64,000 bases of DNA from a virus: positions 41,405-105,404 of IMG/VR virus record IMGVR_UViG_3300025087_000641. One strand, 5' to 3'. Shown piece after piece: positions 1 through 64,000 of this stretch (position 1 is its first letter; each line of letters begins with the position of its first letter). Under the pieces are notes generated by a model. That model worked only from the letters and a program-made list of their open reading frames with translations, ran no database searches and was not told the DNA's origin. Position numbers and translations under genes: made by a program.

Positions 1-129
1 TTGGGAGCAATGCTCGGCACTATTCTAAAGATGCCCATTGAAATGCATGAGGCCATCAGATTCAAGAATTGCGGGTACGCCAATGTCAAGTTCATAAATG
101 GAAAGGCAAGGTTGATAACATTACAATGA
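1..129 (+). CDS. Histidine phosphatase-like protein, C-terminal part (5' end outside window)
   Basis: Only the last 42 codons are present, open from base 1 to TGA at 127-129. The sequence (GAMLGTILKMPIEM..., then NCGYANVKF...) resembles the C-terminal end of histidine phosphatase / phosphoglycerate mutase-fold enzymes, where a G-hydrophobic helix is followed by an NC(S/G) strand. The catalytic RHG and H residues would lie upstream of the window. Its stop overlaps the ATG of the next gene (ATGA), so it belongs to the sugar operon that follows and may act as a sugar-phosphate phosphatase. The family call rests on a short fragment. Confidence 0.45.
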   Translation: MGAMLGTILKMPIEMHEAIRFKNCGYANVKFINGKARLITLQ

Positions 130-248
130 AACGAATAAGAATGGTTTTTAGGGAACCATATGATATTGGCACAGTTCTAATAACTGCCACCTTCCTGATA
201 CTGCTAATTATTGCCGTGGTATTTAACAATTGTTGCTATATTCCATAA
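126..248 (+). CDS. Small single-helix membrane protein (40 aa)
   Basis: ATG at 126 overlaps the stop of the phosphatase-like gene (ATGA). The 40-residue product has a basic N-terminus (MKRIRMVFREP) followed by one hydrophobic stretch of about 20 residues (VLITATFLILLIIAVVF) and a short Cys-containing tail. It is one of several tiny membrane proteins placed between the sugar enzymes of this operon (also 4636, 5333 and 6264), all coupled by ATGA overlaps. Function unknown. The repeated context is the main reason to accept it as a gene. Confidence 0.6.
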   Translation: MKRIRMVFREPYDIGTVLITATFLILLIIAVVFNNCCYIP

Positions 249-256
249 TCTAAGAA

Positions 257-1003
257 ATGAAACTCCCAGACCTCTATCTCAATGTAGACACCGTTCACGG
301 TCTTGGTCACAAGATGCGAACATGGGCAATTGCCGAGGAGTATCTGAGACAAGGTGGTGCTGTTCATTGGCAATGGGATAAACTGCCAGATGAGATGAGT
401 GTAACCATCTTTGATGGATACAACTATACCAACCATGACAGAGAGCGGTGGATGTCTGCGGGACATTTAGTGGTGACGCTGGATGACTTTGCGAGGGCAG
501 ATTTTACAACTCACATTCTAATCAACTACAATTATGGTGCTGAGAAATTGCCGTGTTTCAAGATGTCAGGGATGAAGATTCCGGGCATATCAATTTTTCT
601 TCTCGGAACTAAATACTTCCCGCTGAGAGAGGATTATAAAAAACTCACAAGCGTTGATGGGGGACATTCATTTGATACAGACTCGGTTGGCAGGCAAATG
701 CCTCCAGCGCAATTCGCAAAGAATATGGCAGAGGCCTCATATGTGCTATCTTCGGCAGGGGGGACAGTTTATGAAATCATGTATCTGTGCAAACCAATGC
801 TTCTGCGGAAGGCGAACAGTACACAAGGGGTAACATACAACAATGTCATCCGTGATGGGTTGGCACTTCCAGATACACAAGAGAACAGAGAGATGATGAA
901 AAATCCATATCATCGGGATAGATATGTGTCCTATTTGCAAGGGCTAGTTGACGGGAATGGCGCAAGTCGGATTGTGGAGGAAATAAGCCATGTGGTCGGG
1001 TAA
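257..1003 (+). CDS. PseG/SpsG-like nucleotide-sugar hydrolase or glycosyltransferase-like protein
   Basis: 248 aa. The N-terminal GLGHKMRTWAIAEEY matches the GHVMRCLALA-type motif of PseG/SpsG proteins. The second half has SSAGGTVYEIMYLCKPMLL, matching the GGSTxWE..ALG.P signature of the GT-B-like C-domain. PseG removes UDP from UDP-2,4-diacetamido-trideoxy-altrose in pseudaminic acid synthesis, while SpsG is its spore-coat relative. Length is shorter than PseG (about 275-340 aa). The next gene overlaps by 14 nt. In this context, with an aminotransferase and a NeuB-like synthase downstream, a hydrolase acting on the NDP-sugar precursor is likely; the exact substrate is inferred. Confidence 0.65.
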   Translation: MKLPDLYLNVDTVHGLGHKMRTWAIAEEYLRQGGAVHWQWDKLPDEMSVTIFDGYNYTNHDRERWMSAGHLVVTLDDFARADFTTHILINYNYGAEKLPCFKMSGMKIPGISIFLLGTKYFPLREDYKKLTSVDGGHSFDTDSVGRQMPPAQFAKNMAEASYVLSSAGGTVYEIMYLCKPMLLRKANSTQGVTYNNVIRDGLALPDTQENREMMKNPYHRDRYVSYLQGLVDGNGASRIVEEISHVVG

Positions 1004-1889
1004 AAAGGTCTTGGTTACTGGTGGTGCTGGTGTAATTGGCAGAGTCCTTGTCCAGAAACTAGAGGAGCGTGGTGCTAAAGTTGTCTCTATTGACCGCGAG
1101 CCTGCTAAATTTGAGAAGGCTACCCATTATACAGATAATGTCTTGGGGCACATGCTCACATGCGAGGAACAGCAAATAGTATTCCATCTGGCGGCATCAT
1201 TCGGCAGGACTGAAATAGAGCCACAATTCTTCAATGAGAATTTCTACAACAATGCTGGATTGACGCATACGCTCCTGTCTTGCGAGCATCATTGGGAGAA
1301 GTTCATATTTGCGTCGTCGTATTTAGTCTATGACCCATTACTCTATCTTTGGGACGACACCCATTTCCTTAAAGAGTCTGATAGAATTGCACCACGAAAC
1401 ATGGTTGGCGCGGCGAAGTATTATACCGAGAACGAGTTAGACTTTGTATGTCAAGATGAGAAGATGTCTGGAGTCTCTGCGCGTATCTTCCGGGTATATG
1501 GCAGAGGGGCAAAAGATATTATCTCAAGAGTCGTTCAGAAAGCATTGAGGGGTGAGACAATTGAGGTGTATGGCGAGAATGCCAGATTTGACTACATCTT
1601 TGCTGACGACGTGGCAGAGGGATTGATAAAACTTGCAGAGGTTGATTTCCCAACAACCGCTGTAAATCTCGGAACTGGCAAGGGAAAGAGTCTGTCGGAA
1701 GTCATTGCAGTTATCCGAGAGCATATACCAAATATGAAAGTTGAACATGCCGAGAAATTTGGACACCCCATAGAGAACAGCAGGGCAGATGTATCTCTTC
1801 TGAGAGAGTTGACGGGATGGACTCCGCCAACGCCACTAGAGGTCGGGATACGAAAGGTAATAGAGTATGAAAGAGAGAAAAGCAGTTGA
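990..1889 (+). CDS. NAD-dependent epimerase/dehydratase (extended SDR) with altered catalytic Tyr
   Basis: 299 aa. The Rossmann motif VTGGAGVIG is at residues 9-17 and an acidic residue (SID, D35) after beta-2 suggests NAD(H). A Ser-rich SSYLVYD segment at about 109-115 fits the catalytic Ser/Thr position. Where extended SDRs carry YxxxK, this protein reads V139-G-A-A-K143: the Lys is kept but Tyr is replaced by Val. The C-terminal VYGENARFDYIFADDVAEG is typical of NDP-sugar epimerases/dehydratases. It may have a changed mechanism or be non-catalytic. Overlaps both neighbours, so it is part of the operon. Confidence 0.75.
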   Translation: MWSGKKVLVTGGAGVIGRVLVQKLEERGAKVVSIDREPAKFEKATHYTDNVLGHMLTCEEQQIVFHLAASFGRTEIEPQFFNENFYNNAGLTHTLLSCEHHWEKFIFASSYLVYDPLLYLWDDTHFLKESDRIAPRNMVGAAKYYTENELDFVCQDEKMSGVSARIFRVYGRGAKDIISRVVQKALRGETIEVYGENARFDYIFADDVAEGLIKLAEVDFPTTAVNLGTGKGKSLSEVIAVIREHIPNMKVEHAEKFGHPIENSRADVSLLRELTGWTPPTPLEVGIRKVIEYEREKSS

Positions 1890-2211
1890 CAAAGTTAATA
1901 TGGGATTTACTTCTAGACTGGCATGGGGATTATTTTCAAGAATAGAGAGTCCGGGATTTGGCGCATGTGAACGATGTGGAATGTCATGGGCTATAGTTAA
2001 TGGACACGCCACTTATGTAGCAGGTGGTTTTGGAATATTCCCGCTATGCTTGGAATGCAAATTGGAATTATCGCCAGAGGAGCGATTGCCATATTATCTT
2101 GCTCTCTATAAACGTTGGCCTACAATGCAATCACATTATTCCATTGATGAACTTACACAAGCGGTTTTGAATGAGGTTGTAGATGAGCGAGAATTGGAAA
2201 GTTGTTCTTGA
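1867..2211 (+). CDS. Hypothetical zinc-ribbon protein
   Basis: 114 aa. Two CxxC pairs (CERCGMSW and CLEC) separated by about 25 residues form a likely zinc ribbon. The rest is helical with a PEERLPYYLALYKRW segment. The start used overlaps the epimerase gene by 23 nt; a later ATG at 1900 would also keep both CxxC pairs. The C-terminus overlaps the next gene by 29 nt. I do not recognise a named family. Many other small zinc-ribbon proteins occur in this genome, which suggests that this gene shares its origin. Confidence 0.6.
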   Translation: MKERKAVDKVNMGFTSRLAWGLFSRIESPGFGACERCGMSWAIVNGHATYVAGGFGIFPLCLECKLELSPEERLPYYLALYKRWPTMQSHYSIDELTQAVLNEVVDERELESCS

Positions 2212-3106
2212 CCCACTCGGTTATTACCGACTCGACCCGATCCCGCAGGTAGCGGACTATTATCGAAAGGGATACCACGAGGCATCTGGCATGAATCGTG
2301 CGCCTGATATGCGCCGTGCCATTGACGGTGGTGCGGAATACGATAGAGAGAAGTTCTGGCTGTCCTCGACTCTGTGGAATGACATTTTAGAGATTGGGAT
2401 TCTATGCCTCCATCAATGGACAAAGGGGTATCACTTTCTGGATTACGGATGTGGAGTCGGTGATTTGTGCGTATACATGAGAGACTTCGGATGGGAAGTA
2501 GAGGGAGTGGAACCATCTGTGCTCGCATCAGGGATTGCCAAAAAGCACGGGGTGAATATTCACAAAGACCTGTCAACCGTCAAGGGATATGACATCATTT
2601 CTGCTATCAATGTCTTAGAGCATGTCCCCGATCCTCAAAAGACTATTTTAGAACTTAGGTCACATCTCACCGAAGGAGGTGTACTTGTTATTCAGACTCC
2701 GAATGACTTCTCGCCACTCCAGTCTGTTGTCAAAACAAAGGCAATGGGAAAGGATTATTGGGTTGCTTATCCAGACCATATCAACTACTTCAACTTCGAC
2801 TCTCTAACAAAGTTACTTGAGCATTGTGGTATGAGAGTCGTCTATCGGATGGCGACATTTCCTATGGAGTGGTTCGTACTCCTGGGTGACAATTACGTTC
2901 TCAATCGGGAGTTTGGCCCACGATGCCATAACAAGAGAATTGAGTTTGATTTATCCCTGCCAACTGAATACAGGCGCTCGCTCTATACTAAACTGGCAGA
3001 GATAGGATGGGGAAGGTCTTGCATATTGTTTGCAATAGACGCTAGTTACACAATGCCACAGATGAGACACGCTTTTGAGTGGATGAGAACAGAGGTCAAA
3101 GCGTGA
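2183..3106 (+). CDS. Class I SAM-dependent methyltransferase
   Basis: 307 aa. SAM motif I is visible as FLDYGCGVGDLCVYM near residue 85, followed by the acidic VEGVEPS strand, DIISAINVLEHVPDP (motif II type) and GGVLVIQTPNDFSPLQS. This is the Methyltransf_23-like arrangement common in polysaccharide and secondary-metabolite loci. N-terminal (about 80 aa) and C-terminal (about 100 aa) extensions probably bind the acceptor, likely a sugar intermediate. ATG lies inside the preceding gene, and its stop overlaps the GTG of the next (GTGA). Confidence 0.8.
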   Translation: MSENWKVVLDPLGYYRLDPIPQVADYYRKGYHEASGMNRAPDMRRAIDGGAEYDREKFWLSSTLWNDILEIGILCLHQWTKGYHFLDYGCGVGDLCVYMRDFGWEVEGVEPSVLASGIAKKHGVNIHKDLSTVKGYDIISAINVLEHVPDPQKTILELRSHLTEGGVLVIQTPNDFSPLQSVVKTKAMGKDYWVAYPDHINYFNFDSLTKLLEHCGMRVVYRMATFPMEWFVLLGDNYVLNREFGPRCHNKRIEFDLSLPTEYRRSLYTKLAEIGWGRSCILFAIDASYTMPQMRHAFEWMRTEVKA

Positions 3107-3672
3107 AGGTCTTGTTTTTGGGCAACCCCAACTCGCCACTTGTGGAGTATCTTATTGGGACTGGTGAGAAAGTCATAGTCACATGGGACAAGATTGACCC
3201 ACAGACCATTGAAACCTATAAGCCAGATTTTCTTGTGAGTTATGGGTATCGCCACATCCTCCGCGAAAATGTGTTGAATATGTTGCCCGACAGGGCAGTG
3301 AATCTACATATCGCATTCCTCCCCTGGAATCGGGGTGCAGACCCGAACTTTTGGAGTTTCGCGGAGCATACGCCAAAGGGTGTTACAATTCATTATCTTG
3401 ACAAGGGTGTTGATACTGGTGACATCATAGCGCAGAGATGTGTTATGCCATTCCCCCATGACACATTCAAGACGAGTTACTATAGACTCCAATATGAAAT
3501 ACAAAAGTTATTCAAAGAGAACTGGGCAGAAATCAGAATTGGGGCATGTAATAGGAGCAAGCAGGGCAGACTTTGCACATTCCACCATTCAAAGGACAAG
3601 AATAGATTGATGCATATGCTGACAGATGGATGGGATACTCCTATATCTGTGTTTGACGGGTATGAAGAATGA
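3103..3672 (+). CDS. Formyltransferase-family protein (sugar N-formyltransferase-like)
   Basis: 190 aa from GTG 3103, which overlaps the previous stop as GTGA; the start gives MKVLFLGN, typical for this family. It carries the formyltransferase core NLHIAFLPWNRGADPNFW with the N-x-H pair and the GVTIHYLDKGVDTGDII loop with the catalytic Asp, as in methionyl-tRNA formyltransferase, GART and sugar N-formyltransferases. No C-terminal tRNA-binding domain is present, which fits N-formylation of an amino sugar using formyl-tetrahydrofolate. Substrate is inferred from the neighbouring aminotransferase. Confidence 0.75.
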   Translation: MKVLFLGNPNSPLVEYLIGTGEKVIVTWDKIDPQTIETYKPDFLVSYGYRHILRENVLNMLPDRAVNLHIAFLPWNRGADPNFWSFAEHTPKGVTIHYLDKGVDTGDIIAQRCVMPFPHDTFKTSYYRLQYEIQKLFKENWAEIRIGACNRSKQGRLCTFHHSKDKNRLMHMLTDGWDTPISVFDGYEE

Positions 3673-4664
3673 ACGCGCTAAACATTCTTATAACCAGTGC
3701 CTCGCGCAAGGTGTCTCTTGTCAAGTCGTTTCAGCAGGCATTGAAGGAAGAGGGACTCGGCGGATTTGTTGTGGCGGCAGATTCCTCGCCAGACAGCGCC
3801 TCAATGCAGCTCGCGGATATGGGTGCAATTGTCCCGACACTTCCCAACAATGGAACAGATTACGAGTTCTTCAAAAGCATTGCTGAAATATGTATCCAGA
3901 TGGGGATAGGCCTCGTTGTTCCAACTAGGGATGGAGAATTGCCGTTCTTTTCTGAACACAAAGAATTCTTTGCCGAACAGGGTATATTTGTCGCCATACC
4001 AGACTCCGAGTGTGTAAGATTATGCCAAGATAAATTGGCATTCTGTGATTTCTGCGTTTCAAATAACTTCTCTGTGCCGCAGAAGATTGATGACGTAACG
4101 CGATTGCCAGTCTTTGTAAAAGCGCGAAATGGGCATGGTGGCAACTCTGCGGCGAGGGCTGATACACTGCCGGAATTATTTGCACTCAGGCGAAGATATG
4201 GGGAGTCCATAACCCAAGAGAATATCAATGCACCAGAGTACACTATTGATGTGTTCTCAGATTCTAACTCAAAGGTATTGAGTGTTGTGCCTCGCCAGCG
4301 CATCAAGATCATGGGTGGAGAGTCTTGGGTAGGCAGGACAGAGAAGAATGCCGACATCATGCGAGAGAGTCAAAGACTAGCAGAGGCATTGAAACTAAAG
4401 TATCACAGTGTTATCCAGTGCTTCTATGACAATGGGATTGTCAAATTCATTGAGGTCAATCCTCGCTTTGGAGGGGCAAGTAATTGCAGTTTTGTGGCGG
4501 GTGCTAATAGTCCTCGCTGGCTAGTTCAATTGGCAACTGGCAGAGATGTAACAGCGCCCCCAATTGGGGACTTTCTGGACAATTTGACGATGTTAAGGTA
4601 TAGTCAAGATACATTTGTTTATCCAGAGACGAACGATGAAACAAGACCCGAAAGGCCCGTTTGA
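3669..4664 (+). CDS. ATP-grasp enzyme (carbamoyl-phosphate synthase large-subunit-like)
   Basis: 331 aa. An N-terminal preATP-grasp Rossmann-like domain (NILITSASRKVSLVKSF, then VPTRDGELPFF) leads into the ATP-grasp fold with VFVKARNGHGGNSA as the Lys/glycine-rich loop and FIEVNPRFGGASNCS as the metal-binding E-x-N motif. Stand-alone proteins of this type join a carboxylate to an amine (or another nucleophile) with ATP. In glycan loci they are thought to amidate or decorate sugars. ATGA overlap with the formyltransferase gene. Acceptor not predictable from sequence. Confidence 0.75.
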   Translation: MNALNILITSASRKVSLVKSFQQALKEEGLGGFVVAADSSPDSASMQLADMGAIVPTLPNNGTDYEFFKSIAEICIQMGIGLVVPTRDGELPFFSEHKEFFAEQGIFVAIPDSECVRLCQDKLAFCDFCVSNNFSVPQKIDDVTRLPVFVKARNGHGGNSAARADTLPELFALRRRYGESITQENINAPEYTIDVFSDSNSKVLSVVPRQRIKIMGGESWVGRTEKNADIMRESQRLAEALKLKYHSVIQCFYDNGIVKFIEVNPRFGGASNCSFVAGANSPRWLVQLATGRDVTAPPIGDFLDNLTMLRYSQDTFVYPETNDETRPERPV

Positions 4665-4770
4665 TAAATTGGAAGACGACATCAGGCTATCAATCATTGC
4701 GTATATCGCCAGACTCATTCTGCTTCTTATAGGTTTTTCAATCTTTGTGAGGTTGTTCCCGCCAAAATGA
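4636..4770 (+). CDS. Small single-helix membrane protein (44 aa)
   Basis: ATG at 4636 lies inside the end of the ATP-grasp gene, and TGA 4768-4770 overlaps the next ATG (ATGA). The product has an acidic/basic N-terminal half (MKQDPKGPFDKLEDDIR) and one transmembrane stretch (SIIAYIARLILLLIGFSIFV) with a short basic tail. It is the second member of the interleaved tiny membrane proteins. Function unknown. Confidence 0.6.
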   Translation: MKQDPKGPFDKLEDDIRLSIIAYIARLILLLIGFSIFVRLFPPK

Positions 4771-5336
4771 AACGTCAAAATATAATAGAGTCGTCGCTAA
4801 AAGACTCTGCAACAGCGATGCTCTCTCTAATTCCCATAGTTCCATTTTTAGACAAATTTGCACAATCGGTTATAGAGACGTTTGACTCCGGAAACAAGAT
4901 TATCGTCATTGGCAATGGCGGGAGTGCGGCGGACGCGCAACATTTTGCAACAGAGATGGTGGTGAGATATAAAAAAACTGGAATTGCGCTTCCCGCGATT
5001 GCACTGACGACTGATACAAGCATTCTGACAGCGACAGGAAACGACATCAACTTTGACCAGATATTTGCGAGGCAAGTTGAGGCGCTTGGCAGACGAGGCG
5101 ATATGCTGTTAGCGATAAGCACAAGCGGAAACTCGCGTAACATTCTGAGGGCAGTTGAGGTTGCAAAGAATCTGAGTCTGTTCTGTGTGGCATTGACTGG
5201 CAAAACTGGGGGGCGGTTATCGCAACTCTGCCACATGGTAATCAAAGTACCGCAGAATGCCACAAGTCGTATTCAAGAGGCGCATATTGCCATCTTACAT
5301 GCGGTATGCGAGGTGGTAGAAAGCCAGAAAAGATGA
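4767..5336 (+). CDS. gmhA: Phosphoheptose isomerase-like SIS-domain protein
   Basis: 189 aa, full length for GmhA. The SIS motifs are clear: GNGGSAADAQHFATE near residue 48 and STSGNSRNILRA near 117, with TTDTSILTATGND between, and the C-terminal RIQEAHIAILHAVCE helix that supplies catalytic and zinc-site residues. GmhA converts sedoheptulose 7-phosphate to D-glycero-D-manno-heptose 7-phosphate. In a nonulosonic acid operon a related aldose-ketose isomerase role is equally possible. No heptose kinase or epimerase genes are visible nearby, so the heptose product is an inference from the family. Confidence 0.8.
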   Translation: MKRQNIIESSLKDSATAMLSLIPIVPFLDKFAQSVIETFDSGNKIIVIGNGGSAADAQHFATEMVVRYKKTGIALPAIALTTDTSILTATGNDINFDQIFARQVEALGRRGDMLLAISTSGNSRNILRAVEVAKNLSLFCVALTGKTGGRLSQLCHMVIKVPQNATSRIQEAHIAILHAVCEVVESQKR

Positions 5337-5449
5337 GACGGATGCTGATTGAACTCATCATTTGGTTGATATTGGCGATTATCATAATTGTTGGCATTGG
5401 ACTCTTTGGTTGGGACACATGCGGCGGTCTGGTTTGGTGGTGCATATGA
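5333..5449 (+). CDS. Small single-helix membrane protein (38 aa)
   Basis: ATGA overlaps at both ends (start 5333 in the gmhA-like stop, stop 5447-5449 in the next ATG) frame this 38-residue ORF. It starts MRRMLIELIIWLILAIIIIV, a long hydrophobic helix, and ends with a Trp/Cys-rich segment (FGWDTCGGLVWWCI). Third of the interleaved tiny membrane proteins. Function unknown; possibly a membrane tether or toxin-like peptide. Confidence 0.6.
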   Translation: MRRMLIELIIWLILAIIIIVGIGLFGWDTCGGLVWWCI

Positions 5450-6267
5450 GTCTCGGAATAATGCAGGGACGCCTTGTCCCACCAATAGATGGCAAACTAC
5501 AGGCATTCCCCACAAATGGGTGGAACAAAGAACTAGAGATATGTCGAGGATTGGACGTTGCATATATTGAGTGGATTTATGATGGCGAGGACTTATACTT
5601 TTTGCCAAATCCAATCTCAACATTTGAGGGTGCAAATGCGCTGAGTGGGATACAGTCTCCTCGTATCGCGTCTCTGTGTGCTGATTACTTTGTGAAAGCG
5701 CCACTGCTGAGAGTGCCAGGGAATATTCTAGAACAGAGAATAGCAAAACTCAGATGGCTGGTTTTTCAATGCAGTCTTGCAAATATTCCCACTCTTGTTC
5801 TCCCATTTGTGGACGATAACGCGATTCGCACACACGGCGAAATTGATGATGTCATTTGTATTCTCTATGAACTTTCTGGATTAATTGACGCCTGTAATGT
5901 CAGGATTGCGCTAGAAACAAATCTTGACGAATGTGATATGCAGACTCTTTCGCGTGAATTGGTAGATGTGTTTGTTGGAATAAATTACGACTCTGGAAAT
6001 AGTGCATCGCTTGGTTATGATGTTGAAAAAGAATGGAATATGTATGGACATCGCATTGTCAATGTCCACATCAAAGATAGAGTCCTAAAGGGTAGCAGTG
6101 TGCCACTTGGCGAGGGCAGTACCAATTTTGATACACTGGCAAAGATGCTGTCTAAATTCAATTATCGCGGCAATGTAGTCTTACAGGTGGCGCGGGGAGA
6201 GTCGGGCAAAGAAGTTGAGTGGTATCACAAGAACAGGAACTTCCTGCTTGACAAGGGCATCGGATGA
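5446..6267 (+). CDS. Sugar phosphate isomerase/epimerase, xylose-isomerase-like TIM barrel
   Basis: 273 aa from ATG 5446, chosen because it overlaps the preceding stop (ATGA) and gives MSLGIMQGRLVPPIDGKLQ, the usual start of this TIM-barrel subfamily. Metal-binding residues fitting the AP-endonuclease-2/xylose isomerase fold are visible in IEWIYDGED, RIALETNLDE, NYDSGNS and VNVHIKDR. Such proteins isomerise or epimerise sugar phosphates. They are common in operons for modified nonulosonic acids. A longer upstream reading frame (from 5362) exists but has no support. Confidence 0.75.
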   Translation: MSLGIMQGRLVPPIDGKLQAFPTNGWNKELEICRGLDVAYIEWIYDGEDLYFLPNPISTFEGANALSGIQSPRIASLCADYFVKAPLLRVPGNILEQRIAKLRWLVFQCSLANIPTLVLPFVDDNAIRTHGEIDDVICILYELSGLIDACNVRIALETNLDECDMQTLSRELVDVFVGINYDSGNSASLGYDVEKEWNMYGHRIVNVHIKDRVLKGSSVPLGEGSTNFDTLAKMLSKFNYRGNVVLQVARGESGKEVEWYHKNRNFLLDKGIG

Positions 6268-6392
6268 ATACATTTGGGGCAGACTTCATCATCGTCTTTG
6301 TAGCATTAGTGCTGGCATGTTCAATCGGCGCATTTGTGAAACTTGTCCATGATGTTGTAAAAGGCAATAATGATTCCGCAAAGTCGTCATAG
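6264..6392 (+). CDS. Small single-helix membrane protein (42 aa)
   Basis: ATG 6264 overlaps the TIM-barrel stop (ATGA); the 3' end overlaps the aminotransferase gene by 23 nt. The protein begins MNTFGADFIIVFVALVLACS, a single membrane helix with Cys, and ends with a polar tail. Fourth interleaved tiny membrane protein. Function unknown. Confidence 0.55.
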   Translation: MNTFGADFIIVFVALVLACSIGAFVKLVHDVVKGNNDSAKSS

Positions 6393-7452
6393 CATCACCC
6401 GCGAGGACATCAAATTTGTTGGCAAGGCTCTTGCTGGCGACTTTCTGACTCGCGGGCCATTGACACTTGAGTTTGAGGCAAAGATAGCCGAATTGTGTGG
6501 CAAGAAGTATTGTGTCACAATGGCAAATGGGACAGTCGCCCTCCATGCCGCGCTATTGGCCTGCAATGCGAAGCATGTAGTCTCTCCAACTCTGACATTC
6601 TCTGCTATCGCCAACGCTACACACTTCGCTGGTGCTAAACTCTATCTCACAGATGTAGACTCATATAAACTCCATGCCACAACGTACAGCCAACCCCTTC
6701 CCGCGAAAGGGCTTGTTTTCGTTCCGATGGACTACGCTGGTCTGCCTTATAATCTGGACTCTTCTGGATTGGGGGCTGGCTATACTACTGTCATCCGTGA
6801 TGCGTGCCACTCATTTGGGGCAACGATTAATGGAGAGTCGCATGTCAAGCGCGATGATATGGCCGTCTTTAGTTTTCATGCTATAAAGACAATATCATCT
6901 GGAGAGGGGGGATGTGTCGTAACCGATGGCGAAGAATACGCCACAGAACTTCGGAGAATACGGAACAACGGACTAGAGAATCATCAACAGCATCGGTTTG
7001 GATTGAACTACCACATGAGCGAAATTGAGGTAGCACTTGGATTATCGCAGTTGAAACGACTTGACAAGATATTGGAGAGACGAAGAGAACTGGCAAGTAA
7101 GTATATTGAGCATTGGGCAGGACAATACGACAGAATTACTTTGCCCGCCGACGATAATGGTCATGCCTATCATCTATTCGTTATCCGCCTTGCCGACTCT
7201 GTAAAAATAAAACGAGACACATTCCGAAGAGAACTTGCCGATATGGGCATTGGAACACAAGTCAACTATCGCCCCCTCCACAGACAACCCATTGTGGCGT
7301 CAGTAATTGACTCTGCGCTCACTGAGTTTCCGAACGCTGATTGGGCATGGGAACGAATGCTGAGTATCCCACTATACTATGGATTGACAGACAATGAACA
7401 GAAGGTGGTCATGAAAGCCATAGATAGACTGTTGGATAAACATGCCAAATAA
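6370..7452 (+). CDS. DegT/DnrJ/EryC1/StrS-family PLP aminotransferase (PseC/LegC type)
   Basis: 360 aa, standard length. It transfers an amino group to a keto-sugar nucleotide using PLP. Key signatures: N-terminal RGPLTLEFEAKIAELCG, TMANGTVALHAAL (phosphate pocket), RDACHSFGA (Asp binding the pyridine nitrogen), SFHAIKTISSGEGG with the Schiff-base Lys at about K173, and NYHMSEIEVALGLSQL. This is the profile of PseC and related enzymes making 4-amino sugars. Start 6370 is inside the small membrane ORF and its stop overlaps the SDR gene by 11 nt. Confidence 0.85.
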   Translation: MIPQSRHSITREDIKFVGKALAGDFLTRGPLTLEFEAKIAELCGKKYCVTMANGTVALHAALLACNAKHVVSPTLTFSAIANATHFAGAKLYLTDVDSYKLHATTYSQPLPAKGLVFVPMDYAGLPYNLDSSGLGAGYTTVIRDACHSFGATINGESHVKRDDMAVFSFHAIKTISSGEGGCVVTDGEEYATELRRIRNNGLENHQQHRFGLNYHMSEIEVALGLSQLKRLDKILERRRELASKYIEHWAGQYDRITLPADDNGHAYHLFVIRLADSVKIKRDTFRRELADMGIGTQVNYRPLHRQPIVASVIDSALTEFPNADWAWERMLSIPLYYGLTDNEQKVVMKAIDRLLDKHAK

Positions 7453-8242
7453 TCTATTTGACCTCACTGGCAAGGTGGCGATCATAACTGGCGGGGCAGG
7501 ATTGCTTGGGCAACAGCACGCCGAGGCAATTGCGGCATTCGGCGGATGTCCGGTGATTCTGGACATTGATTATGATGCGGCCAGAAACATTATCAAGGAA
7601 ATCGGCGTGGGGTTTGCGTTTGAATGTAATGTGACGCGCCCCCAAGATATTTATGATACGTTGAATGAAACACTTACGCTACGCGGGCATGTGGATATTC
7701 TCATCAACAATCTCTCTTGTAATGCCAATGTTGAATCTTTGGGACAATATTCACGCCTTGAATTCTATCCATATTCACAATGGGCAAAGGACTTGGAACT
7801 CGGATTGGGAAGTGCATTCCTATGTAGTAAAATAATTGGCAGTCACATGGCAGACAAAGGCAAGGGGGTGATTGTCAACATCGCCTCAGACCTCTCCGTG
7901 ATAGCGCCAGATCAGAGGCTCTATCACAAAGAAGGACTTGCTGATGAGGAGCAGCCCAAAAAACCAATTTCTTATTCTGCAATAAAGCATGGTATTATTG
8001 GGTTAACTCGCTACCTTGCGACATATTGGGCGGGTAGAGTTAGGGTAAATGCCATAAGTCCTGGTGGAATATTTAATAATCAGCCAGATGATTTTGTGCG
8101 ACATATTAGCGACAGAATCCCAATGGGGCGCATGGCACGGGCAAATGAAATACAGGGAACATTGGTCTTTCTATGTTCTGATGCGTCATCATATATGACT
8201 GGGCAAAATATTATTGTGGATGGCGGAAGGAGTATTTGGTAA
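7442..8242 (+). CDS. Short-chain dehydrogenase/reductase (PtmA-like)
   Basis: 266 aa. TGGAGLLG cofactor loop at residues 16-23, NN at 89-90, and catalytic Y178-S-A-I-K182 are present, followed by RVNAISPGGIF. The TGGAGLLG...DILINN..C arrangement is like PtmA oxidoreductases from flagellin glycosylation loci (legionaminic acid side). It probably oxidises or reduces a sugar precursor. The stop codon overlaps the start of an inserted HNH endonuclease gene (TAATG). Confidence 0.8.
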   Translation: MPNNLFDLTGKVAIITGGAGLLGQQHAEAIAAFGGCPVILDIDYDAARNIIKEIGVGFAFECNVTRPQDIYDTLNETLTLRGHVDILINNLSCNANVESLGQYSRLEFYPYSQWAKDLELGLGSAFLCSKIIGSHMADKGKGVIVNIASDLSVIAPDQRLYHKEGLADEEQPKKPISYSAIKHGIIGLTRYLATYWAGRVRVNAISPGGIFNNQPDDFVRHISDRIPMGRMARANEIQGTLVFLCSDASSYMTGQNIIVDGGRSIW

Positions 8243-8742
8243 TGAGGAAAATAGAATTATCAAGAGGATATACTTCTGACATTGATGATGAGGATTATGA
8301 ATGGGTATCCCAATACAAATGGAATGTTTCACTGTGTAACCATACCCAATATGCTTATAGATATTCTTACAAGCCGAATGGGACTGGGGCGAAGAAATAC
8401 ATGCACCGCGAGATAATGGAAAGATATAACGGGGCATTAGGGAGTGGTATGCAGATAGACCATATAAATCACGATGGACTGAACAACAGGAAAACAAATC
8501 TTAGGATATGTACCCAGTCCCAAAACAATTGGAACGGGAGGGGGATTTTGGAGGGAACCTCAAAATACAAGGGAGTATACTTTTACAAAAGTCGCGGGAA
8601 ATGGGTTGCACAAATGTGCCTTTTCGGGAAGCGCATTTTCATTGGTAGATTCGACAGCGAAATTGATGCGGCAAGAGCATATGACAGAGTAGCAAAAGAA
8701 AAGTATGGAGAATTTGCGAAACTGAACTTCCCGGAGGAATAA
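8242..8742 (+). CDS. HNH homing endonuclease with AP2 DNA-binding domain
   Basis: 166 aa from ATG 8242 (AAGGAG at 8226-8231; TAATG overlap with the SDR stop). The HNH_3-type core includes YMHREIM, QIDHINHDGLNNRKTNLRICT and N-N-W; the C-terminal half is an AP2 domain (SKYKGVYFYKSRGKWVAQ, then FDSEIDAARAYDRVAKEKYG). HNH-AP2 proteins are mobile free-standing or intron homing nucleases. It sits in-frame between two SDR genes without damaging either and uses TAATG junctions on both sides. It is the only one of the HNH genes on the same strand as its neighbours. Confidence 0.85.
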   Translation: MRKIELSRGYTSDIDDEDYEWVSQYKWNVSLCNHTQYAYRYSYKPNGTGAKKYMHREIMERYNGALGSGMQIDHINHDGLNNRKTNLRICTQSQNNWNGRGILEGTSKYKGVYFYKSRGKWVAQMCLFGKRIFIGRFDSEIDAARAYDRVAKEKYGEFAKLNFPEE

Positions 8743-9539
8743 TGACGATGGATTTATTGGCTTCTAATTTATTCTCCGTGGCGGGGAAGACAGCCCTTGT
8801 CACTGGGGCAAATGGTTATTTAGGACAAGTGGTGGCAGGAGTCCTTAAACAGAATGGTGCAAGTGTTATTGGGACTTATGCAACAAAAATCCCAACAGAT
8901 GGATTCTGTGATGAGTGGTATCTGATTGATTCAAATTCGCCATATCCAGACTTGGAAGAAAGATTGCGCGAAATTGAATCTAATAACCAAATAGATGTCC
9001 TTATCAACAACGCGCATCCCATGAAACGCGAGGCTGGATTCAATGTTGAGACAGACCAAATAGAACACTATTCACGGGCAGAATGGCAACAGAACATCAA
9101 TGGCGCTATTGGACTCCCGGCACTCACAACATCAATCATTGGGGCGGGGATGAAAGATAGAGGGCATGGTAGTATTATCAACATCAGTAGCATGTACGCC
9201 CTCGTTGCCCCCCATCCAAATTTGTACAAAGATACGCTATACATGAATCCGCCCGGATATGGGGCAAGCAAGGCGGCTCTACTTGAGTTTACTCGCTATG
9301 TGGCGGCATTCTGGGGACAGTATGGAGTGCGGTGTAATGCCCTGTGTCTTGGCCCATTCCCGAAATCAATTACACCAGAGATGCAAGAGTTCATCACGCG
9401 GTTGAACTCGCGCACTTGTCTTAATAGAACTGGCAGGGCAGGGGAGATAGCTGGAGCAATTCTATTTCTGGCGAGTGAGGCATCGTCATACATGACGGGC
9501 CATGCCCTAGTCCTCGATGCTGGATGGTGTGCCACATGA
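8742..9539 (+). CDS. Short-chain dehydrogenase/reductase, second copy
   Basis: 265 aa. TGANGYLG at residues 21-28, VLINN at 86-90, Ser150 in NISS and Y173-G-A-S-K177 are all in place, so it should be an active NAD(P)-dependent oxidoreductase. It is a paralogue of the SDR at 7442 (same order of motifs, same SSYMTGxxxxxDxGxxxx end). GGAGG at 8733-8737 precedes ATG 8742. It has a TAATG junction with the HNH gene and an ATGA junction with the next ORF. Confidence 0.8.
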   Translation: MTMDLLASNLFSVAGKTALVTGANGYLGQVVAGVLKQNGASVIGTYATKIPTDGFCDEWYLIDSNSPYPDLEERLREIESNNQIDVLINNAHPMKREAGFNVETDQIEHYSRAEWQQNINGAIGLPALTTSIIGAGMKDRGHGSIINISSMYALVAPHPNLYKDTLYMNPPGYGASKAALLEFTRYVAAFWGQYGVRCNALCLGPFPKSITPEMQEFITRLNSRTCLNRTGRAGEIAGAILFLASEASSYMTGHALVLDAGWCAT

Positions 9540-9709
9540 CTTTTCCGAAGTCCCCCAATGTGCCATTTGTCCAATCGGTTATCTTTGTCATGTCTCATGT
9601 TGGCTATCCATATTGGGATGATGTGGTTTTGAATCCAACCAGTGCTAAGGCGCTTGGTCTAAAACTTATTGAATACGCAGGCGAATGGATAGAGGAAAAG
9701 CGTGACTAA
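9536..9709 (+). CDS. Hypothetical small protein (57 aa)
   Basis: ATG 9536 overlaps the SDR stop (ATGA), and the next gene starts inside its 3' end (GTG 9702). The product has a moderately hydrophobic N-terminal half (VPFVQSVIFVMSHVGYPYWD) and an amphipathic helical C-terminus (KLIEYAGEWIEEKRD). No family recognised. Coupling to both neighbours supports translation. Confidence 0.5.
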   Translation: MTFPKSPNVPFVQSVIFVMSHVGYPYWDDVVLNPTSAKALGLKLIEYAGEWIEEKRD

Positions 9710-10559
9710 TCCCTGTGTCCATTGCAACGAGAATGAGTCAGACTTTGACACATACCTCTGCAAGAAATGTGCCGAGGACTTTCAGGTTACACCACAAACA
9801 ACGAGGGATTTCTATGGCTTTCTGGCTAGAACGGGAAGGTCGTATCTAACATCGTATTTGTCAAGGCCAGACCAAGAACAGGGGAAGCCTCACGATTATA
9901 TCTTTGCCGCGCCTGCCGCAAGTTTTCACCACGCTAGACGATTCAATTTCTTTACTCGCATGGCAGAACTTGTGCGAGGTGTTCCGGGGGACATTGTGGA
10001 GTGTGGCGTAGAACATGGGCAGACATTACTATATTGGCTATCCATTGCATTTGACGAATTGACGCCACGAAATGTATGGGGATTTGACTCTTTCGCCGGG
10101 CCAGAAACAGTTGGAGAGAAAGATAAGAATTCTAATGGCGACATATATCCGCCCCTTCCGAATGTCTATGCTAGGGCAACCGAGGGATTTATCAATCTCC
10201 TGAATGCCTATGGACTTCCTCGTATTTGGACGAACTCACATTTAGTCGTCATACCCGGCTTTTTCTCTGAGACTCTGAAAGATTATAGGGGCGAGAAGAT
10301 AGCGATTCTTCACCTTGACGCGAACTACTACGACAGTTACAAAACTTGTATGGAGATGCTGTGGCCGAAAGTGGCCCGTGGTGGAGTTGTAATTTTTGAT
10401 GAATACCAAAATCAAAATGATACTCTACACTTTGCTGGTGCAAAACGCGCAATAGACGAATATATGGAAACACTCAAGGATGACGGAACGACAATCACGA
10501 GGGACAAAATGTATGGCAAATTCTATTGCATCAAGGGAGGCATTCAATGGCGGATTTAG
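9702..10559 (+). CDS. TylF/MycF-type O-methyltransferase with N-terminal zinc ribbon
   Basis: 285 aa from GTG 9702. The first 30 residues carry two CxxC pairs (CVHC, CKKC). The rest matches the TylF (macrocin O-methyltransferase) family: GDIVECGVEHGQTLLYW for SAM binding, GFDSFAGPE, and ILHLDANYYDSYKTCMEMLWPKV with metal/base residues, GGVVIFDEYQN and GAKRAIDEY. These enzymes methylate sugar hydroxyls using SAM and a metal ion. A paralogue lies at 42026-42934 in the late region, which links this operon to the phage genome. Confidence 0.8.
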   Translation: MTNPCVHCNENESDFDTYLCKKCAEDFQVTPQTTRDFYGFLARTGRSYLTSYLSRPDQEQGKPHDYIFAAPAASFHHARRFNFFTRMAELVRGVPGDIVECGVEHGQTLLYWLSIAFDELTPRNVWGFDSFAGPETVGEKDKNSNGDIYPPLPNVYARATEGFINLLNAYGLPRIWTNSHLVVIPGFFSETLKDYRGEKIAILHLDANYYDSYKTCMEMLWPKVARGGVVIFDEYQNQNDTLHFAGAKRAIDEYMETLKDDGTTITRDKMYGKFYCIKGGIQWRI

Positions 10560-11431
10560 TTATCGGCGGTAGCCCAATTGGGGACGGACACCCAGTAATT
10601 TGTATAGGAGAGGAGGGTATAAATCATCAGGGCAATATAGATATTGCCAAGAAACTTGTTGATGTTTGTATTGAGGCAGGTTGCAATGCTGTCAAGATGC
10701 AATCTCGTACAGTTGATGTAGTTTATTCGGAAGAGGAACTTTCCAGGCCGAGAGAGTCGCCCTTTGGAACAACAAATGGAGACTTGAAACGCGGTCTTGA
10801 ATTGGGGAGGAAAGAATATGACGAATTTGATGCTTACTGCAAATCAAAGAGTATGACATGGCTTTCCTCATGTTGGGATGAAGCGTCTGTTGATTTTATT
10901 GCACAATACAACCCACCATGTTTCAAGATTGCCTCTGCCTGTATCACGGATGATAACCTGCTAAGACATCATCTACAATATCATAAGCCACTCATTATCA
11001 GTACGGGGATGACAACTTTGCGCCAAATTGACCATGCCATTGAAATTGTCGGGACTGACAATGTTGCCCTAATGCATTGCATTGGAGTTTATCCGGCTGA
11101 TCCGAGGACTCTAAACCTTCGTGTTATCCAAACACTGAAAGAGCGGTATAATGTTCCCGTTGGATGGAGCGGACATGAAGTAGGACTCGCTACAACCGTT
11201 GCGGCTGTGGCGATGGGTGCAAATCTTGTTGAGAGGCATGTCACATTGGATAGGGCAATGTTCGGCTCAGATCAGTCGGCCTCGGTAGAACCCCAGGGAT
11301 TGAAAAGACTTGTCAGGGATATTCGGGTTGTTGAAGATGCAATGGGGGATGGCGTAAAACGAGTATTGCCTGCCGAGTCTGTTGTGGCAAATAAGTTGCG
11401 CCGTGTTGACACTCTGAAACAGGAGGGGTGA
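10547..11431 (+). CDS. NeuB/PseI/LegI-like nonulosonic acid synthase, lacking the SAF domain
   Basis: 294 aa from ATG 10547 with AAGGGAGG upstream at 10533-10540. It condenses a hexosamine-type aldose with phosphoenolpyruvate. Family motifs: ICIGEEGINHQGNIDIAKKL, AVKMQSRTVD, ISTGMTTLRQIDHAIE, ALMHCIGVYPADPRTLNLRVI, GWSGHEVG and ERHVTLDRAMFGSDQ. Normal NeuB proteins (about 340 aa) end in an antifreeze-like SAF domain; this one stops at the barrel (VVANKLRRVDTLKQEG). It is therefore C-terminally short, which could affect dimer active-site closure. Central enzyme of the operon. Confidence 0.8.
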   Translation: MADLVIGGSPIGDGHPVICIGEEGINHQGNIDIAKKLVDVCIEAGCNAVKMQSRTVDVVYSEEELSRPRESPFGTTNGDLKRGLELGRKEYDEFDAYCKSKSMTWLSSCWDEASVDFIAQYNPPCFKIASACITDDNLLRHHLQYHKPLIISTGMTTLRQIDHAIEIVGTDNVALMHCIGVYPADPRTLNLRVIQTLKERYNVPVGWSGHEVGLATTVAAVAMGANLVERHVTLDRAMFGSDQSASVEPQGLKRLVRDIRVVEDAMGDGVKRVLPAESVVANKLRRVDTLKQEG

Positions 11432-11865
11432 TGACTGGGCGACCAGATCTGACGTTTCAGATTTCCGAGAGTGACAATGAGGTTTATGATGTCATGCGGG
11501 ATTTGGCACAACGACTTGGCCTGACCGAGTTACGGACGAGTCCCATGACGATGGTGAGTTGGACTGCGCCCGCGCCAATTGTAGAAACTCCTCCACCATC
11601 CAATCCTCAACCATCTCGAAATGCCCCATACAAGTTGGCAACACGAGTGCCAACACGCATTCAGTTTGTTGGAGAAGTCAATTGCTGGGTTGCGCCAGAC
11701 CCAAATTCGCGCAAGTTGACTTTTACTGACAATCGGGAGGTGGACATCTTCGAGGAGAGAGATACCGAGTTGTTTGGAAAGTGGTGGTGCGTACTCCATA
11801 AAACATTGCCGAGTGGTGAACTGTTTGAATTATGGATTCCGGCTGCGTATTTTGTTCTGTTCTGA
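11431..11865 (+). CDS. Hypothetical protein (about 144 aa)
   Basis: ATG 11431 overlaps the synthase stop (TGATG), with AGGAGG at 11421-11426; a GTG one codon earlier is an alternative. The N-terminal 45 residues look helical, a Pro-rich linker (APAPIVETPPPSNPQPS) follows, and the C-terminal half is beta-rich with aromatic residues (NCWVAPDPN, FGKWWCVLHKT, LWIPAAYFVLF), reminiscent of a small SH3-like domain. No named family. Lies between synthase and phosphatase genes. Confidence 0.6.
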   Translation: MTGRPDLTFQISESDNEVYDVMRDLAQRLGLTELRTSPMTMVSWTAPAPIVETPPPSNPQPSRNAPYKLATRVPTRIQFVGEVNCWVAPDPNSRKLTFTDNREVDIFEERDTELFGKWWCVLHKTLPSGELFELWIPAAYFVLF

Positions 11866-11869
11866 AAAG

Positions 11870-12394
11870 ATGATTAAGGTCGCAATATTCGATACCGATG
11901 GAGTTATGTCCGATGGCGCAGTAATCTACCTCGATGGTGGGGTGCGAGGCAGAGTCTTCAATGTCAGAGATGGACAAGGGATTACCAATCTAAAGCACGC
12001 CGAGGTATCTGTCTGGCTAGTCAGTGGCGAACAAGACTCTCATCTGTTTGACCGTTCCGAGAAGTTGGGCGTAGACCAATTGTTTGGATTGCCAGACAAA
12101 CGCAGAGTCCTAGAGGAACTTCCGCTTGACATAAACAACGACGAAATAGCATTCATGGGTGATGACATTGGGGACATTCCGCTGCTGATGATGGTGGGTA
12201 TGCCTGCGTGCCCACAGGACGCTCACCGTGACGTTGTGAACTGCGTTGTTAGTCTACGTGGGTTTGTCGCCACAAAAAATGGCGGCAAGGGGGCAGTACG
12301 AGAGTTCTGCGACTATATATTGACAAGAAACAGACTCGATACTGCCCCAGAGTATATGCGAGAGATTGGAGAGTTGAAAAACGCATTGGAATAG
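11870..12394 (+). CDS. HAD phosphatase, KdsC-like
   Basis: 174 aa from ATG 11870. HAD motif I is FDTDGVMSDG (usual DVDGVLTDG), motif II is WLVSGEQ, and motif IV is GDDIGD. The GITNLKHAEV, LFDRSEKLGV and GGKGAVREFCDYIL segments match KDO-8-P phosphatase-type proteins, including those in sialic/legionaminic acid loci. It should dephosphorylate the 8- or 9-phosphate of a ulosonic acid made by the NeuB-like enzyme. Last gene of the sugar operon; a near-palindrome follows the stop. Confidence 0.8.
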   Translation: MIKVAIFDTDGVMSDGAVIYLDGGVRGRVFNVRDGQGITNLKHAEVSVWLVSGEQDSHLFDRSEKLGVDQLFGLPDKRRVLEELPLDINNDEIAFMGDDIGDIPLLMMVGMPACPQDAHRDVVNCVVSLRGFVATKNGGKGAVREFCDYILTRNRLDTAPEYMREIGELKNALE

Positions 12395-12409
12395 TCAAGT
12401 TTGACTATT
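12390..12409. repeat. Near-perfect 20-bp palindrome between convergent operons
   Basis: AATAGTCAAG/TTTGACTATT is palindromic except at the centre. It overlaps the stop region of the KdsC-like gene and lies just before the end of the minus-strand late operon. It shares the AGTCAA(A)TTTG core of the dispersed motif described elsewhere, in palindromic form. It could serve as a bidirectional terminator stem (weak T-tracts) or a protein-binding site. Confidence 0.4.
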
Positions 12410-12417
12410 ACTGTGTC

Positions 12418-13026
12418 TTATTGTCCCCAAGTGGAGTAGTTGCAAGAGAAAAATATTTGACCAGTAGTATTTCTGCGCTCCATCCTTAAACTTGCAAAAC
12501 AAGTACCGTGAATGCCGAGATCAAACATGGGCATTGTTTCACTTGTTGATGAAAATATGAAGTTTGCGATGGATGTTCCGCCATTTAGAAACACGGCGGA
12601 TGCTCCCCCATTAACCTGTGTTCCAGCAACAAAAATCTTGTATAGAAGCCCCGAGGAAACTGTTACGGTTTCTGTAGATGCTCCGCCCATTGCACAAGTG
12701 ACAGTTGACATTGCTGAGACATAGGCATGTCCTCTATCATCACCCCTCTGCGCCATTGCGTTGTTAGTCCCCATCGAGGATGCATTTGTGGTGAATGAAA
12801 AGACATTCATCACTCCAACTGGGGCATTGGTGACTGGACTTCCGGCCACATGGGTTCCGACCTGTAATGCTGCATGGATTTTTGAGGTCGCTCCAATTGT
12901 AGATGCGCCGATTCCGGCAAACAGGGCAAAGTCGGACTGCGAACTTGATATATTTATAGGGGCAAGCATTTTCGCCCCTCCAGCATCCTTCGGTGAAATA
13001 TCCGCCGTAGAATAATTTGTAGTCAT
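12418..13026 (-). CDS. Phage structural protein of unknown role (202 aa)
   Basis: Last gene of the late minus-strand block; ATG at 13026 is preceded by AAGGAG. The protein is rich in Ala, Gly, Ser, Thr and Asn with alternating hydrophobic residues (LFAGIGASTIGATSKI, ETVTVSSGLLYKIFV, TSIANFIFSSTSE), the composition of beta-structured virion decoration or fibre proteins. Position after the tail-fibre-like genes fits a tail appendage component. No specific family recognised. Confidence 0.55.
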   Translation of the reverse strand: MTTNYSTADISPKDAGGAKMLAPINISSSQSDFALFAGIGASTIGATSKIHAALQVGTHVAGSPVTNAPVGVMNVFSFTTNASSMGTNNAMAQRGDDRGHAYVSAMSTVTCAMGGASTETVTVSSGLLYKIFVAGTQVNGGASAVFLNGGTSIANFIFSSTSETMPMFDLGIHGTCFASLRMERRNTTGQIFFSCNYSTWGQ

Positions 13027-13036
13027 GCGATTCTCC

Positions 13037-13065
13037 TTGACACAATTGTTCTAATGTGGTACAAA
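13037..13065 (+). promoter_or_regulatory. Sigma-70 promoter of the NUMOD4-HNH cassette
   Basis: TTGACA at 13037-13042, a 17-nt spacer, then TACAAA at 13060-13065. Transcription would begin near 13072, exactly where the structured leader begins. A second, extended -10 (TGATATAAT, 13096-13104) lies inside the leader. Confidence 0.6.
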
Positions 13066-13071
13066 TGTACT

Positions 13072-13161
13072 GTCTAGACGGTTGCTAGTCGGGTGTGATA
13101 TAATGAATCGAGAAGTCTTGTGCAAGGCAATCGTCTAGACAACAATTGCCACCCGCACAAG
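13072..13161 (+). ncRNA. Structured leader RNA of HNH cassette (arms in A-B-C-A'-B'-C' order)
   Basis: Arm A (13072-13085, GTCTAGACGGTTGC) pairs with A' (13127-13140, one G-U). Arm B CGGGTG (13090-13095) can pair with CACCCG (13150-13155), and arm C CTTGTGC (13117-13123) with GCACAAG (13155-13161). The arms alternate, so the pairings cross: a pseudoknot or mutually exclusive hairpins. C/C' is followed by GCTTTTTGTTT, like an intrinsic terminator. The endonuclease ATG follows 23 nt later. Role inferred: attenuation or a trans-acting RNA. Confidence 0.6.
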
Positions 13162-13184
13162 GCTTTTTGTTTAAGGAGTCCAAA

Positions 13185-13706
13185 ATGGAAGAAGAAATAT
13201 GGAAGGATATTCCAAATTTCCCGCACTATCAGATTAGCAATCTTGGGCGCGTTCGTTCGTTTTTCGTCAGGGGGCAAAAACAGAAACCATGTGATACTCC
13301 GAGAATACTTGTTCCTGTTCATCGTGGCAAGGGATATTATGCGGTAAATCTTCATCGTGGAGATGATATGATTATGGTTAATATCCACCAAGCTGTTCTT
13401 ACTGCATTTGTCGGCCAATGTCCAGATGGACTTGAGGCGTGCCACAATAACAGTGTTCGCAATGACAACAGGCTTGAGAATCTTAGATGGGATACCCGTT
13501 CCAGCAACTTTCTTGACAAACGCGCAAATGGAACATCTCGCTGTGGCGAGGAAAATAATAGGGCCAAACTTAATACTGCCCAAGTTCTCGAAATACGAGA
13601 GAGGGCATTTCAGGGAGAATCGTTTGGGGTTCTCTCCGGGGATTATGGGATAAGTAATATCCATGTAAAGAGAATTGTAGAACGGGTTGTGTGGCAACAT
13701 ATCTAG
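13185..13706 (+). CDS. HNH homing endonuclease with NUMOD4 motif
   Basis: 173 aa from ATG 13185 (AAGGAG at 13173-13178). The start EEIWKDIPNFPHYQISNLGR is a textbook NUMOD4 motif; the HNH core follows as NIHQAVLTAF, CPDGLEACHNNSVRNDNRLENLRW and SSNFLDK. A C-terminal helix-turn-helix-like segment (KLNTAQVLEIRERAFQGES...YGISNIHVKRIVERVVW) probably binds DNA. It sits antisense in the gap between two late genes, with own promoter and structured leader. Confidence 0.85.
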   Translation: MEEEIWKDIPNFPHYQISNLGRVRSFFVRGQKQKPCDTPRILVPVHRGKGYYAVNLHRGDDMIMVNIHQAVLTAFVGQCPDGLEACHNNSVRNDNRLENLRWDTRSSNFLDKRANGTSRCGEENNRAKLNTAQVLEIRERAFQGESFGVLSGDYGISNIHVKRIVERVVWQHI

Positions 13707-13708
13707 CC

Positions 13709-13942
13709 CTATTTCTCCTTACTCAATGCTTGCGTCTCATCGTCCAGCCTCGCAAGATACTTTTCGCATTTTTCTAGGTCTGCTTGGATAGCATCAAGCA
13801 CTGATTTGTCCGTCCCAATGCTCTTGCTCACCCGGTAGCGCATTTGAAGTTGCCAGCGAGTGTTGATATACATACTGACTTCTTGTGAGAGAAGCACCAG
13901 TTTGGTTTGGTTATCAGGCTCTAAATCAAGAATGTTCGACAC
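13709..13942 (-). CDS. Hypothetical small helical protein (77 aa)
   Basis: Overlaps the upstream tail gene by 17 nt, so it is translationally coupled in the late operon. The product is almost entirely helical and charged (VSKSIGTDKSVLDAIQADLE, KCEKYLARLDDETQAL), suggesting a small coiled-coil chaperone or scaffold for the preceding fibre protein. No family recognised. Confidence 0.55.
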   Translation of the reverse strand: MSNILDLEPDNQTKLVLLSQEVSMYINTRWQLQMRYRVSKSIGTDKSVLDAIQADLEKCEKYLARLDDETQALSKEK

Positions 13943-16106
13943 TTTCGAGACTCCTAATTCTTTTGTGAAGTTCGATTAGATGGGTAAAAATTTCTTCTAT
14001 CTTCTCTAATGCAATATCGGCTCGATCAAAAATGCCAGACGGCTCATCTGTTATTCTCGGAAGTCGCATGTTCTCTTTGATGTATGATTCTATCTCATCC
14101 AGCGATAGGCGCTGATAGCCTTCCGCCCCACGGTTTGTGGCGTATCTATTAATGTGATCGGTTAGCCAATATTCAAGTGCATAGTCTGGATTCCCATATG
14201 CAGAATTATTTAAGTAAATATTTGTCGCCACATTGATAGTGCCACTACCCTTATCTCCGCCAGTAGGTGCGCCCATCTGTAGCCCAGCACCAGTAATGAC
14301 ATTGGAGTTGCTTGTGGAAATGTACATGGCATAATTTGTACTCCCACCCGGATGCGTGCCGATTAGCAATCCGACATTGGCTGTAGCAATCGTTGCCTCA
14401 GCCATCACCAACGCGGCATAAGTGGAAATTGTCCCAGAACCACTTACACTTGGCACGCCAATATTGATACCCGCTACCGCCAATCCAGTAAATGCACCTT
14501 TGGCGTAGGTGACATTCAACTGCAATCCACGTAAGGCATCACTGTTTGCAATGGCGGTCAATATCGTGCTTTCGTACAATCCTAGCGCCTGCCCGCCCGC
14601 GGCTGTCACACTCTGCGCCAATTCAATGCCGACAGGTGCGACCGTAGCCGCAGTCCCCAATAGTACCCGTCCGGCTTGTATCCACAGCGCCAACGGATTT
14701 GTGATAGTGGCATTTGTCCCTGCCACCGGAGCGCCAGTAATTGCTACTGTTGCCGCCGTTGTAATTGTACTCGTTCCAGTAAAAGCATAGGTTGGGGGTT
14801 CAAATATTACTGCTCTCTGTGTGGTCACATCCCCAGAGAGCCATTGAACAGTTCTACTTAGTGCGAAATAAATATCTGTCGCCTCTCCATTTGCCGTCAG
14901 GCTGGTATGTGCCCCGCCCAAAACATAAATCAAATTTTGATGTGTCCCGGAAATTGCTGGTTGCGAGATGTATACGAATCTCGAACTAACCATTGGGACT
15001 CCGATTCCGAATGTACTTCCGTTGAATTGAAATGTCGAGTTTCCTGTTATTGCGGACGATGCACTCCAATAGGCAACATGATTTGCCGTTCCCGTGCCTG
15101 TTACAGTACCCGTGCCAGCCGTATTTCCGGGAATCCACCTGCCACTTGAAAATATAAGCACTTGGTCTGTAACAGCCCCAGTTGTGTCTACATCTGCCAA
15201 TCCATTTAGAGTGTTATCGCCACTATCAGATGCAGAGGCAGACCCCACCATCATCAGGTCTGGCGGATTACCAGACAGACCCTCTAGTTGTTTGATTCTG
15301 TCCAACAAATGTAATGCGGGAGGACTTGGAAACAGCCTCGCGTCTCTCATATTGTCCACCACAGAAGACCAATCAACAACGGTAGTGGTGGATGCAAGTT
15401 TTACATAGCCAAGTGGTATCTCGTTCCCTGCCGGTGCTGGTACTGGCGTGAATAGGTCGTAGATAATCTCTTGTGTTCCTGTGGCATATGGGACTCCGGG
15501 ACGATAAACAAGAATATCTGCCTCTGGGTCTAGCCCAATGAGAACATATCGAATCTGTCCACTCGATGGCTTGAATTGAGTCAAGTCATCGGTTTGCGTG
15601 AATGGGAATCTCTGCCATGTGTCCCAGAAGTAAATGAATGACCTCACATTGGCAATCATTGACGATGGATAGGTTGGATAGACCAATCCCGGAAGGAATT
15701 GGAGAGGGTCTATGAATACCTCGTCGCCCCCATGCCATTCATGTTGCTGGTGGTGTGGGCCTACTATTGGGATAGTGCTTGCTGGAATATCTCCAAGTCC
15801 AGCATAGTGCATACTGATAATCTGTTCTTCTTGGTCAGACTCCCCGGGTTCGGGGAAGCCAATAAGAACTGGAAGATTATGAGATGGTTGAACAACACCA
15901 CGATTTAGAATCTGGAAATATCGAGTGCTACTTACATCATCTCTGGCAAAAACGTAATTGTCACGATTGGGAACAAAGAGATTAGACGTGGCAGTACCGC
16001 GCCCGTCACCGAGTACAGCAGAGCGTATCTGTTGAACTTGTTGGTATTGGGAGATGGTCTCTCTCCATCTCCGCCTAGCCTCAGCAAGAGTTGTCACGAT
16101 GACCAA
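13926..16106 (-). CDS. Tail fibre / appendage protein (726 aa)
   Basis: The N-terminal half contains baseplate-attachment-like sequence (RRRWRETISQYQQVQQIR, later FIYFWDTWQRFPF) and the middle is a long Gly/Thr/Ser/Ala-rich beta region with low-complexity strands (GTGTVTGTGTANHVAYWSAS). The last 110 residues (DYALEYWLTDH, YQRLSLDEIESYIKENMRLP, then an amphipathic helix IALEKIEEIFTHLIELHKRIRSLE) match the C-terminal trimerisation/chaperone-like domain found on many phage fibres and adhesins. Likely receptor-contacting. Overlaps the next gene in the operon by 13 nt. Confidence 0.7.
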   Translation of the reverse strand: MVIVTTLAEARRRWRETISQYQQVQQIRSAVLGDGRGTATSNLFVPNRDNYVFARDDVSSTRYFQILNRGVVQPSHNLPVLIGFPEPGESDQEEQIISMHYAGLGDIPASTIPIVGPHHQQHEWHGGDEVFIDPLQFLPGLVYPTYPSSMIANVRSFIYFWDTWQRFPFTQTDDLTQFKPSSGQIRYVLIGLDPEADILVYRPGVPYATGTQEIIYDLFTPVPAPAGNEIPLGYVKLASTTTVVDWSSVVDNMRDARLFPSPPALHLLDRIKQLEGLSGNPPDLMMVGSASASDSGDNTLNGLADVDTTGAVTDQVLIFSSGRWIPGNTAGTGTVTGTGTANHVAYWSASSAITGNSTFQFNGSTFGIGVPMVSSRFVYISQPAISGTHQNLIYVLGGAHTSLTANGEATDIYFALSRTVQWLSGDVTTQRAVIFEPPTYAFTGTSTITTAATVAITGAPVAGTNATITNPLALWIQAGRVLLGTAATVAPVGIELAQSVTAAGGQALGLYESTILTAIANSDALRGLQLNVTYAKGAFTGLAVAGINIGVPSVSGSGTISTYAALVMAEATIATANVGLLIGTHPGGSTNYAMYISTSNSNVITGAGLQMGAPTGGDKGSGTINVATNIYLNNSAYGNPDYALEYWLTDHINRYATNRGAEGYQRLSLDEIESYIKENMRLPRITDEPSGIFDRADIALEKIEEIFTHLIELHKRIRSLESVEHS

Positions 16107-19063
16107 TCCACTTCCATGCGTTTGAGAGCATAGTCATTAACTGTCCCGCCAATATTCCCAAACACATTCTCAAAGTCTCCAGTCTTGTTCTGGAATGTAC
16201 TTCCGCCATCAGACGAATATCGTGGCGAGTCTGTCCCATAAACAATATAGAGTCTGTTGTAATTGTTTATCCACGTTTTGACATGGTATCCAAGAGTCAA
16301 TCCGGGATTGACAAGCACCCAAGTTGCGCCACCGTCAATGGTCTTGAACACGCTTTTCTCGTCAGATACATAGATAGTATTACCGTCTCCAGTTATATCC
16401 TTTCTGTTACTTCCGGGCGGTGAACTCTTGCTATATCTACTTGGCGTAATATTGCTCCAACTCGCCCCCTGATTTTCGGTTTTGAATACGCCTGTGGTTG
16501 TAGATACATAGATGATTTGGTCGTTGTCATTCCCGGAATAGGGTAGATATAGACTCACTGCATATCCAGAGGCGGCAGGGAAAGACAGGGAACTCCAAGA
16601 ACCTCCCCCATTAGAACTCATGTAGACATATGCGGTAGTGGCTGTTGACGAATTGCTACCCAAGAAGAAGAGATTGGATATACTGTGGTTGCTGTAAACA
16701 ACCTCGCCCTGACTATTGTAACTAACTGCAATAGTCGCCCAACTCCAAGTAGAACCATTGTTGGAAGTTACACCTATTTGTGGCGCGGCGGCGTTGTCCT
16801 GAACAAGAAGTGCCCAATATCCGCTTGACGCAATACTTGGCGAAAGAATCGGGATGGTTGGACTGGCAAGCGTTCCGCCAAATCCTGCCTCAATTTGTGC
16901 GCCAGTCAATACCCTCGTCCATATCGGTGTTGTCTGATTCAGACTCGTTGTTTTCCAAATGTTGCCCTTTGTGGTTGCTATCCATGAGACAGTGCTTAGA
17001 TTGTATGGGTCAAACACCAAGTCCGTAAATGCTTCAGAACTAAAGGTGATGTTGTTTGTAATGTTCTTCCACGATGGATTACTTGCCAAGAAGTTAGTAG
17101 TTCTTGCAACAATATCATTTGACCCAGATGGTGCTTGTGCGATAAGTGCCGCAATCTTTCCAGCAGCCCCACCGGGATTAGGCTCTCCAGGGGTTGGAGG
17201 TGTAATCAGTGGGGGGAAGTCAACCGAAGACCCGCCATGCCCATCAACAACCGACTCTGCGGTTATGTCAATCTCTGGCAATGCAGAGATTGGATTGTAT
17301 GAAACCCTCATCTCGTATGGGACAAGACTCTGGTTGTTCCAATTTAGGCCACGCATATTTGTTGCACCAGTTGGAGAGAGTGACATTGTAATGCGACTCT
17401 GCGGAACTGGGTCTAGGCGTAGATTCCCGGAAAGAGGAATGTTGACTCTCTTGTATGGATTGTTCCTCTTGGCTCTTAGATTCCCGGCCCATGTGATTGC
17501 CGTGTCTGTATCTGGCGCTGTGGCATTACGGGATATTTCCTGCCTGCCTCCAAAGTGTCCCGCCCGATGACTTGGAGAGACACCACCGATTGGTGTATAG
17601 ACTCCGGCGCGAATAGCATAGATGGTCTGTTGGGAATTCTCGTCAAAGTGCGGATGTTCAAGTACAACTGCGCCTCGTCTATCCCCAGCACCAATGTCTG
17701 CAATAATCGGCAGTGAGGCGCTTGCCCCAGTAACGTGACTGTCCAGACTTGCATAAATTGAGGATTGCATGTCTGATGCCAGAAGCCCAAGAACACCCTC
17801 ATAGTTATAGCGCAATTGTTCCCACAAGTTCCCCTGTGGCAATGAACGAAATGCAAGTTCGAGAGATGATGCCGAATCTCCCGCAAAGTTGAAGTCGGTA
17901 ACATTCCCAATGGTAGACCGATATTTGACGAGGGTTAGTGCCGCCTTGTCTATTGTCAATTGGGATGCCATAGTCCACGCTGATGCTGCAGACCCACCCT
18001 CCAAGAATATGTCATAGGCGTCTGTCATTGCCAAGACTCTATCTATCGTTGCGACTCTGAATGACACATTTCCGGTGAATGGTTCTATGCGAGTGGAATC
18101 GTCAACAATCCACCCGACAAAGACAATGTTGTTCCTCCCAAATGAGTTTCCGCCAAGAGACGATGCAATCCCATTGTAAGATGCTTTCTCAAATATGACT
18201 ATCTGCGCACCTTCCGGGAAATTGTCGGAAGTAGCCCCGCTATAGGCTTGTATCCTGCCATCATATCCACCACTATTGAGTCCGCCAGCGATTTCCTCAA
18301 TCATTACTCGCTGGGGTTGTGCGTTACTTGAATTGAATGCGAATGTCAGACGTTGCCCGATATGACTTGCACCGTTGGAATCCGTGACGGTGAGTGTGTG
18401 GTATCTCCCGCCTGACGATGCATTGGTATAAGTAATGACAATCGGATTCTGGGACGAACCAAGTTGGCTTGAAACAGTCTGTCCATTGGGGAAACTCCAC
18501 GACTGAGACGTAATGGATACTGCCCCAGTAAACGAATAACTCCTATCCCCAACATAACTTGCCGTACCGACTCCGCTGTCAAGCCATACCACGGCAGGCG
18601 GGCCGAGTAATGCTAATGGCCCAAAATTCCTTGTTTGTGCTGTGTATGGGTCTAGGTCTACCCACCACGCAGATGTAGCAGTATCATATGAGGGATGAAC
18701 AGACCAAGGTGCATACTCCTCAACTATTGTTGCAATAGCACCATTCCATCTCGTGATGCCACTACCGTATTCTCCAACATGGAGTAGACTTGCAGATGTT
18801 GGGGTTGCCCTAATCCTCATTTTCCCCTTGTCATATTGCCCAACATTTGTTCCGATTCTAACTGTCATTCCTTTTCGAGCATCAGAGAGATTGCCCTGCA
18901 AAGTATTGCTTGCAGTAATGGCACTCGCGGGAAAGTTGTCGGGAATGGCATTGACAGACCCCGCCCAAATTATGCGCGGTTGGGCGACGGCACAGTAATA
19001 TTCACTGCGCTGTGGATGCGCCCTAAAAATAGCCTTTTCGTTAGTCGTCAGTGCTATTCTCAT
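16094..19063 (-). CDS. Tail-tip / adhesin protein with PKD-like and Asp-box (BNR) repeats (989 aa)
   Basis: Largest tail-tip protein in the window. The N-terminal 250 residues include a PKD-like segment (SWSFPNGQTVSSQLG..., YHTLTVTDSNGASH). The middle contains tail-hub-like beta sequence. The last 300 residues hold at least four sialidase/sortilin-type Asp-box turns: SSNGGGSWS, TENQGASWS, TIDGGATWV and SSDGGSTFQ, indicating a beta-propeller that could bind glycans or a surface receptor. Position after the tape measure gene fits a tail-tip or baseplate component. Confidence 0.7.
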   Translation of the reverse strand: MRIALTTNEKAIFRAHPQRSEYYCAVAQPRIIWAGSVNAIPDNFPASAITASNTLQGNLSDARKGMTVRIGTNVGQYDKGKMRIRATPTSASLLHVGEYGSGITRWNGAIATIVEEYAPWSVHPSYDTATSAWWVDLDPYTAQTRNFGPLALLGPPAVVWLDSGVGTASYVGDRSYSFTGAVSITSQSWSFPNGQTVSSQLGSSQNPIVITYTNASSGGRYHTLTVTDSNGASHIGQRLTFAFNSSNAQPQRVMIEEIAGGLNSGGYDGRIQAYSGATSDNFPEGAQIVIFEKASYNGIASSLGGNSFGRNNIVFVGWIVDDSTRIEPFTGNVSFRVATIDRVLAMTDAYDIFLEGGSAASAWTMASQLTIDKAALTLVKYRSTIGNVTDFNFAGDSASSLELAFRSLPQGNLWEQLRYNYEGVLGLLASDMQSSIYASLDSHVTGASASLPIIADIGAGDRRGAVVLEHPHFDENSQQTIYAIRAGVYTPIGGVSPSHRAGHFGGRQEISRNATAPDTDTAITWAGNLRAKRNNPYKRVNIPLSGNLRLDPVPQSRITMSLSPTGATNMRGLNWNNQSLVPYEMRVSYNPISALPEIDITAESVVDGHGGSSVDFPPLITPPTPGEPNPGGAAGKIAALIAQAPSGSNDIVARTTNFLASNPSWKNITNNITFSSEAFTDLVFDPYNLSTVSWIATTKGNIWKTTSLNQTTPIWTRVLTGAQIEAGFGGTLASPTIPILSPSIASSGYWALLVQDNAAAPQIGVTSNNGSTWSWATIAVSYNSQGEVVYSNHSISNLFFLGSNSSTATTAYVYMSSNGGGSWSSLSFPAASGYAVSLYLPYSGNDNDQIIYVSTTTGVFKTENQGASWSNITPSRYSKSSPPGSNRKDITGDGNTIYVSDEKSVFKTIDGGATWVLVNPGLTLGYHVKTWINNYNRLYIVYGTDSPRYSSDGGSTFQNKTGDFENVFGNIGGTVNDYALKRMEVDWSS

Positions 19064-19202
19064 ATAACCCTATCGCCAAAATCTCATGTATGGGCCGAAT
19101 CCCATCTCTCCGAATCAATCCCTATTCTTCGGAAAATTCTCTACGATACATATGGATACAACTTCTCAGACATGGATGACTACGACTTGTCAAGGCTTCG
19201 CC

Positions 19203-19538
19203 CTAAGTAACTGCAATGCCATTGATTAGAGCAGACCACCTGCCAACATATCCAGCCTCGAATGTTGGTCTGCCAATTTGCAAGAAGATTCCAGCGTTAG
19301 AATACGAAACGAAAGAGCCAGTATCTAGTGATAGCAATTGAATAGATGTCAGACTCGCACCATTGAATGCCGCCCATTGTTGATATGAGGCATAAGTACA
19401 AGCATCAAATTCAAGTCTTGCTGACTTCGTGGCGGCATAGACTGGCCTACCCGTGTGGTCAGTCCCGAGAACAATGTCCTGCCACGACTGTTGATATGGT
19501 GCAAGGCTGGCTGTTTGACCATTGATGGTGTATGGCAC
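19203..19538 (-). CDS. Small tail protein (111 aa)
   Basis: Lies between tape measure and tail-tip genes, where many siphoviruses encode a small tail-tip assembly protein. Sequence is beta-rich with aromatic residues (YQQSWQDIVLGTDHTGRPVY, FDACTYASYQQWAAF). No recognisable family. A 139-bp gap (19064-19202) separates it from the next gene downstream; I see no convincing gene there. Confidence 0.6.
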   Translation of the reverse strand: MPYTINGQTASLAPYQQSWQDIVLGTDHTGRPVYAATKSARLEFDACTYASYQQWAAFNGASLTSIQLLSLDTGSFVSYSNAGIFLQIGRPTFEAGYVGRWSALINGIAVT

Positions 19539-19546
19539 AGTATCTC

Positions 19547-22111
19547 CTATATCGCAATCACATCCACAACAGCATTCAGGGCTGCGTTCCGAACGGCAGA
19601 GGCAAGTATGCCATCCCCCTGAACGTTTAGAGTTACCATGATATTAGACCCAGTTCCACCAGCCATTAGCATTGGCTCTTGACCACCACCAGGGCCAGGG
19701 GCGGGATATGGGTTGTCCCCCAAGTCTGGAATTGGGGCGGGCGGGCCAGGTTCTTCGCCATATGGAATGGGGGGTGGATTCCCGCTAGGAGTACCGCCCC
19801 CTCCAGATTCAAGGTCGCCATAATATTGATTGATACCCATTCTTTCTTGCCAATACCGAATTAGATTTGTAATGCGTTGCTGATATTCAAGACTCTCTCT
19901 GCCTGAAACATTTGTTAGGAACAATTCAATATTTGCTTCTTCTTGGCGACGATACGCCTCTTGTTCGCCAATCTGTTCCTGTAACGCCTGTTGCAAATCC
20001 CGCTTTCGTCTTTCGTCTGCCCGCCGTGCGTCCTCTACCTCGCGGTCATATTGTCTCTGGATTTCGCGGCGTCTATTATCATACTCGTCGGCAATATCCT
20101 TGAGCCTGTCCTGCTTCTGGCGCTCGGCATCTTCCTCTTTCTGCTTGCGGTCTGCCTCGGCGTCTTTAAGTTCCTCGTTGCGGGCTAGTTCGGCCTCAAA
20201 CAATGCGCGGGCATCAAGGTCAATAAGCGCCTGAATTCTTGAGCGGGCATATTTGTCAAGTATCTTTTGAATACGTCTCTGGTATGCGGACTCGGCATCC
20301 TCTGAGTCCTTGTGTCTCTTCTCCTCGGCATCAGAGATTGCTTTATCCCGATCCTTCTGCGATTTCTCCTCAAGATCAGCCAAATCCCTGTCGCGCTTTG
20401 TGGCAGCATCAATCATGTCATCGGCCAACTCGCGCTCAGAGTCGAGGACATCCTGTTTGTATTTGTCCCTAAGTTCTTGAATTTTCTTGTCAACTTTTTC
20501 CCAAAGTTCAAGAGTCTTCTGTGCGGCCTGTTCAAATGCTACAGGCTTGAAAGCATCCTGAAGTTCTTTGAGTGTGATAATGCCATCTTTGCCCGCCACT
20601 TCTAGGGCGTCTCTGAATTTGAATATTGCCTCATCTGCTAATCCGAAAGCAACCCTAAGTTTATCCAGTGCCTCTGGGGTTAGAGTCCCAGCCTTCTCGT
20701 TGAACTCTATAGCCTTCTTTGCGGCCTCTTCAAATCCAAAATCTAGTGTTTTCCCAGATATGTCGTTAAGTTTTTCAAGCGCCTCGGTTATTGCGTTCTC
20801 GCGTTGTTCTTGAAATGCCAGTTGTTCATTGAGGGCTTCAATTGCCTCGCGTCTGTCATCTGTAGCCCTTATTCCGTTATATTCAGATTCGGAAAGAAGA
20901 TAATTTGACTGAACTAATGTCTCTATAGTATCAGTCCCGTCAGACATTACACTTACAAGATCGCCACTACTGTTTACGGCCAAGTTTTGTGATTTTGCAA
21001 CCCGCTCCAATTCTGCGCGATATTCTCCATAGGTCTTGGAACTTTTAGACATCTCGCTGGCATGTGTTTTTATTGCCGCATTGATGTCTATGTATCCAAA
21101 TAGAAGAATGTCAAGGGACTTTATGAGTGGCGAAACAGCATCACCAATATGTGTCTTTATCGCATTTGTAGCATCTGTAATATGTGTCTCAAATCGCTCA
21201 TAGGCATTTGCGGCATCGTCAACCAATCCGCCAGTATCTTTCAGGAGTTTATTCCCATCCTCAATAATGGCGTTTGTTAGTGCCTGTCGCTTCTCTGCCT
21301 CGGTTAGATCATCTGCCACTTTGCCAATTGACTTCCCATAATTGGCGTAGGCGGTTTCTCCATCAATGACAATACCAATATCGTCAAGGACGCGGGTAGA
21401 CAGACGCCCAATACCGAGGATGATACGTTCAAATGCGGCTTCTGTGTCAAGTCCGGCAGCACGTCCACGAATGGCGGCAATCTCAAGCAACTTCGCCATT
21501 GTGTCGGTATCTCTCGCCACTCCGAGGAGCATAGATCGGTTTGCCTGTGTAATGGCTTCGTTGGCAGAGATAGCACCGTGCGAGGCGGTTTTCATCTTCG
21601 CCACCGCCTCTTCCATATCAACGCCGTAACTCTGTGCTAATTTAGTGCCTGTCTCCCGCAGGCGGTCAATGGCCGCGCCCTCTTTTCCGAAGTCGTATGC
21701 GGATTTTATGGCAACAGCAAACGCGGTAAGAATTCCAGTCGCAATTAGAGCGTCTTGGGCAAGAGCGGCAAATGATTTGCCAAATTCCTCATTCTGCTTG
21801 ATCGCCCCCTCCATGCCTCCTTTTGCCCCAATCGTGGAGAGACGCCCGAGGAATGTTCGTTGTATATCGTTGAACTTCTGTTGTTGGTCTGCTAATTCCT
21901 TTTGGAGGAGTATCTGCTGCTTGATGTTGGCTTGTGAATTCTTGAAAGCCTCTGTTTCAGAAGACCGAAGTAAGGCATTTCTATTACGGAGAGACTCGTA
22001 TTGGGCGCGATTCAGGGCCTCAACTGAGGCTTTCGCCTCATCAAGCACTTTTTTCCCCGCGAACATCGCGTTAATTAGAATCTTGATTTCGTCGGATGCG
22101 CCTGTTGGCAT
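19547..22111 (-). CDS. Tape measure protein (854 aa)
   Basis: Second longest gene of the late block and directly downstream of the frameshifted chaperone pair, the standard place for the tape measure. Long helical/coiled-coil stretches (EAKASVEALNRAQYESLRNR, then charged KER-rich repeats about residues 540-700), a hydrophobic segment in the first 150 residues (FAALAQDALIATGILTAFAVAIK) and a Pro/Gly-rich tail end (GGGGTPSGNPPPIPYGEEPG). Sets tail length; 854 residues would give a tail of roughly 130 nm by the usual 1.5 Angstrom per residue rule. Confidence 0.85.
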   Translation of the reverse strand: MPTGASDEIKILINAMFAGKKVLDEAKASVEALNRAQYESLRNRNALLRSSETEAFKNSQANIKQQILLQKELADQQQKFNDIQRTFLGRLSTIGAKGGMEGAIKQNEEFGKSFAALAQDALIATGILTAFAVAIKSAYDFGKEGAAIDRLRETGTKLAQSYGVDMEEAVAKMKTASHGAISANEAITQANRSMLLGVARDTDTMAKLLEIAAIRGRAAGLDTEAAFERIILGIGRLSTRVLDDIGIVIDGETAYANYGKSIGKVADDLTEAEKRQALTNAIIEDGNKLLKDTGGLVDDAANAYERFETHITDATNAIKTHIGDAVSPLIKSLDILLFGYIDINAAIKTHASEMSKSSKTYGEYRAELERVAKSQNLAVNSSGDLVSVMSDGTDTIETLVQSNYLLSESEYNGIRATDDRREAIEALNEQLAFQEQRENAITEALEKLNDISGKTLDFGFEEAAKKAIEFNEKAGTLTPEALDKLRVAFGLADEAIFKFRDALEVAGKDGIITLKELQDAFKPVAFEQAAQKTLELWEKVDKKIQELRDKYKQDVLDSERELADDMIDAATKRDRDLADLEEKSQKDRDKAISDAEEKRHKDSEDAESAYQRRIQKILDKYARSRIQALIDLDARALFEAELARNEELKDAEADRKQKEEDAERQKQDRLKDIADEYDNRRREIQRQYDREVEDARRADERRKRDLQQALQEQIGEQEAYRRQEEANIELFLTNVSGRESLEYQQRITNLIRYWQERMGINQYYGDLESGGGGTPSGNPPPIPYGEEPGPPAPIPDLGDNPYPAPGPGGGQEPMLMAGGTGSNIMVTLNVQGDGILASAVRNAALNAVVDVIAI

Positions 22112-22112
22112 A

Positions 22113-22418
22113 TTACTCTTTTGGCCTTTGCGGTAACTGGACTCTTACTTCAAGCGGATTGTTAGTCTTTGTTTCCCCGCCTTTTGCCCACCGCAATAGA
22201 CTTACCCCATTAGGATTGTTCTTTTCCCAATCACGCTTATTCTTGGCGTCGTGTTTGCCCTTTGCTGTATGATATACATTAAGGCATGTCCGAATATCCC
22301 TGACAACTCGTGGGTCTTGTGTGTCAAATCCAAGTTCGGATGGTGACATTCTAAGATGTTCGCAAATCAATCCGGCCTCAAGCAGTCGTGGCGGGGGGCA
22401 ACGACTCGGACTATCCAC
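22113..22418 (-). CDS. Tail assembly chaperone, frameshift extension (T part of G-T)
   Basis: The frame begins at GTG 22418 if read alone, but its upstream frame is open back to the slippery run at 22430-22435, and a -1 shift there fuses it to the preceding ORF. The part is basic and polar (SRCPPPRLLEAGLICEHLRM, KGKHDAKNKRDWEKNNPNG). In lambda and many siphoviruses the G and G-T chaperones bind the tape measure protein in this way. Position immediately upstream of the tape measure gene fits. Fusion product would span 22762 to 22113. Confidence 0.7.
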   Translation of the reverse strand: MDSPSRCPPPRLLEAGLICEHLRMSPSELGFDTQDPRVVRDIRTCLNVYHTAKGKHDAKNKRDWEKNNPNGVSLLRWAKGGETKTNNPLEVRVQLPQRPKE

Positions 22419-22426
22419 ATAGTCTA

Positions 22427-22762
22427 TTACCCCCCTTGCGAGTTTGGGTCAGAGGCGTTGGTCTTTTCGTAGAGGTCGGTGATGCACTCCACAAGCCACG
22501 CCACAAGTTTTGGTGACGCCGGGAAAGTCTCGTAAGTCACGGGATTCGGAAGTCCAGAAATATCCCACAGTTTTACAAGCGGAATAGCAGCAGGCAGAAG
22601 TGCGGCATAGAACTCGTAAAGAGAGTCTGTTGACTCTTTGAGTTTCGTTGCCACCGATAGTGCTTTCTCCCATGCTACCAAAGCGGGAAACGAGAGATAG
22701 TCATTGTGGAAGGTTATCTTTCCCCTCCACCTATCAACATCACATGGATATTCAAGAGGCAT
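22427..22762 (-). CDS. Tail assembly chaperone (G-like)
   Basis: 111 aa, ending NASDPNSQGG at the slippery G run. The mostly helical sequence (FPALVAWEKALSVATKLKES, PLVKLWDISGLPNPVTYETF) and position just before the tape measure gene are those of gpG-type chaperones. Most ribosomes would stop at TAA 22427-22429; a minority shift -1 to make the longer G-T form. Confidence 0.7.
   Translation of the reverse strand: MPLEYPCDVDRWRGKITFHNDYLSFPALVAWEKALSVATKLKESTDSLYEFYAALLPAAIPLVKLWDISGLPNPVTYETFPASPKLVAWLVECITDLYEKTNASDPNSQGG
22429..22435 (-). promoter_or_regulatory. Programmed -1 ribosomal frameshift site (GGGGGGT)
   Basis: On the minus strand the zero frame reads CAA GGG GGG TAA. Slipping one base back on the G run gives GTA ATA GAC TAT GTG GAT..., which enters the downstream chaperone frame. 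The heptamer fits X XXY YYZ with all G. The position in tail chaperone genes is conserved in many siphoviruses. Confidence 0.7.
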
Positions 22763-22795
22763 TTGTCATCTTCTTTCTGTGGTGTTCGCCACAAA

Positions 22796-22840
22796 CAAAA
22801 ACGGGCAACGGCAGTCTTTTCGACTATTTTCCGTTGCCCG
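22796..22840 (-). terminator. Intrinsic terminator (minus strand)
   Basis: Perfect 10-bp stem CGGGCAACGG (22802-22811) / CCGTTGCCCG (22831-22840); read on the minus strand it is followed by TTTTTGTTTG. It lies between a minus-strand promoter (22924-22951) and the tail chaperone start (22762), so it either ends upstream transcripts or attenuates the tail genes. Confidence 0.75.
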
Positions 22841-22923
22841 CGCTAAAGGCCGAGTCTATTATTCAGTTCCCATAAAAGTACCCAAGATAATGATAAGTGT
22901 GGACTATTTATGGGTTACATAAC

Positions 22924-22951
22924 ATTTTATACAAGTTTTCACAAAAGTCAA
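22924..22951 (-). promoter_or_regulatory. Minus-strand sigma-70 promoter for tail genes
   Basis: Minus strand: CCCTTGACT box (TTGACT at 22951-22946), 16-nt spacer, TAAAAT (22929-22924). Similar CCC(C)TTGAC promoters occur at 41416-41443 and 53572-53599, suggesting a common late-promoter style. Confidence 0.6.
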
Positions 22952-23301
22952 GGGGAGATTTCAACCACTCCCGAAATTGTAATTTGTGTCGCAGACTTGC
23001 ACTTTCGGCACACAAACTCCATGTCTCCAGAGTCGTCTACAATCGTGTAAGGCAGGGCTAAATCACATATCCTCGCCAAACAGTCAAGATTCGAGCAACG
23101 GATAGGCTCTGGGGCGATTGGGGCGACGTAACGGGGCAATTTCACCCTGTAACTGACAATTGCCTCGTGGTGTATTGCTTTTGAGCACCGCTGGCACTTT
23201 ACGGACAGGTCTGGGGCATTTCCCTGCATAACCTGACACTCATGCCTGCTTTTGAATAGGAGGGCATTGCAGGTGTGGCGGACATCATTTCTGAAGACCA
23301 T
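22948..23301 (-). CDS. Hypothetical protein with two zinc-binding Cys pairs (117 aa)
   Basis: Contains CQRC, CSNLDC and CRKC, so two zinc ribbons are likely, with a beta-rich middle (IVSYRVKLPRYVAPI). Starts one base after the stop of the membrane metalloprotease-like gene, so both are probably co-transcribed. No named family. Confidence 0.55.
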   Translation of the reverse strand: MVFRNDVRHTCNALLFKSRHECQVMQGNAPDLSVKCQRCSKAIHHEAIVSYRVKLPRYVAPIAPEPIRCSNLDCLARICDLALPYTIVDDSGDMEFVCRKCKSATQITISGVVEISP

Positions 23302-23302
23302 T

Positions 23303-24385
23303 CTAATGCGTCAGTAGTCTAAGCCAGACAGACCAAATCCCAAGAAGGTCTGTAGTATCATCAAATGGAAGGGTCAGCATTACAAATGTTCCGGGGTTGT
23401 CATATTGTGCCCTAGTTCCAGACTCTAGGCGTGTGCCATATTTCAGATACAACAAAACGTGGTACTCCCACGGATTTGCCCCATACTTCTCTATAATCTC
23501 ATTGCGCTCATATTCATGTCCCGCCCAAAAGCGGTCACTCTTGCGTGAGGCCCGTTCATCAGATTCGGAGCGTAGAAACAGGTTGGCAAACAGATCATAT
23601 GCCCACACATCTTCGCGCAGTCTTGAGCGAAGTGACAGACGAGATAGATTTTCAAGCTCATACCAGAATGTTTTACACGCCAATTCGTCGCCGTAATTGC
23701 ACATTGCAGCTAATACTTCAAGCGTTGCAGCGCTGGTGTTACTTTCTAGTATCGCGGATTTCTCTCTCCATGTTTCTCCGTCTTGGGGATTTAGAAAGTT
23801 TCCCCCCTGAATATGAACCATTTCGTGGACGAAAACCTCAAGTATGTCTCGGCTGTCTTGCCATGCCGGATCATCAAAGTAGCGTGCATTTATCCAGACG
23901 ACACACATATTCCTACCAACGCTTGGGTCATACTCACAATTGGCACGTCCGCCAACCTGAAACGATGTATCCCCATCCCACGGACGAACAACAATGTAAT
24001 CTGGATATATGCCCTCTCCAACACGCTCTCTAAGATAATACGGAATAATGCGGGTTGCATAATCAACAAGCCATTTGCTGTTGGTATATATTCCCCAAGT
24101 CTCTTCTTGGTCATAGAATTGACTCCGGTTGTAATCTGCTACAACTGGAACTGGCTCACCCGCCTTCTGGTGTGCCACAACTGCTATCACTGCATCTCTG
24201 GCGATTTGAGGTATTTGTGTATTGTGCCATGCCCACACCTCAGTACCTACAGACCCCAATGATACAACAGTCACCACAAGAACAAGAATGCCCATCTTGA
24301 TTTGTGGCCTGAATTTTCGCCAGCCAGTTACTATTGGCTTCTTTGCTATTCGTTTCTTTGTGGTGGACTTTCTTTTTGCGGGCAT
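23303..24385 (-). CDS. Membrane-anchored HExxH metallopeptidase-like protein (360 aa)
   Basis: A very basic N-terminus (MPAKRKSTTKKRIAKK) precedes one membrane helix (MGILVLVVTVVSLGSVGTEVW, about residues 32-52), then a large soluble domain expected outside the cytoplasm. That domain has the zinc-peptidase motif EVFVHEMVHIQGGNF with HEMVH at about residue 186 and several Cys that could form disulfides. I do not recognise the exact family. Placed between tail genes, it might be a lysis or entry enzyme or a moron affecting the host surface. No classic endolysin was found elsewhere in the window. Confidence 0.6.
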   Translation of the reverse strand: MPAKRKSTTKKRIAKKPIVTGWRKFRPQIKMGILVLVVTVVSLGSVGTEVWAWHNTQIPQIARDAVIAVVAHQKAGEPVPVVADYNRSQFYDQEETWGIYTNSKWLVDYATRIIPYYLRERVGEGIYPDYIVVRPWDGDTSFQVGGRANCEYDPSVGRNMCVVWINARYFDDPAWQDSRDILEVFVHEMVHIQGGNFLNPQDGETWREKSAILESNTSAATLEVLAAMCNYGDELACKTFWYELENLSRLSLRSRLREDVWAYDLFANLFLRSESDERASRKSDRFWAGHEYERNEIIEKYGANPWEYHVLLYLKYGTRLESGTRAQYDNPGTFVMLTLPFDDTTDLLGIWSVWLRLLTH

Positions 24386-24435
24386 ATCATACTCCCCCTA
24401 AAAGGGTGATTTATATATTTGATTCTACCACGCCA

Positions 24436-24463
24436 TTGACACTATGTAAAGGTATGGTACAAT
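24436..24463 (+). promoter_or_regulatory. Sigma-70 promoter of the 24.5-kb endonuclease cassette
   Basis: TTGACA 24436-24441, 16-nt spacer, TACAAT 24458-24463. Predicted start near 24470, the first base of the structured leader. A second -10-like TATAAT lies inside the leader at 24491-24496. Confidence 0.65.
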
Positions 24464-24469
24464 TTGGTT

Positions 24470-24553
24470 GTCACCCACTATGCAAGATGGTATAATGTCT
24501 TTGCGACTCCTCTGCCACAAGCCTTGCGCTAGTGGGTGACACAGAGGAGTTGC
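24470..24553 (+). ncRNA. Structured leader RNA of endonuclease cassette (crossing stems)
   Basis: Stem 1: GTCACCCACTA (24470-24480) pairs with TAGTGGGTGAC (24530-24540) and, after a small internal loop, GCAAG (24482-24486) with CTTGC (24523-24527). Stem 2: 12 contiguous pairs between 24503-24514 (GCGACTCCTCTG) and 24542-24553 (CAGAGGAGTTGC) with one G-U. Stem 2's first strand lies in the loop of stem 1, so the two cross. TTTTATTTT follows stem 2. Clearest example of the four cassettes. Confidence 0.7.
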
Positions 24554-24573
24554 TTTTATTTTCAGGAGTCATT

Positions 24574-25356
24574 ATGGCTAAAAGTTCTTTGGGTAAAAAG
24601 CGCGGTATTCACACTTGCAATGTGTGTGGCGTAAAATTTAAGAGATGGTGTGATGCGCCAATACTCTTGATATGTGAGGACTGTTATTTAATAACTATAC
24701 CATGTGAACAATGTGGAGAACCTGCAAGGAAATATACAAAAGTTGCTAGGCCAAGAAGATTCTGTGACAGCAAGTGCAGGCAGACATATATTGCTAGAAA
24801 GACAGCACAAACTAGGGGCGAAACAACAAGGCAAAAACACAAAACAGACCAAGTTTACCACGAAAAGATGTCTGCAATTTTAAGGTCTGTTCATCATCTT
24901 TCACAAACGAAAGAGAATTTTGAGGCAATATCTAAAAGTCTCAAGAAGAGATGGAAAAATAAAGATTATAGGGAATATATGTCGGCAATGTCGCGTCGGA
25001 TTTGGGAAGACAGGGATAAAATGCTGAATTCCGTAAAGTGGCATCCAACTAAAATGACAAATCTAGAAAGGAAAATTGATGAAATTATATCGGAATGGGG
25101 AATTACATATCACTTAAATTATATGGTCGGGAGATACTTTATAGATTTTGCATTCCCAGAACATATGATTGGCATAGAATGTGATGGGGAATATTGGCAT
25201 CGTAACACAAGGGAAAGAGAAGCCAAGCGTGATGCTTGGCTCTCATCTTGTGGTTGGACAATTATTAGACTCTCTGAAAACGAGATTGAAAATTGTCCCG
25301 TTTGGACACTTGCCACAAAGGTGGTTCCCCTTATAGAGAATTGTTCTAATCCCTAG
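24574..25356 (+). CDS. EDxHD/Vsr-like (DUF559-type) homing endonuclease with zinc fingers
   Basis: 260 aa from ATG 24574 (AGGAG at 24564-24568). The N-terminal 75 residues have Cys pairs (CNVC, CEDC, CEQC, and CDSKC), likely two zinc fingers. A charged helical linker follows. The C-terminal nuclease is of the Vsr/EDxHD kind: LERKIDEIISEWGI, YFIDFAFPEHMIGIECDGEY, WHRN and GWTIIRLSENEI. Such enzymes act as free-standing homing endonucleases in phages. Antisense between metallopeptidase-like and major tail genes; its last codon overlaps the end of the tail gene by 4 nt. Confidence 0.8.
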   Translation: MAKSSLGKKRGIHTCNVCGVKFKRWCDAPILLICEDCYLITIPCEQCGEPARKYTKVARPRRFCDSKCRQTYIARKTAQTRGETTRQKHKTDQVYHEKMSAILRSVHHLSQTKENFEAISKSLKKRWKNKDYREYMSAMSRRIWEDRDKMLNSVKWHPTKMTNLERKIDEIISEWGITYHLNYMVGRYFIDFAFPEHMIGIECDGEYWHRNTREREAKRDAWLSSCGWTIIRLSENEIENCPVWTLATKVVPLIENCSNP

Positions 25357-26735
25357 AGTACCCCCGTGCCCAGACTCCTCCCCGGAACTCCACTAAGCAA
25401 CTGGAAACTGAATGGAAAGTTATCATTTCTAACAACTCGGTAATTCCCAGTCAGAACCCATGCACCATTGCTATCAGCAACACTCACATTTTCAATATAG
25501 GCAGGCACGGAAGCACTCAATTGCATATTGGAAGCACCGATTCGCCAGGGTGTAGAATATAACCAATGCATCTGAATCTCGCTGGCGTTCTTCCACTTCT
25601 GATACTCAAGTTCATTGTTTAACAGAAGGGTAATGTTGCCAGTATATTCAGTTGCACCGAAGAATGAACCCTGTGGGCCTTGCACGCCAGCAGCGGCACG
25701 ATAGTTGCGGTTGCCAGTTGAGATAGTCATGTCGCCGTTCTGCATCACATCCCACTGAGTCCCGTTGTCGCGTCTCACGCGCAATCCCCACGCGGGCCAG
25801 ATGCGAAGTGGGGATGGAGAATGGAGAGTCGTTTCCGCACTAGACCCAGTTGGTTCGCCCTCAAAGTCAGCGGTTACATTGAAGATACCATCAACTGCCT
25901 CGGAGTCGGCAGTAAGAGTTAGACTCTTTAGAACCATCCCCGTATGCATAAAGGAGAGGTTGGCAGATGCCTCGCCAGCAGTCGGGTTATTGAGTCTCTC
26001 GAATGCGAGAGTTGGCGCTGAGGAGTTGACCGTAAAAGTGTGCAACCAGTGTTTGATTGCAGAGACACTGACAACGCCCGTAGATGCTCCAGAGATAGAG
26101 ATACCAGAGGCCGCGATAGAAGACCATGCAGTTCTGGTATAGGCAACTACTGATTGGGCAGACCCAAACGAGATTTGTTCACTCGCGCCATTACCATACG
26201 AGTCGATGCCACTGATGGAGATAGTACCAGCGGGAATACCACCCGACAGTTGGATTTGTAGAATCTTTCCGCCCGATTCTGGTTGATTGTTGAGAACAAG
26301 GGCTTTTGGGTCTGCGTTTAGAGGTTCATTTCCCCGCAGAAGTTGTGGCGCTGATGCTTGCGGAATCATGTCCGTAGAAGCACCACCCATCGCCGCATAC
26401 AGAAGTACACCCAAGAAGTCGGGGATGACGGGTGCAGAGAATCCGCCCTCTGACCAAGTACGTCCCTGCACTGGCGGTTGCTGATTGATGCGCCTATCGC
26501 CTGCATGTCCAGCGGGAAAGATAGTTGCTCGTTGTTCTTGCAGGGAGGGCAAGTCATCGGTAATCATGTTGTGCCACATGCCCCCCTCCCACCATGCCTT
26601 TCCGAGGTGGGCCGCAAGTCCAGTGGCGTAAGCACCCGCACTCGGCGCAACACCACGATTCCACGCTGGTGTGGCGGCCTGATTCACCTCAACAGAAATT
26701 TTGAGTCCCTGATTAAAAGTTGAACTGATTGCCAT
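25353..26735 (-). CDS. Major tail (tube) protein (460 aa)
   Basis: Position between tail terminator and tape measure genes, length and composition fit a siphovirus tail tube subunit. Beta-rich with repeated strands: ISVEVNQAATPAWNRGVAP near the N-terminus, a middle Ig-like insert (SGGIPAGTISISGIDSYGNG) and a C-terminal FGATEYTGNITLLLNNELEYQ segment typical of tube proteins. ATG at 26735 with AGAT-AAAA leader. Ends where an antisense endonuclease gene begins to overlap. Confidence 0.7.
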   Translation of the reverse strand: MAISSTFNQGLKISVEVNQAATPAWNRGVAPSAGAYATGLAAHLGKAWWEGGMWHNMITDDLPSLQEQRATIFPAGHAGDRRINQQPPVQGRTWSEGGFSAPVIPDFLGVLLYAAMGGASTDMIPQASAPQLLRGNEPLNADPKALVLNNQPESGGKILQIQLSGGIPAGTISISGIDSYGNGASEQISFGSAQSVVAYTRTAWSSIAASGISISGASTGVVSVSAIKHWLHTFTVNSSAPTLAFERLNNPTAGEASANLSFMHTGMVLKSLTLTADSEAVDGIFNVTADFEGEPTGSSAETTLHSPSPLRIWPAWGLRVRRDNGTQWDVMQNGDMTISTGNRNYRAAAGVQGPQGSFFGATEYTGNITLLLNNELEYQKWKNASEIQMHWLYSTPWRIGASNMQLSASVPAYIENVSVADSNGAWVLTGNYRVVRNDNFPFSFQLLSGVPGRSLGTGVL

Positions 26736-26808
26736 TTTTATCTCCCCGAATATCTTTACTCTATCACAAGATATTCAGAATGCAACACGAGTTTTGTTAA
26801 AAGAACAC

Positions 26809-26837
26809 TTGTACTATATCCCATTATATGGTAAAAT
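26809..26837 (+). promoter_or_regulatory. Sigma-70 promoter of the NUMOD3-HNH cassette
   Basis: TTGTAC 26809-26814, 17-nt spacer, TAAAAT 26832-26837. Predicted start near 26843, the first base of leader arm A. The TATGGTA(A/C)AATTTG stretch is nearly the same as at the 24.46-kb cassette promoter. A TATAAT copy lies at 26866-26871 inside the leader. Confidence 0.6.
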
Positions 26838-26841
26838 TTGC

Positions 26842-26932
26842 TTGCTGAGGTAAGCCATAATACGGTATAATAGAATTCATCAATCGCCTGCATCGGCTTG
26901 CCTCAGCAACAAGACCGTATCGCGGGCGATTG
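26842..26932 (+). ncRNA. Structured leader RNA of NUMOD3-HNH cassette (three crossing stems)
   Basis: Arm A TTGCTGAGGTAAGCC (26842-26856) pairs with GGCTTGCCTCAGCAA (26895-26909), 15 pairs with one G-U. Arm B ATACGGT (26860-26866) pairs with ACCGTAT (26914-26920). Arm C CAATCGCC (26881-26888) pairs with GGCGATTG (26925-26932). The order A-B-C-A'-B'-C' is the same as at 13072-13161, although sequences differ. GGAGG follows at 26938-26942 and the ATG at 26947. Confidence 0.7.
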
Positions 26933-26946
26933 TATTTGGAGGTTGT

Positions 26947-27930
26947 ATGCCAAGAAAAGGCCAGAAGATTACCAAAGAACATAGCCAAGCTATTGCCGAT
27001 GCTAATAGGCGTAGAATTTTCACCCCAGAAATGCGTGGGAATTACAGTAAAGCACAACAGGGCAAAACCCTTTCCGATGAGCATAAGAAGAAACTCAGCG
27101 ACTCTCTTTCTGGAGACAGAAATCCATTTTTTGGAAGAACACATAGCGAGGAGACTCGCAGAAAAATATCCGAGGGGAATAAGGGCAAGGTCGGCTACAA
27201 TCTTGGGAAACATCTCTCTGACAAAACGAAAGAAAAACTTAGACGGGTTCATCTTGGTAAGCCAAGTCCCATGAGGGGAAAGCGGATGTCGGAAGAATCT
27301 AGGGAGAAAATGAGAATGGCTTGGGGCAATCGGCGTATGCGTATGGCTGAGGCAAAGGATATTAGAAAGCGCCAAAGAATGAAAGATGCTTGGAAGTCCA
27401 GAAAGGATAAAATTGGCGGGAATGGAGTTCATCCCGAAACAAGGGAAAAGTTGAGCATCAGTAGAATGGGAACTGGCAATTCTTTTTACGGAAAGAAACA
27501 TTCCCCTGAAACAATAGAAAAAATGACAGGCCCAAACAATAGCCAGTGGAAGGGGGGACACGAAAGATATTATGGCCCGGAATGGACTAAAACACTGAGG
27601 GCAAAAATAAGAAGGCGTGATGGATACAAATGTATGATTAATCCATCCCATCTCATTTCTGGTCATTTTGGCGTTCCAGATGTTCATCACATTATTCCAT
27701 ATTTTGACGCTATTGATGCACAACTAGAGCGTCCACACCGTCACGAAAATCTTATATCGCTCTGTAGAAAATGTCATCGTCGGGCAGAGGCACACCCAAA
27801 TGTCTCTGTGCCACAACTCCAATCATTGCTTATTGAAAGATATAGTTATCAAAGGGAAAATATGTTATCTATGCCGATATACATTCAAACTGAAAAATCC
27901 ACCCAATCATGTCCGTGCCCGCAAATGTGA
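26947..27930 (+). CDS. HNH homing endonuclease with NUMOD3 repeats (327 aa)
   Basis: The N-terminal half carries about five NUMOD3 DNA-binding modules (GRTHSEETRRKISEGNKGK, GKHLSDKTKEKLRRVHLGK, GKRMSEESREKMRMAW, HPETREKLSISRMG, GKKHSPETIEKMTG). The HNH nuclease follows: TLRAKIRRRDGYKCM, PDVHHIIPY and HENLISLCRKCHRRAE. The 3' end overlaps the antisense tail terminator-like gene by 62 nt, so its last 20 residues are encoded opposite that gene's C-terminus. Confidence 0.85.
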   Translation: MPRKGQKITKEHSQAIADANRRRIFTPEMRGNYSKAQQGKTLSDEHKKKLSDSLSGDRNPFFGRTHSEETRRKISEGNKGKVGYNLGKHLSDKTKEKLRRVHLGKPSPMRGKRMSEESREKMRMAWGNRRMRMAEAKDIRKRQRMKDAWKSRKDKIGGNGVHPETREKLSISRMGTGNSFYGKKHSPETIEKMTGPNNSQWKGGHERYYGPEWTKTLRAKIRRRDGYKCMINPSHLISGHFGVPDVHHIIPYFDAIDAQLERPHRHENLISLCRKCHRRAEAHPNVSVPQLQSLLIERYSYQRENMLSMPIYIQTEKSTQSCPCPQM

Positions 27931-28333
27931 GCAAATTATTTCCATTTCCAACTCCATATTGCCCACCAGTCAGAAACACTTTCACCCCGCCAAGTTGTGA
28001 TAGCAAATTTGTTATCACCGTGGTATCCTGAAACTTCTCTCGCCACTTCTGCCCGAATGGAATAGCCGCATTCTCAATATATCTCAACTTTCCCCCTGCC
28101 GATTCTCTTGGAAGTACAAACAAAACGGAATTGAAGGTCATGGAATTCGCCCACACATTTGGGAATGCCCGTGGCGTAGCCCCAAATGATGGAATGAAAT
28201 GTATCACGGCAGGCAGGACATTGTTTAGCGAGTCTGGATTCTGTGCATATCCAAACGACGCCTTGACTCCATCAATAGATGCCTCTTGCGCTGCAATGAG
28301 GTTGATAGCATTTTCTTCGCGGAACGCTGGCAC
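27869..28333 (-). CDS. Tail terminator/completion-like protein (154 aa)
   Basis: Lies between the connector genes and the major tail gene, the usual site for a tail terminator. Pattern: N-terminal helix with INLIAAQEASIDGV, then PAVIHFIPSF, FVLPRESAGGKLRYIENAAIPFGQKWREKF and a final GWIFQFE strand. The same pattern occurs in the first 150 residues of the 29500-30918 product, so the two are paralogues. Function from position and fold pattern. Confidence 0.55.
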   Translation of the reverse strand: MPAFREENAINLIAAQEASIDGVKASFGYAQNPDSLNNVLPAVIHFIPSFGATPRAFPNVWANSMTFNSVLFVLPRESAGGKLRYIENAAIPFGQKWREKFQDTTVITNLLSQLGGVKVFLTGGQYGVGNGNNLLTFAGTDMIGWIFQFECISA

Positions 28334-28576
28334 TCACTTCACCAATAGTCCAACCAGATAGATGATAACAGAAGCGACAAATGGGCCGCCTACAAACATC
28401 AATATCTTGACAATGGTATCAACCCTCTTCTCCACGAGAACACTCTTGGTAACTAAGCCACCCTCCATATTTCCATTGCCATAGATGGTTTGTCTCATAC
28501 AATCCAATGTCTCTTTTACATCCTTGACATCTGAATGTAACTCTAGGAGTATTTCGTGATCGGTCAACTCACTCAT
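28334..28576 (-). CDS. Small coiled-coil plus membrane protein (XhlA/holin-accessory-like, 80 aa)
   Basis: The first 50 residues form an amphipathic helix (LLELHSDVKDVKETLDCMRQ) and the last 25 a membrane helix (ILMFVGGPFVASVIIYLVGLLV). This layout matches haemolysin XhlA-like and holin-accessory proteins of phages. It directly precedes a tail gene in the operon. Function tentative. Confidence 0.5.
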   Translation of the reverse strand: MSELTDHEILLELHSDVKDVKETLDCMRQTIYGNGNMEGGLVTKSVLVEKRVDTIVKILMFVGGPFVASVIIYLVGLLVK

Positions 28577-28582
28577 AACGCC

Positions 28583-29482
28583 TCACGGTATTACCTGATA
28601 TGTCGTTCTGACAAATCTATCAATCTTTTGTTTGATGTCTGTCGCAAGTCCCTGCGGAATCTCAATTGTCCCCAGTTGGACGAATGCCGTCTTGTTACTA
28701 TACGGGACATCTTTTTGCCCAAATAACCATCCCGTCAGTCGCCTCGTAGCCCATTCAATATCCGCCTCTGGCGCAAACCTAGCGATGCTTGCCCCGCTTC
28801 CATGATTGGCGGCAGTTGTGCCATTCATGTATCCATGTACTACTACCGAGGCGTTCCCGGATGTCCCACCACCCAATGCCTGAAAATATTCATCCCCTAT
28901 CTTCAAGAGGTCGCCAGGAGCGATTCTCGGATGTTCACCCCAGACATCACTTGCTCCCGCACCAACAGACCCCGCGCCCGCGAGTCCAAGAGTTGTCCCA
29001 CTTGCGGAGTAAGCATCATTGAGACTCGCACCTGTATCTACCCACGCATTTGCCCAATCCTCGTGATACCCCCAAGTGCCAGTAACCTCGTTTGCGCGCT
29101 GAACTGTCCCAGAGAAATTCAACACACTTCCCGAACTATCGTCAAGAACAATAGTATCGTATGGCGGCCTGTTCCAATTGTCGCCAGTTGACAACCACAT
29201 CACGCCACTGCCGACAGTACACGCCCCATTTTGTGTCGCAAGGGTTGTTAGTTCTAGCAAGTCGTCGTCAAGAGAAACCTTCCCAGAGTCCTTATAATTG
29301 TAGCGTCTCAACTCGTTACGCGGATAAAACTTGCGACGAGCATAACGATCTATTGAACGCGAAGCACGCCCAATGAAATTCATCAGTGTGGCGTCATCAG
29401 CAGTATTCCCGGACGCGGCGGCAGAATTTAGACCAAGATAGTCTCTAACTCTAGCCAAATTTGTATAAGTGTTGGTGGTCAT
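28583..29482 (-). CDS. Head-tail connector / adaptor protein (299 aa)
   Basis: N-terminal LARVRDYLGL...DDATLMNFIGRASRSIDRYARRKFYP is the hallmark of gp6-type head-tail adaptor proteins, and the C-terminal helix DIEWATRRLTGWLFGQKDVPY completes the fold. A beta-rich insertion of about 150 residues separates the two, making it longer than the usual 100-200 aa. Confidence 0.7.
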   Translation of the reverse strand: MTTNTYTNLARVRDYLGLNSAAASGNTADDATLMNFIGRASRSIDRYARRKFYPRNELRRYNYKDSGKVSLDDDLLELTTLATQNGACTVGSGVMWLSTGDNWNRPPYDTIVLDDSSGSVLNFSGTVQRANEVTGTWGYHEDWANAWVDTGASLNDAYSASGTTLGLAGAGSVGAGASDVWGEHPRIAPGDLLKIGDEYFQALGGGTSGNASVVVHGYMNGTTAANHGSGASIARFAPEADIEWATRRLTGWLFGQKDVPYSNKTAFVQLGTIEIPQGLATDIKQKIDRFVRTTYQVIP

Positions 29483-29499
29483 TTATCTTTTATGGAAAT

Positions 29500-30918
29500 C
29501 TAGTAGATTGTGACTATTGCTGTCGGGTCTATATTGGCTGATGCGGAATCCAGAAAATTGCAGTTGAAAAGTTGTACATTTGAGGCTGCTGATTGAGCCT
29601 GAAAAGAACTACCGCTACTTGTTAACTCAACGTGGAGTCCCATAATGGTTGTACGATTTGACCTATTAATAAGAATACCACCATTAGACGATGTTGAACT
29701 GGTATAAACTAATCCCCCAAGAATAGTCGTTGAATTTGGATATGGTACATCTCCTGCTGTAATTCGTATCCCGTGCTGACACTTTTCCGTATGAATGCCA
29801 TTAAGAACTATGCTATAGGCATATTGCGAAACATCAAATCCCTTATCACAGGTATCGGCAATACAACCATTATAAACTGCCCCAGCCTCATGTATTGCAA
29901 ATCCAATACCAGATGATCCGACGGGAGATGCACCCTGAACAATACAATTGTTATAGCGATTTGCCACCCCATAATTAATAAACCCAAATGATGGAGGCCG
30001 GAAAACGCGCACTTGTTCAAATACATTTTGGTTATTCCCAGTCTCTCCACGAACTCCTGTATCAGTTATCCCGTCAATATTTATATTCTCAAAGCGACAG
30101 AAGGCCATATCCTCAAAGTGAAGGCCATATTGTGCATTGGCAACGCCACGGATGGTCAAATTGCAAATCTCAATATTTCTCTGAATGCTAGTTAGTCCAA
30201 TGGGAATGCAAGGCGCGGACGATGCCAATGAAAAACTCAGGATTGTGGTTTCCTTGCCAGCCCCCGCAAGAATAATACTGGGATAGTCGGTATTCAACGG
30301 GAATGTTAATGATGATGTGATTCTATATGTTCCCGGAGGAATAGCAACGATACCACCATTCTCTGCCATATTGATGGCAAGTTGAATGGCGGCTGTATCA
30401 TCGGCGGCCCCATCGCCAATGGCCCCATAATCGGTAACATTATAGAAAAATGATCTTGTCATATTCCCTATTTCTTGATATTCAACATTGAATGTAAATT
30501 CCCATCCAACCCACGCAATACCATCATGCTCAATGTCTGTCCTATATTTTGCACTAGATAATTCTAGCAACAGAACTCTTGGCAAATCCCTTGATATTTC
30601 TGCGATAGTATTTCTGTCTTGAAACTTGTTTCTCCACCGTTCCCCAAATGGGATTGCCAAAGACTCTATCTTTGATAATTTCCCGCCGTATGCTTCTCTT
30701 GGGCAGACAAGCAAATAACTCGTGATTTCCGCAAAGTTTTTCCACTCATTGTTGAATGCTATTTGGCGACATAGGAAATGCGGCGATAGATGCAAAACTC
30801 CCGGAACATTTGGCTTACCGCCCGGATTCTGTGCCCCGAGATATGAGTAGTTGACACCCTGAATGCTTCTCTCGTGTGTCGCTATTTTATCAATGATGTC
30901 TATTTCACTGAATGACAT
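29500..30918 (-). CDS. Fusion: tail-terminator-like domain plus pectate-lyase-type beta-helix (472 aa)
   Basis: Residues 1-150 are paralogous to the 27869-28333 protein (shared GGKLxxIExxAIPFGxxWRxKFQD and final VGWEFTFNVEY). From about residue 155 the protein becomes a right-handed beta-helix: VTDYGAIGDGAADDTAAIQLAI (only partly quoted) is the classic pectate-lyase-3 opening, followed by GGIVAIPPGTYRI and coils such as IEICNLTIRGV. The domain switch occurs at an internal ATG with AGGGAA upstream, so a separate beta-helix protein could also be made. Beta-helix modules usually bind or degrade polysaccharide. Confidence 0.7.
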   Translation of the reverse strand: MSFSEIDIIDKIATHERSIQGVNYSYLGAQNPGGKPNVPGVLHLSPHFLCRQIAFNNEWKNFAEITSYLLVCPREAYGGKLSKIESLAIPFGERWRNKFQDRNTIAEISRDLPRVLLLELSSAKYRTDIEHDGIAWVGWEFTFNVEYQEIGNMTRSFFYNVTDYGAIGDGAADDTAAIQLAINMAENGGIVAIPPGTYRITSSLTFPLNTDYPSIILAGAGKETTILSFSLASSAPCIPIGLTSIQRNIEICNLTIRGVANAQYGLHFEDMAFCRFENINIDGITDTGVRGETGNNQNVFEQVRVFRPPSFGFINYGVANRYNNCIVQGASPVGSSGIGFAIHEAGAVYNGCIADTCDKGFDVSQYAYSIVLNGIHTEKCQHGIRITAGDVPYPNSTTILGGLVYTSSTSSNGGILINRSNRTTIMGLHVELTSSGSSFQAQSAASNVQLFNCNFLDSASANIDPTAIVTIY

Positions 30919-30963
30919 ATATATGAATTACACAAAGAACTTATCCATCGCATGAATATCTTG

Positions 30964-31731
30964 TCAGATTGTAGCCATCTTAGCAACCTCGCTAGATGTA
31001 GCCGCACGATTGAGACAGAGCCAATGCATCAATGGGCCATCCCAGACAAGCGTGGGCGTAGTGATATTTGCACCGATAAGAGTCTGAGTAGCCGACAATG
31101 CCCCTGCCCAAGTGGCAAGTGTGGCAGACGTTCCTATAGAAGCACCATTGATATAGGCAGCAACAATATCTCCCGACACACTCCAAGTAATTGCAGTATG
31201 TAGCCAAGTCGTAACCGCAAAACTGGTTGTGGTGATTTGTTCTGAAACATTGTTGGCTTTGTAAATAAGGCTAAGTTGATTATTGGTCGCCGTTTTTTCA
31301 ATCAAAATAAGATTTTGAAGGTCAGTGCGAAGTTGCATTGCAAAATGACGCAACCCATCTGTCCATATTCCCGCTGCTGATACTCTTAGCCATCCGCCCA
31401 TTGTCCCCTCGGACGGATTGAACGCCGTTCTGAATCCCGCTGGCGGCTGCATGAAGTCATTTGCGCCGTCATACAGTGGGCAGGTCAGACCATCCCCGAT
31501 ACCTTCTTGTCCCAATGTTACGCCAGTATAGACTCCATTGTATCCATTGCCAGAATAATCCACTGCGACTGTTCCCGCCTCTTCGCTTCCGGGCCAATAG
31601 CCAATAAGCGAAGTTCCGAACATGGAAATGATTTTCTGGAGATGTGATTGGCGTGCAACGCCACCCCCAACGGATAGTTGTGATATTCCTCGCCTGATAC
31701 GCCACTCCTCACGGAATTGTCCGATTGGCAT
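30964..31731 (-). CDS. LamG/concanavalin-like domain structural protein (255 aa)
   Basis: From about residue 40: LIGYWPGSEEAGTVAVDYSGNGYNG is the LamG opening (W-x-x-x-E.., DxSGNG.NG), then GGWLRV, LSLIYKAN, WLHTAITWSVSGDIVAAYING and a final L.RAATSSEVAKMA. Such jelly-roll domains bind carbohydrate. In phages they are common in virion decoration or fibre proteins. Start at 31731; a short basic N-terminus precedes the domain. Confidence 0.7.
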   Translation of the reverse strand: MPIGQFREEWRIRRGISQLSVGGGVARQSHLQKIISMFGTSLIGYWPGSEEAGTVAVDYSGNGYNGVYTGVTLGQEGIGDGLTCPLYDGANDFMQPPAGFRTAFNPSEGTMGGWLRVSAAGIWTDGLRHFAMQLRTDLQNLILIEKTATNNQLSLIYKANNVSEQITTTSFAVTTWLHTAITWSVSGDIVAAYINGASIGTSATLATWAGALSATQTLIGANITTPTLVWDGPLMHWLCLNRAATSSEVAKMATI

Positions 31732-31749
31732 TAGTTCAATCCACCACTA

Positions 31750-32106
31750 CTAATACAGCGGCACTCTACGCCAGCAAACCCAGTTGTAACTTGCGTTGAA
31801 TGCGCTCGGCGCGTCTGTCCCATTCGCCCGCGCCACAACCAATAGACTTGCATTGCCGACTCTCTGTGGCGGCAAGTCAATTGTGCTGAGACTTGGATAT
31901 ATCTTGTAGCCTAGAGTCTGTGATACCTGCCCAGTTGGGCCAAGAAAAAACTCATTGGCACTGGCGCTAACTTGAATATGAACCACATCGTCATTATTCA
32001 GTAGCGATAGACCAGAGTATGTTCCGAAAAACGTCTGCACAGCACTTGAATTCGTGGCGTTTATACTTGCACTATAGAACTCGTATCGGGTGTCTCCATA
32101 ACTCAT
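31750..32106 (-). CDS. Structural protein, paralogue of the 36589-36930 gene (118 aa)
   Basis: Start placed at ATG 32106 (AAGGAG just upstream), which aligns MSYGDTRYEFYSA with MAYGGVYFELFAS of the paralogue. Shared features: L-S-L-L-N-x-x-D-V-V, then IDLPPQRVGNASLLVV. A longer form from 32157 is possible but lacks a ribosome-binding site. Likely small virion protein; function unknown. Confidence 0.6.
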   Translation of the reverse strand: MSYGDTRYEFYSASINATNSSAVQTFFGTYSGLSLLNNDDVVHIQVSASANEFFLGPTGQVSQTLGYKIYPSLSTIDLPPQRVGNASLLVVARANGTDAPSAFNASYNWVCWRRVPLY

Positions 32107-32165
32107 CGTAAGACTCCTTACATTGCCAATTTCTTGTGAAAGATTATGGCAAAACATTTACACTG

Positions 32166-32186
32166 CATTATACAAATTTGACTAAT
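32166..32186 (-). promoter_or_regulatory. Dispersed motif with TATAAT, likely minus-strand promoter
   Basis: Read on the minus strand: ATTAGTCAAATTTGTATAAT. The TTAGTCAAATTTG part recurs across the genome and here runs directly into a consensus -10. It overlaps the stop of the repeat protein gene and precedes the 31750-32106 gene. Confidence 0.5.
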
Positions 32187-33165
32187 GCCTCGTTCTCCAG
32201 TTGCGAGATTGATGTCCAAGTTGTTCTCTCCAACGCAATCTCCTCAAAACAACTACCGTTCCAAGATTCGGCGCGGCGGGGAATATAATATCTACAACTT
32301 CCCATCCCTCATCGCTATCAATTGAATCTGGGAATATTGTCTGTATAATTTGTTGTAGTCCGCCCCACGCCTCATCACTCCCAAAACTTGACGGAGTGAT
32401 AATATAAATGACATTGGGGGATGGGAACCCCTCATTTGTCCCGATTGAACTTGGGAAGATAATATAGTTGACATTGGGTACTCCCCAAGCCTCGTTGCTC
32501 CCCGTTGTGTCTGGGAAGACAGTGTAGTTGAGTTGCGGGCTTCCGAATGCCTCATTGCTCCCAATAGAATTTGCAAGGAGAATGAAGTTGACTAATGGAC
32601 TCGGCCATCCCTCATCACCGCCCCAACTATCGGGAGAGATAGTCTGTGCGCCTGCACCCGCAACAGTCAAACTCCCCCATGCCTCATCGCTCCCAAATGA
32701 ATTTGGGAAGACGATGAAGTTTACTTGATGTGTTCCCCACGCCTCATTGCTACCGAATGAGCTTGGGGAAATAATCTGTATGACACTTGGCTGTGACCAT
32801 CCCTCATCGCTCCCAACCGAACTTGGGAGTATGTAGAACATCAGGGTTGATGTTCCGAATGCCTCATTACTGCCAATAGAACTTGGCAGGAGAATGAAGT
32901 TGACTTGTGGACTTTGCCAACCCTCATCGCTTCCAAAACTTCCGGGAGCGATGATATGTGCAATTATTAATGTGCCAAACGCCTCATTACTCCCAACCGA
33001 ACTTGGGAAGAGGGTGAAATTTAACTGACTTGTTCCCCATGCCTCATCACTCCCAATGCTACTGGGGGATATTGTTTGATCGCCAGTTGGTGCAACGGGT
33101 ACAACAGCATTGACATCTCGGTGTACCTGCCGTGGCGATAGTGGGCGATAGACCCAACGAGGCAT
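32182..33165 (-). CDS. Virion protein with 13 tandem 20-residue repeats (327 aa)
   Basis: After about 35 residues the protein is a tandem array of 20-residue units with consensus (F/L)PSSxGS(D/N)EA(W/F)GxxxxNxIx, about 13 copies, one stretched to 24 residues. Each unit alternates a polar turn (S-x-G-S-D/N-E) and a hydrophobic strand, suggesting a solenoid or elongated beta fibre. The last 40 residues are basic (LRRLRWREQLGHQSRNW). Copies differ enough that the DNA repeat is diverged. Probably a fibre or decoration protein. Confidence 0.65.
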   Translation of the reverse strand: MPRWVYRPLSPRQVHRDVNAVVPVAPTGDQTISPSSIGSDEAWGTSQLNFTLFPSSVGSNEAFGTLIIAHIIAPGSFGSDEGWQSPQVNFILLPSSIGSNEAFGTSTLMFYILPSSVGSDEGWSQPSVIQIISPSSFGSNEAWGTHQVNFIVFPNSFGSDEAWGSLTVAGAGAQTISPDSWGGDEGWPSPLVNFILLANSIGSNEAFGSPQLNYTVFPDTTGSNEAWGVPNVNYIIFPSSIGTNEGFPSPNVIYIITPSSFGSDEAWGGLQQIIQTIFPDSIDSDEGWEVVDIIFPAAPNLGTVVVLRRLRWREQLGHQSRNWRTRH

Positions 33166-33166
33166 G

Positions 33167-33637
33167 TCATGTCATCTCACGATAAATAATGTGTCCACTC
33201 CACGTATTAGCAGCAGGCGAGGCCGTAAATTGGAATGTGTAGAAATTCGTTGGCGCGAGAACTGGCCTCTCCTCTGGAACCGGCACATAAAGCAATCCAT
33301 TCAGAACATTGAAGTTCCAGCGCATAATAGATGCACCAAAAGACCCAGTGCCGGTTGCAATCCCAATGGCATTTGTAATAGATGTCCCTGCCAGCAATGT
33401 TCCCGGATCATTTGGATTCAGTGGGACTCTCTCTGCAACATTCGGCAGTGTAGAGTTAGTTGTCCTACGGGTCAGTTCAAGCGTTTCCATCTGGGAGGTT
33501 GTGCTATCCTCCTCCCCAATCTCTACGCGGAGGAGTTCAATAGCCGTGGCGGATGGAGTGGCTATTTGAATCCACGGCGTTAGCCCAATCCCAGAAGCGC
33601 TTTTGACAATATAAGAGTATGTTCTTCCAGTTGCCAT
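33167..33637 (-). CDS. Structural protein of unknown role (156 aa)
   Basis: Beta-rich with a central IELLRVEIGEEDSTTSQMET strand pair and a C-terminal YTFQFTASPAANTWSGHIIY, like small decoration proteins of siphoviruses. Tightly packed between structural genes (1-6 nt spacing). No named family. Confidence 0.55.
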   Translation of the reverse strand: MATGRTYSYIVKSASGIGLTPWIQIATPSATAIELLRVEIGEEDSTTSQMETLELTRRTTNSTLPNVAERVPLNPNDPGTLLAGTSITNAIGIATGTGSFGASIMRWNFNVLNGLLYVPVPEERPVLAPTNFYTFQFTASPAANTWSGHIIYREMT

Positions 33638-33643
33638 ATTTGC

Positions 33644-35239
33644 CTACATTCTTGCAATGGTTGAGTAACTTGTTTTAAGAATACGAGATGCAGGAACGGG
33701 CGGGAATGTACTTGTTCCAGCAACCGTCCATGTGGCTATTAGGTCAGCCGCATTCGCCGCGTTATCTGTATAATCAGCCCAGTTCCACCAGGCCGAAACT
33801 GCCGCACTCCCATTTATGCATGTTACCCCGATGTCGCCCGAAAATCCTGCCCGATTGACAACAATCTGCATAGGCGTTACAAGTGATGGGCTAGTATGTG
33901 TGGTGGCATCTGCCCAACTATTGTCACTAACTGGACTTCCCGTGCGCGCATGATGGGCACTAATGCGGTGAACATCGGCATTGAGAAAGTCTGTCGGCGT
34001 ATCTATATTGAAAAAGTCCCATGCCAAAGTGTGTCCAGCATCAAAATCTGTTGACTGTTGCACGAGTGTAACAGTGGACGTGTTAATGGTTGCGCCTTGC
34101 GGAATGGCCGTCGAGCGCCAAATCCAACCACCATCCATGTTATTAATGGGTGTAGCCAAGTCACAGCCAATGTAGAAAGTTCCAAACGTTGCTTGAGACG
34201 GAAGAACCATCTCATCGTTATCCTCATTTGTAGAGCCACTCGCCCCGTCCTCGTTAGTCTCTGCAACCGTGAAAGTCGGGTCAAACACAATCGGCCCGGC
34301 GACCATTGAATTTAGGTCTGGTACGAGCGCACCGACAAGCAGATATGTATTACCGTCTGGGTCGCGCCAGACACGCTTGCGAAGCGTGCGCCAATCGCGG
34401 ACATTGGTATGCAGGCCGATTGTATAGGCTTGGCTGTAAGCCTGTGAAATCGGCAAGAATCCGAGCAACCGATTTAGCGAGTCTTCAATGCGGATGGATG
34501 TGCCATCGGAGTCATCAAAATCGCCAGTGATGTCTTGTTGAATTGCGCCCTTGACCCAACGCGAGATGTCGCTTGCGTCAAGTCTGAAAACAAATCCAAA
34601 GTATGTCTCATTAGCAGGCGTTGAGGGTGGTGCATTGGCAACAATCCACTCCCGCGCTGCCTGACTGACAACAATCTCCTCTTTCATGTCACGCCCCGCG
34701 ATACGCCAACGGATGTCAATGGGGCGCGTCGTTCCCCCTCCCAATGCCCAAATGCGATTCCATGTTGCCAATGCCGATAGTGGATATACGATTTGTGTTC
34801 CACTTGGGCCTATAGTTTTAGTTTGAGAAACCTGCGTTAGTCGTCCGCCTGTCCGCACATAGGCGGGCAATCCGCCAATATCCTGCCAATCGCGTGTCGG
34901 CCAATGTAGATAGCCAACACGAGTCAAGCGTGAGCGCAACCAATTCTGCCCACGTCGTCCACCAAACCCAACTACACCATCCAACCCCGCCAGCACGCCA
35001 CTTCCGGGAATACCGAGTGCATAATGCCATCCATTTTGCGTAACAAGCCATCCATCAAGTTGTGCATTGTTTATACGTGTTGGCAATGCCGCAATCTCGC
35101 CATCATATATTCCAGAATCAAGCGCGGTTTCATAATGCAGGCGCGCAATGCTGGCATGTGTGTGAAATAGTCCTGTTGCATCATCGCGCCATGTCTTTGA
35201 ACCTCTCCCCCGAAGAGTCTGTTGTTCAACCCACGCCAT
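33644..35239 (-). CDS. Large structural protein of unknown role (531 aa)
   Basis: Tightly packed in the late operon. Sequence opens MAWVEQQTLRGRGSKTWRD; there is a QNGWHYALGIPGSGVLAGLDG motif typical of phage surface proteins, and the last 200 residues form an apparent beta-sandwich with ATFGTFYIGCD and WIWRSTAIPQGATI. Probably a virion adhesin or tail protein. No specific family. Confidence 0.55.
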   Translation of the reverse strand: MAWVEQQTLRGRGSKTWRDDATGLFHTHASIARLHYETALDSGIYDGEIAALPTRINNAQLDGWLVTQNGWHYALGIPGSGVLAGLDGVVGFGGRRGQNWLRSRLTRVGYLHWPTRDWQDIGGLPAYVRTGGRLTQVSQTKTIGPSGTQIVYPLSALATWNRIWALGGGTTRPIDIRWRIAGRDMKEEIVVSQAAREWIVANAPPSTPANETYFGFVFRLDASDISRWVKGAIQQDITGDFDDSDGTSIRIEDSLNRLLGFLPISQAYSQAYTIGLHTNVRDWRTLRKRVWRDPDGNTYLLVGALVPDLNSMVAGPIVFDPTFTVAETNEDGASGSTNEDNDEMVLPSQATFGTFYIGCDLATPINNMDGGWIWRSTAIPQGATINTSTVTLVQQSTDFDAGHTLAWDFFNIDTPTDFLNADVHRISAHHARTGSPVSDNSWADATTHTSPSLVTPMQIVVNRAGFSGDIGVTCINGSAAVSAWWNWADYTDNAANAADLIATWTVAGTSTFPPVPASRILKTSYSTIARM

Positions 35240-35241
35240 GA

Positions 35242-35556
35242 CTATCGCCTATCAAAATACACCACGACTTGTTTCCACAACTTCTTTATTTGCCCCCCCA
35301 TGCCAATTACTGCCTCATCAGATTCAATGGACTCTGCCTCAACGATGATGGGCGCGGGGAGAGTGGGCGCTACGGCGTTTTCTATGGCCGCCTTAGCCTC
35401 TGCAATCCTTCGTTCTGCATCTGCTTCCACACTTCTTCGGTTACGCCACTGTTGAACAACTTTTATTTGGCCCTTCGTGGCGTAGAATTGGTCATACAAT
35501 TTCGCAGAATACAGATTCAATTCCTCAAGCGTCATTTCCTCAATGGGTTTATCCAT
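35242..35556 (-). CDS. Small coiled-coil protein (104 aa)
   Basis: Strongly helical: MTLEELNLYSAKLYDQFYA, KGQIKVVQQWRNRRSVEADA, then an Ala/Glu-rich stretch. Looks like a structural chaperone or a helix bundle protein. Function unknown; co-operonic with virion genes. Confidence 0.55.
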   Translation of the reverse strand: MDKPIEEMTLEELNLYSAKLYDQFYATKGQIKVVQQWRNRRSVEADAERRIAEAKAAIENAVAPTLPAPIIVEAESIESDEAVIGMGGQIKKLWKQVVVYFDRR

Positions 35557-35571
35557 ATCAATTCCCTTCTC

Positions 35572-36003
35572 TTAGAGCATGAAAATTCTGCTTGCCCCTG
35601 CCGACCATTGAACCGTGATGTCACCACCGTTGGGCGAGGCCGGAATCCCGGTTGCCGTGTCAATCCACCCAATGAGCCTAGCTGTGCTTGGTGATCCAGT
35701 GTCCTGATAGATAACAATAGCACCAATGGCTGAGTTGGCTACAGCAGATACGGCAGATGCAGTATGGTCGTCAGCATCAGCGACTCCAGATGCAACGGTC
35801 TTGCCACCCAATGCAGTTTCCGACATCCGTATTCTTGCGGAGTCTGGAATCTGAGTCAGGAATGTAATGTCAGTTACCGCATTATATCCGTTAGTGCCCC
35901 CAGCCCCTCTTGAGATGAAGACAAGTCTTATCGTGTCCGTATCCCAATCCAGAGTCCCGTCCAAGAAACCTTGTCTACCCGACATAAATAAGGTATTTGC
36001 CAT
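35572..36003 (-). CDS. Phage virion protein (143 aa)
   Basis: MANTLFMSGRQGFLDGTLDWDTDTIRLVF is a start (partly quoted) seen in many phage structural proteins of this size, where L.G.L..DTDTIR is conserved. The rest is a beta-sandwich (GAIVIYQDTGSPSTARLIG). Its start codon overlaps the -35 of the antisense HNH cassette promoter. Confidence 0.65.
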   Translation of the reverse strand: MANTLFMSGRQGFLDGTLDWDTDTIRLVFISRGAGGTNGYNAVTDITFLTQIPDSARIRMSETALGGKTVASGVADADDHTASAVSAVANSAIGAIVIYQDTGSPSTARLIGWIDTATGIPASPNGGDITVQWSAGASRIFML

Positions 36004-36031
36004 TGACTTTTACCTCGCTAGATGGTACAAT
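36003..36031 (+). promoter_or_regulatory. Sigma-70 promoter giving a near-leaderless HNH transcript
   Basis: TTGACT 36003-36008, 17-nt spacer, TACAAT 36026-36031. The endonuclease ATG is at 36039, only 8 nt after the -10, so the mRNA would start at or within a base or two of the ATG. Unlike the other cassettes there is no structured leader. Confidence 0.65.
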
Positions 36032-36038
36032 AGACTTT

Positions 36039-36584
36039 ATGAAAAAGAAAAGATGCGCTGGAATCTGCAAAATGGATTTGCCACTTTCTGAATTCCACAA
36101 GAACAGGGCAAGACATGATGGGCTTGATACTCGTTGTAAGTCCTGTAGTAGAAAACGTCGAGTTATTGTTTACCATCAGAATCCGGAGAAAGAAAAAAAG
36201 AAATCTGATGATTACCGTCGTTCCCATCTTGAACAATATCGCAAGTATTCTAGGAAAAGATACAAAACAGATAAATGGCAAGAGTACATGCGTAAATATG
36301 TGGCACAATGGCTTAAGACTGATAAGGGCAAAAAGAGCAATCGGGCCAAGCGCCGTCGCCGTCGTGAAAAAGAATGTTCGGCAAGTGGGCAATGCACAGA
36401 TATACAACTCCAGGCCCGCATTAATTATTATGGGGGGAGATGCTGGATATGTGAAAAGCCCTATGAAGCTATTGACCATGTAAAACCAATCTCTAAAGGT
36501 GGAGCGGGTTATCCTGTAAATCTTCGGCCAATTTGTAGAAGTTGTAATTCAAAGAAGGGTGACACTTGGCCGTTTTCTCCATGA
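36039..36584 (+). CDS. HNH homing endonuclease with N-terminal zinc finger (181 aa)
   Basis: An N-terminal C-x4-C / C-x2-C finger (CAGIC, LSEFHKNRARHDGLDTRCKSC) of the type seen in HNH homing proteins, a very basic linker, then the HNH core: INYYGGRCWICEKPYEAIDH, VKPISKGG, NLRPICRSCNSKKGD. Antisense in the 585-bp gap between two late genes, filling it almost exactly. Confidence 0.85.
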   Translation: MKKKRCAGICKMDLPLSEFHKNRARHDGLDTRCKSCSRKRRVIVYHQNPEKEKKKSDDYRRSHLEQYRKYSRKRYKTDKWQEYMRKYVAQWLKTDKGKKSNRAKRRRRREKECSASGQCTDIQLQARINYYGGRCWICEKPYEAIDHVKPISKGGAGYPVNLRPICRSCNSKKGDTWPFSP

Positions 36585-36588
36585 TTCA

Positions 36589-36930
36589 TTACTTATTTGT
36601 TCCCGCCCACTGAGTCCAAATAGTCCAGTAAAGAGTCGTATTTGTTCCTGCATCGCGGGTAAAATGCAACGTACTCGCGCTTCCGACTCTCATTGGGGGC
36701 AAGTCAAATACACTGCCTGCATCAGAGAGTCGCAAGCCAGTACCATTAGTTACCGTTGAATTCCACACCCTTGCATCTGCGCCCGTCGGTACAATCTGGA
36801 CAAACACTACGTCTTGTTGATTCAGAAGACTCAATCCACCATTCGCGCCGAACAATGAATGCGCTGTGGCGGCACTGGTAGCCGTAGACCCAGATGCGAA
36901 AAGTTCAAAGTAGACACCACCGTAAGCCAC
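36589..36930 (-). CDS. Structural protein, paralogue of 31750-32106 (113 aa)
   Basis: Shares GGLSLLNQQDVVFVQ and FDLPPMRVGSASTLHF with the 31.75-kb protein; identity is low overall, so the duplication is old. Small beta protein, probably part of the capsid or tail surface. Confidence 0.6.
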   Translation of the reverse strand: MAYGGVYFELFASGSTATSAATAHSLFGANGGLSLLNQQDVVFVQIVPTGADARVWNSTVTNGTGLRLSDAGSVFDLPPMRVGSASTLHFTRDAGTNTTLYWTIWTQWAGTNK

Positions 36931-36950
36931 TCAATTGCCTCTCAATCCAA

Positions 36951-36991
36951 AAGAAAAGGGCGGGCGGCTTGGGACGCCATACCCGCCCTTT
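36951..36991 (-). terminator. Intrinsic terminator (minus strand)
   Basis: Stem AAAGGGCGGG (36955-36964) / CCCGCCCTTT (36982-36991), 10 pairs; on the minus strand followed by TCTTTTGG. It separates the capsid group (37022-41309) from the downstream virion genes. Confidence 0.7.
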
Positions 36992-37021
36992 CATTTCCCG
37001 TGATTTTTGACTAACCCCGAA

Positions 37022-37501
37022 TTACCCCGGTGCGCCAGTTGAAGAACTTGCCGCAGTCTTCCACACACTCCCAGAAGTGCCATCAGAGTCATTCCAGTAC
37101 ATAGCACTCATACTTCCATCAGAACGCAAGAAGATTGACCCCGGCGATGCAGCATGAGTCGGGATATTCCGGCCTGTACCAACAGTTGGGGCACGAGTCC
37201 CATCCGTGATCCTGAAAGTTCCAGCATCGTTGGTAGTAACATTCACATTCATAGATGCGCCAACGGCAAGCAAGATTGCACCACCCGCAACTTGAGTCTG
37301 TGAGGCTTGCCCGAAAGTCACGCCACCGCTGAAGTTCAGAAGACCAGAAGCCGCGATATTCGCGCCACTGGGTAGGCTTAGATTCGCACCAGAGGCGATA
37401 GTCAACAATCCGCCAGCATCAACATTGATACTTCCACCACTGGCAACAGTTAGAACGCTTGCACCCTGTTCGCGGATAAGACGCCCACTATACGTTGTCA
37501 T
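37022..37501 (-). CDS. Structural protein, low-complexity beta (159 aa)
   Basis: Rich in Gly/Ala/Ser/Thr with regular short strands (TVASGGSINVDAGGLLTIAS, ANLSLPSGANIAASG), compatible with a trimeric beta-helix or head fibre. The C-terminal GSIFLRSDGSMSAMYWND segment is common at the end of phage fibre-like proteins. Directly after two small virion genes in the capsid region, so a head fibre is plausible. Confidence 0.55.
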   Translation of the reverse strand: MTTYSGRLIREQGASVLTVASGGSINVDAGGLLTIASGANLSLPSGANIAASGLLNFSGGVTFGQASQTQVAGGAILLAVGASMNVNVTTNDAGTFRITDGTRAPTVGTGRNIPTHAASPGSIFLRSDGSMSAMYWNDSDGTSGSVWKTAASSSTGAPG

Positions 37502-37521
37502 TTGTTTAGTCTCCTATCCGC

Positions 37522-37950
37522 CTAGCCACCCAACACATCGCTGTAGACCGTGACAGCCTTACGAGTGTCTTGGGTAATCGGGACATTGCGTGCACCCTGC
37601 AACATGAAGAGGACTGCCCCTCCACCCTGCGTTGTTCCGTCAAGGTCACGCACCAATCTGTACCAAGTGGCCGAAGAGTCAAGCGTGAACGAGCGCACAT
37701 AAGTAATGCCTGAACCAGAAGCACCAGACTGGATTTCGGGGAACGATGCACCGAAACCTGCAAATGTGCCATTGCTTGTCCCAGACCGTTGTACGCTGAG
37801 GCTGATTCCGCCGTCAATACTTCCCGCAGAAAATATGACGGTTGCGAAATCATACCCAGCGAAGTTCGACGCCCCGGTTGACCCACTTCCGTTGGGCAGG
37901 CCGCTAACTGCTGTCCAGATTTTTATTGCTGAACCGTTTAGATTATCCAT
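37522..37950 (-). CDS. Head decoration-like protein, tandem paralogue 1 (142 aa)
   Basis: Shares with its neighbour (37959-38384) the segments GSTGASNFAGY/F, RSGTSNGTFAGFGAS, SFTLDSSATWY and the ending VYSDVLGG. Beta-rich. Location just after the major capsid gene suggests decoration or cementing role. Confidence 0.65.
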   Translation of the reverse strand: MDNLNGSAIKIWTAVSGLPNGSGSTGASNFAGYDFATVIFSAGSIDGGISLSVQRSGTSNGTFAGFGASFPEIQSGASGSGITYVRSFTLDSSATWYRLVRDLDGTTQGGGAVLFMLQGARNVPITQDTRKAVTVYSDVLGG

Positions 37951-37958
37951 TTTGTCTC

Positions 37959-38384
37959 CTACCCACCGAGAACGTCAGAGAAGACAGTCGTATTGCCATT
38001 CTGTCCAATTGGGACGTTGCGCCCGTCTTTCAGAACAACCTCGATTGCCGTTGCGCCGGTAGACCCGCCGTTGCTGTTGTTGTACGAGATCATGTACCAG
38101 CACGCGCTAGAGTCTAGAGTCCATGAGCGCACACGAGTCCCCTTGAGAACTAGGTTATTGTAGGAAATGGATGCGCCGAAACTAGAGAACGTACCATCGC
38201 TTGTCCCACTACGCAACATCTCCACGATAAAGCCAGCAGCACTTGGCGCACTAGAACCAATCACAATCAGTTCGCCAGTTTCAAAACCGGCAAAGTTAGA
38301 TGCGCCAGTTGACCCAGCGTAGTTGACGTTTGTGGGACTAAGCGCGTTGATATACTGAATTACAGAACCATTGCCACCGCGCAT
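37959..38384 (-). CDS. Head decoration-like protein, tandem paralogue 2 (141 aa)
   Basis: Tandem copy of the preceding entry, 8 nt apart. RSGTSDGTFSSFGAS, SWTLDSSACWY and VFSDVLGG align without gaps. Both copies are intact, so they may form a hetero-oligomeric decoration layer. Confidence 0.65.
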   Translation of the reverse strand: MRGGNGSVIQYINALSPTNVNYAGSTGASNFAGFETGELIVIGSSAPSAAGFIVEMLRSGTSDGTFSSFGASISYNNLVLKGTRVRSWTLDSSACWYMISYNNSNGGSTGATAIEVVLKDGRNVPIGQNGNTTVFSDVLGG

Positions 38385-38452
38385 TTTCTTTTACTCCTGG
38401 GGGAGGGCTAGAAATAGCCCTCCCCATCGGTTTCGTTAGTTATTTTCCACTA

Positions 38453-39940
38453 TTACGCGGAAATTTGGAGTGCGGCGAATGCCCACGGAGCGATAACCTG
38501 TCCACCCAACCGACGCCGAGCAAACAGAGCCACTTGGTTCTGTCCAGTAGTCGTGGTGTCCTCCACACGCTTCACGGTCATACCCACACGGTCAACGATG
38601 ATATATCCATCCCGCCAACTGCCAAAGATGTCCACATACGCATTGGCCGCGATAGCATCCATGTTCTCGGACTCGAAAGCCGCATATCCGAGAAGACTCT
38701 GGGGTTGGCCTGCTGTCAATCCAGCCGCCCAGATATACCGACCATCGCCATCCTTCAACTTGCGAGTATCCCGAAGAGTCGTGCGCGCCAGAACGTGAAC
38801 AGCATTGGCGCGATACTGTGCGGGCAAGGAGTACACAAGGTCAATGAACCCGTCAGCCGTCACCGCAGAGGCATTACCACTATTCACATCAGTTACGCCG
38901 GTAACAGGGGAGTTCTGCGCGCCGTTAGCACGATCACCCAACACACCGTAAGGCCGCCCAGCCCCAGTGCCAGTGAGAAATTGAGCATCCTCATCAACTG
39001 CCATCGCCTCAGCAAACAACCCACTCATAATTTCAAGCAGATTGAACGCAGAGTCTTCAAGCAGGTTCTGGGAGAGGTTAGTGCGGGCCATCACCGTATG
39101 CACGGGGATTCGCTTCATGCCAAAGGTCGGGTTGGTTTCAGCAACCGAGGCATTGGCAGGGGTTTCGTCAACCCACGTCACACGCACAGCCGAGGTGTAG
39201 ACATTGTTCCCGCCTTCCAGAGTCGGCCACTCAACGGCATCCCGCGTGGTCGTCACAACACGCGCACGCCCGCGAACCACCGTCACACCCATCAACCGCT
39301 TGATGATTTCAGTGCGATAGTCCTCTGGCACAAGGAACCCGCCGAGGTCGTTGGAGGCCTCTTCAAGAGTAGCCTTGATTTCGCCAACAGTGCGCCCAGC
39401 ATCAATTTCCGCCTTAATCATATCGGGGCGGAGAATGATATTCTTCGCAGAGGCGTGCAATAGCGCCGACTCGGTCGCACTCAGGCGATTCTCGCCAAAG
39501 CGAACATACTTCACAAACGCACCCATCTGATCGTGGCGTGCTTGATTGTAGTTGAACTTCGAGCCGTAGAGGTCGCTGATAACCGCTTTCGTGGCTGCAT
39601 CAGTTTCGCCATACTTGAGGGTCACAAACGATTTCAGACCATCACCCTCGCCCTCGGCATTAGTTCCGTCCTCGAAAGGGGGACGAACAGGCTCTTTCGC
39701 CTTCGCCTCAAGTTCTGCGTTCTTCTTCTCAAGGTCTGCAACTTTGGTTTCCTGCGCGGTCTTCTCTTCGTCCGCACGGGCTTCAATTTGCGCCTTGAGG
39801 GTTTCGGCTTGCACCTTCAATTTCTTGGCCTCTTCCTGCTTGGCCTTAGCCTCATCGAACTTGCTTTCACCGATGAGTTTTTCCGCATCGTCCAAGAGCG
39901 CCTTAATGGATGCGCGGAGAGCTTCGAGTTTTTCCTTCAT
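38453..39940 (-). CDS. Major capsid protein, HK97 fold, with N-terminal delta domain (495 aa)
   Basis: Residues 1-90 are a charged coiled coil (scaffolding delta domain: LRASIKALLDDAEKLIGESK, EEAKKLKVQAETLKAQ) normally removed by the protease. The capsid domain follows with LGGFLVPEDYRTEIIKRL, RNANAVHVLARTTLRDTRKL-type P-domain sequence, GRPYGVLGD and the C-terminal FGSWRDGYIIVDRVGMTVKR. This is the standard phage_capsid (HK97) arrangement and sits after the protease gene. Confidence 0.9.
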   Translation of the reverse strand: MKEKLEALRASIKALLDDAEKLIGESKFDEAKAKQEEAKKLKVQAETLKAQIEARADEEKTAQETKVADLEKKNAELEAKAKEPVRPPFEDGTNAEGEGDGLKSFVTLKYGETDAATKAVISDLYGSKFNYNQARHDQMGAFVKYVRFGENRLSATESALLHASAKNIILRPDMIKAEIDAGRTVGEIKATLEEASNDLGGFLVPEDYRTEIIKRLMGVTVVRGRARVVTTTRDAVEWPTLEGGNNVYTSAVRVTWVDETPANASVAETNPTFGMKRIPVHTVMARTNLSQNLLEDSAFNLLEIMSGLFAEAMAVDEDAQFLTGTGAGRPYGVLGDRANGAQNSPVTGVTDVNSGNASAVTADGFIDLVYSLPAQYRANAVHVLARTTLRDTRKLKDGDGRYIWAAGLTAGQPQSLLGYAAFESENMDAIAANAYVDIFGSWRDGYIIVDRVGMTVKRVEDTTTTGQNQVALFARRRLGGQVIAPWAFAALQISA

Positions 39941-39956
39941 TTTCTCACTCCCTGAT

Positions 39957-41309
39957 TTAGACTAATTCCATTTCCAGTCTGGTTTGTTCGACTTCCGCTA
40001 AGAGTCGGGCTTTCTCGGCCCCTTGACCCACATCGGTGTCTTGGACGCCAAACTTCTTTAACACACACTCAAAGTCGGTACACCCGACTTCTTGATACGC
40101 TGTTTTTAGAACATTCACAGATTGCAACCTGTGTTCAGCAGGTGTCACCGTGCCAGTTATCTCAACTACCGGCCAGCGTGCTATCCTTCCGTTGTCCTCA
40201 ACCCTGCGAGACACTGGGAAGGTTTGCGTTGATGTCTTGAGGCGCTTTTCGGCTATGAGTTTCTTGACGCCACCCTCAACGAGTTTCTTGACATGCTCGG
40301 CATAATCTTTGGCCTTTTTCAGTTGAACTTCATACCACAGTCCAACATCATCCTTGACTAATGTATCTACTATGCCAACCACGGTCGTCTTGATAGTCTC
40401 ATCTAGGCCATGATGATAAAGATATGGCAACTTGCCTACCGCATCAAAGATTGTGGTCAATTCCTCTGTGTCTTTATCAAAAAATTCACCCGTGAGGTCT
40501 TTTCTGCTTTCATCTCCCCACAGAACTGCATACCCGCCGATTCTGTCCTCGCCTAAAGCCTTGACAGACAAATCAATGTCTTTGTTCATCATTTCGTGAT
40601 ACACCTCCATGTCTGCATCGTCCCCCATATCCTCGGGTGGCGTATCATCTGGGATGTATTCAATCTTGACTTTATTGGGTTCGCCTAAAGTAATCTCGTA
40701 TGTCTCGGCATCAATGCTGTATGAAACCTGATAGAGTCCTACTGGTGCTTTGATAATGGCAAAGTCAACAAATACATCTATCGGACAATAGGGCATGTCA
40801 TATTCGTCATCTGCCCCAGTTGCTTCCATCATCTTGTCCTTGACAGACTGACGAACTTTTTGCTCTAGGTCAAAGAGTGAGATGGTTTTCTTTGCGCCCT
40901 CTTTGCTTTCCGGCCATTTCAAGCCTGCCTTTTTATAAAGGCGTTTCAGTTTTGAAAGAGCCTCCTCTTTCCCCGGCCCCGCATATTTGTTTCCACGATA
41001 CCCAACCGTCAATGCGGCATGGGCAGCCCCGAGGAGGCGGGGGGAGAGTTTTCCATCTTTGTAAACTGGTAAGTGCTGTTTGCCATCTTCCTCAACTACA
41101 AGGAATTCTCTGTCTGGACGCTTTGTTGCCTTTATCTCTTCGCCAAAAAATTCAAAGGACTTGCCCTCTGCGGAATACAAAGCACGCATTTGGGCCATAG
41201 CCTTATCATGCGTAGGGTGGCATCCGTGGGACTTTCCCATCGGCTTACCATCATCCCCTTCTTTGTACACGCAATATTCTTTGTCTTTCTTGGCTATGAT
41301 GTATGGCAA
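39957..41309 (-). CDS. HK97-type prohead protease with N-terminal extension (450 aa)
   Basis: Start set at TTG 41309 giving PYIIAKKDKEYCVYKEG, the usual start of this extension; the longer frame to 41363 would begin inside a terminator hairpin. N-terminal part has GCHPTHDKAMAQMRALY (small recurring domain); a linker and domain of unknown type follow; the S78/U35 protease is C-terminal: GGYAVLWGDESRKDLTGEFF, YLYHHGLDE (catalytic His) and STQTFPVSRRVEDNGRI, with VVEITGTVTPAEHR. Cuts the scaffold part of the capsid protein. Confidence 0.8.
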   Translation of the reverse strand: MPYIIAKKDKEYCVYKEGDDGKPMGKSHGCHPTHDKAMAQMRALYSAEGKSFEFFGEEIKATKRPDREFLVVEEDGKQHLPVYKDGKLSPRLLGAAHAALTVGYRGNKYAGPGKEEALSKLKRLYKKAGLKWPESKEGAKKTISLFDLEQKVRQSVKDKMMEATGADDEYDMPYCPIDVFVDFAIIKAPVGLYQVSYSIDAETYEITLGEPNKVKIEYIPDDTPPEDMGDDADMEVYHEMMNKDIDLSVKALGEDRIGGYAVLWGDESRKDLTGEFFDKDTEELTTIFDAVGKLPYLYHHGLDETIKTTVVGIVDTLVKDDVGLWYEVQLKKAKDYAEHVKKLVEGGVKKLIAEKRLKTSTQTFPVSRRVEDNGRIARWPVVEITGTVTPAEHRLQSVNVLKTAYQEVGCTDFECVLKKFGVQDTDVGQGAEKARLLAEVEQTRLEMELV

Positions 41310-41333
41310 CTTTGTATTCCGAGTTAAATGAAA

Positions 41334-41371
41334 ACGCCCCACACTGATGCCGATGGCATACAATTGGGGCG
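41334..41371 (-). terminator. Intrinsic terminator just upstream of the protease gene (minus strand)
   Basis: Stem CGCCCCA (41335-41341) / TGGGGCG (41365-41371) continued by ATGCC/GGCAT (41347-41351/41355-41359); minus strand continues TTTTCATTT. It lies 25 nt before the predicted protease start and after a minus-strand promoter, an attenuator-like arrangement also seen at 22.8 kb. Confidence 0.7.
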
Positions 41372-41415
41372 CGAACGAATGTCGCAGGTTATTCGGTTAT
41401 GTCAATCAACTTACG

Positions 41416-41443
41416 ACTTTATCACATATTTCCTGTTTGTCAA
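41416..41443 (-). promoter_or_regulatory. Minus-strand sigma-70 promoter for capsid genes
   Basis: Minus strand CCCCTTGACA (TTGACA at 41443-41438), 16-nt spacer, TAAAGT (41421-41416). The -10 is imperfect. It is followed by the terminator at 41334-41371 before the protease gene. Confidence 0.5.
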
Positions 41444-41518
41444 GGGGAGGATGCCACCACAAATTACTTGCACTTATTGGAATGTGCAGTTATTTTGTTA
41501 CATGGGTAATGCGAGGTA

Positions 41519-41535
41519 TTAGTCAAATTTGTACA
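41519..41535 (+). repeat. Dispersed motif copy (TTAGTCAAATTTGTACA)
   Basis: Intergenic copy between the capsid promoter and the minus-strand gene ending at 41567. Most complete form of the repeated motif. Confidence 0.55.
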
Positions 41536-41550
41536 GTATGTCTCGGAAAG

Positions 41551-41573
41551 ATAATTAGCGAAATCGCTAATTT
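41551..41573 (-). terminator. Hairpin at the end of the small-gene block
   Basis: AATTAGCGA (41553-41561) / TCGCTAATT (41564-41572) is a tight 9-bp hairpin overlapping the stop of the 41567-41788 gene. AT-rich flanks (ATCTTTCC on the minus strand) make it a plausible, weak intrinsic terminator. Confidence 0.5.
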
Positions 41574-41788
41574 AGTTTTCTCTTTATCTTGCCTCGTGCC
41601 TGTTTGTCTATGTTAATCCCACTTTGTTCTGCTGTTCTTGCGCGATTCCACCCCTGTTCTGCAAACTCCTCCAATTTCACAATTTCAAGGAGTTCTGCAT
41701 AATCCTCTCCGTTAGGCTTGCCCTTATAAATCTCTTCCCACTCATCATCAACCCGCTTAAGTTCGTCTCTCCAGCGATGCATGTTCAT
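41567..41788 (-). CDS. Hypothetical small acidic/basic helical protein (73 aa)
   Basis: Start ATG 41788 has AAAGAGG upstream and gives MNMHRWRDELKRVDDEWEEI. It continues with helices YAELLEIVKLEEFAEQGWNR and a basic end (ARGKIKRKLN). An earlier start (41812) overlaps the previous gene. Last gene of the small-gene block. Confidence 0.55.
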   Translation of the reverse strand: MNMHRWRDELKRVDDEWEEIYKGKPNGEDYAELLEIVKLEEFAEQGWNRARTAEQSGINIDKQARGKIKRKLN

Positions 41789-41801
41789 TGTTGTGCCTCT
41801 T

Positions 41802-42023
41802 TCACAAATCAAGATTGTTGTTATTCATATCTAATTCAACCGGCGGTAACACGTCAATATATACAACTCCAATGTGCTTTGCTAAACGTCCGGTTTGTAT
41901 ATTTCTATACAATATTCTGGTTCCATCACATCTTCTGCAAGTGCCATAATAATCCCATGCCCATTCCATCCCGGAAGAACACCAGCAAAATACTGTTTCC
42001 CAATTCTTATTCTCTTCTTCCAC
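41802..42023 (-). CDS. Hypothetical zinc-ribbon protein (73 aa)
   Basis: GTG 42023 preceded by AAAGAGG. Cys motif CWCSSGMEW...CRRCDGT suggests a rubredoxin-like or DnaJ-type zinc ribbon, followed by a short beta segment (HIGVVYIDVLPPVELDM). No named family. Confidence 0.55.
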   Translation of the reverse strand: MEEENKNWETVFCWCSSGMEWAWDYYGTCRRCDGTRILYRNIQTGRLAKHIGVVYIDVLPPVELDMNNNNLDL

Positions 42024-42025
42024 GC

Positions 42026-42934
42026 TTATGCCTCTTTCACAAAATAGTATTTCCCGTTGAATGGATCACGCATTCTGCGAACATACTTGTCTGCCATGTA
42101 TTCATCTATCGCCTTACGTGCTCCCGGAAAATAATAATTCTCGAAACTATTTGCATATTCGTCAACGGCTATTACGCCACCAGCTGAAACTTTCGGATAG
42201 AATGCCTCAAGGCACAATTTGTAACTATCATGTAGATCACAGTCTAAATGGAGTAGTGCAATCTTGTCTCCCGTATAGAGTCCGAGACATTTATCAAACC
42301 ACCCCTGAATGAGTGTAACATGAGTAGCCATCCATGCCTTTGGAATACCGAACCAGCCGAATGTATCTCGTAACATCCTTAGTGGACTCACACCCATTCT
42401 TTCTTCGGAATAGGTGTCGCCCTTGACAGTTGCACGAGGGCTATCATCCTCTTTTGTTGGTGCAGGCCATCCCTCAAAAGAATCAATTCCCCAGAGTCGC
42501 CTAGTGGGTTGCTCAACGCTAGTAATAGCAGATATATGGAGTAATGATTCGCCCCATCCGACGCCACATTCAACTATATCGCCCTCAATGTCTTTGACCG
42601 AATTCATGAGTCTGTGGAAGTACATAAACTTTGTCGTTGGCACAAATCCGAGAAGGGGAGCGATTGAAATTGCGTGTAATTGTTCCCACTTCTCAACGGG
42701 CCTTGATTCATAATTCCGAATCTTATCGCCAAGCGTGTCAAGCAAGGCATATCCAATCTTGAGAATGACTGGATATGACAATTTGTATGCCATCTCATCA
42801 AAAATCTCAAATTTCTCGGCACACTTCTTCCCGAATTCACCGAATAGTTTTGGCTCCTCACCACAAACGACACATCGGTTTGCATCTTCAGTGAGTACGG
42901 GAGACCTAATGTCAACGCTTTTCCACCCGTTCAT
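42026..42934 (-). CDS. TylF/MycF-type O-methyltransferase, second copy (302 aa)
   Basis: The N-terminal 35 residues include a CVVCGEEPKLFGEFGKKC-type zinc element. SAM motif GDIVECGVGWGESLLHI, WGIDSFEGWPAP, LLHLDCDLHDSYKLCLEAFYPKV, GGVIAVDEYANS and GARKAIDEYMADK place it in the TylF family together with the 9702-10559 protein. It is separate from any sugar gene, so a role in virion or host glycan methylation late in infection is an inference. Confidence 0.8.
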   Translation of the reverse strand: MNGWKSVDIRSPVLTEDANRCVVCGEEPKLFGEFGKKCAEKFEIFDEMAYKLSYPVILKIGYALLDTLGDKIRNYESRPVEKWEQLHAISIAPLLGFVPTTKFMYFHRLMNSVKDIEGDIVECGVGWGESLLHISAITSVEQPTRRLWGIDSFEGWPAPTKEDDSPRATVKGDTYSEERMGVSPLRMLRDTFGWFGIPKAWMATHVTLIQGWFDKCLGLYTGDKIALLHLDCDLHDSYKLCLEAFYPKVSAGGVIAVDEYANSFENYYFPGARKAIDEYMADKYVRRMRDPFNGKYYFVKEA

Positions 42935-42954
42935 ATTCTCGGTTTCTTCGGGAA

Positions 42955-44274
42955 TTACAATGGCAATCTTTCTGGCAAGTCAGCATAAATCCATCTTGAC
43001 TTATCATAGAATGCCTCGTATTCCTCCACCAATCCACCCGCCCGGCATTTGGTCTTGAGATAATGCTGTCTTTCTGGCACATCGGAAATACGAGTCTGGA
43101 ATGATTGGTCTGCCGAATGTCTTACCGCGCCACTCCCGTATGGGCCAGGAACAATATGGCGAGGATTCTTCTGGTATGCCATCGCCTCAGCATTGCTCAT
43201 CTGGAAATTGCCATGCAGACTCTTCTTTGTGGTATGTGCCATTTCCTCGCAGTCTGCCGAGAATGCGCCGAGGGCATACTTCAAATCCCTCTTGGAGTCC
43301 ATGTCCTCTGGGCCAATATAGTCAATAATCAATAGGTCAGGGTCGTCCCACGAAATCACATTCCGTATCTGATTGAAATATTTCCAACTGTAGACTCTCC
43401 CATAAGCATCTAACGCCTCAACCCACCCCTGATAGATGAATTGGCGAACTTTCTCATCGTGCCATGCGCCAATAGCATTTCCAGTGGAATCGTAGATGGT
43501 AATTGGACTTCCATGTTCATCTAGCATTGCTGGTTGCGCCCTACAGACTCCAGAATTGACCTCGTTGAGTGTTAAATGAGTCAATCCAAGCAAGAGTCGT
43601 GAGGCAACTTGCTGTTGATTCTCCTTTGAGATAAATGTCACTCGGTGCTGTTGCTCTACAGCATCACAGCCAAGAGAATATCCCGTCGTCGTCTTGCCGC
43701 GCCCCGACTCCCCAATCCAGACAGTCCACCATCCCGCCCGATGTCCGCCACCGTCTCCAGCATTGCCCTCGGTCATCTTATTGAAGAATTTTAGTTTGCT
43801 TCTGAAAAGAACAGGTGGAACTATTGGCCCGCGATGGGCGGATGGGCGAGGATCATATGCCTTTGCGTGAATGGTGAGTGATTGCAACCTCTGTGCGAAT
43901 ACTGGCAACCACTGCGAGATTTCTTTATCTTTGTCGCTACGCAACTCCAATGCACGTCTTACAAGTTTGTCAACCTCGCCTTGAAGATAATGGTCACGAA
44001 CTCTTTTGACTACATCCTCTGGTGGAACATCTCCTGTCCCATTTAAACTAAAAATGGACTTGACAGATTCGGAATCCTGTAATTTCCCAGATGCTCTCAC
44101 CATCAGCGCCAAGAGATTGATTTTTTTCTTCTCTCTCAGCAACCCAACTGCGGCATCGTAAAGCACTCGCGCATCATTGTCTGGAATACCATCCGACTTC
44201 AATCCGAGATGCAATAGAGTCTCGGTATAGTTGTGCGATATGCTCGTGATGACCGCCTTGCTGATGTCGTCCAT
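42955..44274 (-). CDS. DnaB-like replicative helicase (RecA fold, about 439 aa)
   Basis: Start ATG 44274 sits just after the stop of the upstream gene. The first 150 residues resemble the DnaB N-terminal domain (DARVLYDAAVGLLREKKKIN, LLALMVRASG). The ATPase has Walker A IGESGRGKTTTGYSLG and Walker B DLLIIDYIGPE, then MSNAEAMAYQKNPRHIVPGPYGSGAVRHSADQ region partly matching the AYGSGxxxxxAD motif. It probably unwinds phage DNA with the primase encoded at 62.4 kb. Confidence 0.75.
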   Translation of the reverse strand: MDDISKAVITSISHNYTETLLHLGLKSDGIPDNDARVLYDAAVGLLREKKKINLLALMVRASGKLQDSESVKSIFSLNGTGDVPPEDVVKRVRDHYLQGEVDKLVRRALELRSDKDKEISQWLPVFAQRLQSLTIHAKAYDPRPSAHRGPIVPPVLFRSKLKFFNKMTEGNAGDGGGHRAGWWTVWIGESGRGKTTTGYSLGCDAVEQQHRVTFISKENQQQVASRLLLGLTHLTLNEVNSGVCRAQPAMLDEHGSPITIYDSTGNAIGAWHDEKVRQFIYQGWVEALDAYGRVYSWKYFNQIRNVISWDDPDLLIIDYIGPEDMDSKRDLKYALGAFSADCEEMAHTTKKSLHGNFQMSNAEAMAYQKNPRHIVPGPYGSGAVRHSADQSFQTRISDVPERQHYLKTKCRAGGLVEEYEAFYDKSRWIYADLPERLPL

Positions 44275-44276
44275 AT

Positions 44277-44708
44277 TTAGAATTCCATTTGTTGAATGAC
44301 TTTCGCGGGGACTGTTGGAACGACAACCATTGTAACAGGTTCTTCTGGATATGCAACCCGTCCCGTGTCTTTTTCCCATTCTTTAACCTCCGCGAGGTTC
44401 CAATGTGGCGGAGGTGTGTTCAGATAACTCAGATATTGTTCATAATACGGCGGATGTCCCCACATGACAACGTACATTGACTCTACTTTTCCACCGGAAT
44501 AGTCAAATTTGCACAAACGTAGTGCTTGGATTGTCGCCCAAACAATATCTGGGTCTAGTGGCTTGTCGCCGTTCTTTGGATTACAGAGTCTTTTTGCTTC
44601 TGCGGCATAGCGACGAAAAAGGCGTTGGTCACTGAAATCGGAATGGCCCAACACCTCCGTATAGAATCTTAGTGCAAGTCTAGTTACTGGCCCTACTTTG
44701 CGAGGCAT
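44277..44708 (-). CDS. Hypothetical protein, possible helicase partner (143 aa)
   Basis: Helical N-terminal half (RLALRFYTEVLGHSDFSDQR, LFRRYAAEAKRL) and Pro/Val-rich C-terminus (PEEPVTMVVVPTVPAKVIQQ). Immediately upstream of the helicase gene, so a loader or accessory protein is possible. A dispersed CAAATTTG motif copy (44499-44515) lies inside the gene. Confidence 0.5.
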   Translation of the reverse strand: MPRKVGPVTRLALRFYTEVLGHSDFSDQRLFRRYAAEAKRLCNPKNGDKPLDPDIVWATIQALRLCKFDYSGGKVESMYVVMWGHPPYYEQYLSYLNTPPPHWNLAEVKEWEKDTGRVAYPEEPVTMVVVPTVPAKVIQQMEF

Positions 44709-44721
44709 ATTACATCTTTAT

Positions 44722-44859
44722 CTAATCTGGTTGAAAGGATATTGAGAATGGACGAAATGTTACAAGCCACCAGCCAAGCCAAATATATTTGCAAATCTCA
44801 TTCATTCCCCAATGAAAGTACAGGGGGACTGTCCACCAATAATTATGGGTGATTTTCAT
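44722..44859 (-). CDS. Hypothetical small Trp-rich protein (45 aa)
   Basis: Start ATG 44859 follows the stop of the preceding membrane gene. Sequence is unusually aromatic (HNYWWTVPLYFHWGMNEICK, YIWLGWWLVTF). May be membrane associated. Weak evidence; accepted from its position in a closely spaced operon. Confidence 0.35.
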   Translation of the reverse strand: MKITHNYWWTVPLYFHWGMNEICKYIWLGWWLVTFRPFSISFQPD

Positions 44860-44866
44860 TGATATA

Positions 44867-45064
44867 TTAGTCCTCATCCTTCCAGAACGGAAGATTCGGG
44901 TCGTACCATTCATCCCCTATAGAATTGTACTTCTTTGGAACAGTTACACCTATGTCCCAATGTTCTATGGGAGTCTTTGGCTTGCTGTTTGAGATGCGAC
45001 GACTTATAGTTTCATCCCATACAATCGCCACAACAACACATACAAGAAGGAGCCAGCCAATCAT
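44867..45064 (-). CDS. Small membrane protein with soluble tail (65 aa)
   Basis: ATG 45064 overlaps the preceding stop (ATGA). MIGWLLLVCVVVAIVWDE is a signal-anchor; the remainder is a polar tail ending YDPNLPFWKDED. Function unknown. Confidence 0.55.
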   Translation of the reverse strand: MIGWLLLVCVVVAIVWDETISRRISNSKPKTPIEHWDIGVTVPKKYNSIGDEWYDPNLPFWKDED

Positions 45065-45189
45065 GTCTGTTGCCTAAAATGTTCAGAAACAACAATTTCC
45101 CCGCATTTGTATAACCCGTCCTTGCTATCAGATATTGCAACCAGTTTTGGCCTGTTGGTTGAATTGTTAATCTCTGTAAGTATAAGCAT
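45061..45189 (-). CDS. Hypothetical small protein (42 aa)
   Basis: ORF from ATG 45189 to TGA 45061-45063, with ATGA coupling to the next gene and overlap with the previous one. Product MLILTEINNSTNRPKLVAIS followed by a DGLYKCGEIVVSEHF segment; looks like a short beta hairpin domain. Accepted because it fills an otherwise empty 100-bp gap in a packed operon. Confidence 0.5.
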   Translation of the reverse strand: MLILTEINNSTNRPKLVAISDSKDGLYKCGEIVVSEHFRQQT

Positions 45190-45367
45190 TCTTATCGCCC
45201 AATACTGTCTGTAATTGTGCCACTGCTAATTTTGCGCGTCTCAATTCGTTTATCAGAACATCTCGTTCTTTTGACTCTGGAATCTTGTCAACCTTTAGTA
45301 AGGCGCGGAAGATGTCTTGGCGTATCTTATTGGCAGTATCAATCTCGGCGCTTTTTGGCTTTGCCAT
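45167..45367 (-). CDS. Hypothetical small helical protein (66 aa)
   Basis: Start ATG 45367 (MAKPKSAEIDTANKIRQDIF) is chosen; a longer version from 45415 runs into the previous gene. Product is basic and helical (VLINELRRAKLAVAQLQTVL). Function unknown. Confidence 0.5.
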   Translation of the reverse strand: MAKPKSAEIDTANKIRQDIFRALLKVDKIPESKERDVLINELRRAKLAVAQLQTVLGDKNAYTYRD

Positions 45368-45599
45368 TTTGTGTCTTTCTAATAACAAGAAGCCTATTTC
45401 CGTTTTTACCAGCAACTCTAATCAATTCCCATTTACCAGTTCTTGCAAGTTGTTCTCCACGCCTTCTTGCCGTATTCCATCCACAATCCCATTGTGCCAT
45501 CAACTGGCAAAGTGTAATGTCGCTTGACAACTGTGGTGGCAATACGTCCAAGTCGGCCCCCATCTCAGATATAATATCTTCAATGGTCAGTTCTGTCAT
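45339..45599 (-). CDS. Putative winged-helix/HTH protein (86 aa)
   Basis: ATGA coupling with the phosphoesterase stop. DITLCQLMAQWDCGWNTARR followed by a RGEQLARTGKWELIRVAGKN beta wing looks like a small winged-helix DNA-binding domain, ending in basic residues. Possibly a regulator. Confidence 0.5.
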   Translation of the reverse strand: MTELTIEDIISEMGADLDVLPPQLSSDITLCQLMAQWDCGWNTARRRGEQLARTGKWELIRVAGKNGNRLLVIRKTQNGKAKKRRD

Positions 45600-46453
45600 T
45601 TGAACTCAGCAACGGAACTCTGCGAAATTGGAAGTATCATAAACTCGAATCCCGTTACCTCTCCATCGTCAATGTCAACGATTAGTCCGCCAACATCTGC
45701 GATGTCCTCATGGCTAACGACTCTGTGGGCATATTCCGTTTTCCATTGCCAGGCTGGAGTGATAAACGAATGGCAGGTATGTCCATAATCATTACAGGTT
45801 TCATGTACCTTGTGGTGAATGTGACTTCTAACCAGCACATCGGGCAGTTTTGTGTCTACACCCTTTCCCCTAGACACTAGGCCATCAAGTACAATCGTGC
45901 GTGTATATGACCTCAATTCGTTACCGTAAGTCCATATTCTCCTTCCAGAACTTGGGCCGTGATGGGCTATATTCATCTCCACGCCATAGACATTTAGCAT
46001 GAGATGATACATGCTCCGAGTACCAACCATCTGTCCGTTAACCCTGTTGGATTTCAACTTCTGTGCTATTGATTCATCGCCTGTTCCAGATGGTTGAACA
46101 TGGGCGGGTGTTCCCCTAACCACATAGGTCGCATTTGCTTTTTCTGTGTGCCTGACAAAAATATCTGTTGCGACTCTTGCTTGGTCAAATAGGGATTTTG
46201 ACCATATCTGATTTGTGGCATGATGGTCTCCGTCAATCAGGTCGCCATTGAAAACAAGAATTGTCTTTCTTGACTTCGCTCGCCGCCACACAGAGGGCCA
46301 GAATTCCCTTTCCCAGAATTTCCATGCCTCTTTCTGGAGTCTGTTTGGCGTATATTCTCCTCCGTCATCCAGATACACTACTGGAGGGCACAACCCAACC
46401 GTCGAACCTACATGATGGTCTGAGGTTACGACGACCTGCGCTGATTTTTTCAC
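45596..46453 (-). CDS. Calcineurin-like metallophosphoesterase (285 aa)
   Basis: Metal ligands in order: VTSDHHVGS (D-x-H), VFNGDLIDGDHH (GDxxD), VRGTPAHV (usual GNHD, here GTPAH), NIAHHG and VRSHIHHK. Related phage phosphoesterases act on nucleic acid or nucleotide substrates. The altered GNHD motif may change the second metal site. Lies in the small-gene block after the helicase on the late strand. Confidence 0.75.
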   Translation of the reverse strand: MKKSAQVVVTSDHHVGSTVGLCPPVVYLDDGGEYTPNRLQKEAWKFWEREFWPSVWRRAKSRKTILVFNGDLIDGDHHATNQIWSKSLFDQARVATDIFVRHTEKANATYVVRGTPAHVQPSGTGDESIAQKLKSNRVNGQMVGTRSMYHLMLNVYGVEMNIAHHGPSSGRRIWTYGNELRSYTRTIVLDGLVSRGKGVDTKLPDVLVRSHIHHKVHETCNDYGHTCHSFITPAWQWKTEYAHRVVSHEDIADVGGLIVDIDDGEVTGFEFMILPISQSSVAEFK

Positions 46454-46726
46454 TTATAAAAGTTCCCGACCAGGTATCCTCATCAGCCCAAGTTCATCCA
46501 ATGATAGAACACTGGTATGGTACTGCTTATCGTGACGTTCCTCAACTACAAGACATTCCCCAATTACGGAGAAAATCTTTCTATGACAGTGTTTACATTC
46601 AACCCGACTACCCCCAGATGGGACTATGGTTGCCATATACCCGACTGTTTGAAACAACTTCTCCGCCAGAGAAGCAGCCCCCGACTCCTTCTGTGGCGGA
46701 GAGATGATAGATGCCGAAGATAGCAT
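46454..46726 (-). CDS. Hypothetical zinc-ribbon protein (90 aa)
   Basis: ATG 46726 overlaps the previous stop (TAATG) with AAAGGA upstream. CKHCHRKIF, then CLVVEERHDKQYH suggest a zinc site. The first 30 residues are of low complexity and a start at 46636 is possible. No named family. Confidence 0.5.
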   Translation of the reverse strand: MLSSASIISPPQKESGAASLAEKLFQTVGYMATIVPSGGSRVECKHCHRKIFSVIGECLVVEERHDKQYHTSVLSLDELGLMRIPGRELL

Positions 46727-46938
46727 TATTGTCCTTTAGGCATAAATCGCTGTTGGATGACACTCCGTAATCTGACTTGCAATGCAGCGGCTTTTGCCTC
46801 TGGTACTTGCTCAAGATTGATGTCATTGTGCTCAAAAAGGTCAACAAGTGATTCTATCTCGGAATACGAGAGCGGTCTTTTCACAATCCACTTTATTGCC
46901 GCCACAATTGCAAACAGAACATCTAATACGTCGCTCAT
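46726..46938 (-). CDS. Hypothetical small protein (70 aa)
   Basis: Amphipathic/hydrophobic N-terminus (VLDVLFAIVAAIKWIVKRP) then a helical acidic domain (YSEIESLVDLFEHNDINLEQ). Might be a membrane-peripheral protein. Function unknown. Confidence 0.45.
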   Translation of the reverse strand: MSDVLDVLFAIVAAIKWIVKRPLSYSEIESLVDLFEHNDINLEQVPEAKAAALQVRLRSVIQQRFMPKGQ

Positions 46939-46978
46939 TTTCTTGTATATTCTCCGTTAGGTCAATAGTTACAGGGTA

Positions 46979-47209
46979 CTAATGACATAATGTAATGTCT
47001 GGTGTGTCTTTGTCTTCTGGTGTTATGACTTTCAATTCAATGTCTCCGGCGAATACAACGCCTTTTACGCCAAGCGGACGAAAGACTTCATCCAGTATAT
47101 GTTGCAACTCAAAAATTTCCATATGCGATACATCTTCTCTAACAATAACGGCAAGAACATCGCCATTCTTTAGCTGCAACTTATCTATTTCTATCTTTTC
47201 AATTTCCAT
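46979..47209 (-). CDS. Hypothetical small protein (76 aa)
   Basis: Starts right after the stop of the gp10-like gene. LQLKNGDVLAVIVREDVSHM and ELQHILDEVFRPLGVKGVVF give a compact alpha/beta pattern. Seen as a general type (short proteins beginning with a KNGDVLVV strand) in phage structural regions. Role unknown. Confidence 0.5.
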   Translation of the reverse strand: MEIEKIEIDKLQLKNGDVLAVIVREDVSHMEIFELQHILDEVFRPLGVKGVVFAGDIELKVITPEDKDTPDITLCH

Positions 47210-47683
47210 TTAGAACCCCGCAATCCTTAGAACTTTCTCAACGCCACTTCTGAATATCTGGACTACTCCTTGCTCTACGTCATTCTTAATCCTTTCTATG
47301 TTGCGCCAATTACGCATTTTGTGGAACCATGTCTGCTTTACAACACCATGAACCCACGGCGCATAACTCGCCTTGTTCTCTACAACACCTTGAACGCCAT
47401 CACCCCTTTCACTAACCATCCTATCCCACCGCAGATTCAGTTGTTCGCTTTCTCCGCGATTATACTTCTCATATTGAGTACCCCTGCCTCGGATGTAGTA
47501 GGGCGGAGGAGGAGCATTGGCTTCTGTTTCGTCAGGATAGACAGCCGCATTCGTCGCCACATATTTAGTGGCGTCGTGCATTCCTCCAAGCATAGCAGTT
47601 TTGCGAATCAAATCACCTGCCATTTTCAACCTCTTGGCGAGTTGGTCTGCCCCATCAATCTTGATGTCAATGACTACTGGCAT
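47210..47683 (-). CDS. HK97 gp10-like minor head/tail protein (157 aa)
   Basis: Start ATG 47683 (AGAG-ATTAAC upstream) giving MPVVIDIKIDGADQLAKRLK. The middle has YVATNAAVYPDETEANAPPP, PYYIRGRGTQYEKYN, GVVENKASYAPWVHG and the C-terminal helix, the typical HK97_gp10/tail-component layout. It would act at the head-tail joint. Confidence 0.65.
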   Translation of the reverse strand: MPVVIDIKIDGADQLAKRLKMAGDLIRKTAMLGGMHDATKYVATNAAVYPDETEANAPPPPYYIRGRGTQYEKYNRGESEQLNLRWDRMVSERGDGVQGVVENKASYAPWVHGVVKQTWFHKMRNWRNIERIKNDVEQGVVQIFRSGVEKVLRIAGF

Positions 47684-47696
47684 GTTAATCTCTATG

Positions 47697-47725
47697 TTGC
47701 ATAATATCACAATTTATTGTAAAAT
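47697..47725 (+). promoter_or_regulatory. Sigma-70 promoter of the 47.8-kb endonuclease cassette
   Basis: TTGCAT 47697-47702, 17-nt spacer, TAAAAT 47720-47725. Overlaps the coding start of the minus-strand gp10-like ORF. Predicted start near 47732, where the leader arm begins. Confidence 0.6.
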
Positions 47726-47731
47726 CAATGT

Positions 47732-47818
47732 GGGCTTGAGATGTCTTGCTAACATCTGACAAATCCGAAACCTGTATCGGAAGCCCCGTTATCCCCAACA
47801 GGCCATCATTAACAGGAA
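47732..47818 (+). ncRNA. Structured leader RNA of the 47.8-kb cassette
   Basis: GGGCTT (47732-47737) pairs with AAGCCC (47781-47786); AGATGT/ACATCT (47739-47744/47752-47757) forms an internal hairpin; CCTGT (47771-47775), in the large loop, pairs with ACAGG (47798-47802) beyond it, again giving the crossing order. GCCAT/ATGGC closes a last hairpin just before the ATG. Stems are shorter than in the other cassettes. Confidence 0.45.
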
Positions 47819-47825
47819 TGGCGAA

Positions 47826-48809
47826 ATGTCTTATCATGTCCCTAATACAACAATAATCTGTGAACAGTGCGGAAAAGAATTTTCATACTATAAGGTTGCA
47901 TCTGTAAAGATGCGACATTTCTGTAGTTGTGAATGTCATGGCATTTCAATAAGAAGGGGATGGTCAAAAAAGGCTTGTGCCATATGCGGAAATGAATATA
48001 TTTCAAAGAATTCAGACAAAAAGTATTGCAGAAGAACCGCATGTAGTATCGGATGTGCCATAAAATTAGCACGACTAGAGAATAAGGAAAAAATCAACGA
48101 GAAACTATTTTGGAATGAGGCTAGAAAGTCATTTCTTGTTGAAAATTATGCCCTTCTTGGGAAAAAATTATGTGCCGAGAAACTGGGATGTTCTGAAAAA
48201 GCCATAGGTGCACAAGTGCATAGGCTTGGATTGAGTCTTCCGCTAGATATTGCCCAAAAGAATAGAGCAGATGCACTTCGTGAACACCGAAGGGTAAACG
48301 GCCACCCAATGAAAAATCCAGAGATTGCAAGGCGAGGCCGCGAAACATGGCTCAAAAATGTCGGTGAGGTTGGACAAGAGGCTGAAAGGCAAAGACTCAT
48401 AAAAATGTCCAGAGAAATTAGATTGAAAAAATCCTCAAAACTTCAAGAGTCCGTCAGGGATAAACTGCTCACCATAGGATTGGATTTTGAATATGAATTC
48501 ATATTGAATGGGAATTTCATTGTTGATTTTGCATTCCCCAGTAAGAAATTTATTGTACAGATTGATGGATGTTACTGGCATGGGCATTCCTGTAGAAACA
48601 AAGAATTGACAAGTGGTCAAATTTCACAAATCAAGCGGGACGCCTCACAAGATAAATATTGCGAGGTATGTGGATGGATGGTTTTGAGAATATTTGAGTG
48701 TGAGATACACAGGGATTGGACATCATGTCTGGACAAAATATTTTCATGCTTGGGAAAGCCAGCACCTACACCCACTCTGGCACTTAAAATCCCCCGGAAC
48801 GCGCTGTGA
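47826..48809 (+). CDS. EDxHD/Vsr-like homing endonuclease with zinc fingers (327 aa)
   Basis: N-terminus: CEQCGKEFSYYKV, CSCEC, CAICGNEYISK, CRRTAC - two or more zinc fingers. The centre is helical with a HTH-like LLGKKLCAEKLGCSEKAIGA segment. The C-terminal nuclease: LQESVRDKLLTIGLDFEYEF, FIVDFAFPSKKFIVQIDGCY, WHGHSC and GWMVLRIFECEI. Same class as the 24.6-kb protein but with low identity, so acquired separately. Its 3' end overlaps the portal gene by 66 nt. Confidence 0.8.
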   Translation: MSYHVPNTTIICEQCGKEFSYYKVASVKMRHFCSCECHGISIRRGWSKKACAICGNEYISKNSDKKYCRRTACSIGCAIKLARLENKEKINEKLFWNEARKSFLVENYALLGKKLCAEKLGCSEKAIGAQVHRLGLSLPLDIAQKNRADALREHRRVNGHPMKNPEIARRGRETWLKNVGEVGQEAERQRLIKMSREIRLKKSSKLQESVRDKLLTIGLDFEYEFILNGNFIVDFAFPSKKFIVQIDGCYWHGHSCRNKELTSGQISQIKRDASQDKYCEVCGWMVLRIFECEIHRDWTSCLDKIFSCLGKPAPTPTLALKIPRNAL

Positions 48810-51053
48810 TGTTGCGCTAAGATATTCAGAAAACGATTCATATAATCTTCCCGCCTCATCGTGGTATATTGGACAGTCCGTACAATGTTGTGCCTGTGGG
48901 TCAAGGAATGCCTTGATGGGCTTATTATTTTCTTTTGCATCTAGCCCAACACCCCAATTGTAAAGGTTCCAGTATTCCGTTGCATAGGATTCTACCCTAG
49001 ATTCTACCGTGAATAAAACCGCCCTTAATGTTTCCTCGCCCGCGCCCGAAGAGATAGCAAGTAGAATGTCTGGATCATCAAATGCCCTCTGTAATTTGGT
49101 AGCAATGGCAGGAATAAGACTGGTGGCAAGATAGGTTTCATTGCTTCTAAGTGCCTCTGCCAACTTGTCTACCAATTCTGGCGATTGCCCATTATTGCCA
49201 ACTGCAATGTCAATTGCGTTCGGCAGAGTTTTTCTGCCAAGCGCAATCAATAGAACTAATAGAATGGCGAGTCTTTCATCTGTAATGCGTTTACGACTTT
49301 CTGCATCTTTGGCATCTGCAAGACTTTTAGCAGTTTCATCCGTCCAATCCTCATAGGTCTCGGCTAATTCCCCCTGATAGGCATTTGTCGCTATAGTTTG
49401 CTTGTTTTTTCTACCCCTCCCGCCCCCGCGAGTATCCGAGAGTTTTGTGTTCTCAAACACTGTCTTGATTTCCGTTTCAGTCTTGTCACACTCCAGTAAT
49501 CCGCCACGAATGGCATGATAGAGTCTTGGGGGCAGGACTTCGCTTTTGAATGAGTACAGACCGGGATTGCGCCCAGCAACAGACTCTTTTGTGGCAACCT
49601 TCCGCCAACGATTTAGTTCTGTGCGTATGCCCTCGTCAATGGCGGCTTGTGGCAATTCGGGTATATCCTTTGCCGCATCTGACAATTGATTGACTGGCGC
49701 ATCAGATTCCGACATCGCCGCATTGGGTGAAGGGAGGCGTCTTGGTGATTTCGGATCGTTCCCCCCCTTGCCCCCCGGCGCAGTTCCCACAACAGAAAGT
49801 CCTTTTAGCGCAGAAACATAGGCAGGATCAGTCGCTAGTGGAACTGGCAAATTTCCAATCTCGTCATCCTCATACGGGGGTAACATCAAGTCCTGCCGCG
49901 CCTCATTGAACTTCTTGACTCGCCAGTAGACATTCCTCTCTTGCACGTTCAATGCACGGTCTTGTGTTCGGATGTCATCGAACTCATAAACCAAATCCTC
50001 GCCATAGAATCTGTGAAGTGCCTGTACGGAGATTTGTCCAGCAACGAGTCTGTGAGTCGGGTGGATAATGGTGTCTTGGAACATGCGGTATCTCTGCCTA
50101 AGTTCCGACTCTGTCTGCTTGCCATGTAATTCGTATCCTAGGAACACCACATCAATCTCGTCGCGGGTGAACTCTCTCTGCCCAATCAACTCCATTTCTT
50201 TTTGGGTGAGTCCAAGTGTGGTTGCCTTGACATCACCCGCCCGCGTGATAATTACCTTCTGTTCCTCCTCGAAGTCGTGGCGAATCTGTGCGCTTAGGGA
50301 TATGAAATCCCGTTCCCCCGTTTCTTCTGGTAGCGATATGATGCTTCTCGGCATACCTCTACCAGAGACATATGTATCTCTCTGAAACTTTCCTGTTCCG
50401 ATTTCGGTTTCCATTGCCAACAATGCGGCATTGAGGGGGACTTCGCCATCCAATAGAGTGAATGGATTGGGAAACTGAAAATGCACAACATATTCTGGGA
50501 GAATAATCTTGCTTTGTCCTGACAGCGTGGTGTATTGGTATCCACGAAGCATCTTCTCCTTGTCTGGAATGGGCTTGACTCTATCTGCCGGAATGGGCCA
50601 GATTTCAACAATCTCTTTCGCATTCCCCGCCGCTGGTGCTAAGAACCAATAGGCATTACCCTTCAATTGCATCCACTTGATAGTGTAAATCCACAGGAAC
50701 GACAAATCCATCTTGTCGTTTGGCTTACGCAAAAGCAATTCAAATGGATGGTTCTTTATACTGTTGAGTTGTTCACCTTCTATTCGTTTGACTTCGCCAT
50801 TTGCAGAGGAGAATGTATTGGCAAAGAGTCTGATGTCCGAGTATATCCAACTGACAGTAACCGCAATTCTGCGCTTTTGGTCATCTGCCAATTTGGTAAA
50901 CGGGTCGCCGTCTGATACGTTTGACAGGAACATTGATACAAGTTGCCTGTCCTGTGTATCTAGTTGCTGAGTCTTCCATGTGTTTGCAGCGAAAGCCGCC
51001 CGCTGGATACCCCACTGCACTAATCCATCTATCAACCCAAGTTTTTTAGCCAT
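48744..51053 (-). CDS. Portal protein fused to a MuF/SPP1 gp7-like C-terminal domain (769 aa)
   Basis: Residues 1-400 are an HK97-type portal: VTVSWIYSDIRLFANTF, LLRKPNDKMDLSFLW, QLKGNAYWFLAPAAG, VHFQFPNPFT, GRGMPRSIISLPEETGERDF and FLGYELHGKQTESELRQRYRM-like stem region. After a Pro/Ser linker the C-terminal 250 residues are helical and end with HCTDCPIYHDEAGRLYES, then VPGDFKCQSGCRCWL, a Cys-rich end typical of head morphogenesis (SPP1 gp7/MuF) proteins. Portals and MuF-type proteins are usually separate genes. Confidence 0.8.
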   Translation of the reverse strand: MAKKLGLIDGLVQWGIQRAAFAANTWKTQQLDTQDRQLVSMFLSNVSDGDPFTKLADDQKRRIAVTVSWIYSDIRLFANTFSSANGEVKRIEGEQLNSIKNHPFELLLRKPNDKMDLSFLWIYTIKWMQLKGNAYWFLAPAAGNAKEIVEIWPIPADRVKPIPDKEKMLRGYQYTTLSGQSKIILPEYVVHFQFPNPFTLLDGEVPLNAALLAMETEIGTGKFQRDTYVSGRGMPRSIISLPEETGERDFISLSAQIRHDFEEEQKVIITRAGDVKATTLGLTQKEMELIGQREFTRDEIDVVFLGYELHGKQTESELRQRYRMFQDTIIHPTHRLVAGQISVQALHRFYGEDLVYEFDDIRTQDRALNVQERNVYWRVKKFNEARQDLMLPPYEDDEIGNLPVPLATDPAYVSALKGLSVVGTAPGGKGGNDPKSPRRLPSPNAAMSESDAPVNQLSDAAKDIPELPQAAIDEGIRTELNRWRKVATKESVAGRNPGLYSFKSEVLPPRLYHAIRGGLLECDKTETEIKTVFENTKLSDTRGGGRGRKNKQTIATNAYQGELAETYEDWTDETAKSLADAKDAESRKRITDERLAILLVLLIALGRKTLPNAIDIAVGNNGQSPELVDKLAEALRSNETYLATSLIPAIATKLQRAFDDPDILLAISSGAGEETLRAVLFTVESRVESYATEYWNLYNWGVGLDAKENNKPIKAFLDPQAQHCTDCPIYHDEAGRLYESFSEYLSATSQRVPGDFKCQSGCRCWLSQA

Positions 51054-51096
51054 TCCTCGTTGCCCCTTTGCTATTCCTCATAGCCTATCGGGTATT

Positions 51097-51113
51097 TGTA
51101 CAAATTTGACTAA
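51097..51113 (-). repeat. Dispersed motif copy upstream of portal gene
   Basis: Minus strand TTAGTCAAATTTGTACA, 44-60 nt upstream of the portal start. The continuation ACAAATACCC lacks a clean -10. Confidence 0.5.
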
Positions 51114-51125
51114 TCCAGTGTCTTT

Positions 51126-51376
51126 CTAGGGAAGTCCATAGTCTTTCTTGTATTTCTCATTCTTTCTCATACATTCATCGCAGACAACATTCTCATTGTC
51201 CGACTCTCTTACAACCCCCATATTCCAACCATGCGATAGAACCCAGAAGTACCCATGCTTGATTCCAGTCCGTGTACTGTTTCGTGGCATCTGTCGCACA
51301 CCACGGAAACACTTTTCAGTTTGTGGTGGTTGCCATAGTCTCTAAAGCCATCTGGGATATTGCTTTTGTGGCTCAT
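51126..51376 (-). CDS. Zinc-finger protein read through a -1 frameshift at GGGGGT
   Basis: ATG 51376 overlaps the terminase stop (ATGA). The zero frame stops at 51209-51211 after 55 codons (MSHKSNIPDGFRDYG..., with CDRCHETVHG, ending MVGIWGL). A -1 shift on the G run (51215-51219) continues as VVRESDNENVVCDECMRKNE and ends at 51126. Only the shifted product has both halves of a CxxC...CxxC zinc finger. Either programmed shifting, a real inactivating indel or a sequencing error at a G5 run could explain it. Confidence 0.5.
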
Positions 51377-52788
51377 ACAAACTCCAGCATGGCAATCCGA
51401 CTACTGCGGATTGACGGGATCAAATAGCGAGTTGTGTCTGCATAATGGAAGGCGTTTTTGTTGTAAATCTCGTCTGTGGGATTGCCGGAATTGTCGTACT
51501 TGCGCCGATACAACAGCATATCGTTTTGGATTCCGGGCAAATCGTCAAAGAAGAACAAGTTGTTCTGTTTGATGTGTGAGTAGACAATGTTGATTCCCAA
51601 CCAGACATCTGCAATCTTTGGCAGTTTCACGGATAGTCCGCCGTCTCTAAATTCTTGTCGCCATTGACCCTCTGCCTTTGCGCCTCCCCAACACAGAGGA
51701 AGCATGTTTTCAGATTCCACCATTGCCTCAACGTGCTCTTTCGCGCTTCTTCCGCCCGCCTTGTATTCCCGATAGCAATACAGTTTTCTACTCCTTGGAT
51801 CTTCTGCCCAGAATGTCGCCACAGTGTTGACAGCGCCAAAGTCCAATCCCATGTATCTCTGCCATGTGGCGTCTATCTCAAATCTTGGAATGAAATGTAA
51901 ATCCTCATTGAGGCAGTCGTAGATCATGTGGCGAGGCCGACTGATTCTGCCTCGGTAGAACATATTGAACAAGTCATCTGGGAGTTTTTCTTTGGCGTCG
52001 TTCCACTCCTCAATTGAGAATTCTGGATTGACAATTGAATCGTACTGAATTAGCGTGCAATCCTCTTTCTCGCTTTCTGTAATGTCTATCTCCGCCCCAT
52101 TAGGCATTGACTCTGTTCTAGTAATGCCGGTTTTGATTACGGGGTCTATCAGTTCACTTTTCAGCCAGCCCAAATTATAAAGTGTCGTGGAAATTAGTTT
52201 CCTGCCGCGATTGAGGGCCAACCGACGATTGATAGCGCGATATGCCTCTAGTGGGAATTCATCCTGTCCCGCCTCATCCAAACATGCCGCTTTTGCAGTT
52301 GCGCTTTCAAGACCTCCCAGAGATTGGGCAGACCTCAGAATGATACGTCCCCACATTGTATCTGTGGACTTCTCTGCCCAATACTCGCCAGTCTTTGGGT
52401 CTTTCAGTTCTATTATTTTGTCGCCCGCCCAAAACCTGCCCCATCCAAGAATATCCTCAAAGACCTTGAGAACTTCCGGCAAGAACTTCAACTTGAATAG
52501 GTCAAACGATGAGGTTACAGCAATATAGTCGCCAGTACCTTTTAGTTGTATTTCGCGCTTAAGCCACCACGGTAGCCACGAGGTCTTCCCAGATTGACTC
52601 CCGGCTGAGAGTACAATGGTTCGTCGCGTACTATCATATCCAACCGATTGAGCAAGATGAAATGGTACGGGCTTTCCGTCTTTACCAATGATGTGTCTAT
52701 CGGGCCAGTCTACTTGCTTGATTTTAGACTTGGCACGGGCTTGTTCTAACCTATCCAGTATTGCTCTGTTCTGTAGTTGCTCCAACAT
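51373..52788 (-). CDS. Terminase large subunit (471 aa)
   Basis: ATPase domain: LSAGSQSGKTSWLPWWLKRE holds Walker A; SATAKAACLDEAGQDEFPLE holds Walker B with the catalytic Glu; STTLYNLGWLKSEL matches the coupling motif. Nuclease domain: RYMGLDFGAVNTVATFW (first metal-binding Asp) and a C-terminal HYADTTRYLIPSI. Together these are the packaging motor and headful/cos nuclease. Overlaps the small-subunit gene by 38 nt. Confidence 0.9.
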   Translation of the reverse strand: MLEQLQNRAILDRLEQARAKSKIKQVDWPDRHIIGKDGKPVPFHLAQSVGYDSTRRTIVLSAGSQSGKTSWLPWWLKREIQLKGTGDYIAVTSSFDLFKLKFLPEVLKVFEDILGWGRFWAGDKIIELKDPKTGEYWAEKSTDTMWGRIILRSAQSLGGLESATAKAACLDEAGQDEFPLEAYRAINRRLALNRGRKLISTTLYNLGWLKSELIDPVIKTGITRTESMPNGAEIDITESEKEDCTLIQYDSIVNPEFSIEEWNDAKEKLPDDLFNMFYRGRISRPRHMIYDCLNEDLHFIPRFEIDATWQRYMGLDFGAVNTVATFWAEDPRSRKLYCYREYKAGGRSAKEHVEAMVESENMLPLCWGGAKAEGQWRQEFRDGGLSVKLPKIADVWLGINIVYSHIKQNNLFFFDDLPGIQNDMLLYRRKYDNSGNPTDEIYNKNAFHYADTTRYLIPSIRSSRIAMLEFV

Positions 52789-53302
52789 CGGTTGGGGTAA
52801 GTTCCTTGAATTCCCCCTCTATGAGTTCTTCTTGTGGTGCTTCTATCATCTTCGCCACTTCGGAGTAAAGTTCTTTTGGCAATGCCTCTTCTAGTGCCTC
52901 TTGTGTAATCTCGCCACGCCGAAGCATTCCGAGGGCAACCACTCTCCAGTCTTTGTCGTAATTGTGAATCTCCTTGCGCTCACTCCACCTGTCTGGGAAA
53001 CGACGCGCAAGGAACTTGAGTCCTATCTCCGCGTCATCCATTGATTTGGCGCGGATGTTTTCAACTATCTCAACTTCACAGGCAGCCTCCGCCTCCCGAA
53101 TTTGGTCAATGAATGCAATGAGTTCGGGGGGCGGAGGTTCTGGATTGAGTCTATCCTTGTATTCTGCCCACTTCACCCATTTTGCATAGGTGGAGGGATG
53201 AATACCAACCGCACGGCAAGCCACTCTGATGTGGTTGCCGTTGCGGATGAATTCCAGCAGAGTAGATTGTGTTTTTGGGTCTGCCCAGAGAGGTTCAATC
53301 AC
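52751..53302 (-). CDS. Terminase small subunit (183 aa)
   Basis: N-terminal HTH (NHIRVACRAVGIHPSTYAKW) for recognition of the packaging site, central coiled-coil (AFIDQIREAEAACEVEIVEN), KFLARRFPDRWSE and a C-terminal acidic tail that may bind the large subunit. Directly upstream of and overlapping the large subunit gene. Confidence 0.8.
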   Translation of the reverse strand: MIEPLWADPKTQSTLLEFIRNGNHIRVACRAVGIHPSTYAKWVKWAEYKDRLNPEPPPPELIAFIDQIREAEAACEVEIVENIRAKSMDDAEIGLKFLARRFPDRWSERKEIHNYDKDWRVVALGMLRRGEITQEALEEALPKELYSEVAKMIEAPQEELIEGEFKELTPTDVGATTEQSNTG

Positions 53303-53306
53303 TCAA

Positions 53307-53531
53307 TTACTTGAATAGCCCAAAACGCTTGCCCAATCCATGCACACCAGATGTGCCTAGCCACGCCAGAATTGCCGCATAGATAGCCGCCAGCAATGCA
53401 TCATTGGTCGGAATGTCGCCAAGCAATCTGGCAATGTAGAGTCCTAAAATTGTGGTCGCTAGAACCACAGTCTTTTGACTCACAAGAAGATTCTTGAGCC
53501 ATTCCAAGAGAAGTTTTAGATAATCAGACAT
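53307..53531 (-). CDS. Small membrane protein, holin-like (74 aa)
   Basis: First gene after the late promoter. An amphipathic N-terminus (DYLKLLLEWLKNLLVSQK) precedes two membrane helices (VVLATTILGLYIARLL and LLAAIYAAILAWLGT) and a short basic end (GLGKRFGLFK). Size and topology fit a class II holin; no endolysin gene adjoins it, so this remains tentative. Confidence 0.5.
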   Translation of the reverse strand: MSDYLKLLLEWLKNLLVSQKTVVLATTILGLYIARLLGDIPTNDALLAAIYAAILAWLGTSGVHGLGKRFGLFK

Positions 53532-53571
53532 TTGTTTTCTCCATTCTAGTGAATTGTTGTTATGTCCAGTT

Positions 53572-53599
53572 ATTCTATTCGCTTTTTATGAAAAGTCAA
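53572..53599 (-). promoter_or_regulatory. Minus-strand sigma-70 promoter of the terminase operon
   Basis: Minus strand: CCCTTGACT (TTGACT at 53599-53594), 16-nt spacer, TAGAAT (53577-53572). Starts the late transcript about 40 nt before the holin-like gene. Same CCCTTGAC(T/A) form as at 22.95 and 41.44 kb. Confidence 0.65.
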
Positions 53600-53615
53600 G
53601 GGATGAATCTGATAC

Positions 53616-53644
53616 TTGACAACACCACGAAAATGCTGTATATA
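53616..53644 (+). promoter_or_regulatory. Plus-strand sigma-70 promoter of a small RNA
   Basis: TTGACA 53616-53621, 17-nt spacer, TATATA 53639-53644: close to consensus. Predicted start about 53651. Divergent from the terminase promoter with 17 nt between the two -35 boxes. Confidence 0.7.
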
Positions 53645-53650
53645 GATAAA

Positions 53651-53740
53651 GTGTCTGTTGTGGCGGTAGATGTGTCAGCGTACTTGCAACGCCACAACTC
53701 CTCCTCTCTGGGCGACTCTGAATGAGTCGCCCGCTTTATT
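53651..53740 (+). ncRNA. Small RNA with hairpin and intrinsic terminator (about 90 nt)
   Basis: Hairpin 1: GTTGTGGCG (53657-53665) / CGCCACAAC (53690-53698). A pyrimidine-rich linker (TCCTCCTCTCT) follows; it is complementary to Shine-Dalgarno-like sequence. Hairpin 2: GGGCGACTC (53710-53718) / GAGTCGCCC (53724-53732), then GCTTTATT as terminator. No ORF fits. Probably a regulatory RNA, possibly acting on ribosome-binding sites. Confidence 0.65.
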
Positions 53741-53767
53741 GTCTAGTACCGTTTTCCTATTGCGCCG

Positions 53768-53787
53768 TGTACAAATTTGTATAAAAT
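53768..53787 (+). promoter_or_regulatory. Probable promoter at a palindromic motif copy (TACAAATTTGTA)
   Basis: GTACAAATTTGTATAAAAT: a 12-bp palindrome running into a TATAAA/TAAAAT -10. It directly precedes the long structured RNA at 53790. Confidence 0.5.
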
Positions 53788-53789
53788 AA

Positions 53790-53986
53790 TAGTCGCTGGC
53801 TTGGCTTGAAAGAGTCTTTGCCGGTGTGTCTGTGAGAGAACGCGAGGAGAGTCCGTCTACATAAGACGTAAGTAGCAGGCGGTGGAACCGTAGCGAAATG
53901 TGAGGCTTGCTCGTTGGCCGGAGTAATGCGCCCTGAAAGGCGTCAAAACGGCGTCGGCATCGCAAGACTCAGTGACTCGGCTCTGA
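53790..53986 (+). ncRNA. Candidate miniature RNase P RNA-like RNA (P2/P4 pseudoknot)
   Basis: GAGGAGAGUCC (53844-53854) differs at one base from the universal RNase P element GAGGAAAGUCC. AGAG-U-CCG (53848-53855) pairs with CGG-CUCU (53978-53984), leaving U53852 bulged, like the conserved bulged U of P4, with A-U to G-C covariation relative to the consensus. GAGUCUUUGC (53812-53821) pairs with GCAAGACUC (53962-53970) as P2, giving the P2/P4 crossing. CAGUGACUCGGCUCU resembles the ACAGAAxCCGGCUUA end. Between lie small hairpins (CGUCU/AGACG; GCGCC/GGCGU). Total about 200 nt, far shorter than bacterial RNase P RNA; catalytic function is unproven. Confidence 0.5.
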
Positions 53987-53987
53987 A

Positions 53988-54274
53988 TGTGGTCACGCTA
54001 GAAATAGATGTTTCCACCACAGACAAAATTGTAATGGGCGAGTACAAAGGCGTGGAGCCTGTGTGTCAGGGCGCGAAAACCACTCATCCATTGCAACAAA
54101 ATTGAAGTCATACGGGAAGTGGATTGTCTGTTGGACTGTACAGATTGGCAAAATTGAATGAGCCAGCAGTATCCTGGGCAGAAGTACAGACATGCAATTC
54201 TGCGATACCCGTCAACCCCATGTTGTGTGAGGCTGGACTATGGAGTTTTCTGAGCATGGCAGAAGACTCCACCA
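53988..54274 (+). ncRNA. Long structured RNA region ending in a tRNA-like minihelix plus ACCA
   Basis: Base pairing is dense: UGUGGU/ACCACA (53988/54016), a GAAA-capped hairpin (CUAGAAAUAG), ACAGACAA/TTGTCTGT (54019-54026/54124-54131), TTGTAATGG/CCATTGCAA (54029-54037/54088-54096), GTATC-GCAGAA / TTCTGC-GATAC (54169-54208), and an 11-bp hairpin GGAGTTTTCTG/CAGAAGACTCC with a 7-nt loop (54242-54270) followed by ACCA. GCTGGCT at 53795 can pair with AGCCAGC at 54161, so this may be one molecule with the RNase P-like part. No coding frame fits. Class unknown (compare ROOL/GOLLD). Confidence 0.5.
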
Positions 54275-54296
54275 TATATAAGAGAGGATAATCAGA

Positions 54297-54710
54297 ATGG
54301 CAGCAGGACTCCAAATCTCAGTAGACCAAAGCCTCGTTGAGCCAATTGTTCGGGCAGAAATTGAATCTGCTATTGTCTCGCAACTCAACAATGTCCCAGA
54401 CCTCGTATCCAAACTTGTGCAAGCGGCAATGGCCGACAAGGTAGACGAACGGGGAAATAAGGGAAGATATGACAGCGATAATAAGTATTTGTTCATTGAT
54501 GTGCTTTGTCGTAATGCAATCCAGTCTGCCGCAAAAGAGGCGATGACAAAGTATATTGCCGAACACTCCACAGAACTCCAAGACGAAATCCGAAAGCAGA
54601 TTGAAAAACAGAAGTCAGGACTTGCAAAAGTCTTTGTAGAATCTCTTGTTGGCTCAATCAAGACGGCTTGGCGATTTAGCGTTGATATTCGCCTTCCAGG
54701 ACAGGAATAG
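54297..54710 (+). CDS. Hypothetical early protein (137 aa)
   Basis: First protein gene of the plus-strand early block; AGAGAGG at 54281-54287. Helical and charged (VEPIVRAEIESAIVSQLNNV, ELQDEIRKQIEKQKSGLAKV) with a central YDSDNKYLFIDVLCRNAIQSA stretch. No named family. The distal end lies next to a 22-bp direct repeat. Confidence 0.65.
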   Translation: MAAGLQISVDQSLVEPIVRAEIESAIVSQLNNVPDLVSKLVQAAMADKVDERGNKGRYDSDNKYLFIDVLCRNAIQSAAKEAMTKYIAEHSTELQDEIRKQIEKQKSGLAKVFVESLVGSIKTAWRFSVDIRLPGQE

Positions 54711-55013
54711 TGGCACAGACAGAAGAAACCTTACAAACTGAATGCGCGGCGGGTGGCATGGAAATAGTCCGCCTTAATCGGTCACATCTGGACGACCCGC
54801 CCGCACAGTGGCCCGCAAGACGTGAAGCCTGCGCGTTCAACGGAGTCATGCTCCGGGGATGTCGCTCGCCGTCCGCGCGGCGGCGGGTCATGCTGTGGGC
54901 AAGGCGTCGTCTGTGGCGACTTGACGTAGATACAAACGTGAAACGGCCCACGACCCCGGCGGGCGCGGAACCGCCGGTACTTTGCCAACCCGGACAAGAA
55001 TAATGGCACAGAC
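54699..55013. repeat. GC-rich segment between 22-bp direct repeats (20/22 identical)
   Basis: Repeat copies at 54699-54720 and 54992-55013 (GGACARGAATARTGGCACAG plus AC). The 271 bp between them are visibly GC-richer than the genome and full of hairpins: GACCCGCC/GGCGGGTC (54793/54883), CGGAG/CTCCG, GTGGGC/GCCCAC and CCGGCGG/CCGCCGG. The repeats span the stop of the previous gene and the start of the next, so an insertion there duplicated the junction. Confidence 0.6.
54710..55003 (+). CDS. Possible ORF of the GC-rich segment (97 aa)
   Basis: GTG 54710, an open frame ending TAA at 55001-55003. N-terminus MAQTEET copies the MAQTLET start of the next gene because of the direct repeat. The rest is Arg/Pro/Ala-rich (RSPSARRRVMLWARRRLWRL). 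Third positions are GC-rich, which is compatible with a foreign gene but also with non-coding GC-rich DNA. No family. Low confidence as a protein. Confidence 0.3.
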   Translation: MAQTEETLQTECAAGGMEIVRLNRSHLDDPPAQWPARREACAFNGVMLRGCRSPSARRRVMLWARRRLWRLDVDTNVKRPTTPAGAEPPVLCQPGQE

Positions 55014-55326
55014 TCTTGAAACAAAGAAGGCACTATTGCGCGACAAATATCTGTGCCTGTGGTGCTTATGGCGTTTAGATAGGCAAAGAAATGTATTTCA
55101 ACCAGTTCAGAACTATCATCCAAAACTTGGCGGGGGACACCACTTGCTTCGCAGAAACAGAGTTGATGACGCAAGGGCAATATGTGGGTTGTGTGCCGAA
55201 CACCACTACAATGTTGAGAATGCACACGGCGAACCAACGAAAGACCAGTTGATTGACCTCATGTACGAAGTCTACGGCTATAACTTGAGAGAGTTGTGGC
55301 CGCAATTCATAAAACCGAAAGGATAA
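55003..55326 (+). CDS. HNH-like small zinc protein (107 aa)
   Basis: ATG 55003 chosen because the upstream residues of the longer frame fall in the GC-rich segment. CLWCLWRLDRQRNV, GGGHHLLRRNRVDDARAICG, LCAEHHYNVENAHGE resemble the zinc/HNH fold of small phage HNH proteins (C-x2-C, HH, C-x2-C-HxxH). C-terminal LIDLMYEVYGYNLRELW helix. Could be a small nuclease of the replication module. Confidence 0.6.
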   Translation: MAQTLETKKALLRDKYLCLWCLWRLDRQRNVFQPVQNYHPKLGGGHHLLRRNRVDDARAICGLCAEHHYNVENAHGEPTKDQLIDLMYEVYGYNLRELWPQFIKPKG

Positions 55327-55330
55327 CAGA

Positions 55331-55552
55331 ATGGCAAGCAAGAAGGCAAAGCGACAGTTCCCCAAGACTATCTATTTGGACTGGGCAGAGGGAACACAAG
55401 ATGAAGACGACTATTTCAACACCTATGAAGACGTGAATGAAATGGTGAATGCTCTGGATGATGAAACCCTTGCGACTGAGGTAATTGCTGTTTATGAACT
55501 GAAATATGTCGCAACGGTTGAGAAAAAGATTGTTTTGATTCCAAAGAAGTGA
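55331..55552 (+). CDS. Hypothetical protein (73 aa)
   Basis: AAAGGA precedes ATG 55331. Basic start (ASKKAKRQFPKTIYLDWAEG), acidic middle, and a C-terminal beta pair (VIAVYELKYVATVEKKIVLI). Compact small protein typical of early phage genes; role unknown. Confidence 0.6.
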   Translation: MASKKAKRQFPKTIYLDWAEGTQDEDDYFNTYEDVNEMVNALDDETLATEVIAVYELKYVATVEKKIVLIPKK

Positions 55553-55825
55553 ATGAATCAGTATCGCCGTGGCGCAAGAGTCGAAAGGTTACTCAGAAAG
55601 AAACTTGAATCTGAGGGATATTACGTTGTGAGGTCTGCTGGCAGCAAGGGAGCGGTTGATCTCGTGGCGTGGAATGAGAATGATTATCTTGCCATTCAAG
55701 TGGCATTAATTGGCGTAAAAACCAAGCGCGATTTTGAAAGACTCTGTTCTATATCTACTGGCCCATACATGACTCGCTGTATGTACGAATACGACAGGGG
55801 AGAATGGAAGGTGACATGCGTATGA
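55553..55825 (+). CDS. Hjc/archaeal-type Holliday junction resolvase-like nuclease (90 aa)
   Basis: [20 protein letters not shown] and [20 protein letters not shown] match the Hjc/PD-(D/E)xK pattern (E in helix 1, GxxDLVA with the metal-binding Asp). The following strand reads LAIQVALIG where active enzymes have (E/Q)x K, so the Lys is not in place. Possibly resolves branched phage DNA, or an inactive relative. Starts directly after the previous stop. Confidence 0.65.
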
Positions 55826-55938
55826 ATGATTTTGTCAATGCGCTCCCGCAAGTCATTCTTGGAACTGTGTACTCCTGCTTACTTATCCTCGCCTTGCTTG
55901 CGGCACAAGAGATTCTAGAGAGGATGAGATTGAAATGA
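55822..55938 (+). CDS. Small single-helix membrane protein (38 aa)
   Basis: ATGA junctions on both sides (55822 and 55935). [20 protein letters not shown] then [16 protein letters not shown]: one membrane helix with a short charged end. Same style as the tiny membrane proteins of the sugar operon. Function unknown. Confidence 0.6.
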
Positions 55939-56132
55939 CAAGAGTTCAATACAAGAATTGGAAGTCTGAAATTGCATGGCTGAGACGAGAGGCAAAGAAA
56001 TGCCTCGATTTACAGAGAATCCATGCCTCATATAGAAACCTGGATGCCGCCCGCGACTTTGAGGCGTTGCACAAATCCTTATTGGCTCGCGCTGATTCTC
56101 TTGAAGTTGCCAAGGGCGCAGTTCAACAGTGA
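55935..56132 (+). CDS. Hypothetical small helical protein (65 aa)
   Basis: ATGA-coupled. Basic, helical (YKNWKSEIAWLRREAKKCLD, LEVAKGAVQQ). Role unknown. Confidence 0.5.
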   Translation: MTRVQYKNWKSEIAWLRREAKKCLDLQRIHASYRNLDAARDFEALHKSLLARADSLEVAKGAVQQ

Positions 56133-56416
56133 CCATGCTCTATCTGTGTAAGCAGTGTTCTAAAGCATGGTGGGTAACGCTACAAGAGAAGGACTTGTAT
56201 CATATTGTCGGAACAAGTCCAGAAGTCTACAATGGGGTGGTTGAGAAAACTGACATTGCCAGCATCGTTGAGTTCGTCACTCGTGGTGTAACCCCCACAG
56301 AAGTCATCCCCATATCCGAATATCAAGAGTTTGAAGTTGCATCCTCTCGCCCAATCTGTCCTGCTTGCGCTGGTGATCTAACCGAAACATATGTCGCCAA
56401 CATCTACCCAAACTGA
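56129..56416 (+). CDS. Hypothetical zinc-ribbon protein (95 aa)
   Basis: GTG 56129 overlaps the previous stop (GTGA); ATG 56135 is an alternative. CKQC near the start and CPAC near the end enclose a 70-residue alpha/beta region (TDIASIVEFVTRGVTPTEVI). Function unknown. Confidence 0.55.
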   Translation: MTMLYLCKQCSKAWWVTLQEKDLYHIVGTSPEVYNGVVEKTDIASIVEFVTRGVTPTEVIPISEYQEFEVASSRPICPACAGDLTETYVANIYPN

Positions 56417-56420
56417 AAAA

Positions 56421-56687
56421 ATGAATTACAATCTCTATCCACAACTCCCGAAGCCAAGTGCAACATTGTGCTCTTTCGGCACTCTCGCAATTGACAACAA
56501 TGTGGCATATTTCTTCACGCATAATGGCAAAGTCCTCCACGCCTCATTATCCAAGCCGGATGTCATATTCATAAATCCAGACGGTATTATGCTAAAAGGA
56601 TATGAGTCTGATGGATTTGACAAGACGGGCAGGGAGAAGTTCAAGTACCAGGAATGGTTCTGTAGATATTCACATGGAGAGGAATGA
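56421..56687 (+). CDS. Hypothetical protein (88 aa)
   Basis: ATG 56421 just after the previous stop. Beta-rich with aromatic residues (YPQLPKPSATLCSFGTLAID, NNVAYFFTHNGKVLHASLSK, FKYQEWFCRYS). No family recognised. Confidence 0.5.
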   Translation: MNYNLYPQLPKPSATLCSFGTLAIDNNVAYFFTHNGKVLHASLSKPDVIFINPDGIMLKGYESDGFDKTGREKFKYQEWFCRYSHGEE

Positions 56688-56964
56688 CGAAATCTCTGCC
56701 CTTATGCGAGAGATAGCCGAATATAGAGTAAGACGCCAGATATATCGCCACACACGCGATGTGGGGTCTGACGATATGCTAGGCCATTACGTCTACGAAA
56801 ACAAGAAGAAGATGCTTGCCGAGCAGGGGAAAGTTCTGATGGATTTGAAGAAATCTATCTCAAAAAGGGTGTTCGTCTTGCATAGAATGCAGGGGGTTTT
56901 GATACCTTCTTACCGCGAGTTTTTTTGCATTCCGCAATGTGCTGTTCATAATAGAATTCCGTAA
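56674..56964 (+). CDS. Hypothetical helical protein; 3' part overlaps an antisense gene (96 aa)
   Basis: ATG 56674 lies in the end of the previous gene. Residues 1-65 are helical and charged (EISALMREIAEYRVRRQIYR). From 56855 the frame overlaps the convergent zinc-finger gene for 110 nt, and the residues there (VLHRMQGVLIPSYREFFCIP) may be a by-product of that overlap. Confidence 0.45.
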   Translation: MERNDEISALMREIAEYRVRRQIYRHTRDVGSDDMLGHYVYENKKKMLAEQGKVLMDLKKSISKRVFVLHRMQGVLIPSYREFFCIPQCAVHNRIP

Positions 56965-57070
56965 TTCTCCTCCCGCAATATTCGCAAGTATAGCAACATG
57001 CCATGACATGAAGAATGTCTTTATTAATGTGGCATTGACAGCGGCAGTATTCCCAGTCACGGATTGTCAT
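56855..57070 (-). CDS. Small zinc-finger protein (71 aa)
   Basis: Contains CRCQCH, CCYTCEYCGRRITEFYYEQH and AEC: one Cys-rich site plus a C-x2-C...H-x3-C finger. Last gene of the minus-strand early cassette, convergent with the plus-strand genes. Function unknown. Confidence 0.55.
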   Translation of the reverse strand: MTIRDWEYCRCQCHINKDILHVMACCYTCEYCGRRITEFYYEQHIAECKKTRGKKVSKPPAFYARRTPFLR

Positions 57071-57258
57071 TAGAGTATTCCAAGAATCTCGTCAAATTCA
57101 CCCTGTTCATCCTCTGTTTCTTCGGGAGTGGCATTAATCCACCAGTTATGCTCACCACTGCGGATAATAAATCCAATGCCCTCTCCCTCATATGCCTCAA
57201 CCACTGCGTCATCTGGAACGAGATTTAGGAGTTCTTTTAATTTCCTTACTGTAATCAT
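57070..57258 (-). CDS. Hypothetical small acidic protein (62 aa)
   Basis: MITVRKLKELLNLVPDDAVV followed by an EAYEGEGIGFIIRSGE strand pair: a small alpha/beta fold common in phage early regions (MTVxELxxxLxxLPxDAxV). Acidic C-terminus. Function unknown. Confidence 0.6.
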   Translation of the reverse strand: MITVRKLKELLNLVPDDAVVEAYEGEGIGFIIRSGEHNWWINATPEETEDEQGEFDEILGIL

Positions 57259-57446
57259 TTATAATCTTCCTCTCGTCTTATTGGTTGCATTGCCCATTTT
57301 CTATTATCCGGGCACAGATGCATCCAAAACCCGCCATTCATCTGTTCGCCACATCTTGGGCACTTATCGCTACGTGGCGGAAAATCATTCCCCATACTCG
57401 CCCATTCCTCCCAGAAAGTCCATGATGGTTTATCCAGTTTATCCAT
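57255..57446 (-). CDS. Small zinc-ribbon protein (63 aa)
   Basis: ATGA coupling to its neighbour. CPRCGEQMNGGFWMHLC gives a C-x2-C...C site. Ends KWAMQPIRREEDYK. Function unknown. Confidence 0.5.
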   Translation of the reverse strand: MDKLDKPSWTFWEEWASMGNDFPPRSDKCPRCGEQMNGGFWMHLCPDNRKWAMQPIRREEDYK

Positions 57447-57925
57447 TAGAGTCTTCCCCCCATTGCCTCGTCAAGTTTGTCAAGTCCGTAGTGTGAGGCA
57501 TCGGCAAGAACTAAACCAACAAAGGCCCACCACCAGAGCAACGGCCAATCTATGTGAACAATATTGATGACCAATTTAAGTGGTGTGGCGACAATAAAGT
57601 ATAGCGCCGATAAATATAAGACCCGCAGAACAGTAGAAATGATGGGGGCATGGGAGAGGATGCCTCTGTGCCTACATATTTTTCGGTAGGGCATCCAAGC
57701 ACAATCCCACGCCATTTCTAACGCCACGCCGATATACCTTCTTATGATGTAATCGGAAATATTCCCACCATCAACGTCCTGATCTGGGCCACATAGAATA
57801 CCTGTCATCGCACCAATGGCGACTCCCGCTATCCCCTCAGTCCCCATCTGCAATAAAAACATTGTTGTACTGCCAGAGACGGCCACGGCAATATTTGCAA
57901 TACTGTGTATTTTGCCAGACGGCAT
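57446..57925 (-). CDS. DUF2227-like membrane metal-binding protein (159 aa)
   Basis: Metal-ligand pattern of the DUF2227/YdjM-like family: MPSGKIHSIANIAVAV (His), GPDQDVDGGNISDYIIRR (Asp-rich), CRHRGILSHAPIISTVLR (HRG..SH) and LADASHYGLDKLD. Two to three hydrophobic seg- ments (LYFIVATPLKLVINIV, LLWWWAFVGLVLAD) indicate membrane association. Role unknown; possible hydrolase. Confidence 0.65.
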   Translation of the reverse strand: MPSGKIHSIANIAVAVSGSTTMFLLQMGTEGIAGVAIGAMTGILCGPDQDVDGGNISDYIIRRYIGVALEMAWDCAWMPYRKICRHRGILSHAPIISTVLRVLYLSALYFIVATPLKLVINIVHIDWPLLWWWAFVGLVLADASHYGLDKLDEAMGGRL

Positions 57926-58438
57926 TTAGAGAGTCGGCGGAATATAGTTTTTGATGTCTTTCAATTTCTTGCATAACTCAAGAACATAATCACGATTCCC
58001 GTTCAGGTGATGTCCCCCAGAAACGGCAATGACAAGTTCGCGCCAAATCTCATAATCTCTTTGTTTCTTTGACCGGAGAGGATATTTATCAAAGAGAGGC
58101 ATTAAAATATGGCGACATGCCCCAATATCTTCACAGGCCCATTGTATTTGGGGATTCTGATTGGGATAATTCTTTCGTGTATGTCCAGCACGTCTGTGGG
58201 CAACCCCACAATGCAATATATCCATCACACTGTAAACAAGTTTTGAATCATCATCTCTAACACACACCGCAAGCCTACAAGTTATACCCAACCCTGTGTG
58301 GAGTCTATCTGGGCGGGGATGTGTATCCACCCTGGACGTGAAACAGCCCTCGCCGTCAATCCACCCCGCAAACCAATTACACCAATCCGAATCAATATTT
58401 AGATCAATGTCAAATGCTGACTGTTGCAGAATATTCAT
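57926..58438 (-). CDS. LAGLIDADG homing endonuclease (170 aa)
   Basis: ATG 58438 overlaps the previous stop (ATGA). WFAGWIDGEGCF is the LAGLIDADG motif; a second half is less clear (QWACEDIGACRHILMPLFDK), and RSKKQRDYEIWRELVIA is typical of the C-terminal region of this family. A single motif implies a homodimer. It is the only homing nuclease on the minus strand and the only one of this family here. Confidence 0.8.
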   Translation of the reverse strand: MNILQQSAFDIDLNIDSDWCNWFAGWIDGEGCFTSRVDTHPRPDRLHTGLGITCRLAVCVRDDDSKLVYSVMDILHCGVAHRRAGHTRKNYPNQNPQIQWACEDIGACRHILMPLFDKYPLRSKKQRDYEIWRELVIAVSGGHHLNGNRDYVLELCKKLKDIKNYIPPTL

Positions 58439-58689
58439 GTCTGATTCAACTTCTGTTGACACTCCTTGCAGATATTCCTTTCGTGTTTTGGCCCCCGGAT
58501 AAACCATTCACTGCAATTTAGGCAAATATATGCACCATCAAGGACAATACCAAGTGCGTTGCGGGTTGGGTCAAGATTTAGAATCGAAAACTGTCCCCCC
58601 AATTCCTGCCAGCGGGAAATCGTGCTTTTCAGTATTGCCAGAATTACTTGTGGGTCTGGTACTTCTCTTTGTTTTCTTGCGCGTGACAT
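58435..58689 (-). CDS. Hypothetical zinc-ribbon protein (84 aa)
   Basis: C-terminal CLNCSEWFIRGPKHERNICKEC zinc ribbon after a helical N-terminal half (VPDPQVILAILKSTISRW). Overlaps the 3' part of the previous gene by 118 nt in another frame. The ribbon supports this frame as real. Confidence 0.5.
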   Translation of the reverse strand: MSRARKQREVPDPQVILAILKSTISRWQELGGQFSILNLDPTRNALGIVLDGAYICLNCSEWFIRGPKHERNICKECQQKLNQT

Positions 58690-58861
58690 TTATATTGTAA
58701 GCCTCTAATCTTTCTTTAGGTAACTTTTCTATTCGCCCACCGCGCATATAGAGCCTGGCACTACCCGAACCACTACGATAGTGCCAGTATCTCCCGTGGT
58801 GAGTTATTTCAGTTCTCCAATTACTTCTGACCCTCTCTATTTGTGGCGTGGCATCTGCCAT
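58571..58861 (-). CDS. Hypothetical basic protein, 3' part overlapped (96 aa)
   Basis: TAATG junction with the membrane protein gene. ITHHGRYWHYRSGSGSARLY is a compact beta segment; GRIEKLPKERLEAYNINVTR follows. The last 35 residues (from about 58689) run in parallel with the next gene and may be of no importance. Function unknown. Confidence 0.45.
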   Translation of the reverse strand: MADATPQIERVRSNWRTEITHHGRYWHYRSGSGSARLYMRGGRIEKLPKERLEAYNINVTRKKTKRSTRPTSNSGNTEKHDFPLAGIGGTVFDSKS

Positions 58862-59460
58862 TAACCCCGCGATAAAGGGACAGGGGTTTTATCCTCCTCG
58901 GTTTCCGGCGGGATAACCTCGCGCTTATACTTGCCTTGCCCATCAGTCCGAGGCTTTGTCACTGTGGGCAGAACCGGCATTTCTTGTGGGAATGACATTG
59001 CGGGACGAGTCTGAATCCTTGCTGGCACTATTCGGTCACGGTTCTGGAAGATGTCAGGGATGCCATCATTGTCCTTGTCAAAGTATTTAACAAGGCCAAG
59101 AATCAGGACTGAACCAGTGGTTGCCATCGGAACAAGGGCCAAAGATACAATCCGCAACCAGTTCGGCATTTGTTCTTGGATTCCCAATCCGTAGAATCGC
59201 TGAATGACCTGAGACATTGCAGACATGGCCGCAAACACGAAAGTCCCAACAAGGGCCGCGTGGCGTTGATTTCCAACAACCTTACCACCAAGATAGATCG
59301 TAAATGCCAACGCCCCGTCAATAGCACTTGCCGCAAGTGCCGCGATAAACCACGGGTCAGACTGTTCAAAAACAGAGAACGTATGGAACCATGCAGCCGC
59401 AGCCGCCACAACGTAAGTGAACCAGAAGAGGAATTTGACGAACCCGTTTTGATTTTTCAT
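58861..59460 (-). CDS. Membrane protein with four hydrophobic segments (199 aa)
   Basis: Segments near residues 8-30, 36-57, 65-83 and 100-122 (FVKFLFWFTYVVAAAAAWFH, WFIAALAASAIDGALAFTIY, ALVGTFVFAAMSAMSQV, IVSLALVPMATTGSVLIL), followed by a soluble tail with DKDNDGIPD, a calcium-binding loop-like motif, and a Pro-rich end. Co-operonic with the RHH regulator (ATGA). Function unknown. Confidence 0.6.
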   Translation of the reverse strand: MKNQNGFVKFLFWFTYVVAAAAAWFHTFSVFEQSDPWFIAALAASAIDGALAFTIYLGGKVVGNQRHAALVGTFVFAAMSAMSQVIQRFYGLGIQEQMPNWLRIVSLALVPMATTGSVLILGLVKYFDKDNDGIPDIFQNRDRIVPARIQTRPAMSFPQEMPVLPTVTKPRTDGQGKYKREVIPPETEEDKTPVPLSRG

Positions 59461-59633
59461 TTCTTATCTCCAAATCCAAGATGGTCATACCAACTTGGCA
59501 AAAATATGCGGACTAACTCTTCAATGATTTGAGTCCTCGGCTTCTTTGTCTTTGTGGTGGCTTCCTCCAATTTCTCGCGAACATCGTCATCAAGTGATAG
59601 ATTTGTCTGTTTTCTGTCTATTTTCTTCTTCAT
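59457..59633 (-). CDS. Ribbon-helix-helix (CopG/Arc-like) regulator (58 aa)
   Basis: ORF from ATG 59633 to TGA 59457-59459. The start is basic and a KQTNLSLDDDVREKLEEATT ribbon-helix is followed by KKPRTQIIEELVRIFL, the two-helix RHH signature. It ends in a short tail (PSWYDHLGFGDKK). ATGA-coupled to the membrane protein. It lies next to a divergent promoter region with a structured RNA, so it is a candidate repressor of that switch. Confidence 0.75.
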   Translation of the reverse strand: MKKKIDRKQTNLSLDDDVREKLEEATTKTKKPRTQIIEELVRIFLPSWYDHLGFGDKK

Positions 59634-59641
59634 GGCGTTAT

Positions 59642-59670
59642 GTTATACTCCGTGTAGTACGTTTTGTCAA
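59642..59670 (-). promoter_or_regulatory. Sigma-70 promoter of the RHH gene (near-leaderless)
   Basis: Minus strand TTGACA (59670-59665), 17-nt spacer, TATAAC (59647-59642). The RHH ATG is 8 nt after the -10, so the mRNA would be leaderless or nearly so, as at 36039. Confidence 0.7.
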
Positions 59671-59718
59671 GTGGCAATAATGGGACTAAATTCCCACTGT
59701 ACTTTGTGAGGAATTGAC

Positions 59719-59724
59719 TATAAT
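59719..59724 (+). promoter_or_regulatory. -10 element (TATAAT) of the 59.7-kb RNA
   Basis: Consensus TATAAT 6 nt before the first base of the RNA's closing stem; the -35 region at 17 nt (ACTGTA) is poor, so activation by a protein is possible. Confidence 0.5.
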
Positions 59725-59729
59725 AACAG

Positions 59730-59844
59730 TTGCACACCAAAAGACTATGGCGCAGGTCAATCTGCCCGAGGAGTGTGGAATGGAGCACCTGTCCCTATGA
59801 GCGTTCAGGATGACCACACTTAGCCCACGAGCGTTGGTGTGCAA
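59730..59844 (+). ncRNA. Structured RNA with an 11-bp closing stem (115 nt)
   Basis: Closing stem TTGCACACCAA (59730-59740) / TTGGTGTGCAA (59834-59844), perfect. Inside: GG-GCAG/CTGC-CC hairpin (59749-59767) and AGTGTGG/CCACACT (59772-59778/59814-59820) capped by CCTG/CAGG, giving a three-way junction. No ORF fits. Its 3' end overlaps the promoter of the next gene. Overall shape (long closing stem, internal bubble) recalls regulatory RNAs such as 6S, but length and sequence do not match any class I know. Confidence 0.6.
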
Positions 59845-59855
59845 ATTTGTATAAT
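59840..59855 (+). promoter_or_regulatory. Promoter -10 at a motif copy (GCAAATTTGTATAAT)
   Basis: Motif core CAAATTTG runs into TATAAT (59850-59855); predicted start about 59862, with GGAGG at 59872-59876 and ATG at 59882. Confidence 0.55.
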
Positions 59856-59881
59856 GCTGTGTCTAATTCGCGGAGGACAAA

Positions 59882-60148
59882 ATGGGAATGCAATTTGATG
59901 TCACAGAACACGTTTTTGAGAACAGGCTCGAATCTGTAATCTTCTATGACGGTAAATGGGATTATAGCAACTTGCGTAAAATCCACAACGGTATTATGCT
60001 TAGTGGCGGGAGGACACCACAATGCTATCAGAACAACAAATTATTGAATTGGCAGAGGGATATGTTTGTCCACTCGGAAAACGCCCAACTACGCCATATG
60101 AAATCAATGAGGCAAAGAGGTATGCCGAGTTTGCAAGAATTGTTTTGA
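59882..60148 (+). CDS. Hypothetical protein (88 aa), 3' part overlaps next gene
   Basis: Good ribosome-binding site (GGAGG). Residues 1-45 (MGMQFDVTEHVFENRLESVI...) look like a normal protein. From 60022 onwards the frame overlaps the next gene for 127 nt and the residues there are less convincing. The gene may have a frameshifted end. Confidence 0.45.
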   Translation: MGMQFDVTEHVFENRLESVIFYDGKWDYSNLRKIHNGIMLSGGRTPQCYQNNKLLNWQRDMFVHSENAQLRHMKSMRQRGMPSLQELF

Positions 60149-60237
60149 GAATACAGGCGGACAAAGATGCTCCGCCGATATGTTCCGAATGCGGATTCGC
60201 ACACTTTCCCGGACAAAATACTTGTTGCGACAAGTAG
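60022..60237 (+). CDS. Small zinc-ribbon protein (71 aa)
   Basis: GGGAGG precedes ATG 60022. Helix LSEQQIIELAEGYVCPLGKR, NEAKRYAEFARIVLRIQA, then CSECGFAHFPGQNTCC zinc ribbon. Likely early regulatory or accessory protein; unknown. Confidence 0.55.
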   Translation: MLSEQQIIELAEGYVCPLGKRPTTPYEINEAKRYAEFARIVLRIQADKDAPPICSECGFAHFPGQNTCCDK

Positions 60238-60252
60238 TTTTTCTGTGACACA

Positions 60253-60468
60253 ATGCCAAAGGTATTTTGTTCAACATGCATAGGCGCGGCATGTGATTTC
60301 TGTGTCTGGTTTGACTACAACGGAGACGATGAGGGAACATACATTGGGAATGGATGGTGCAGAAAACATCTCAGAGAGACAGACCCCGGATGGGAATGTG
60401 ACGACTTTCATTGCAGAAATGCAGATAGGGAGACGGAACAAAATGACAAAGATAATCAACCCCATTGA
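60253..60468 (+). CDS. Cys-rich small protein (71 aa)
   Basis: Eight Cys in 50 residues (CSTCIGAACDFC, WCRKH, WECDDFHC). Zinc or disulfide-rich fold. Function unknown; the acidic YNGDDEGTYIGNGWC part resembles small phage zinc proteins. Confidence 0.55.
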   Translation: MPKVFCSTCIGAACDFCVWFDYNGDDEGTYIGNGWCRKHLRETDPGWECDDFHCRNADRETEQNDKDNQPH

Positions 60469-60646
60469 AGAAATCTGCGAGAATGCTGGAATGACACCGT
60501 TTGACTTCTTGGCGGAGTTTTATGAATGGCTCAATGCCTCGCCAATCAGTTACAAAGACGCCATTGAATTGTGTGCGTTCTTGGCTAAACAACATTCACC
60601 ACTGCCCTGGCAGGAAGAGTCGGTGGTGTCATTCTTTGAGGTGTAG
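60443..60646 (+). CDS. Hypothetical small protein (67 aa)
   Basis: ATG 60443 lies inside the end of the previous gene. Helical/aromatic: NPIEEICENAGMTPFDFLAE, YEWLNASPISYKDAIELCAF. No family. Confidence 0.55.
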   Translation: MTKIINPIEEICENAGMTPFDFLAEFYEWLNASPISYKDAIELCAFLAKQHSPLPWQEESVVSFFEV

Positions 60647-60647
60647 T

Positions 60648-60839
60648 ATGGACGATATTTCTTCCCCTCGCCCACTCCGAAGTATTCTCTCTGGACTCTA
60701 TCCCATGTCAGAGGTGGAGGACTACTGTATGAAATGCAATCACCTCACCGCACATACAAAAGTAAGGCTTCCAGATAGAACAGCATGGATATGCGAGACC
60801 TGTGATGAGGTGCATACCAGCAAAGAGCCAGAGGATTAA
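60648..60839 (+). CDS. Small zinc-ribbon protein (63 aa)
   Basis: One base after the previous stop. CMKCNHLTAHTKVRLPDRTA and WICETCDEVH form a CxxC...CxxC ribbon. Function unknown. Confidence 0.55.
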   Translation: MDDISSPRPLRSILSGLYPMSEVEDYCMKCNHLTAHTKVRLPDRTAWICETCDEVHTSKEPED

Positions 60840-60840
60840 C

Positions 60841-61080
60841 ATGGAACAGCCAACACCCGATGACATTAATGAATATGCCCACGCTAATGGTTGGGCTGAG
60901 GTGTGGCGATCTTGGCGAGATACTATGCTACAACAGGGTCGCAATGTTGACAACGCCTATATGAAATTTGAAACATTGCCACAGCGAGATAGATTACTGG
61001 ATACCCAAATTGCGTATGATGTAATCAATGACTTTTTGGCTTGGTATTATTCGCACGGAACAACAAGGGCACAGCATTAG
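60841..61080 (+). CDS. Conserved-type phage protein (79 aa)
   Basis: ATG 60841 directly follows the previous stop. WAEVWRSWRDTMLQQGRNVD, YMKFETLPQRDRLLDTQIAY and DVINDFLAWYYSH are helical; the QGR...LPxRDRxLDxxIAxDVIxDF pattern is common in small phage proteins of unknown function. Stop codon is part of a dispersed motif copy. Confidence 0.6.
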   Translation: MEQPTPDDINEYAHANGWAEVWRSWRDTMLQQGRNVDNAYMKFETLPQRDRLLDTQIAYDVINDFLAWYYSHGTTRAQH

Positions 61081-61093
61081 TCAAATTTGCACA
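61077..61093 (+). repeat. Dispersed motif copy before the sigma factor gene
   Basis: TTAGTCAAATTTGCACA, 14 nt upstream of the sigma factor start, overlapping the previous stop codon. Confidence 0.5.
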
Positions 61094-61106
61094 GGGGGAA
61101 ACCTCA

Positions 61107-61742
61107 ATGAAGCGTCACACAAGGAGCAATGAAGAGTGGATACGACTACTCAATCTGTGGGACGATGACGCCACGCAAGAATTGAGGGAGTTGCTGTTAG
61201 GTTCTGCTGTGGTGTATCTCTCGCAAAGACTTCCAGAATGGACAGCAACAGAGAGGCGTAGGCTGGCAGAGGATATGGCACAAGAGGCAACAATGCTAGT
61301 CCTAAAAACCCTCTCTAGGTTTCATGGGGATTCAAAATTCACAACCTGGGCATACTCTTTTGTTATAAACCTATGTGCCTCTGAGGTGCGCTGCCACAGA
61401 AACAAAACGCATGTCAGAATTGATACACACAAAGACCCGATGCAGTACCTTTCTGGTATTCTAGGGGGGCGCAGACCTGTTGATGCAGAAAACATGGCAG
61501 AGAGACGAGACATTTTGGCAATCGTCTCTGGTATCATTGAGGGGCTACCAGAACGCCAGAGAATAGCAGTGGTCAATGTCTGCCTGCGGGGACTATCCAC
61601 TGATGTTGTTGCGGAATCTCTTGGACTCAATCGCAACGCATTCTACAAACTCATGCACGATGCCAGAGTCACAATTCTGGCAAAACTAAAGAGTGTTCAT
61701 TGCCTGACGTTGAGCGACATCTACGCAACATTTGAGGAGTGA
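61107..61742 (+). CDS. RNA polymerase sigma-70 family (ECF-type) factor (211 aa)
   Basis: Start ATG 61107 with AGGGGGAA upstream; the frame is open further upstream but passes through the motif copy. Region 2: LAEDMAQEATMLVLKTLSRF then FTTWAYSFVINLCASEVRCH, matching the D-x-x-Q-E-x-x-L...F..WL..IARN core. Region 4: IIEGLPERQRIAVVNVCLRG, STDVVAESLGLNRNAFYKLM, HDARVTILAKL, a typical HTH. It probably directs the host RNA polymerase to phage promoters. Confidence 0.8.
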   Translation: MKRHTRSNEEWIRLLNLWDDDATQELRELLLGSAVVYLSQRLPEWTATERRRLAEDMAQEATMLVLKTLSRFHGDSKFTTWAYSFVINLCASEVRCHRNKTHVRIDTHKDPMQYLSGILGGRRPVDAENMAERRDILAIVSGIIEGLPERQRIAVVNVCLRGLSTDVVAESLGLNRNAFYKLMHDARVTILAKLKSVHCLTLSDIYATFEE

Positions 61743-61745
61743 CAC

Positions 61746-61931
61746 ATGGTAAAAACAAAATATGTAAATGCAAAGACGGCTGGTACTTGCATGTCGTGTT
61801 CACAGGAACATGGCAAAGTATTTGAGATATATATTGGCGATGGTTCAATGGGAATAGTTGTTAGACTATGCTCGTCCTGTATGGATATTGTATTCCATCA
61901 GTGCAAATCAAAATCAATTCCGAGGATATAA
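61746..61931 (+). CDS. Small zinc-ribbon protein (61 aa)
   Basis: CMSCSQEHGKVFEIYIGDGS then RLCSSCMDIVFHQC. Two CxxC pairs around a beta hairpin. Function unknown. Confidence 0.55.
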   Translation: MVKTKYVNAKTAGTCMSCSQEHGKVFEIYIGDGSMGIVVRLCSSCMDIVFHQCKSKSIPRI

Positions 61932-61934
61932 TCA

Positions 61935-62029
61935 ATGAGCCTATTTGAATTTCCGGCAAGCACTTTGGGGTAATCACAATACTCATTTGTGTTCTGGCAG
62001 TCATTATTCTGGCATTTGTGGTGAGGTAA
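61935..62029 (+). CDS. Small membrane protein read through a -1 frameshift at TTTGGGG
   Basis: Zero frame: ATG 61935, MSLFEFPASTLG, stop TAA 61971-61973. The heptamer T TTG GGG (61964-61970) is a canonical X XXY YYZ slippery site in the right phase. A -1 shift gives VITILICVLAVIILAFVVR up to TAA 62027-62029, a perfect membrane helix, so the whole is a 31-residue single-helix protein of the type frequent in this genome. An indel or sequencing error is the alternative. Confidence 0.45.
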
Positions 62030-62031
62030 AC

Positions 62032-62256
62032 ATGGTATTCGGAATGCTATGGTACAACGATGACAAAAAGACGACATTCGAGCGCAAGGTGACAGATGCG
62101 GCGAAGTATTACGCTGACAAGTATGGACATCCTGCCAATCGTTGTCATGTTAACCCTGCCATGCTAGTGCAGAACATTGAGAGAGTTGGTGATATTGTGA
62201 TTGTGCCAGACGGGAATGTTATGAAAAATCACTTCTGGATTGGCACGGAGAAGTAG
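62032..62256 (+). CDS. Hypothetical protein (74 aa)
   Basis: MVFGMLWYNDDKKTTFERKV, then AAKYYADKYGHPANRCHVNP and IVIVPDGNVMKNHFWIG. This small alpha/beta pattern with a final HFWIG is found in phage and bacterial accessory regions; function unknown. Confidence 0.6.
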   Translation: MVFGMLWYNDDKKTTFERKVTDAAKYYADKYGHPANRCHVNPAMLVQNIERVGDIVIVPDGNVMKNHFWIGTEK

Positions 62257-62269
62257 ACAGGAGACAAAT

Positions 62270-62395
62270 ATGAGAACCCTAAGACACCTGAGATGGCTTG
62301 CAAGAAATTGGGCATTCACACACCTCCCATTATGCCCAGACTGTTATTTGCCAGAATGCTGGCCGTTCAATCACAAACTGTGTATCCCGTTCTAA
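62270..62395 (+). CDS. Small Cys-rich protein (41 aa)
   Basis: AGGAGA precedes ATG 62270. Basic N-terminus (RTLRHLRWLARNW) and a Cys-rich end with CPDCYLPECWPFNHKLC, probably zinc-binding. Ends 3 nt before the primase gene. Confidence 0.5.
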   Translation: MRTLRHLRWLARNWAFTHLPLCPDCYLPECWPFNHKLCIPF

Positions 62396-62398
62396 GAT

Positions 62399-63334
62399 AT
62401 GTCATCTATACCTGTCGAGTTTCTGGCATTGGGACTAGATGGCGTGAAGTTCTATGAGAAACGCCACAATGAGTTTCATGGCCCATGTGTGTTTTGTGGT
62501 GGCGGGGACAGATTCCGAATTCACACAGACCGCCCCTTCCCACACTGGAATTGGGAATGTCGGAAATGTGGCAGGAAGGGATGGGCAGACCAATTGAATC
62601 CAAGACTCCGAGAAGAACTAACGCCAGAACTTCGCACCGAGTATGCCAGAAAACAACAAGAGTCTGATATTGCCAAAAGGAATGCACAAGCAAAGGCTCT
62701 CGCCACATACCAGAGAAGTAGAATCTGGGAGAAATACCACAAGAACTTGACACCGAAACACCGCGAATGGTGGCGTTCTCAGGGCATACCAGACTATTAT
62801 CAAGATTTCTGGAAACTGGGATATGTGCCACATTTAGTAGTTGGAAGTGGAGAATCGTCTGTTACCAGAGATGCATACACAATACCCAAGTTCGGTTTCG
62901 GATGGCGACCAACAAATATGGACTATCGGATCATTGACCCGCCAGAGAAAGTTGGCAAGTATCGTCCGATAAAAGGCTTGCCCGCCACGCCATTTATCTC
63001 TACGCCAGAAGGCAGAACTGACAGAATTGCAATTGTTGAGGGCGCTAAAAAGGCAATGGTGCTACATGCCAGAAATATTATGCCTGACTATACCTGCATT
63101 TTTGGCATTCCGGGAGATACCTCGTGGTGTGGACTTGAGACAAAAGCCAGAAAGTATCAGAGAGTATGGATTATACTTGACCCTGGCGCGGAGAAGTTTG
63201 CCCACAGACTCGCCACTGCAATTGGCAAACATGCCATTGTGGTAGAATTGCCAGACAAGCCAGACGATATGGTTCTGGCAGGTGCTACTAGGGAAACATT
63301 TTTGGCATTGATGCGAAAGGCAGAAAAGTCGTAA
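62399..63334 (+). CDS. DNA primase with CHC2-type zinc finger and Toprim domain (311 aa)
   Basis: Zinc finger: CVFCGGGDRFRIHTD...WNWECRKCGRKG, the phage-primase form of CHC2. After a charged linker, RDAYTIPKFGFGWRP and the Toprim core IAIVEGAKKAMVLHARN (Glu) and VWIILDPGAEKFAHRLA (Asp) follow. The second Toprim motif has DPG rather than DxD. It should make RNA primers, probably with the DnaB-like helicase encoded at 42.9-44.3 kb on the other strand; no helicase domain is fused. Confidence 0.75.
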   Translation: MSSIPVEFLALGLDGVKFYEKRHNEFHGPCVFCGGGDRFRIHTDRPFPHWNWECRKCGRKGWADQLNPRLREELTPELRTEYARKQQESDIAKRNAQAKALATYQRSRIWEKYHKNLTPKHREWWRSQGIPDYYQDFWKLGYVPHLVVGSGESSVTRDAYTIPKFGFGWRPTNMDYRIIDPPEKVGKYRPIKGLPATPFISTPEGRTDRIAIVEGAKKAMVLHARNIMPDYTCIFGIPGDTSWCGLETKARKYQRVWIILDPGAEKFAHRLATAIGKHAIVVELPDKPDDMVLAGATRETFLALMRKAEKS

Positions 63335-63336
63335 TC

Positions 63337-63657
63337 GTGTGGAAATCAAGACCAGAAGAATATTGGATTAACTTTCTGGCAAGCGCCACAATGAAACGCT
63401 GTGCATTAGTCAAATTTGAACAGCGCATCCCGCCACGTTGGTATAAACTTAGTCGTGGTGGATTCTGGCATATCGGTGCAATAAGTTGCCACAATGCCAT
63501 GTGTGCCAGAAAGAAAGGTTGGAAAGTCAAGATAATGAGCGTATGGTATGCGTCCAAAGAAACTGCGGGGAACAACGATGAAAGGGTCTGTGAGCACAAA
63601 GACGCGCAAACGCCACAGCAAGTGCAACCACAGTTATGGGGAGATGTGGTGTCTTGA
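63337..63657 (+). CDS. Hypothetical protein (106 aa)
   Basis: GTG 63337, two bases after the primase stop. RWYKLSRGGFWHIGAISCHN and KGWKVKIMSVWYASKETAGN indicate a small alpha/beta protein with Cys and His. A dispersed motif copy (63406-63422) lies inside the coding sequence. A later ATG (63391) could be the start. Function unknown. Confidence 0.5.
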   Translation: MWKSRPEEYWINFLASATMKRCALVKFEQRIPPRWYKLSRGGFWHIGAISCHNAMCARKKGWKVKIMSVWYASKETAGNNDERVCEHKDAQTPQQVQPQLWGDVVS

Positions 63658-63718
63658 TGCCACAAGAACAAGGATTGCCAGAATCGGGGTGTGCTGGAAA
63701 TGTCAGAAAGTAAAGTAG
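63578..63718 (+). CDS. Small basic zinc-ribbon protein (46 aa), overlapping gene
   Basis: ATG 63578 (GGGG upstream) in another frame within the end of the previous gene. MKGSVSTKTRKRHSKCNHSY then CWKCQKVK: basic with a C...CWKC site. It ends inside the next gene. Overlap on both sides makes this tentative. Confidence 0.4.
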   Translation: MKGSVSTKTRKRHSKCNHSYGEMWCLDATRTRIARIGVCWKCQKVK

Positions 63719-63912
63719 TCATCTCCTCGCTTTCCAGTGGTGTTTACCACAAACAAAAAGTCATCAAACTTCTGGCAGGACAGACTCTCTATGTAGCAGA
63801 ATGTGGCAGTGCGAAGTATTGGGGTTGTTCATCTGTGCCAGAAGAGTATTGCCAGAAACACAGTATGCGACCATGCCAGAAATGCTATTACGGATACAAC
63901 TATAATGCCTAG
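63700..63912 (+). CDS. Small zinc-ribbon protein (70 aa)
   Basis: ATG 63700 (MSESKVVISS). AECGSAKYWGCSSVPEEYCQ and CQKCYYGYNYNA give a Cys-rich C-terminal half. Last gene before the terminal inverted repeat. Confidence 0.5.
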   Translation: MSESKVVISSLSSGVYHKQKVIKLLAGQTLYVAECGSAKYWGCSSVPEEYCQKHSMRPCQKCYYGYNYNA

Positions 63913-63916
63913 AGGG

Positions 63917-64000
63917 GTCTATCCGAGAACTAGTGGCTTTTGCCAGAAGATGCAACAGATCGCCACAGAAGCGACAAGACCCACTAGTTCTCGGATAGAC
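63917..64000. repeat. 20-bp perfect inverted repeat at the window end
   Basis: Left arm 63917-63936 (GTCTATCCGAGAACTAGTGG) and its exact reverse complement at 63981-64000, 44 bp apart. The right arm ends at the last base of the window. Could be a stem-loop, a recombination site or an assembly edge. Confidence 0.6.

Follow-up and report, generated by a model that had tools for sequence, protein, structure and literature searches.

The DNA analysed here, called the window, is a 64,000-nt stretch of a virus (positions 41,405 to 105,404 of the 105,404-bp record IMGVR_UViG_3300025087_000641). At 24.4 kb it carries a homing endonuclease gene (HEG) on the plus strand (24574-25356) that encodes a 260-residue nuclease of the DUF559/MTES_1575 type (EDxHD-like). 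Upstream of the gene lies a predicted promoter, P1 (24436-24463, TTGACA-16-TACAAT), the expected start of which, at about 24470, coincides with the beginning of arm A (TGTCACCCACTA, 24469-24480). Arm A is followed by arm C (GCGACTCCTCTG, 24503-24514), arm A' (TAGTGGGTGACA, 24530-24541) and arm C' (CAGAGGAGTTGC, 24542-24553), the last of which runs into a U-rich stretch. The arms pair as the initial annotation had described them, A with A' over 12 bp and C with C' over 12 bp that include one G·U. A second promoter-like sequence within the leader, P2 (24468-24496, TTGTCA-17-TATAAT), predicts a start at 24503, the first base of arm C; in the promoter scan P1 and P2 both scored 11/12, each with a TG before the second hexamer. 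The Shine-Dalgarno (SD) sequence AGGAGTC (24564-24570) is complementary to GACTCCT in arm C over 7 bp without a mismatch and is a candidate third arm, C''; a match as good occurred in 49 of 2000 shuffles and in 4 of 42 real SD regions, so that this pairing is suggestive only. An Rfam search of the region from 24.4 to 26.9 kb yielded no match.

Two further cassettes on the plus strand have the same order. At 13.0 kb, the promoter P1 (13037-13065, TTGACA-17-TACAAA) was read by eye, since the scan requires a T at position 6 and did not call it. It is followed by arm A (TGTCTAGACGGTTGC, 13071-13085), an internal TATAAT with an extended -10 (TGA) directly 5' of arm C (13099-13104), arm C itself (13109-13123), arm A' (13127-13141), arm C' (GCACAAGGCTTTTTG, 13155-13169) and a NUMOD4-HNH_3 gene (13185-13706); the two helices have arms of 15-16 nt and of at most 15 nt, G·U pairs included. 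At 26.8 kb, a weak promoter match that the scan did not call (26809-26837, TTGTAC-17-TAAAAT) precedes arm A (26842-26856), an internal TATAAT 5' of arm C (26866-26871), arm C (CAATCGCCTGC, 26881-26891), arm A' (26895-26909), arm C' (GCGGGCGATTG, 26922-26932) and a NUMOD3-HNH gene (26947-27930). Here the arms are 15 and 11 nt long with one G·U each, and an extra arm B, ATACGGT (26860-26866), finds its complement ACCGTAT (26914-26920) between A' and C'. The search for a distinct C'' at 13.0 and 26.8 kb showed none.

The fourth cassette, at 47.7 kb on the same strand, is built differently. Its promoter P1 (47697-47725, TTGCAT-17-TAAAAT) is again a weak match left uncalled by the scan. Arm A, GGGCTT (47732-47737), forms the P1 stem with AAGCCC (47781-47786) and is followed by the P2 hairpin GATGT-CTTGCTA-ACATC (47740-47756), by TGACAAA (47757-47763), a motif conserved in the type A leaders described below, and by the P3 hairpin TCCGA-AACCTGTA-TCGGA (47764-47781), the loop of which holds arm C (CCTGT, 47771-47775). 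The P3 loop is complementary to arm C', AACAGG (47797-47802), and to a second AACAGG, arm C'' (47811-47816), which belongs to the SD, some 10 nt 5' of the ATG of a gene for a 327-residue DUF559/Vsr-type nuclease (47826-48809). The nucleases of the four cassettes thus belong to the families that had been claimed for them: NUMOD4-HNH, NUMOD3-HNH and, twice, the DUF559/Vsr/MTES_1575 type (EDxHD-like).

Crossing-stem pairs within 130 nt were scored exhaustively along all 105,404 bp of the virus, on both strands. Ranks 1 to 3 by the score of the weaker stem went to the leaders at 13.0, 24.4 and 26.8 kb (31.5, 29.5 and 27.5), and other non-overlapping sites, barring opposite-strand readings of these three, reached at most 23.5. 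With z values of 9.2, 7.0 and 8.4 against dinucleotide shuffles, the A-C-A'-C' arms proposed at these loci are the three best sites of the virus. Their core arms contain five imperfect pairs, all five of which are G·U on the plus strand and would be A·C on the opposite strand, which points to an RNA that reads in the same direction as the nuclease genes. In nested folding, which cannot represent the pseudoknot, C:C' is nearly complete in the strong leaders (P 0.99-1.0), so that C'' would be a weak rival there. The arms at 47.7 kb failed the generic test (z = -0.6) but were recovered with a descriptor of type A leaders that comprises P1, P2, the P3 hairpin, P1' and, in duplicate, a 5-mer that complements the P3 loop. 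It matched at four start positions on both strands of the virus, two of which are the 47.7-kb leader; with GA[ACT]AA added, 47,732 was the sole match in 105 kb on both strands, and six shuffles gave 0, 0, 1, 0, 0 and 0 matches. The descriptor is insensitive, its relaxed forms recovering 13 of 27 and 4 of 19 known members, so that its silence elsewhere in the virus means little.

A fifth HEG of this virus, of the HNH type (8236-8742, plus strand), lies inside a rightward operon, where its start overlaps the upstream stop (TAATG); it has neither a promoter of its own nor an RNA leader. The first 60 bases of the record recur at 105257 (63853 of the window), 148 nt before its end, which suggests a terminal direct repeat and hence a complete genome.

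Promoters of the form TTGxxx-16/17-TAxAAx had been assigned to all four cassettes. The assignment holds well at 24.4 kb and, by eye, at 13.0 kb, whereas the sites at 26.8 and 47.7 kb are too weak to be called. The predicted starts lie no more than about 2 nt from where arm A begins in all four cases, as had been stated. A single promoter that starts at A is nevertheless too simple a picture, since three leaders contain a second TATAAT site with a start at or near C. The additional pairs and the C'' copy at the SD had likewise gone unremarked in the initial annotation. TATAAT stands in the loop just 5' of arm C in 3/3 strong leaders, for which the chance, from the frequency of TATAAT in the genome, is about 2 x 10^-7. 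Judged from its sequence and position, it could be a putative second promoter or an RNA loop motif.

Homologues of the three strong leaders were sought outside this virus and none were found: BLAST of the leader DNA against phages gave no match, a look at close relatives of the nucleases and the tail gene of the window brought nothing informative, the DUF559 relatives examined had no crossing leader, and NUMOD4 genes inside operons had no leader. Related leaders of two other kinds, types A and B, were found before HEGs in Bacteroidota-type phages. In type A, stem A is followed by a hairpin, by GA(C/A)AA, by a P3 hairpin that carries C in the loop, and then by A', a U-rich tract and C'; a second copy of C', C'', stands directly before the start codon. 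Examples of the triple C/C'/C'' are GCAACGG/CCGTTG/CCGTTG, GCTGATG/CATCAGC/CATCAGC, GTAGGTT/AACCTAC/AACCTAC and CCTGTCC/GGACAGG/GGACAGG. Among 11 type A leaders, that at 47.7 kb included, the true sets of C:C' and C:C'' partners (mean pairing strength 17.7 and 17.6) each beat 20000 permutations (0/20000), in a test that ignores relatedness between leaders and in which the two sets are not independent, because C'' resembles C'.

Type A leaders align over their full length with the int-alpA RNA (Rfam RF02996) at 31.8, 28.5 and 28.0 bits, below the gathering cut-off of 35.8 bits. Both share P1 (A:A'), UAG, the P2 hairpin, CGAAAAG, the P3 hairpin with the C loop, the U-rich tract and C'; in contrast to int-alpA, the Bacteroidota-type leaders have a TAnnTTTG promoter of their own and precede HEGs. 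The int-alpA loci were sampled in Gammaproteobacteria, where 34 of 274 genomes contained a match over the cut-off. At the 27 loci with a clear next gene, the triple of C in the P3 loop (ACCTTC, ACCCT...), C' (GAAGG, AGGGT...) and C'' in the SD of that gene holds, with a pairing strength of 14.2 for both C:C' and C:C''; again none of 20000 permutations, which likewise disregard relatedness, did as well for either. The median distance from C' to the ATG is 19 nt at these loci. In 23 of 30 cases an upstream open reading frame ends 3-28 nt (median 8) 5' of arm A, as against 10% at random positions, and a ribosome that finishes there could cover arm A. In E. coli MB46 an integrase precedes the int-alpA RNA and a DUF6387 gene follows it. 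In the loci L241-L270 the RNA is mostly intergenic and has a P3 loop complementary to the SD of the gene that follows. The sequence comparison favours int-alpA as a cis-acting leader over the small RNA under which Rfam files it ('Gene; sRNA'). A core that resembles int-alpA, TAGGGTAGCTCCCGACAAG, and includes a strong P3 hairpin also occurs upstream of a NUMOD4 gene in a Clostridia metagenome-assembled genome (L107), where a C'/C'' copy was not found by eye.

The 47.7-kb leader has the order P1, P2 hairpin, GAnAA, P3 hairpin, P1' and, by its sequence, is of the int-alpA-like type (P1, P2 hairpin, GACAAA, P3 hairpin with C in the loop), while the RF02996 covariance model did not match it. The P2 hairpin and the GAnAA between A and C, as searched with the type A descriptor, were not found in the leaders at 24.4, 13.0 and 26.8 kb. 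The four leaders are not the one shared motif for which they had been taken: these three form a third subtype, seen in this virus alone, a sister of type A with the same order and much stronger stems. HDV-like ribozymes and group I cores, both of which contain crossing helices, were rejected on inspection, the gaps between C and A' and between A' and C' being too short for the required hairpins. The open-access literature searched, the original int-alpA paper aside, contained no account of these leaders that we could find.

Type B leaders were encountered in a search with NUMOD4-HNH nucleases, on contigs that we call Bacteroidota-type phages because of their TAnnTTTG promoters; the leaders follow directly after the promoter and keep the same order. 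They begin with hairpin 1, the 7-nt loop of which is A, followed by NAGAAAT, stem C, AGUAGG, stem D with a 7-nt loop that is A', GAA(A)G, C', a U-rich tract and the ATG; the 16 nt before the ATG are 51% U and 22% A. The loops A and A' are fully complementary, i.e., kissing loops. Their helix is paired in 100% of the cells in spite of 21 distinct sequences, with two-sided changes in 6 of its 7 pairs, and over the whole leader 21 of 24 pairs covary by this measure, the covariation having first been computed on a set of nine leaders. Altogether 93.7% of the cells are paired, as compared with 69.4% in shuffles (0/500), and pairing falls to about 42% when the alignment is slid by one column. G·U stands in 20 cells and A·C in 1. 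No C'' is visible in type B, and no Rfam family matches it. When 297 Bacteroidota genomes were searched with a covariance model of type B, weak matches only came up; the strong ones were in phage contigs. In two whole phage contigs of 72 and 74 kb, crossing arms behind TAnnTTTG-type promoters mostly precede HEGs. By eye, a type B-like leader is seen in Flavobacterium phage FCOV-F41 (AGTAGG, A' GCACTAC, GAAAG), to which the type B model gave no score.

At the level of sequence, the existence and covariation of the related leader families are strongly supported. The covariation search proposed in the initial annotation was run on the type A and B leaders and came out in favour of structure, and together with the bias of G·U pairs to the sense strand it upholds the proposal that one topology with differing arm sequences is the mark of a functional RNA.

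The genes behind the leaders argue for a portable element. Among 36 distinct proteins scanned after type A and B leaders, 34 were HNH-type nucleases from at least three groups (phrog_59/959/99; phrog_374/3377; phrog_953 with DUF723), and the remaining two were a DUF1376 and an HTH protein. The same leader precedes different nucleases (L197, L198, L200, L201, L204) or an unrelated HNH protein (L199 versus L203 and L205), which indicates that the module is exchanged, and different leaders also precede one nuclease family. The HEGs of L079, L227, L228, L229, L237, L239 and L240 share the leader and a common N-terminus, MLPYQNLSLEDMPGE, beyond which they diverge, as though the promoter, the leader and the first codons were moving between nuclease bodies. 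The expectation that leaders stand before HEGs of several families is thus borne out; the plan is not, however, confined to HEGs. In C3_41T2LP, a cultured phage of Bacteroides, type A leaders stand before a NUMOD4-HNH gene and an HTH gene and a weaker-scoring one before an AntA/AntB antirepressor gene, a DUF1376 gene is also preceded by type A, and in prophages the RNA is intergenic. Type A therefore appears to be a more general gene-control leader of phages of which HEGs make much use. In three near-identical viral contigs (L231-L233) the gene after the type A leader is a DUF1376 replication-type gene, and no TAnnTTTG promoter is recognisable.

With C'' in the ribosome-binding region, type A reads most simply as a translational switch whose two folds compete. 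Arm A, at the 5' end, would pair with A' across the loop that holds C, and pairing of C with C' would complete a pseudoknot or kissing-loop fold. In type A and int-alpA-like leaders, including that at 47.7 kb, C would have two rival partners of near-equal strength, C' on the 3' side of A' and C'' at the SD or start codon. When A:A' is formed, C would lie adjacent to C' and leave C'' free (ON); when A:A' is absent or late, C would take C'' and mask translation (OFF). At 24.4 kb, C (GACTCCT) could also pair with its own SD (AGGAGTC), and a second promoter in the loop would yield a transcript that begins at C and has no A, such that the choice of promoter would set the fold, as in the T4 HEGs. 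Translation control by alternative pairing, the assignment of the ON state, the trigger, the two transcripts and a type A-like operation of the 24.4-kb leader are what we infer. The sequence case for a translational switch in type A and int-alpA is good; carried over by analogy to the 24.4-kb leader, it commands moderate confidence. On balance, the leader is probably a regulatory RNA that acts in cis and forms the 5' end of a self-contained nuclease cassette, with C:C' and C:C'' competing as a switch. The role in expression control that had been suggested is likewise probable, since in type A and int-alpA C'' lies at the SD or start region and C:C'' covaries.

A bolder extension is that types A and B are widespread riboswitch-like classes of phages, the core of which would sense a small molecule, an ion or a host factor indicative of the stage of infection and flip C between C' and the SD, thereby timing selfish nucleases and phage regulators alike. 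The conserved unpaired motifs, UAG and GAnAA in type A and AGUA/GAA in type B, are compatible with a riboswitch core; we offer this possibility tentatively and with more doubt than trust. If true, the int-alpA RNA would be a cis-acting switch rather than a small RNA.

Among the alternatives, transcription attenuation, in which C:C' and the U-rich tract would halt RNA polymerase before the nuclease gene unless A:A' interferes, accounts for the U-rich sequence after C' at 24.4 kb, at 13.0 kb and in type B, where the C:C' hairpin has A' as its loop and kissing could modulate termination. For these U-rich types the attenuation suggested initially keeps a low probability: the loops measure 27-31 nt, the window leaders tested yielded no call of a terminator-like site, the U-rich tract before the ATG may also be a ribosome standby site, and a pure terminator leaves the third arm at the SD of type A unexplained. 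Quite improbable is a role of the stems in protecting or insulating 5' ends, whereby tandem promoters place the ends in A (P1) and in C (P2) and stabilise the mRNA of a cassette that is antisense to late genes. The predicted starts at A and at or near C in three leaders, the rarity by chance of a TATAAT in all three loops and the two tandem promoter matches of 11/12 at 24.4 kb agree with it, but no second promoter was seen inside the related type A and B leaders, the TATAAT could be a loop motif of the RNA, and the conserved unpaired motifs and C'' at the SD find no explanation. A separate RNA that serves the nuclease as guide or cofactor, another of the roles suggested initially, has in its favour that the leader adjoins a nuclease gene, as in the IscB or TnpB systems; it is very improbable, given one leader module before different nucleases, different leaders before one family, type A before antirepressor, HTH and DUF1376 genes, and a C that in type A pairs with the SD or start region of the gene itself, and an Rfam search found no omegaRNA or HEARO match, the window nucleases being of the NUMOD-HNH and DUF559 types. 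Chance inverted repeats or DNA operators, which palindromic stretches in the arms (TCTAGA at 13.0 kb) and the autorepression of some HEGs through operators (PMC2988022) might suggest, are strongly disfavoured by the first three ranks in the genome, by G·U on the sense strand only (5/5, and 20 to 1 in type B) and by the covariation of the related leaders.

HEGs need expression at the right time to spread without harm to the phage. A portable module of promoter and RNA, common to nucleases of different families and present in several phage lineages, bears on how free-standing HEGs outside T4 manage this. For int-alpA, which occurs in many Gammaproteobacteria and has no role assigned in Rfam, a testable function emerges, namely pairing of the P3 loop with C' versus the SD of the next gene. 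As the cultured B. uniformis phage C3_41T2LP carries type A leaders, one of them at 35106-35180, bench tests are feasible.

A precedent for translational control by a pseudoknot in phages is the T4 gene 32 mRNA, in which a 5' pseudoknot upstream of the start region is bound by the protein gp32. The leaders described here are not known to have such a partner, and the gene 32 pseudoknot has no alternative C''. In the T4-type HEGs (I-TevI, SegB and MobE of Aeh1), leader RNA structure controls the access of ribosomes and hence translation, and the position of the promoter decides whether the structure that masks the ribosome-binding site can form (PMC2988022). A comparable masking is conceivable at 24.4 and 47.7 kb, where C is complementary to the SD at the level of sequence, nested folding not being decisive. 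The T4-type leaders are single nested hairpins, and that of I-TevI lies on transcripts from upstream promoters, whereas the leaders of the window and their relatives form crossing helices or kissing loops, stand at the start of the transcript predicted for the cassette itself and are conserved as families.
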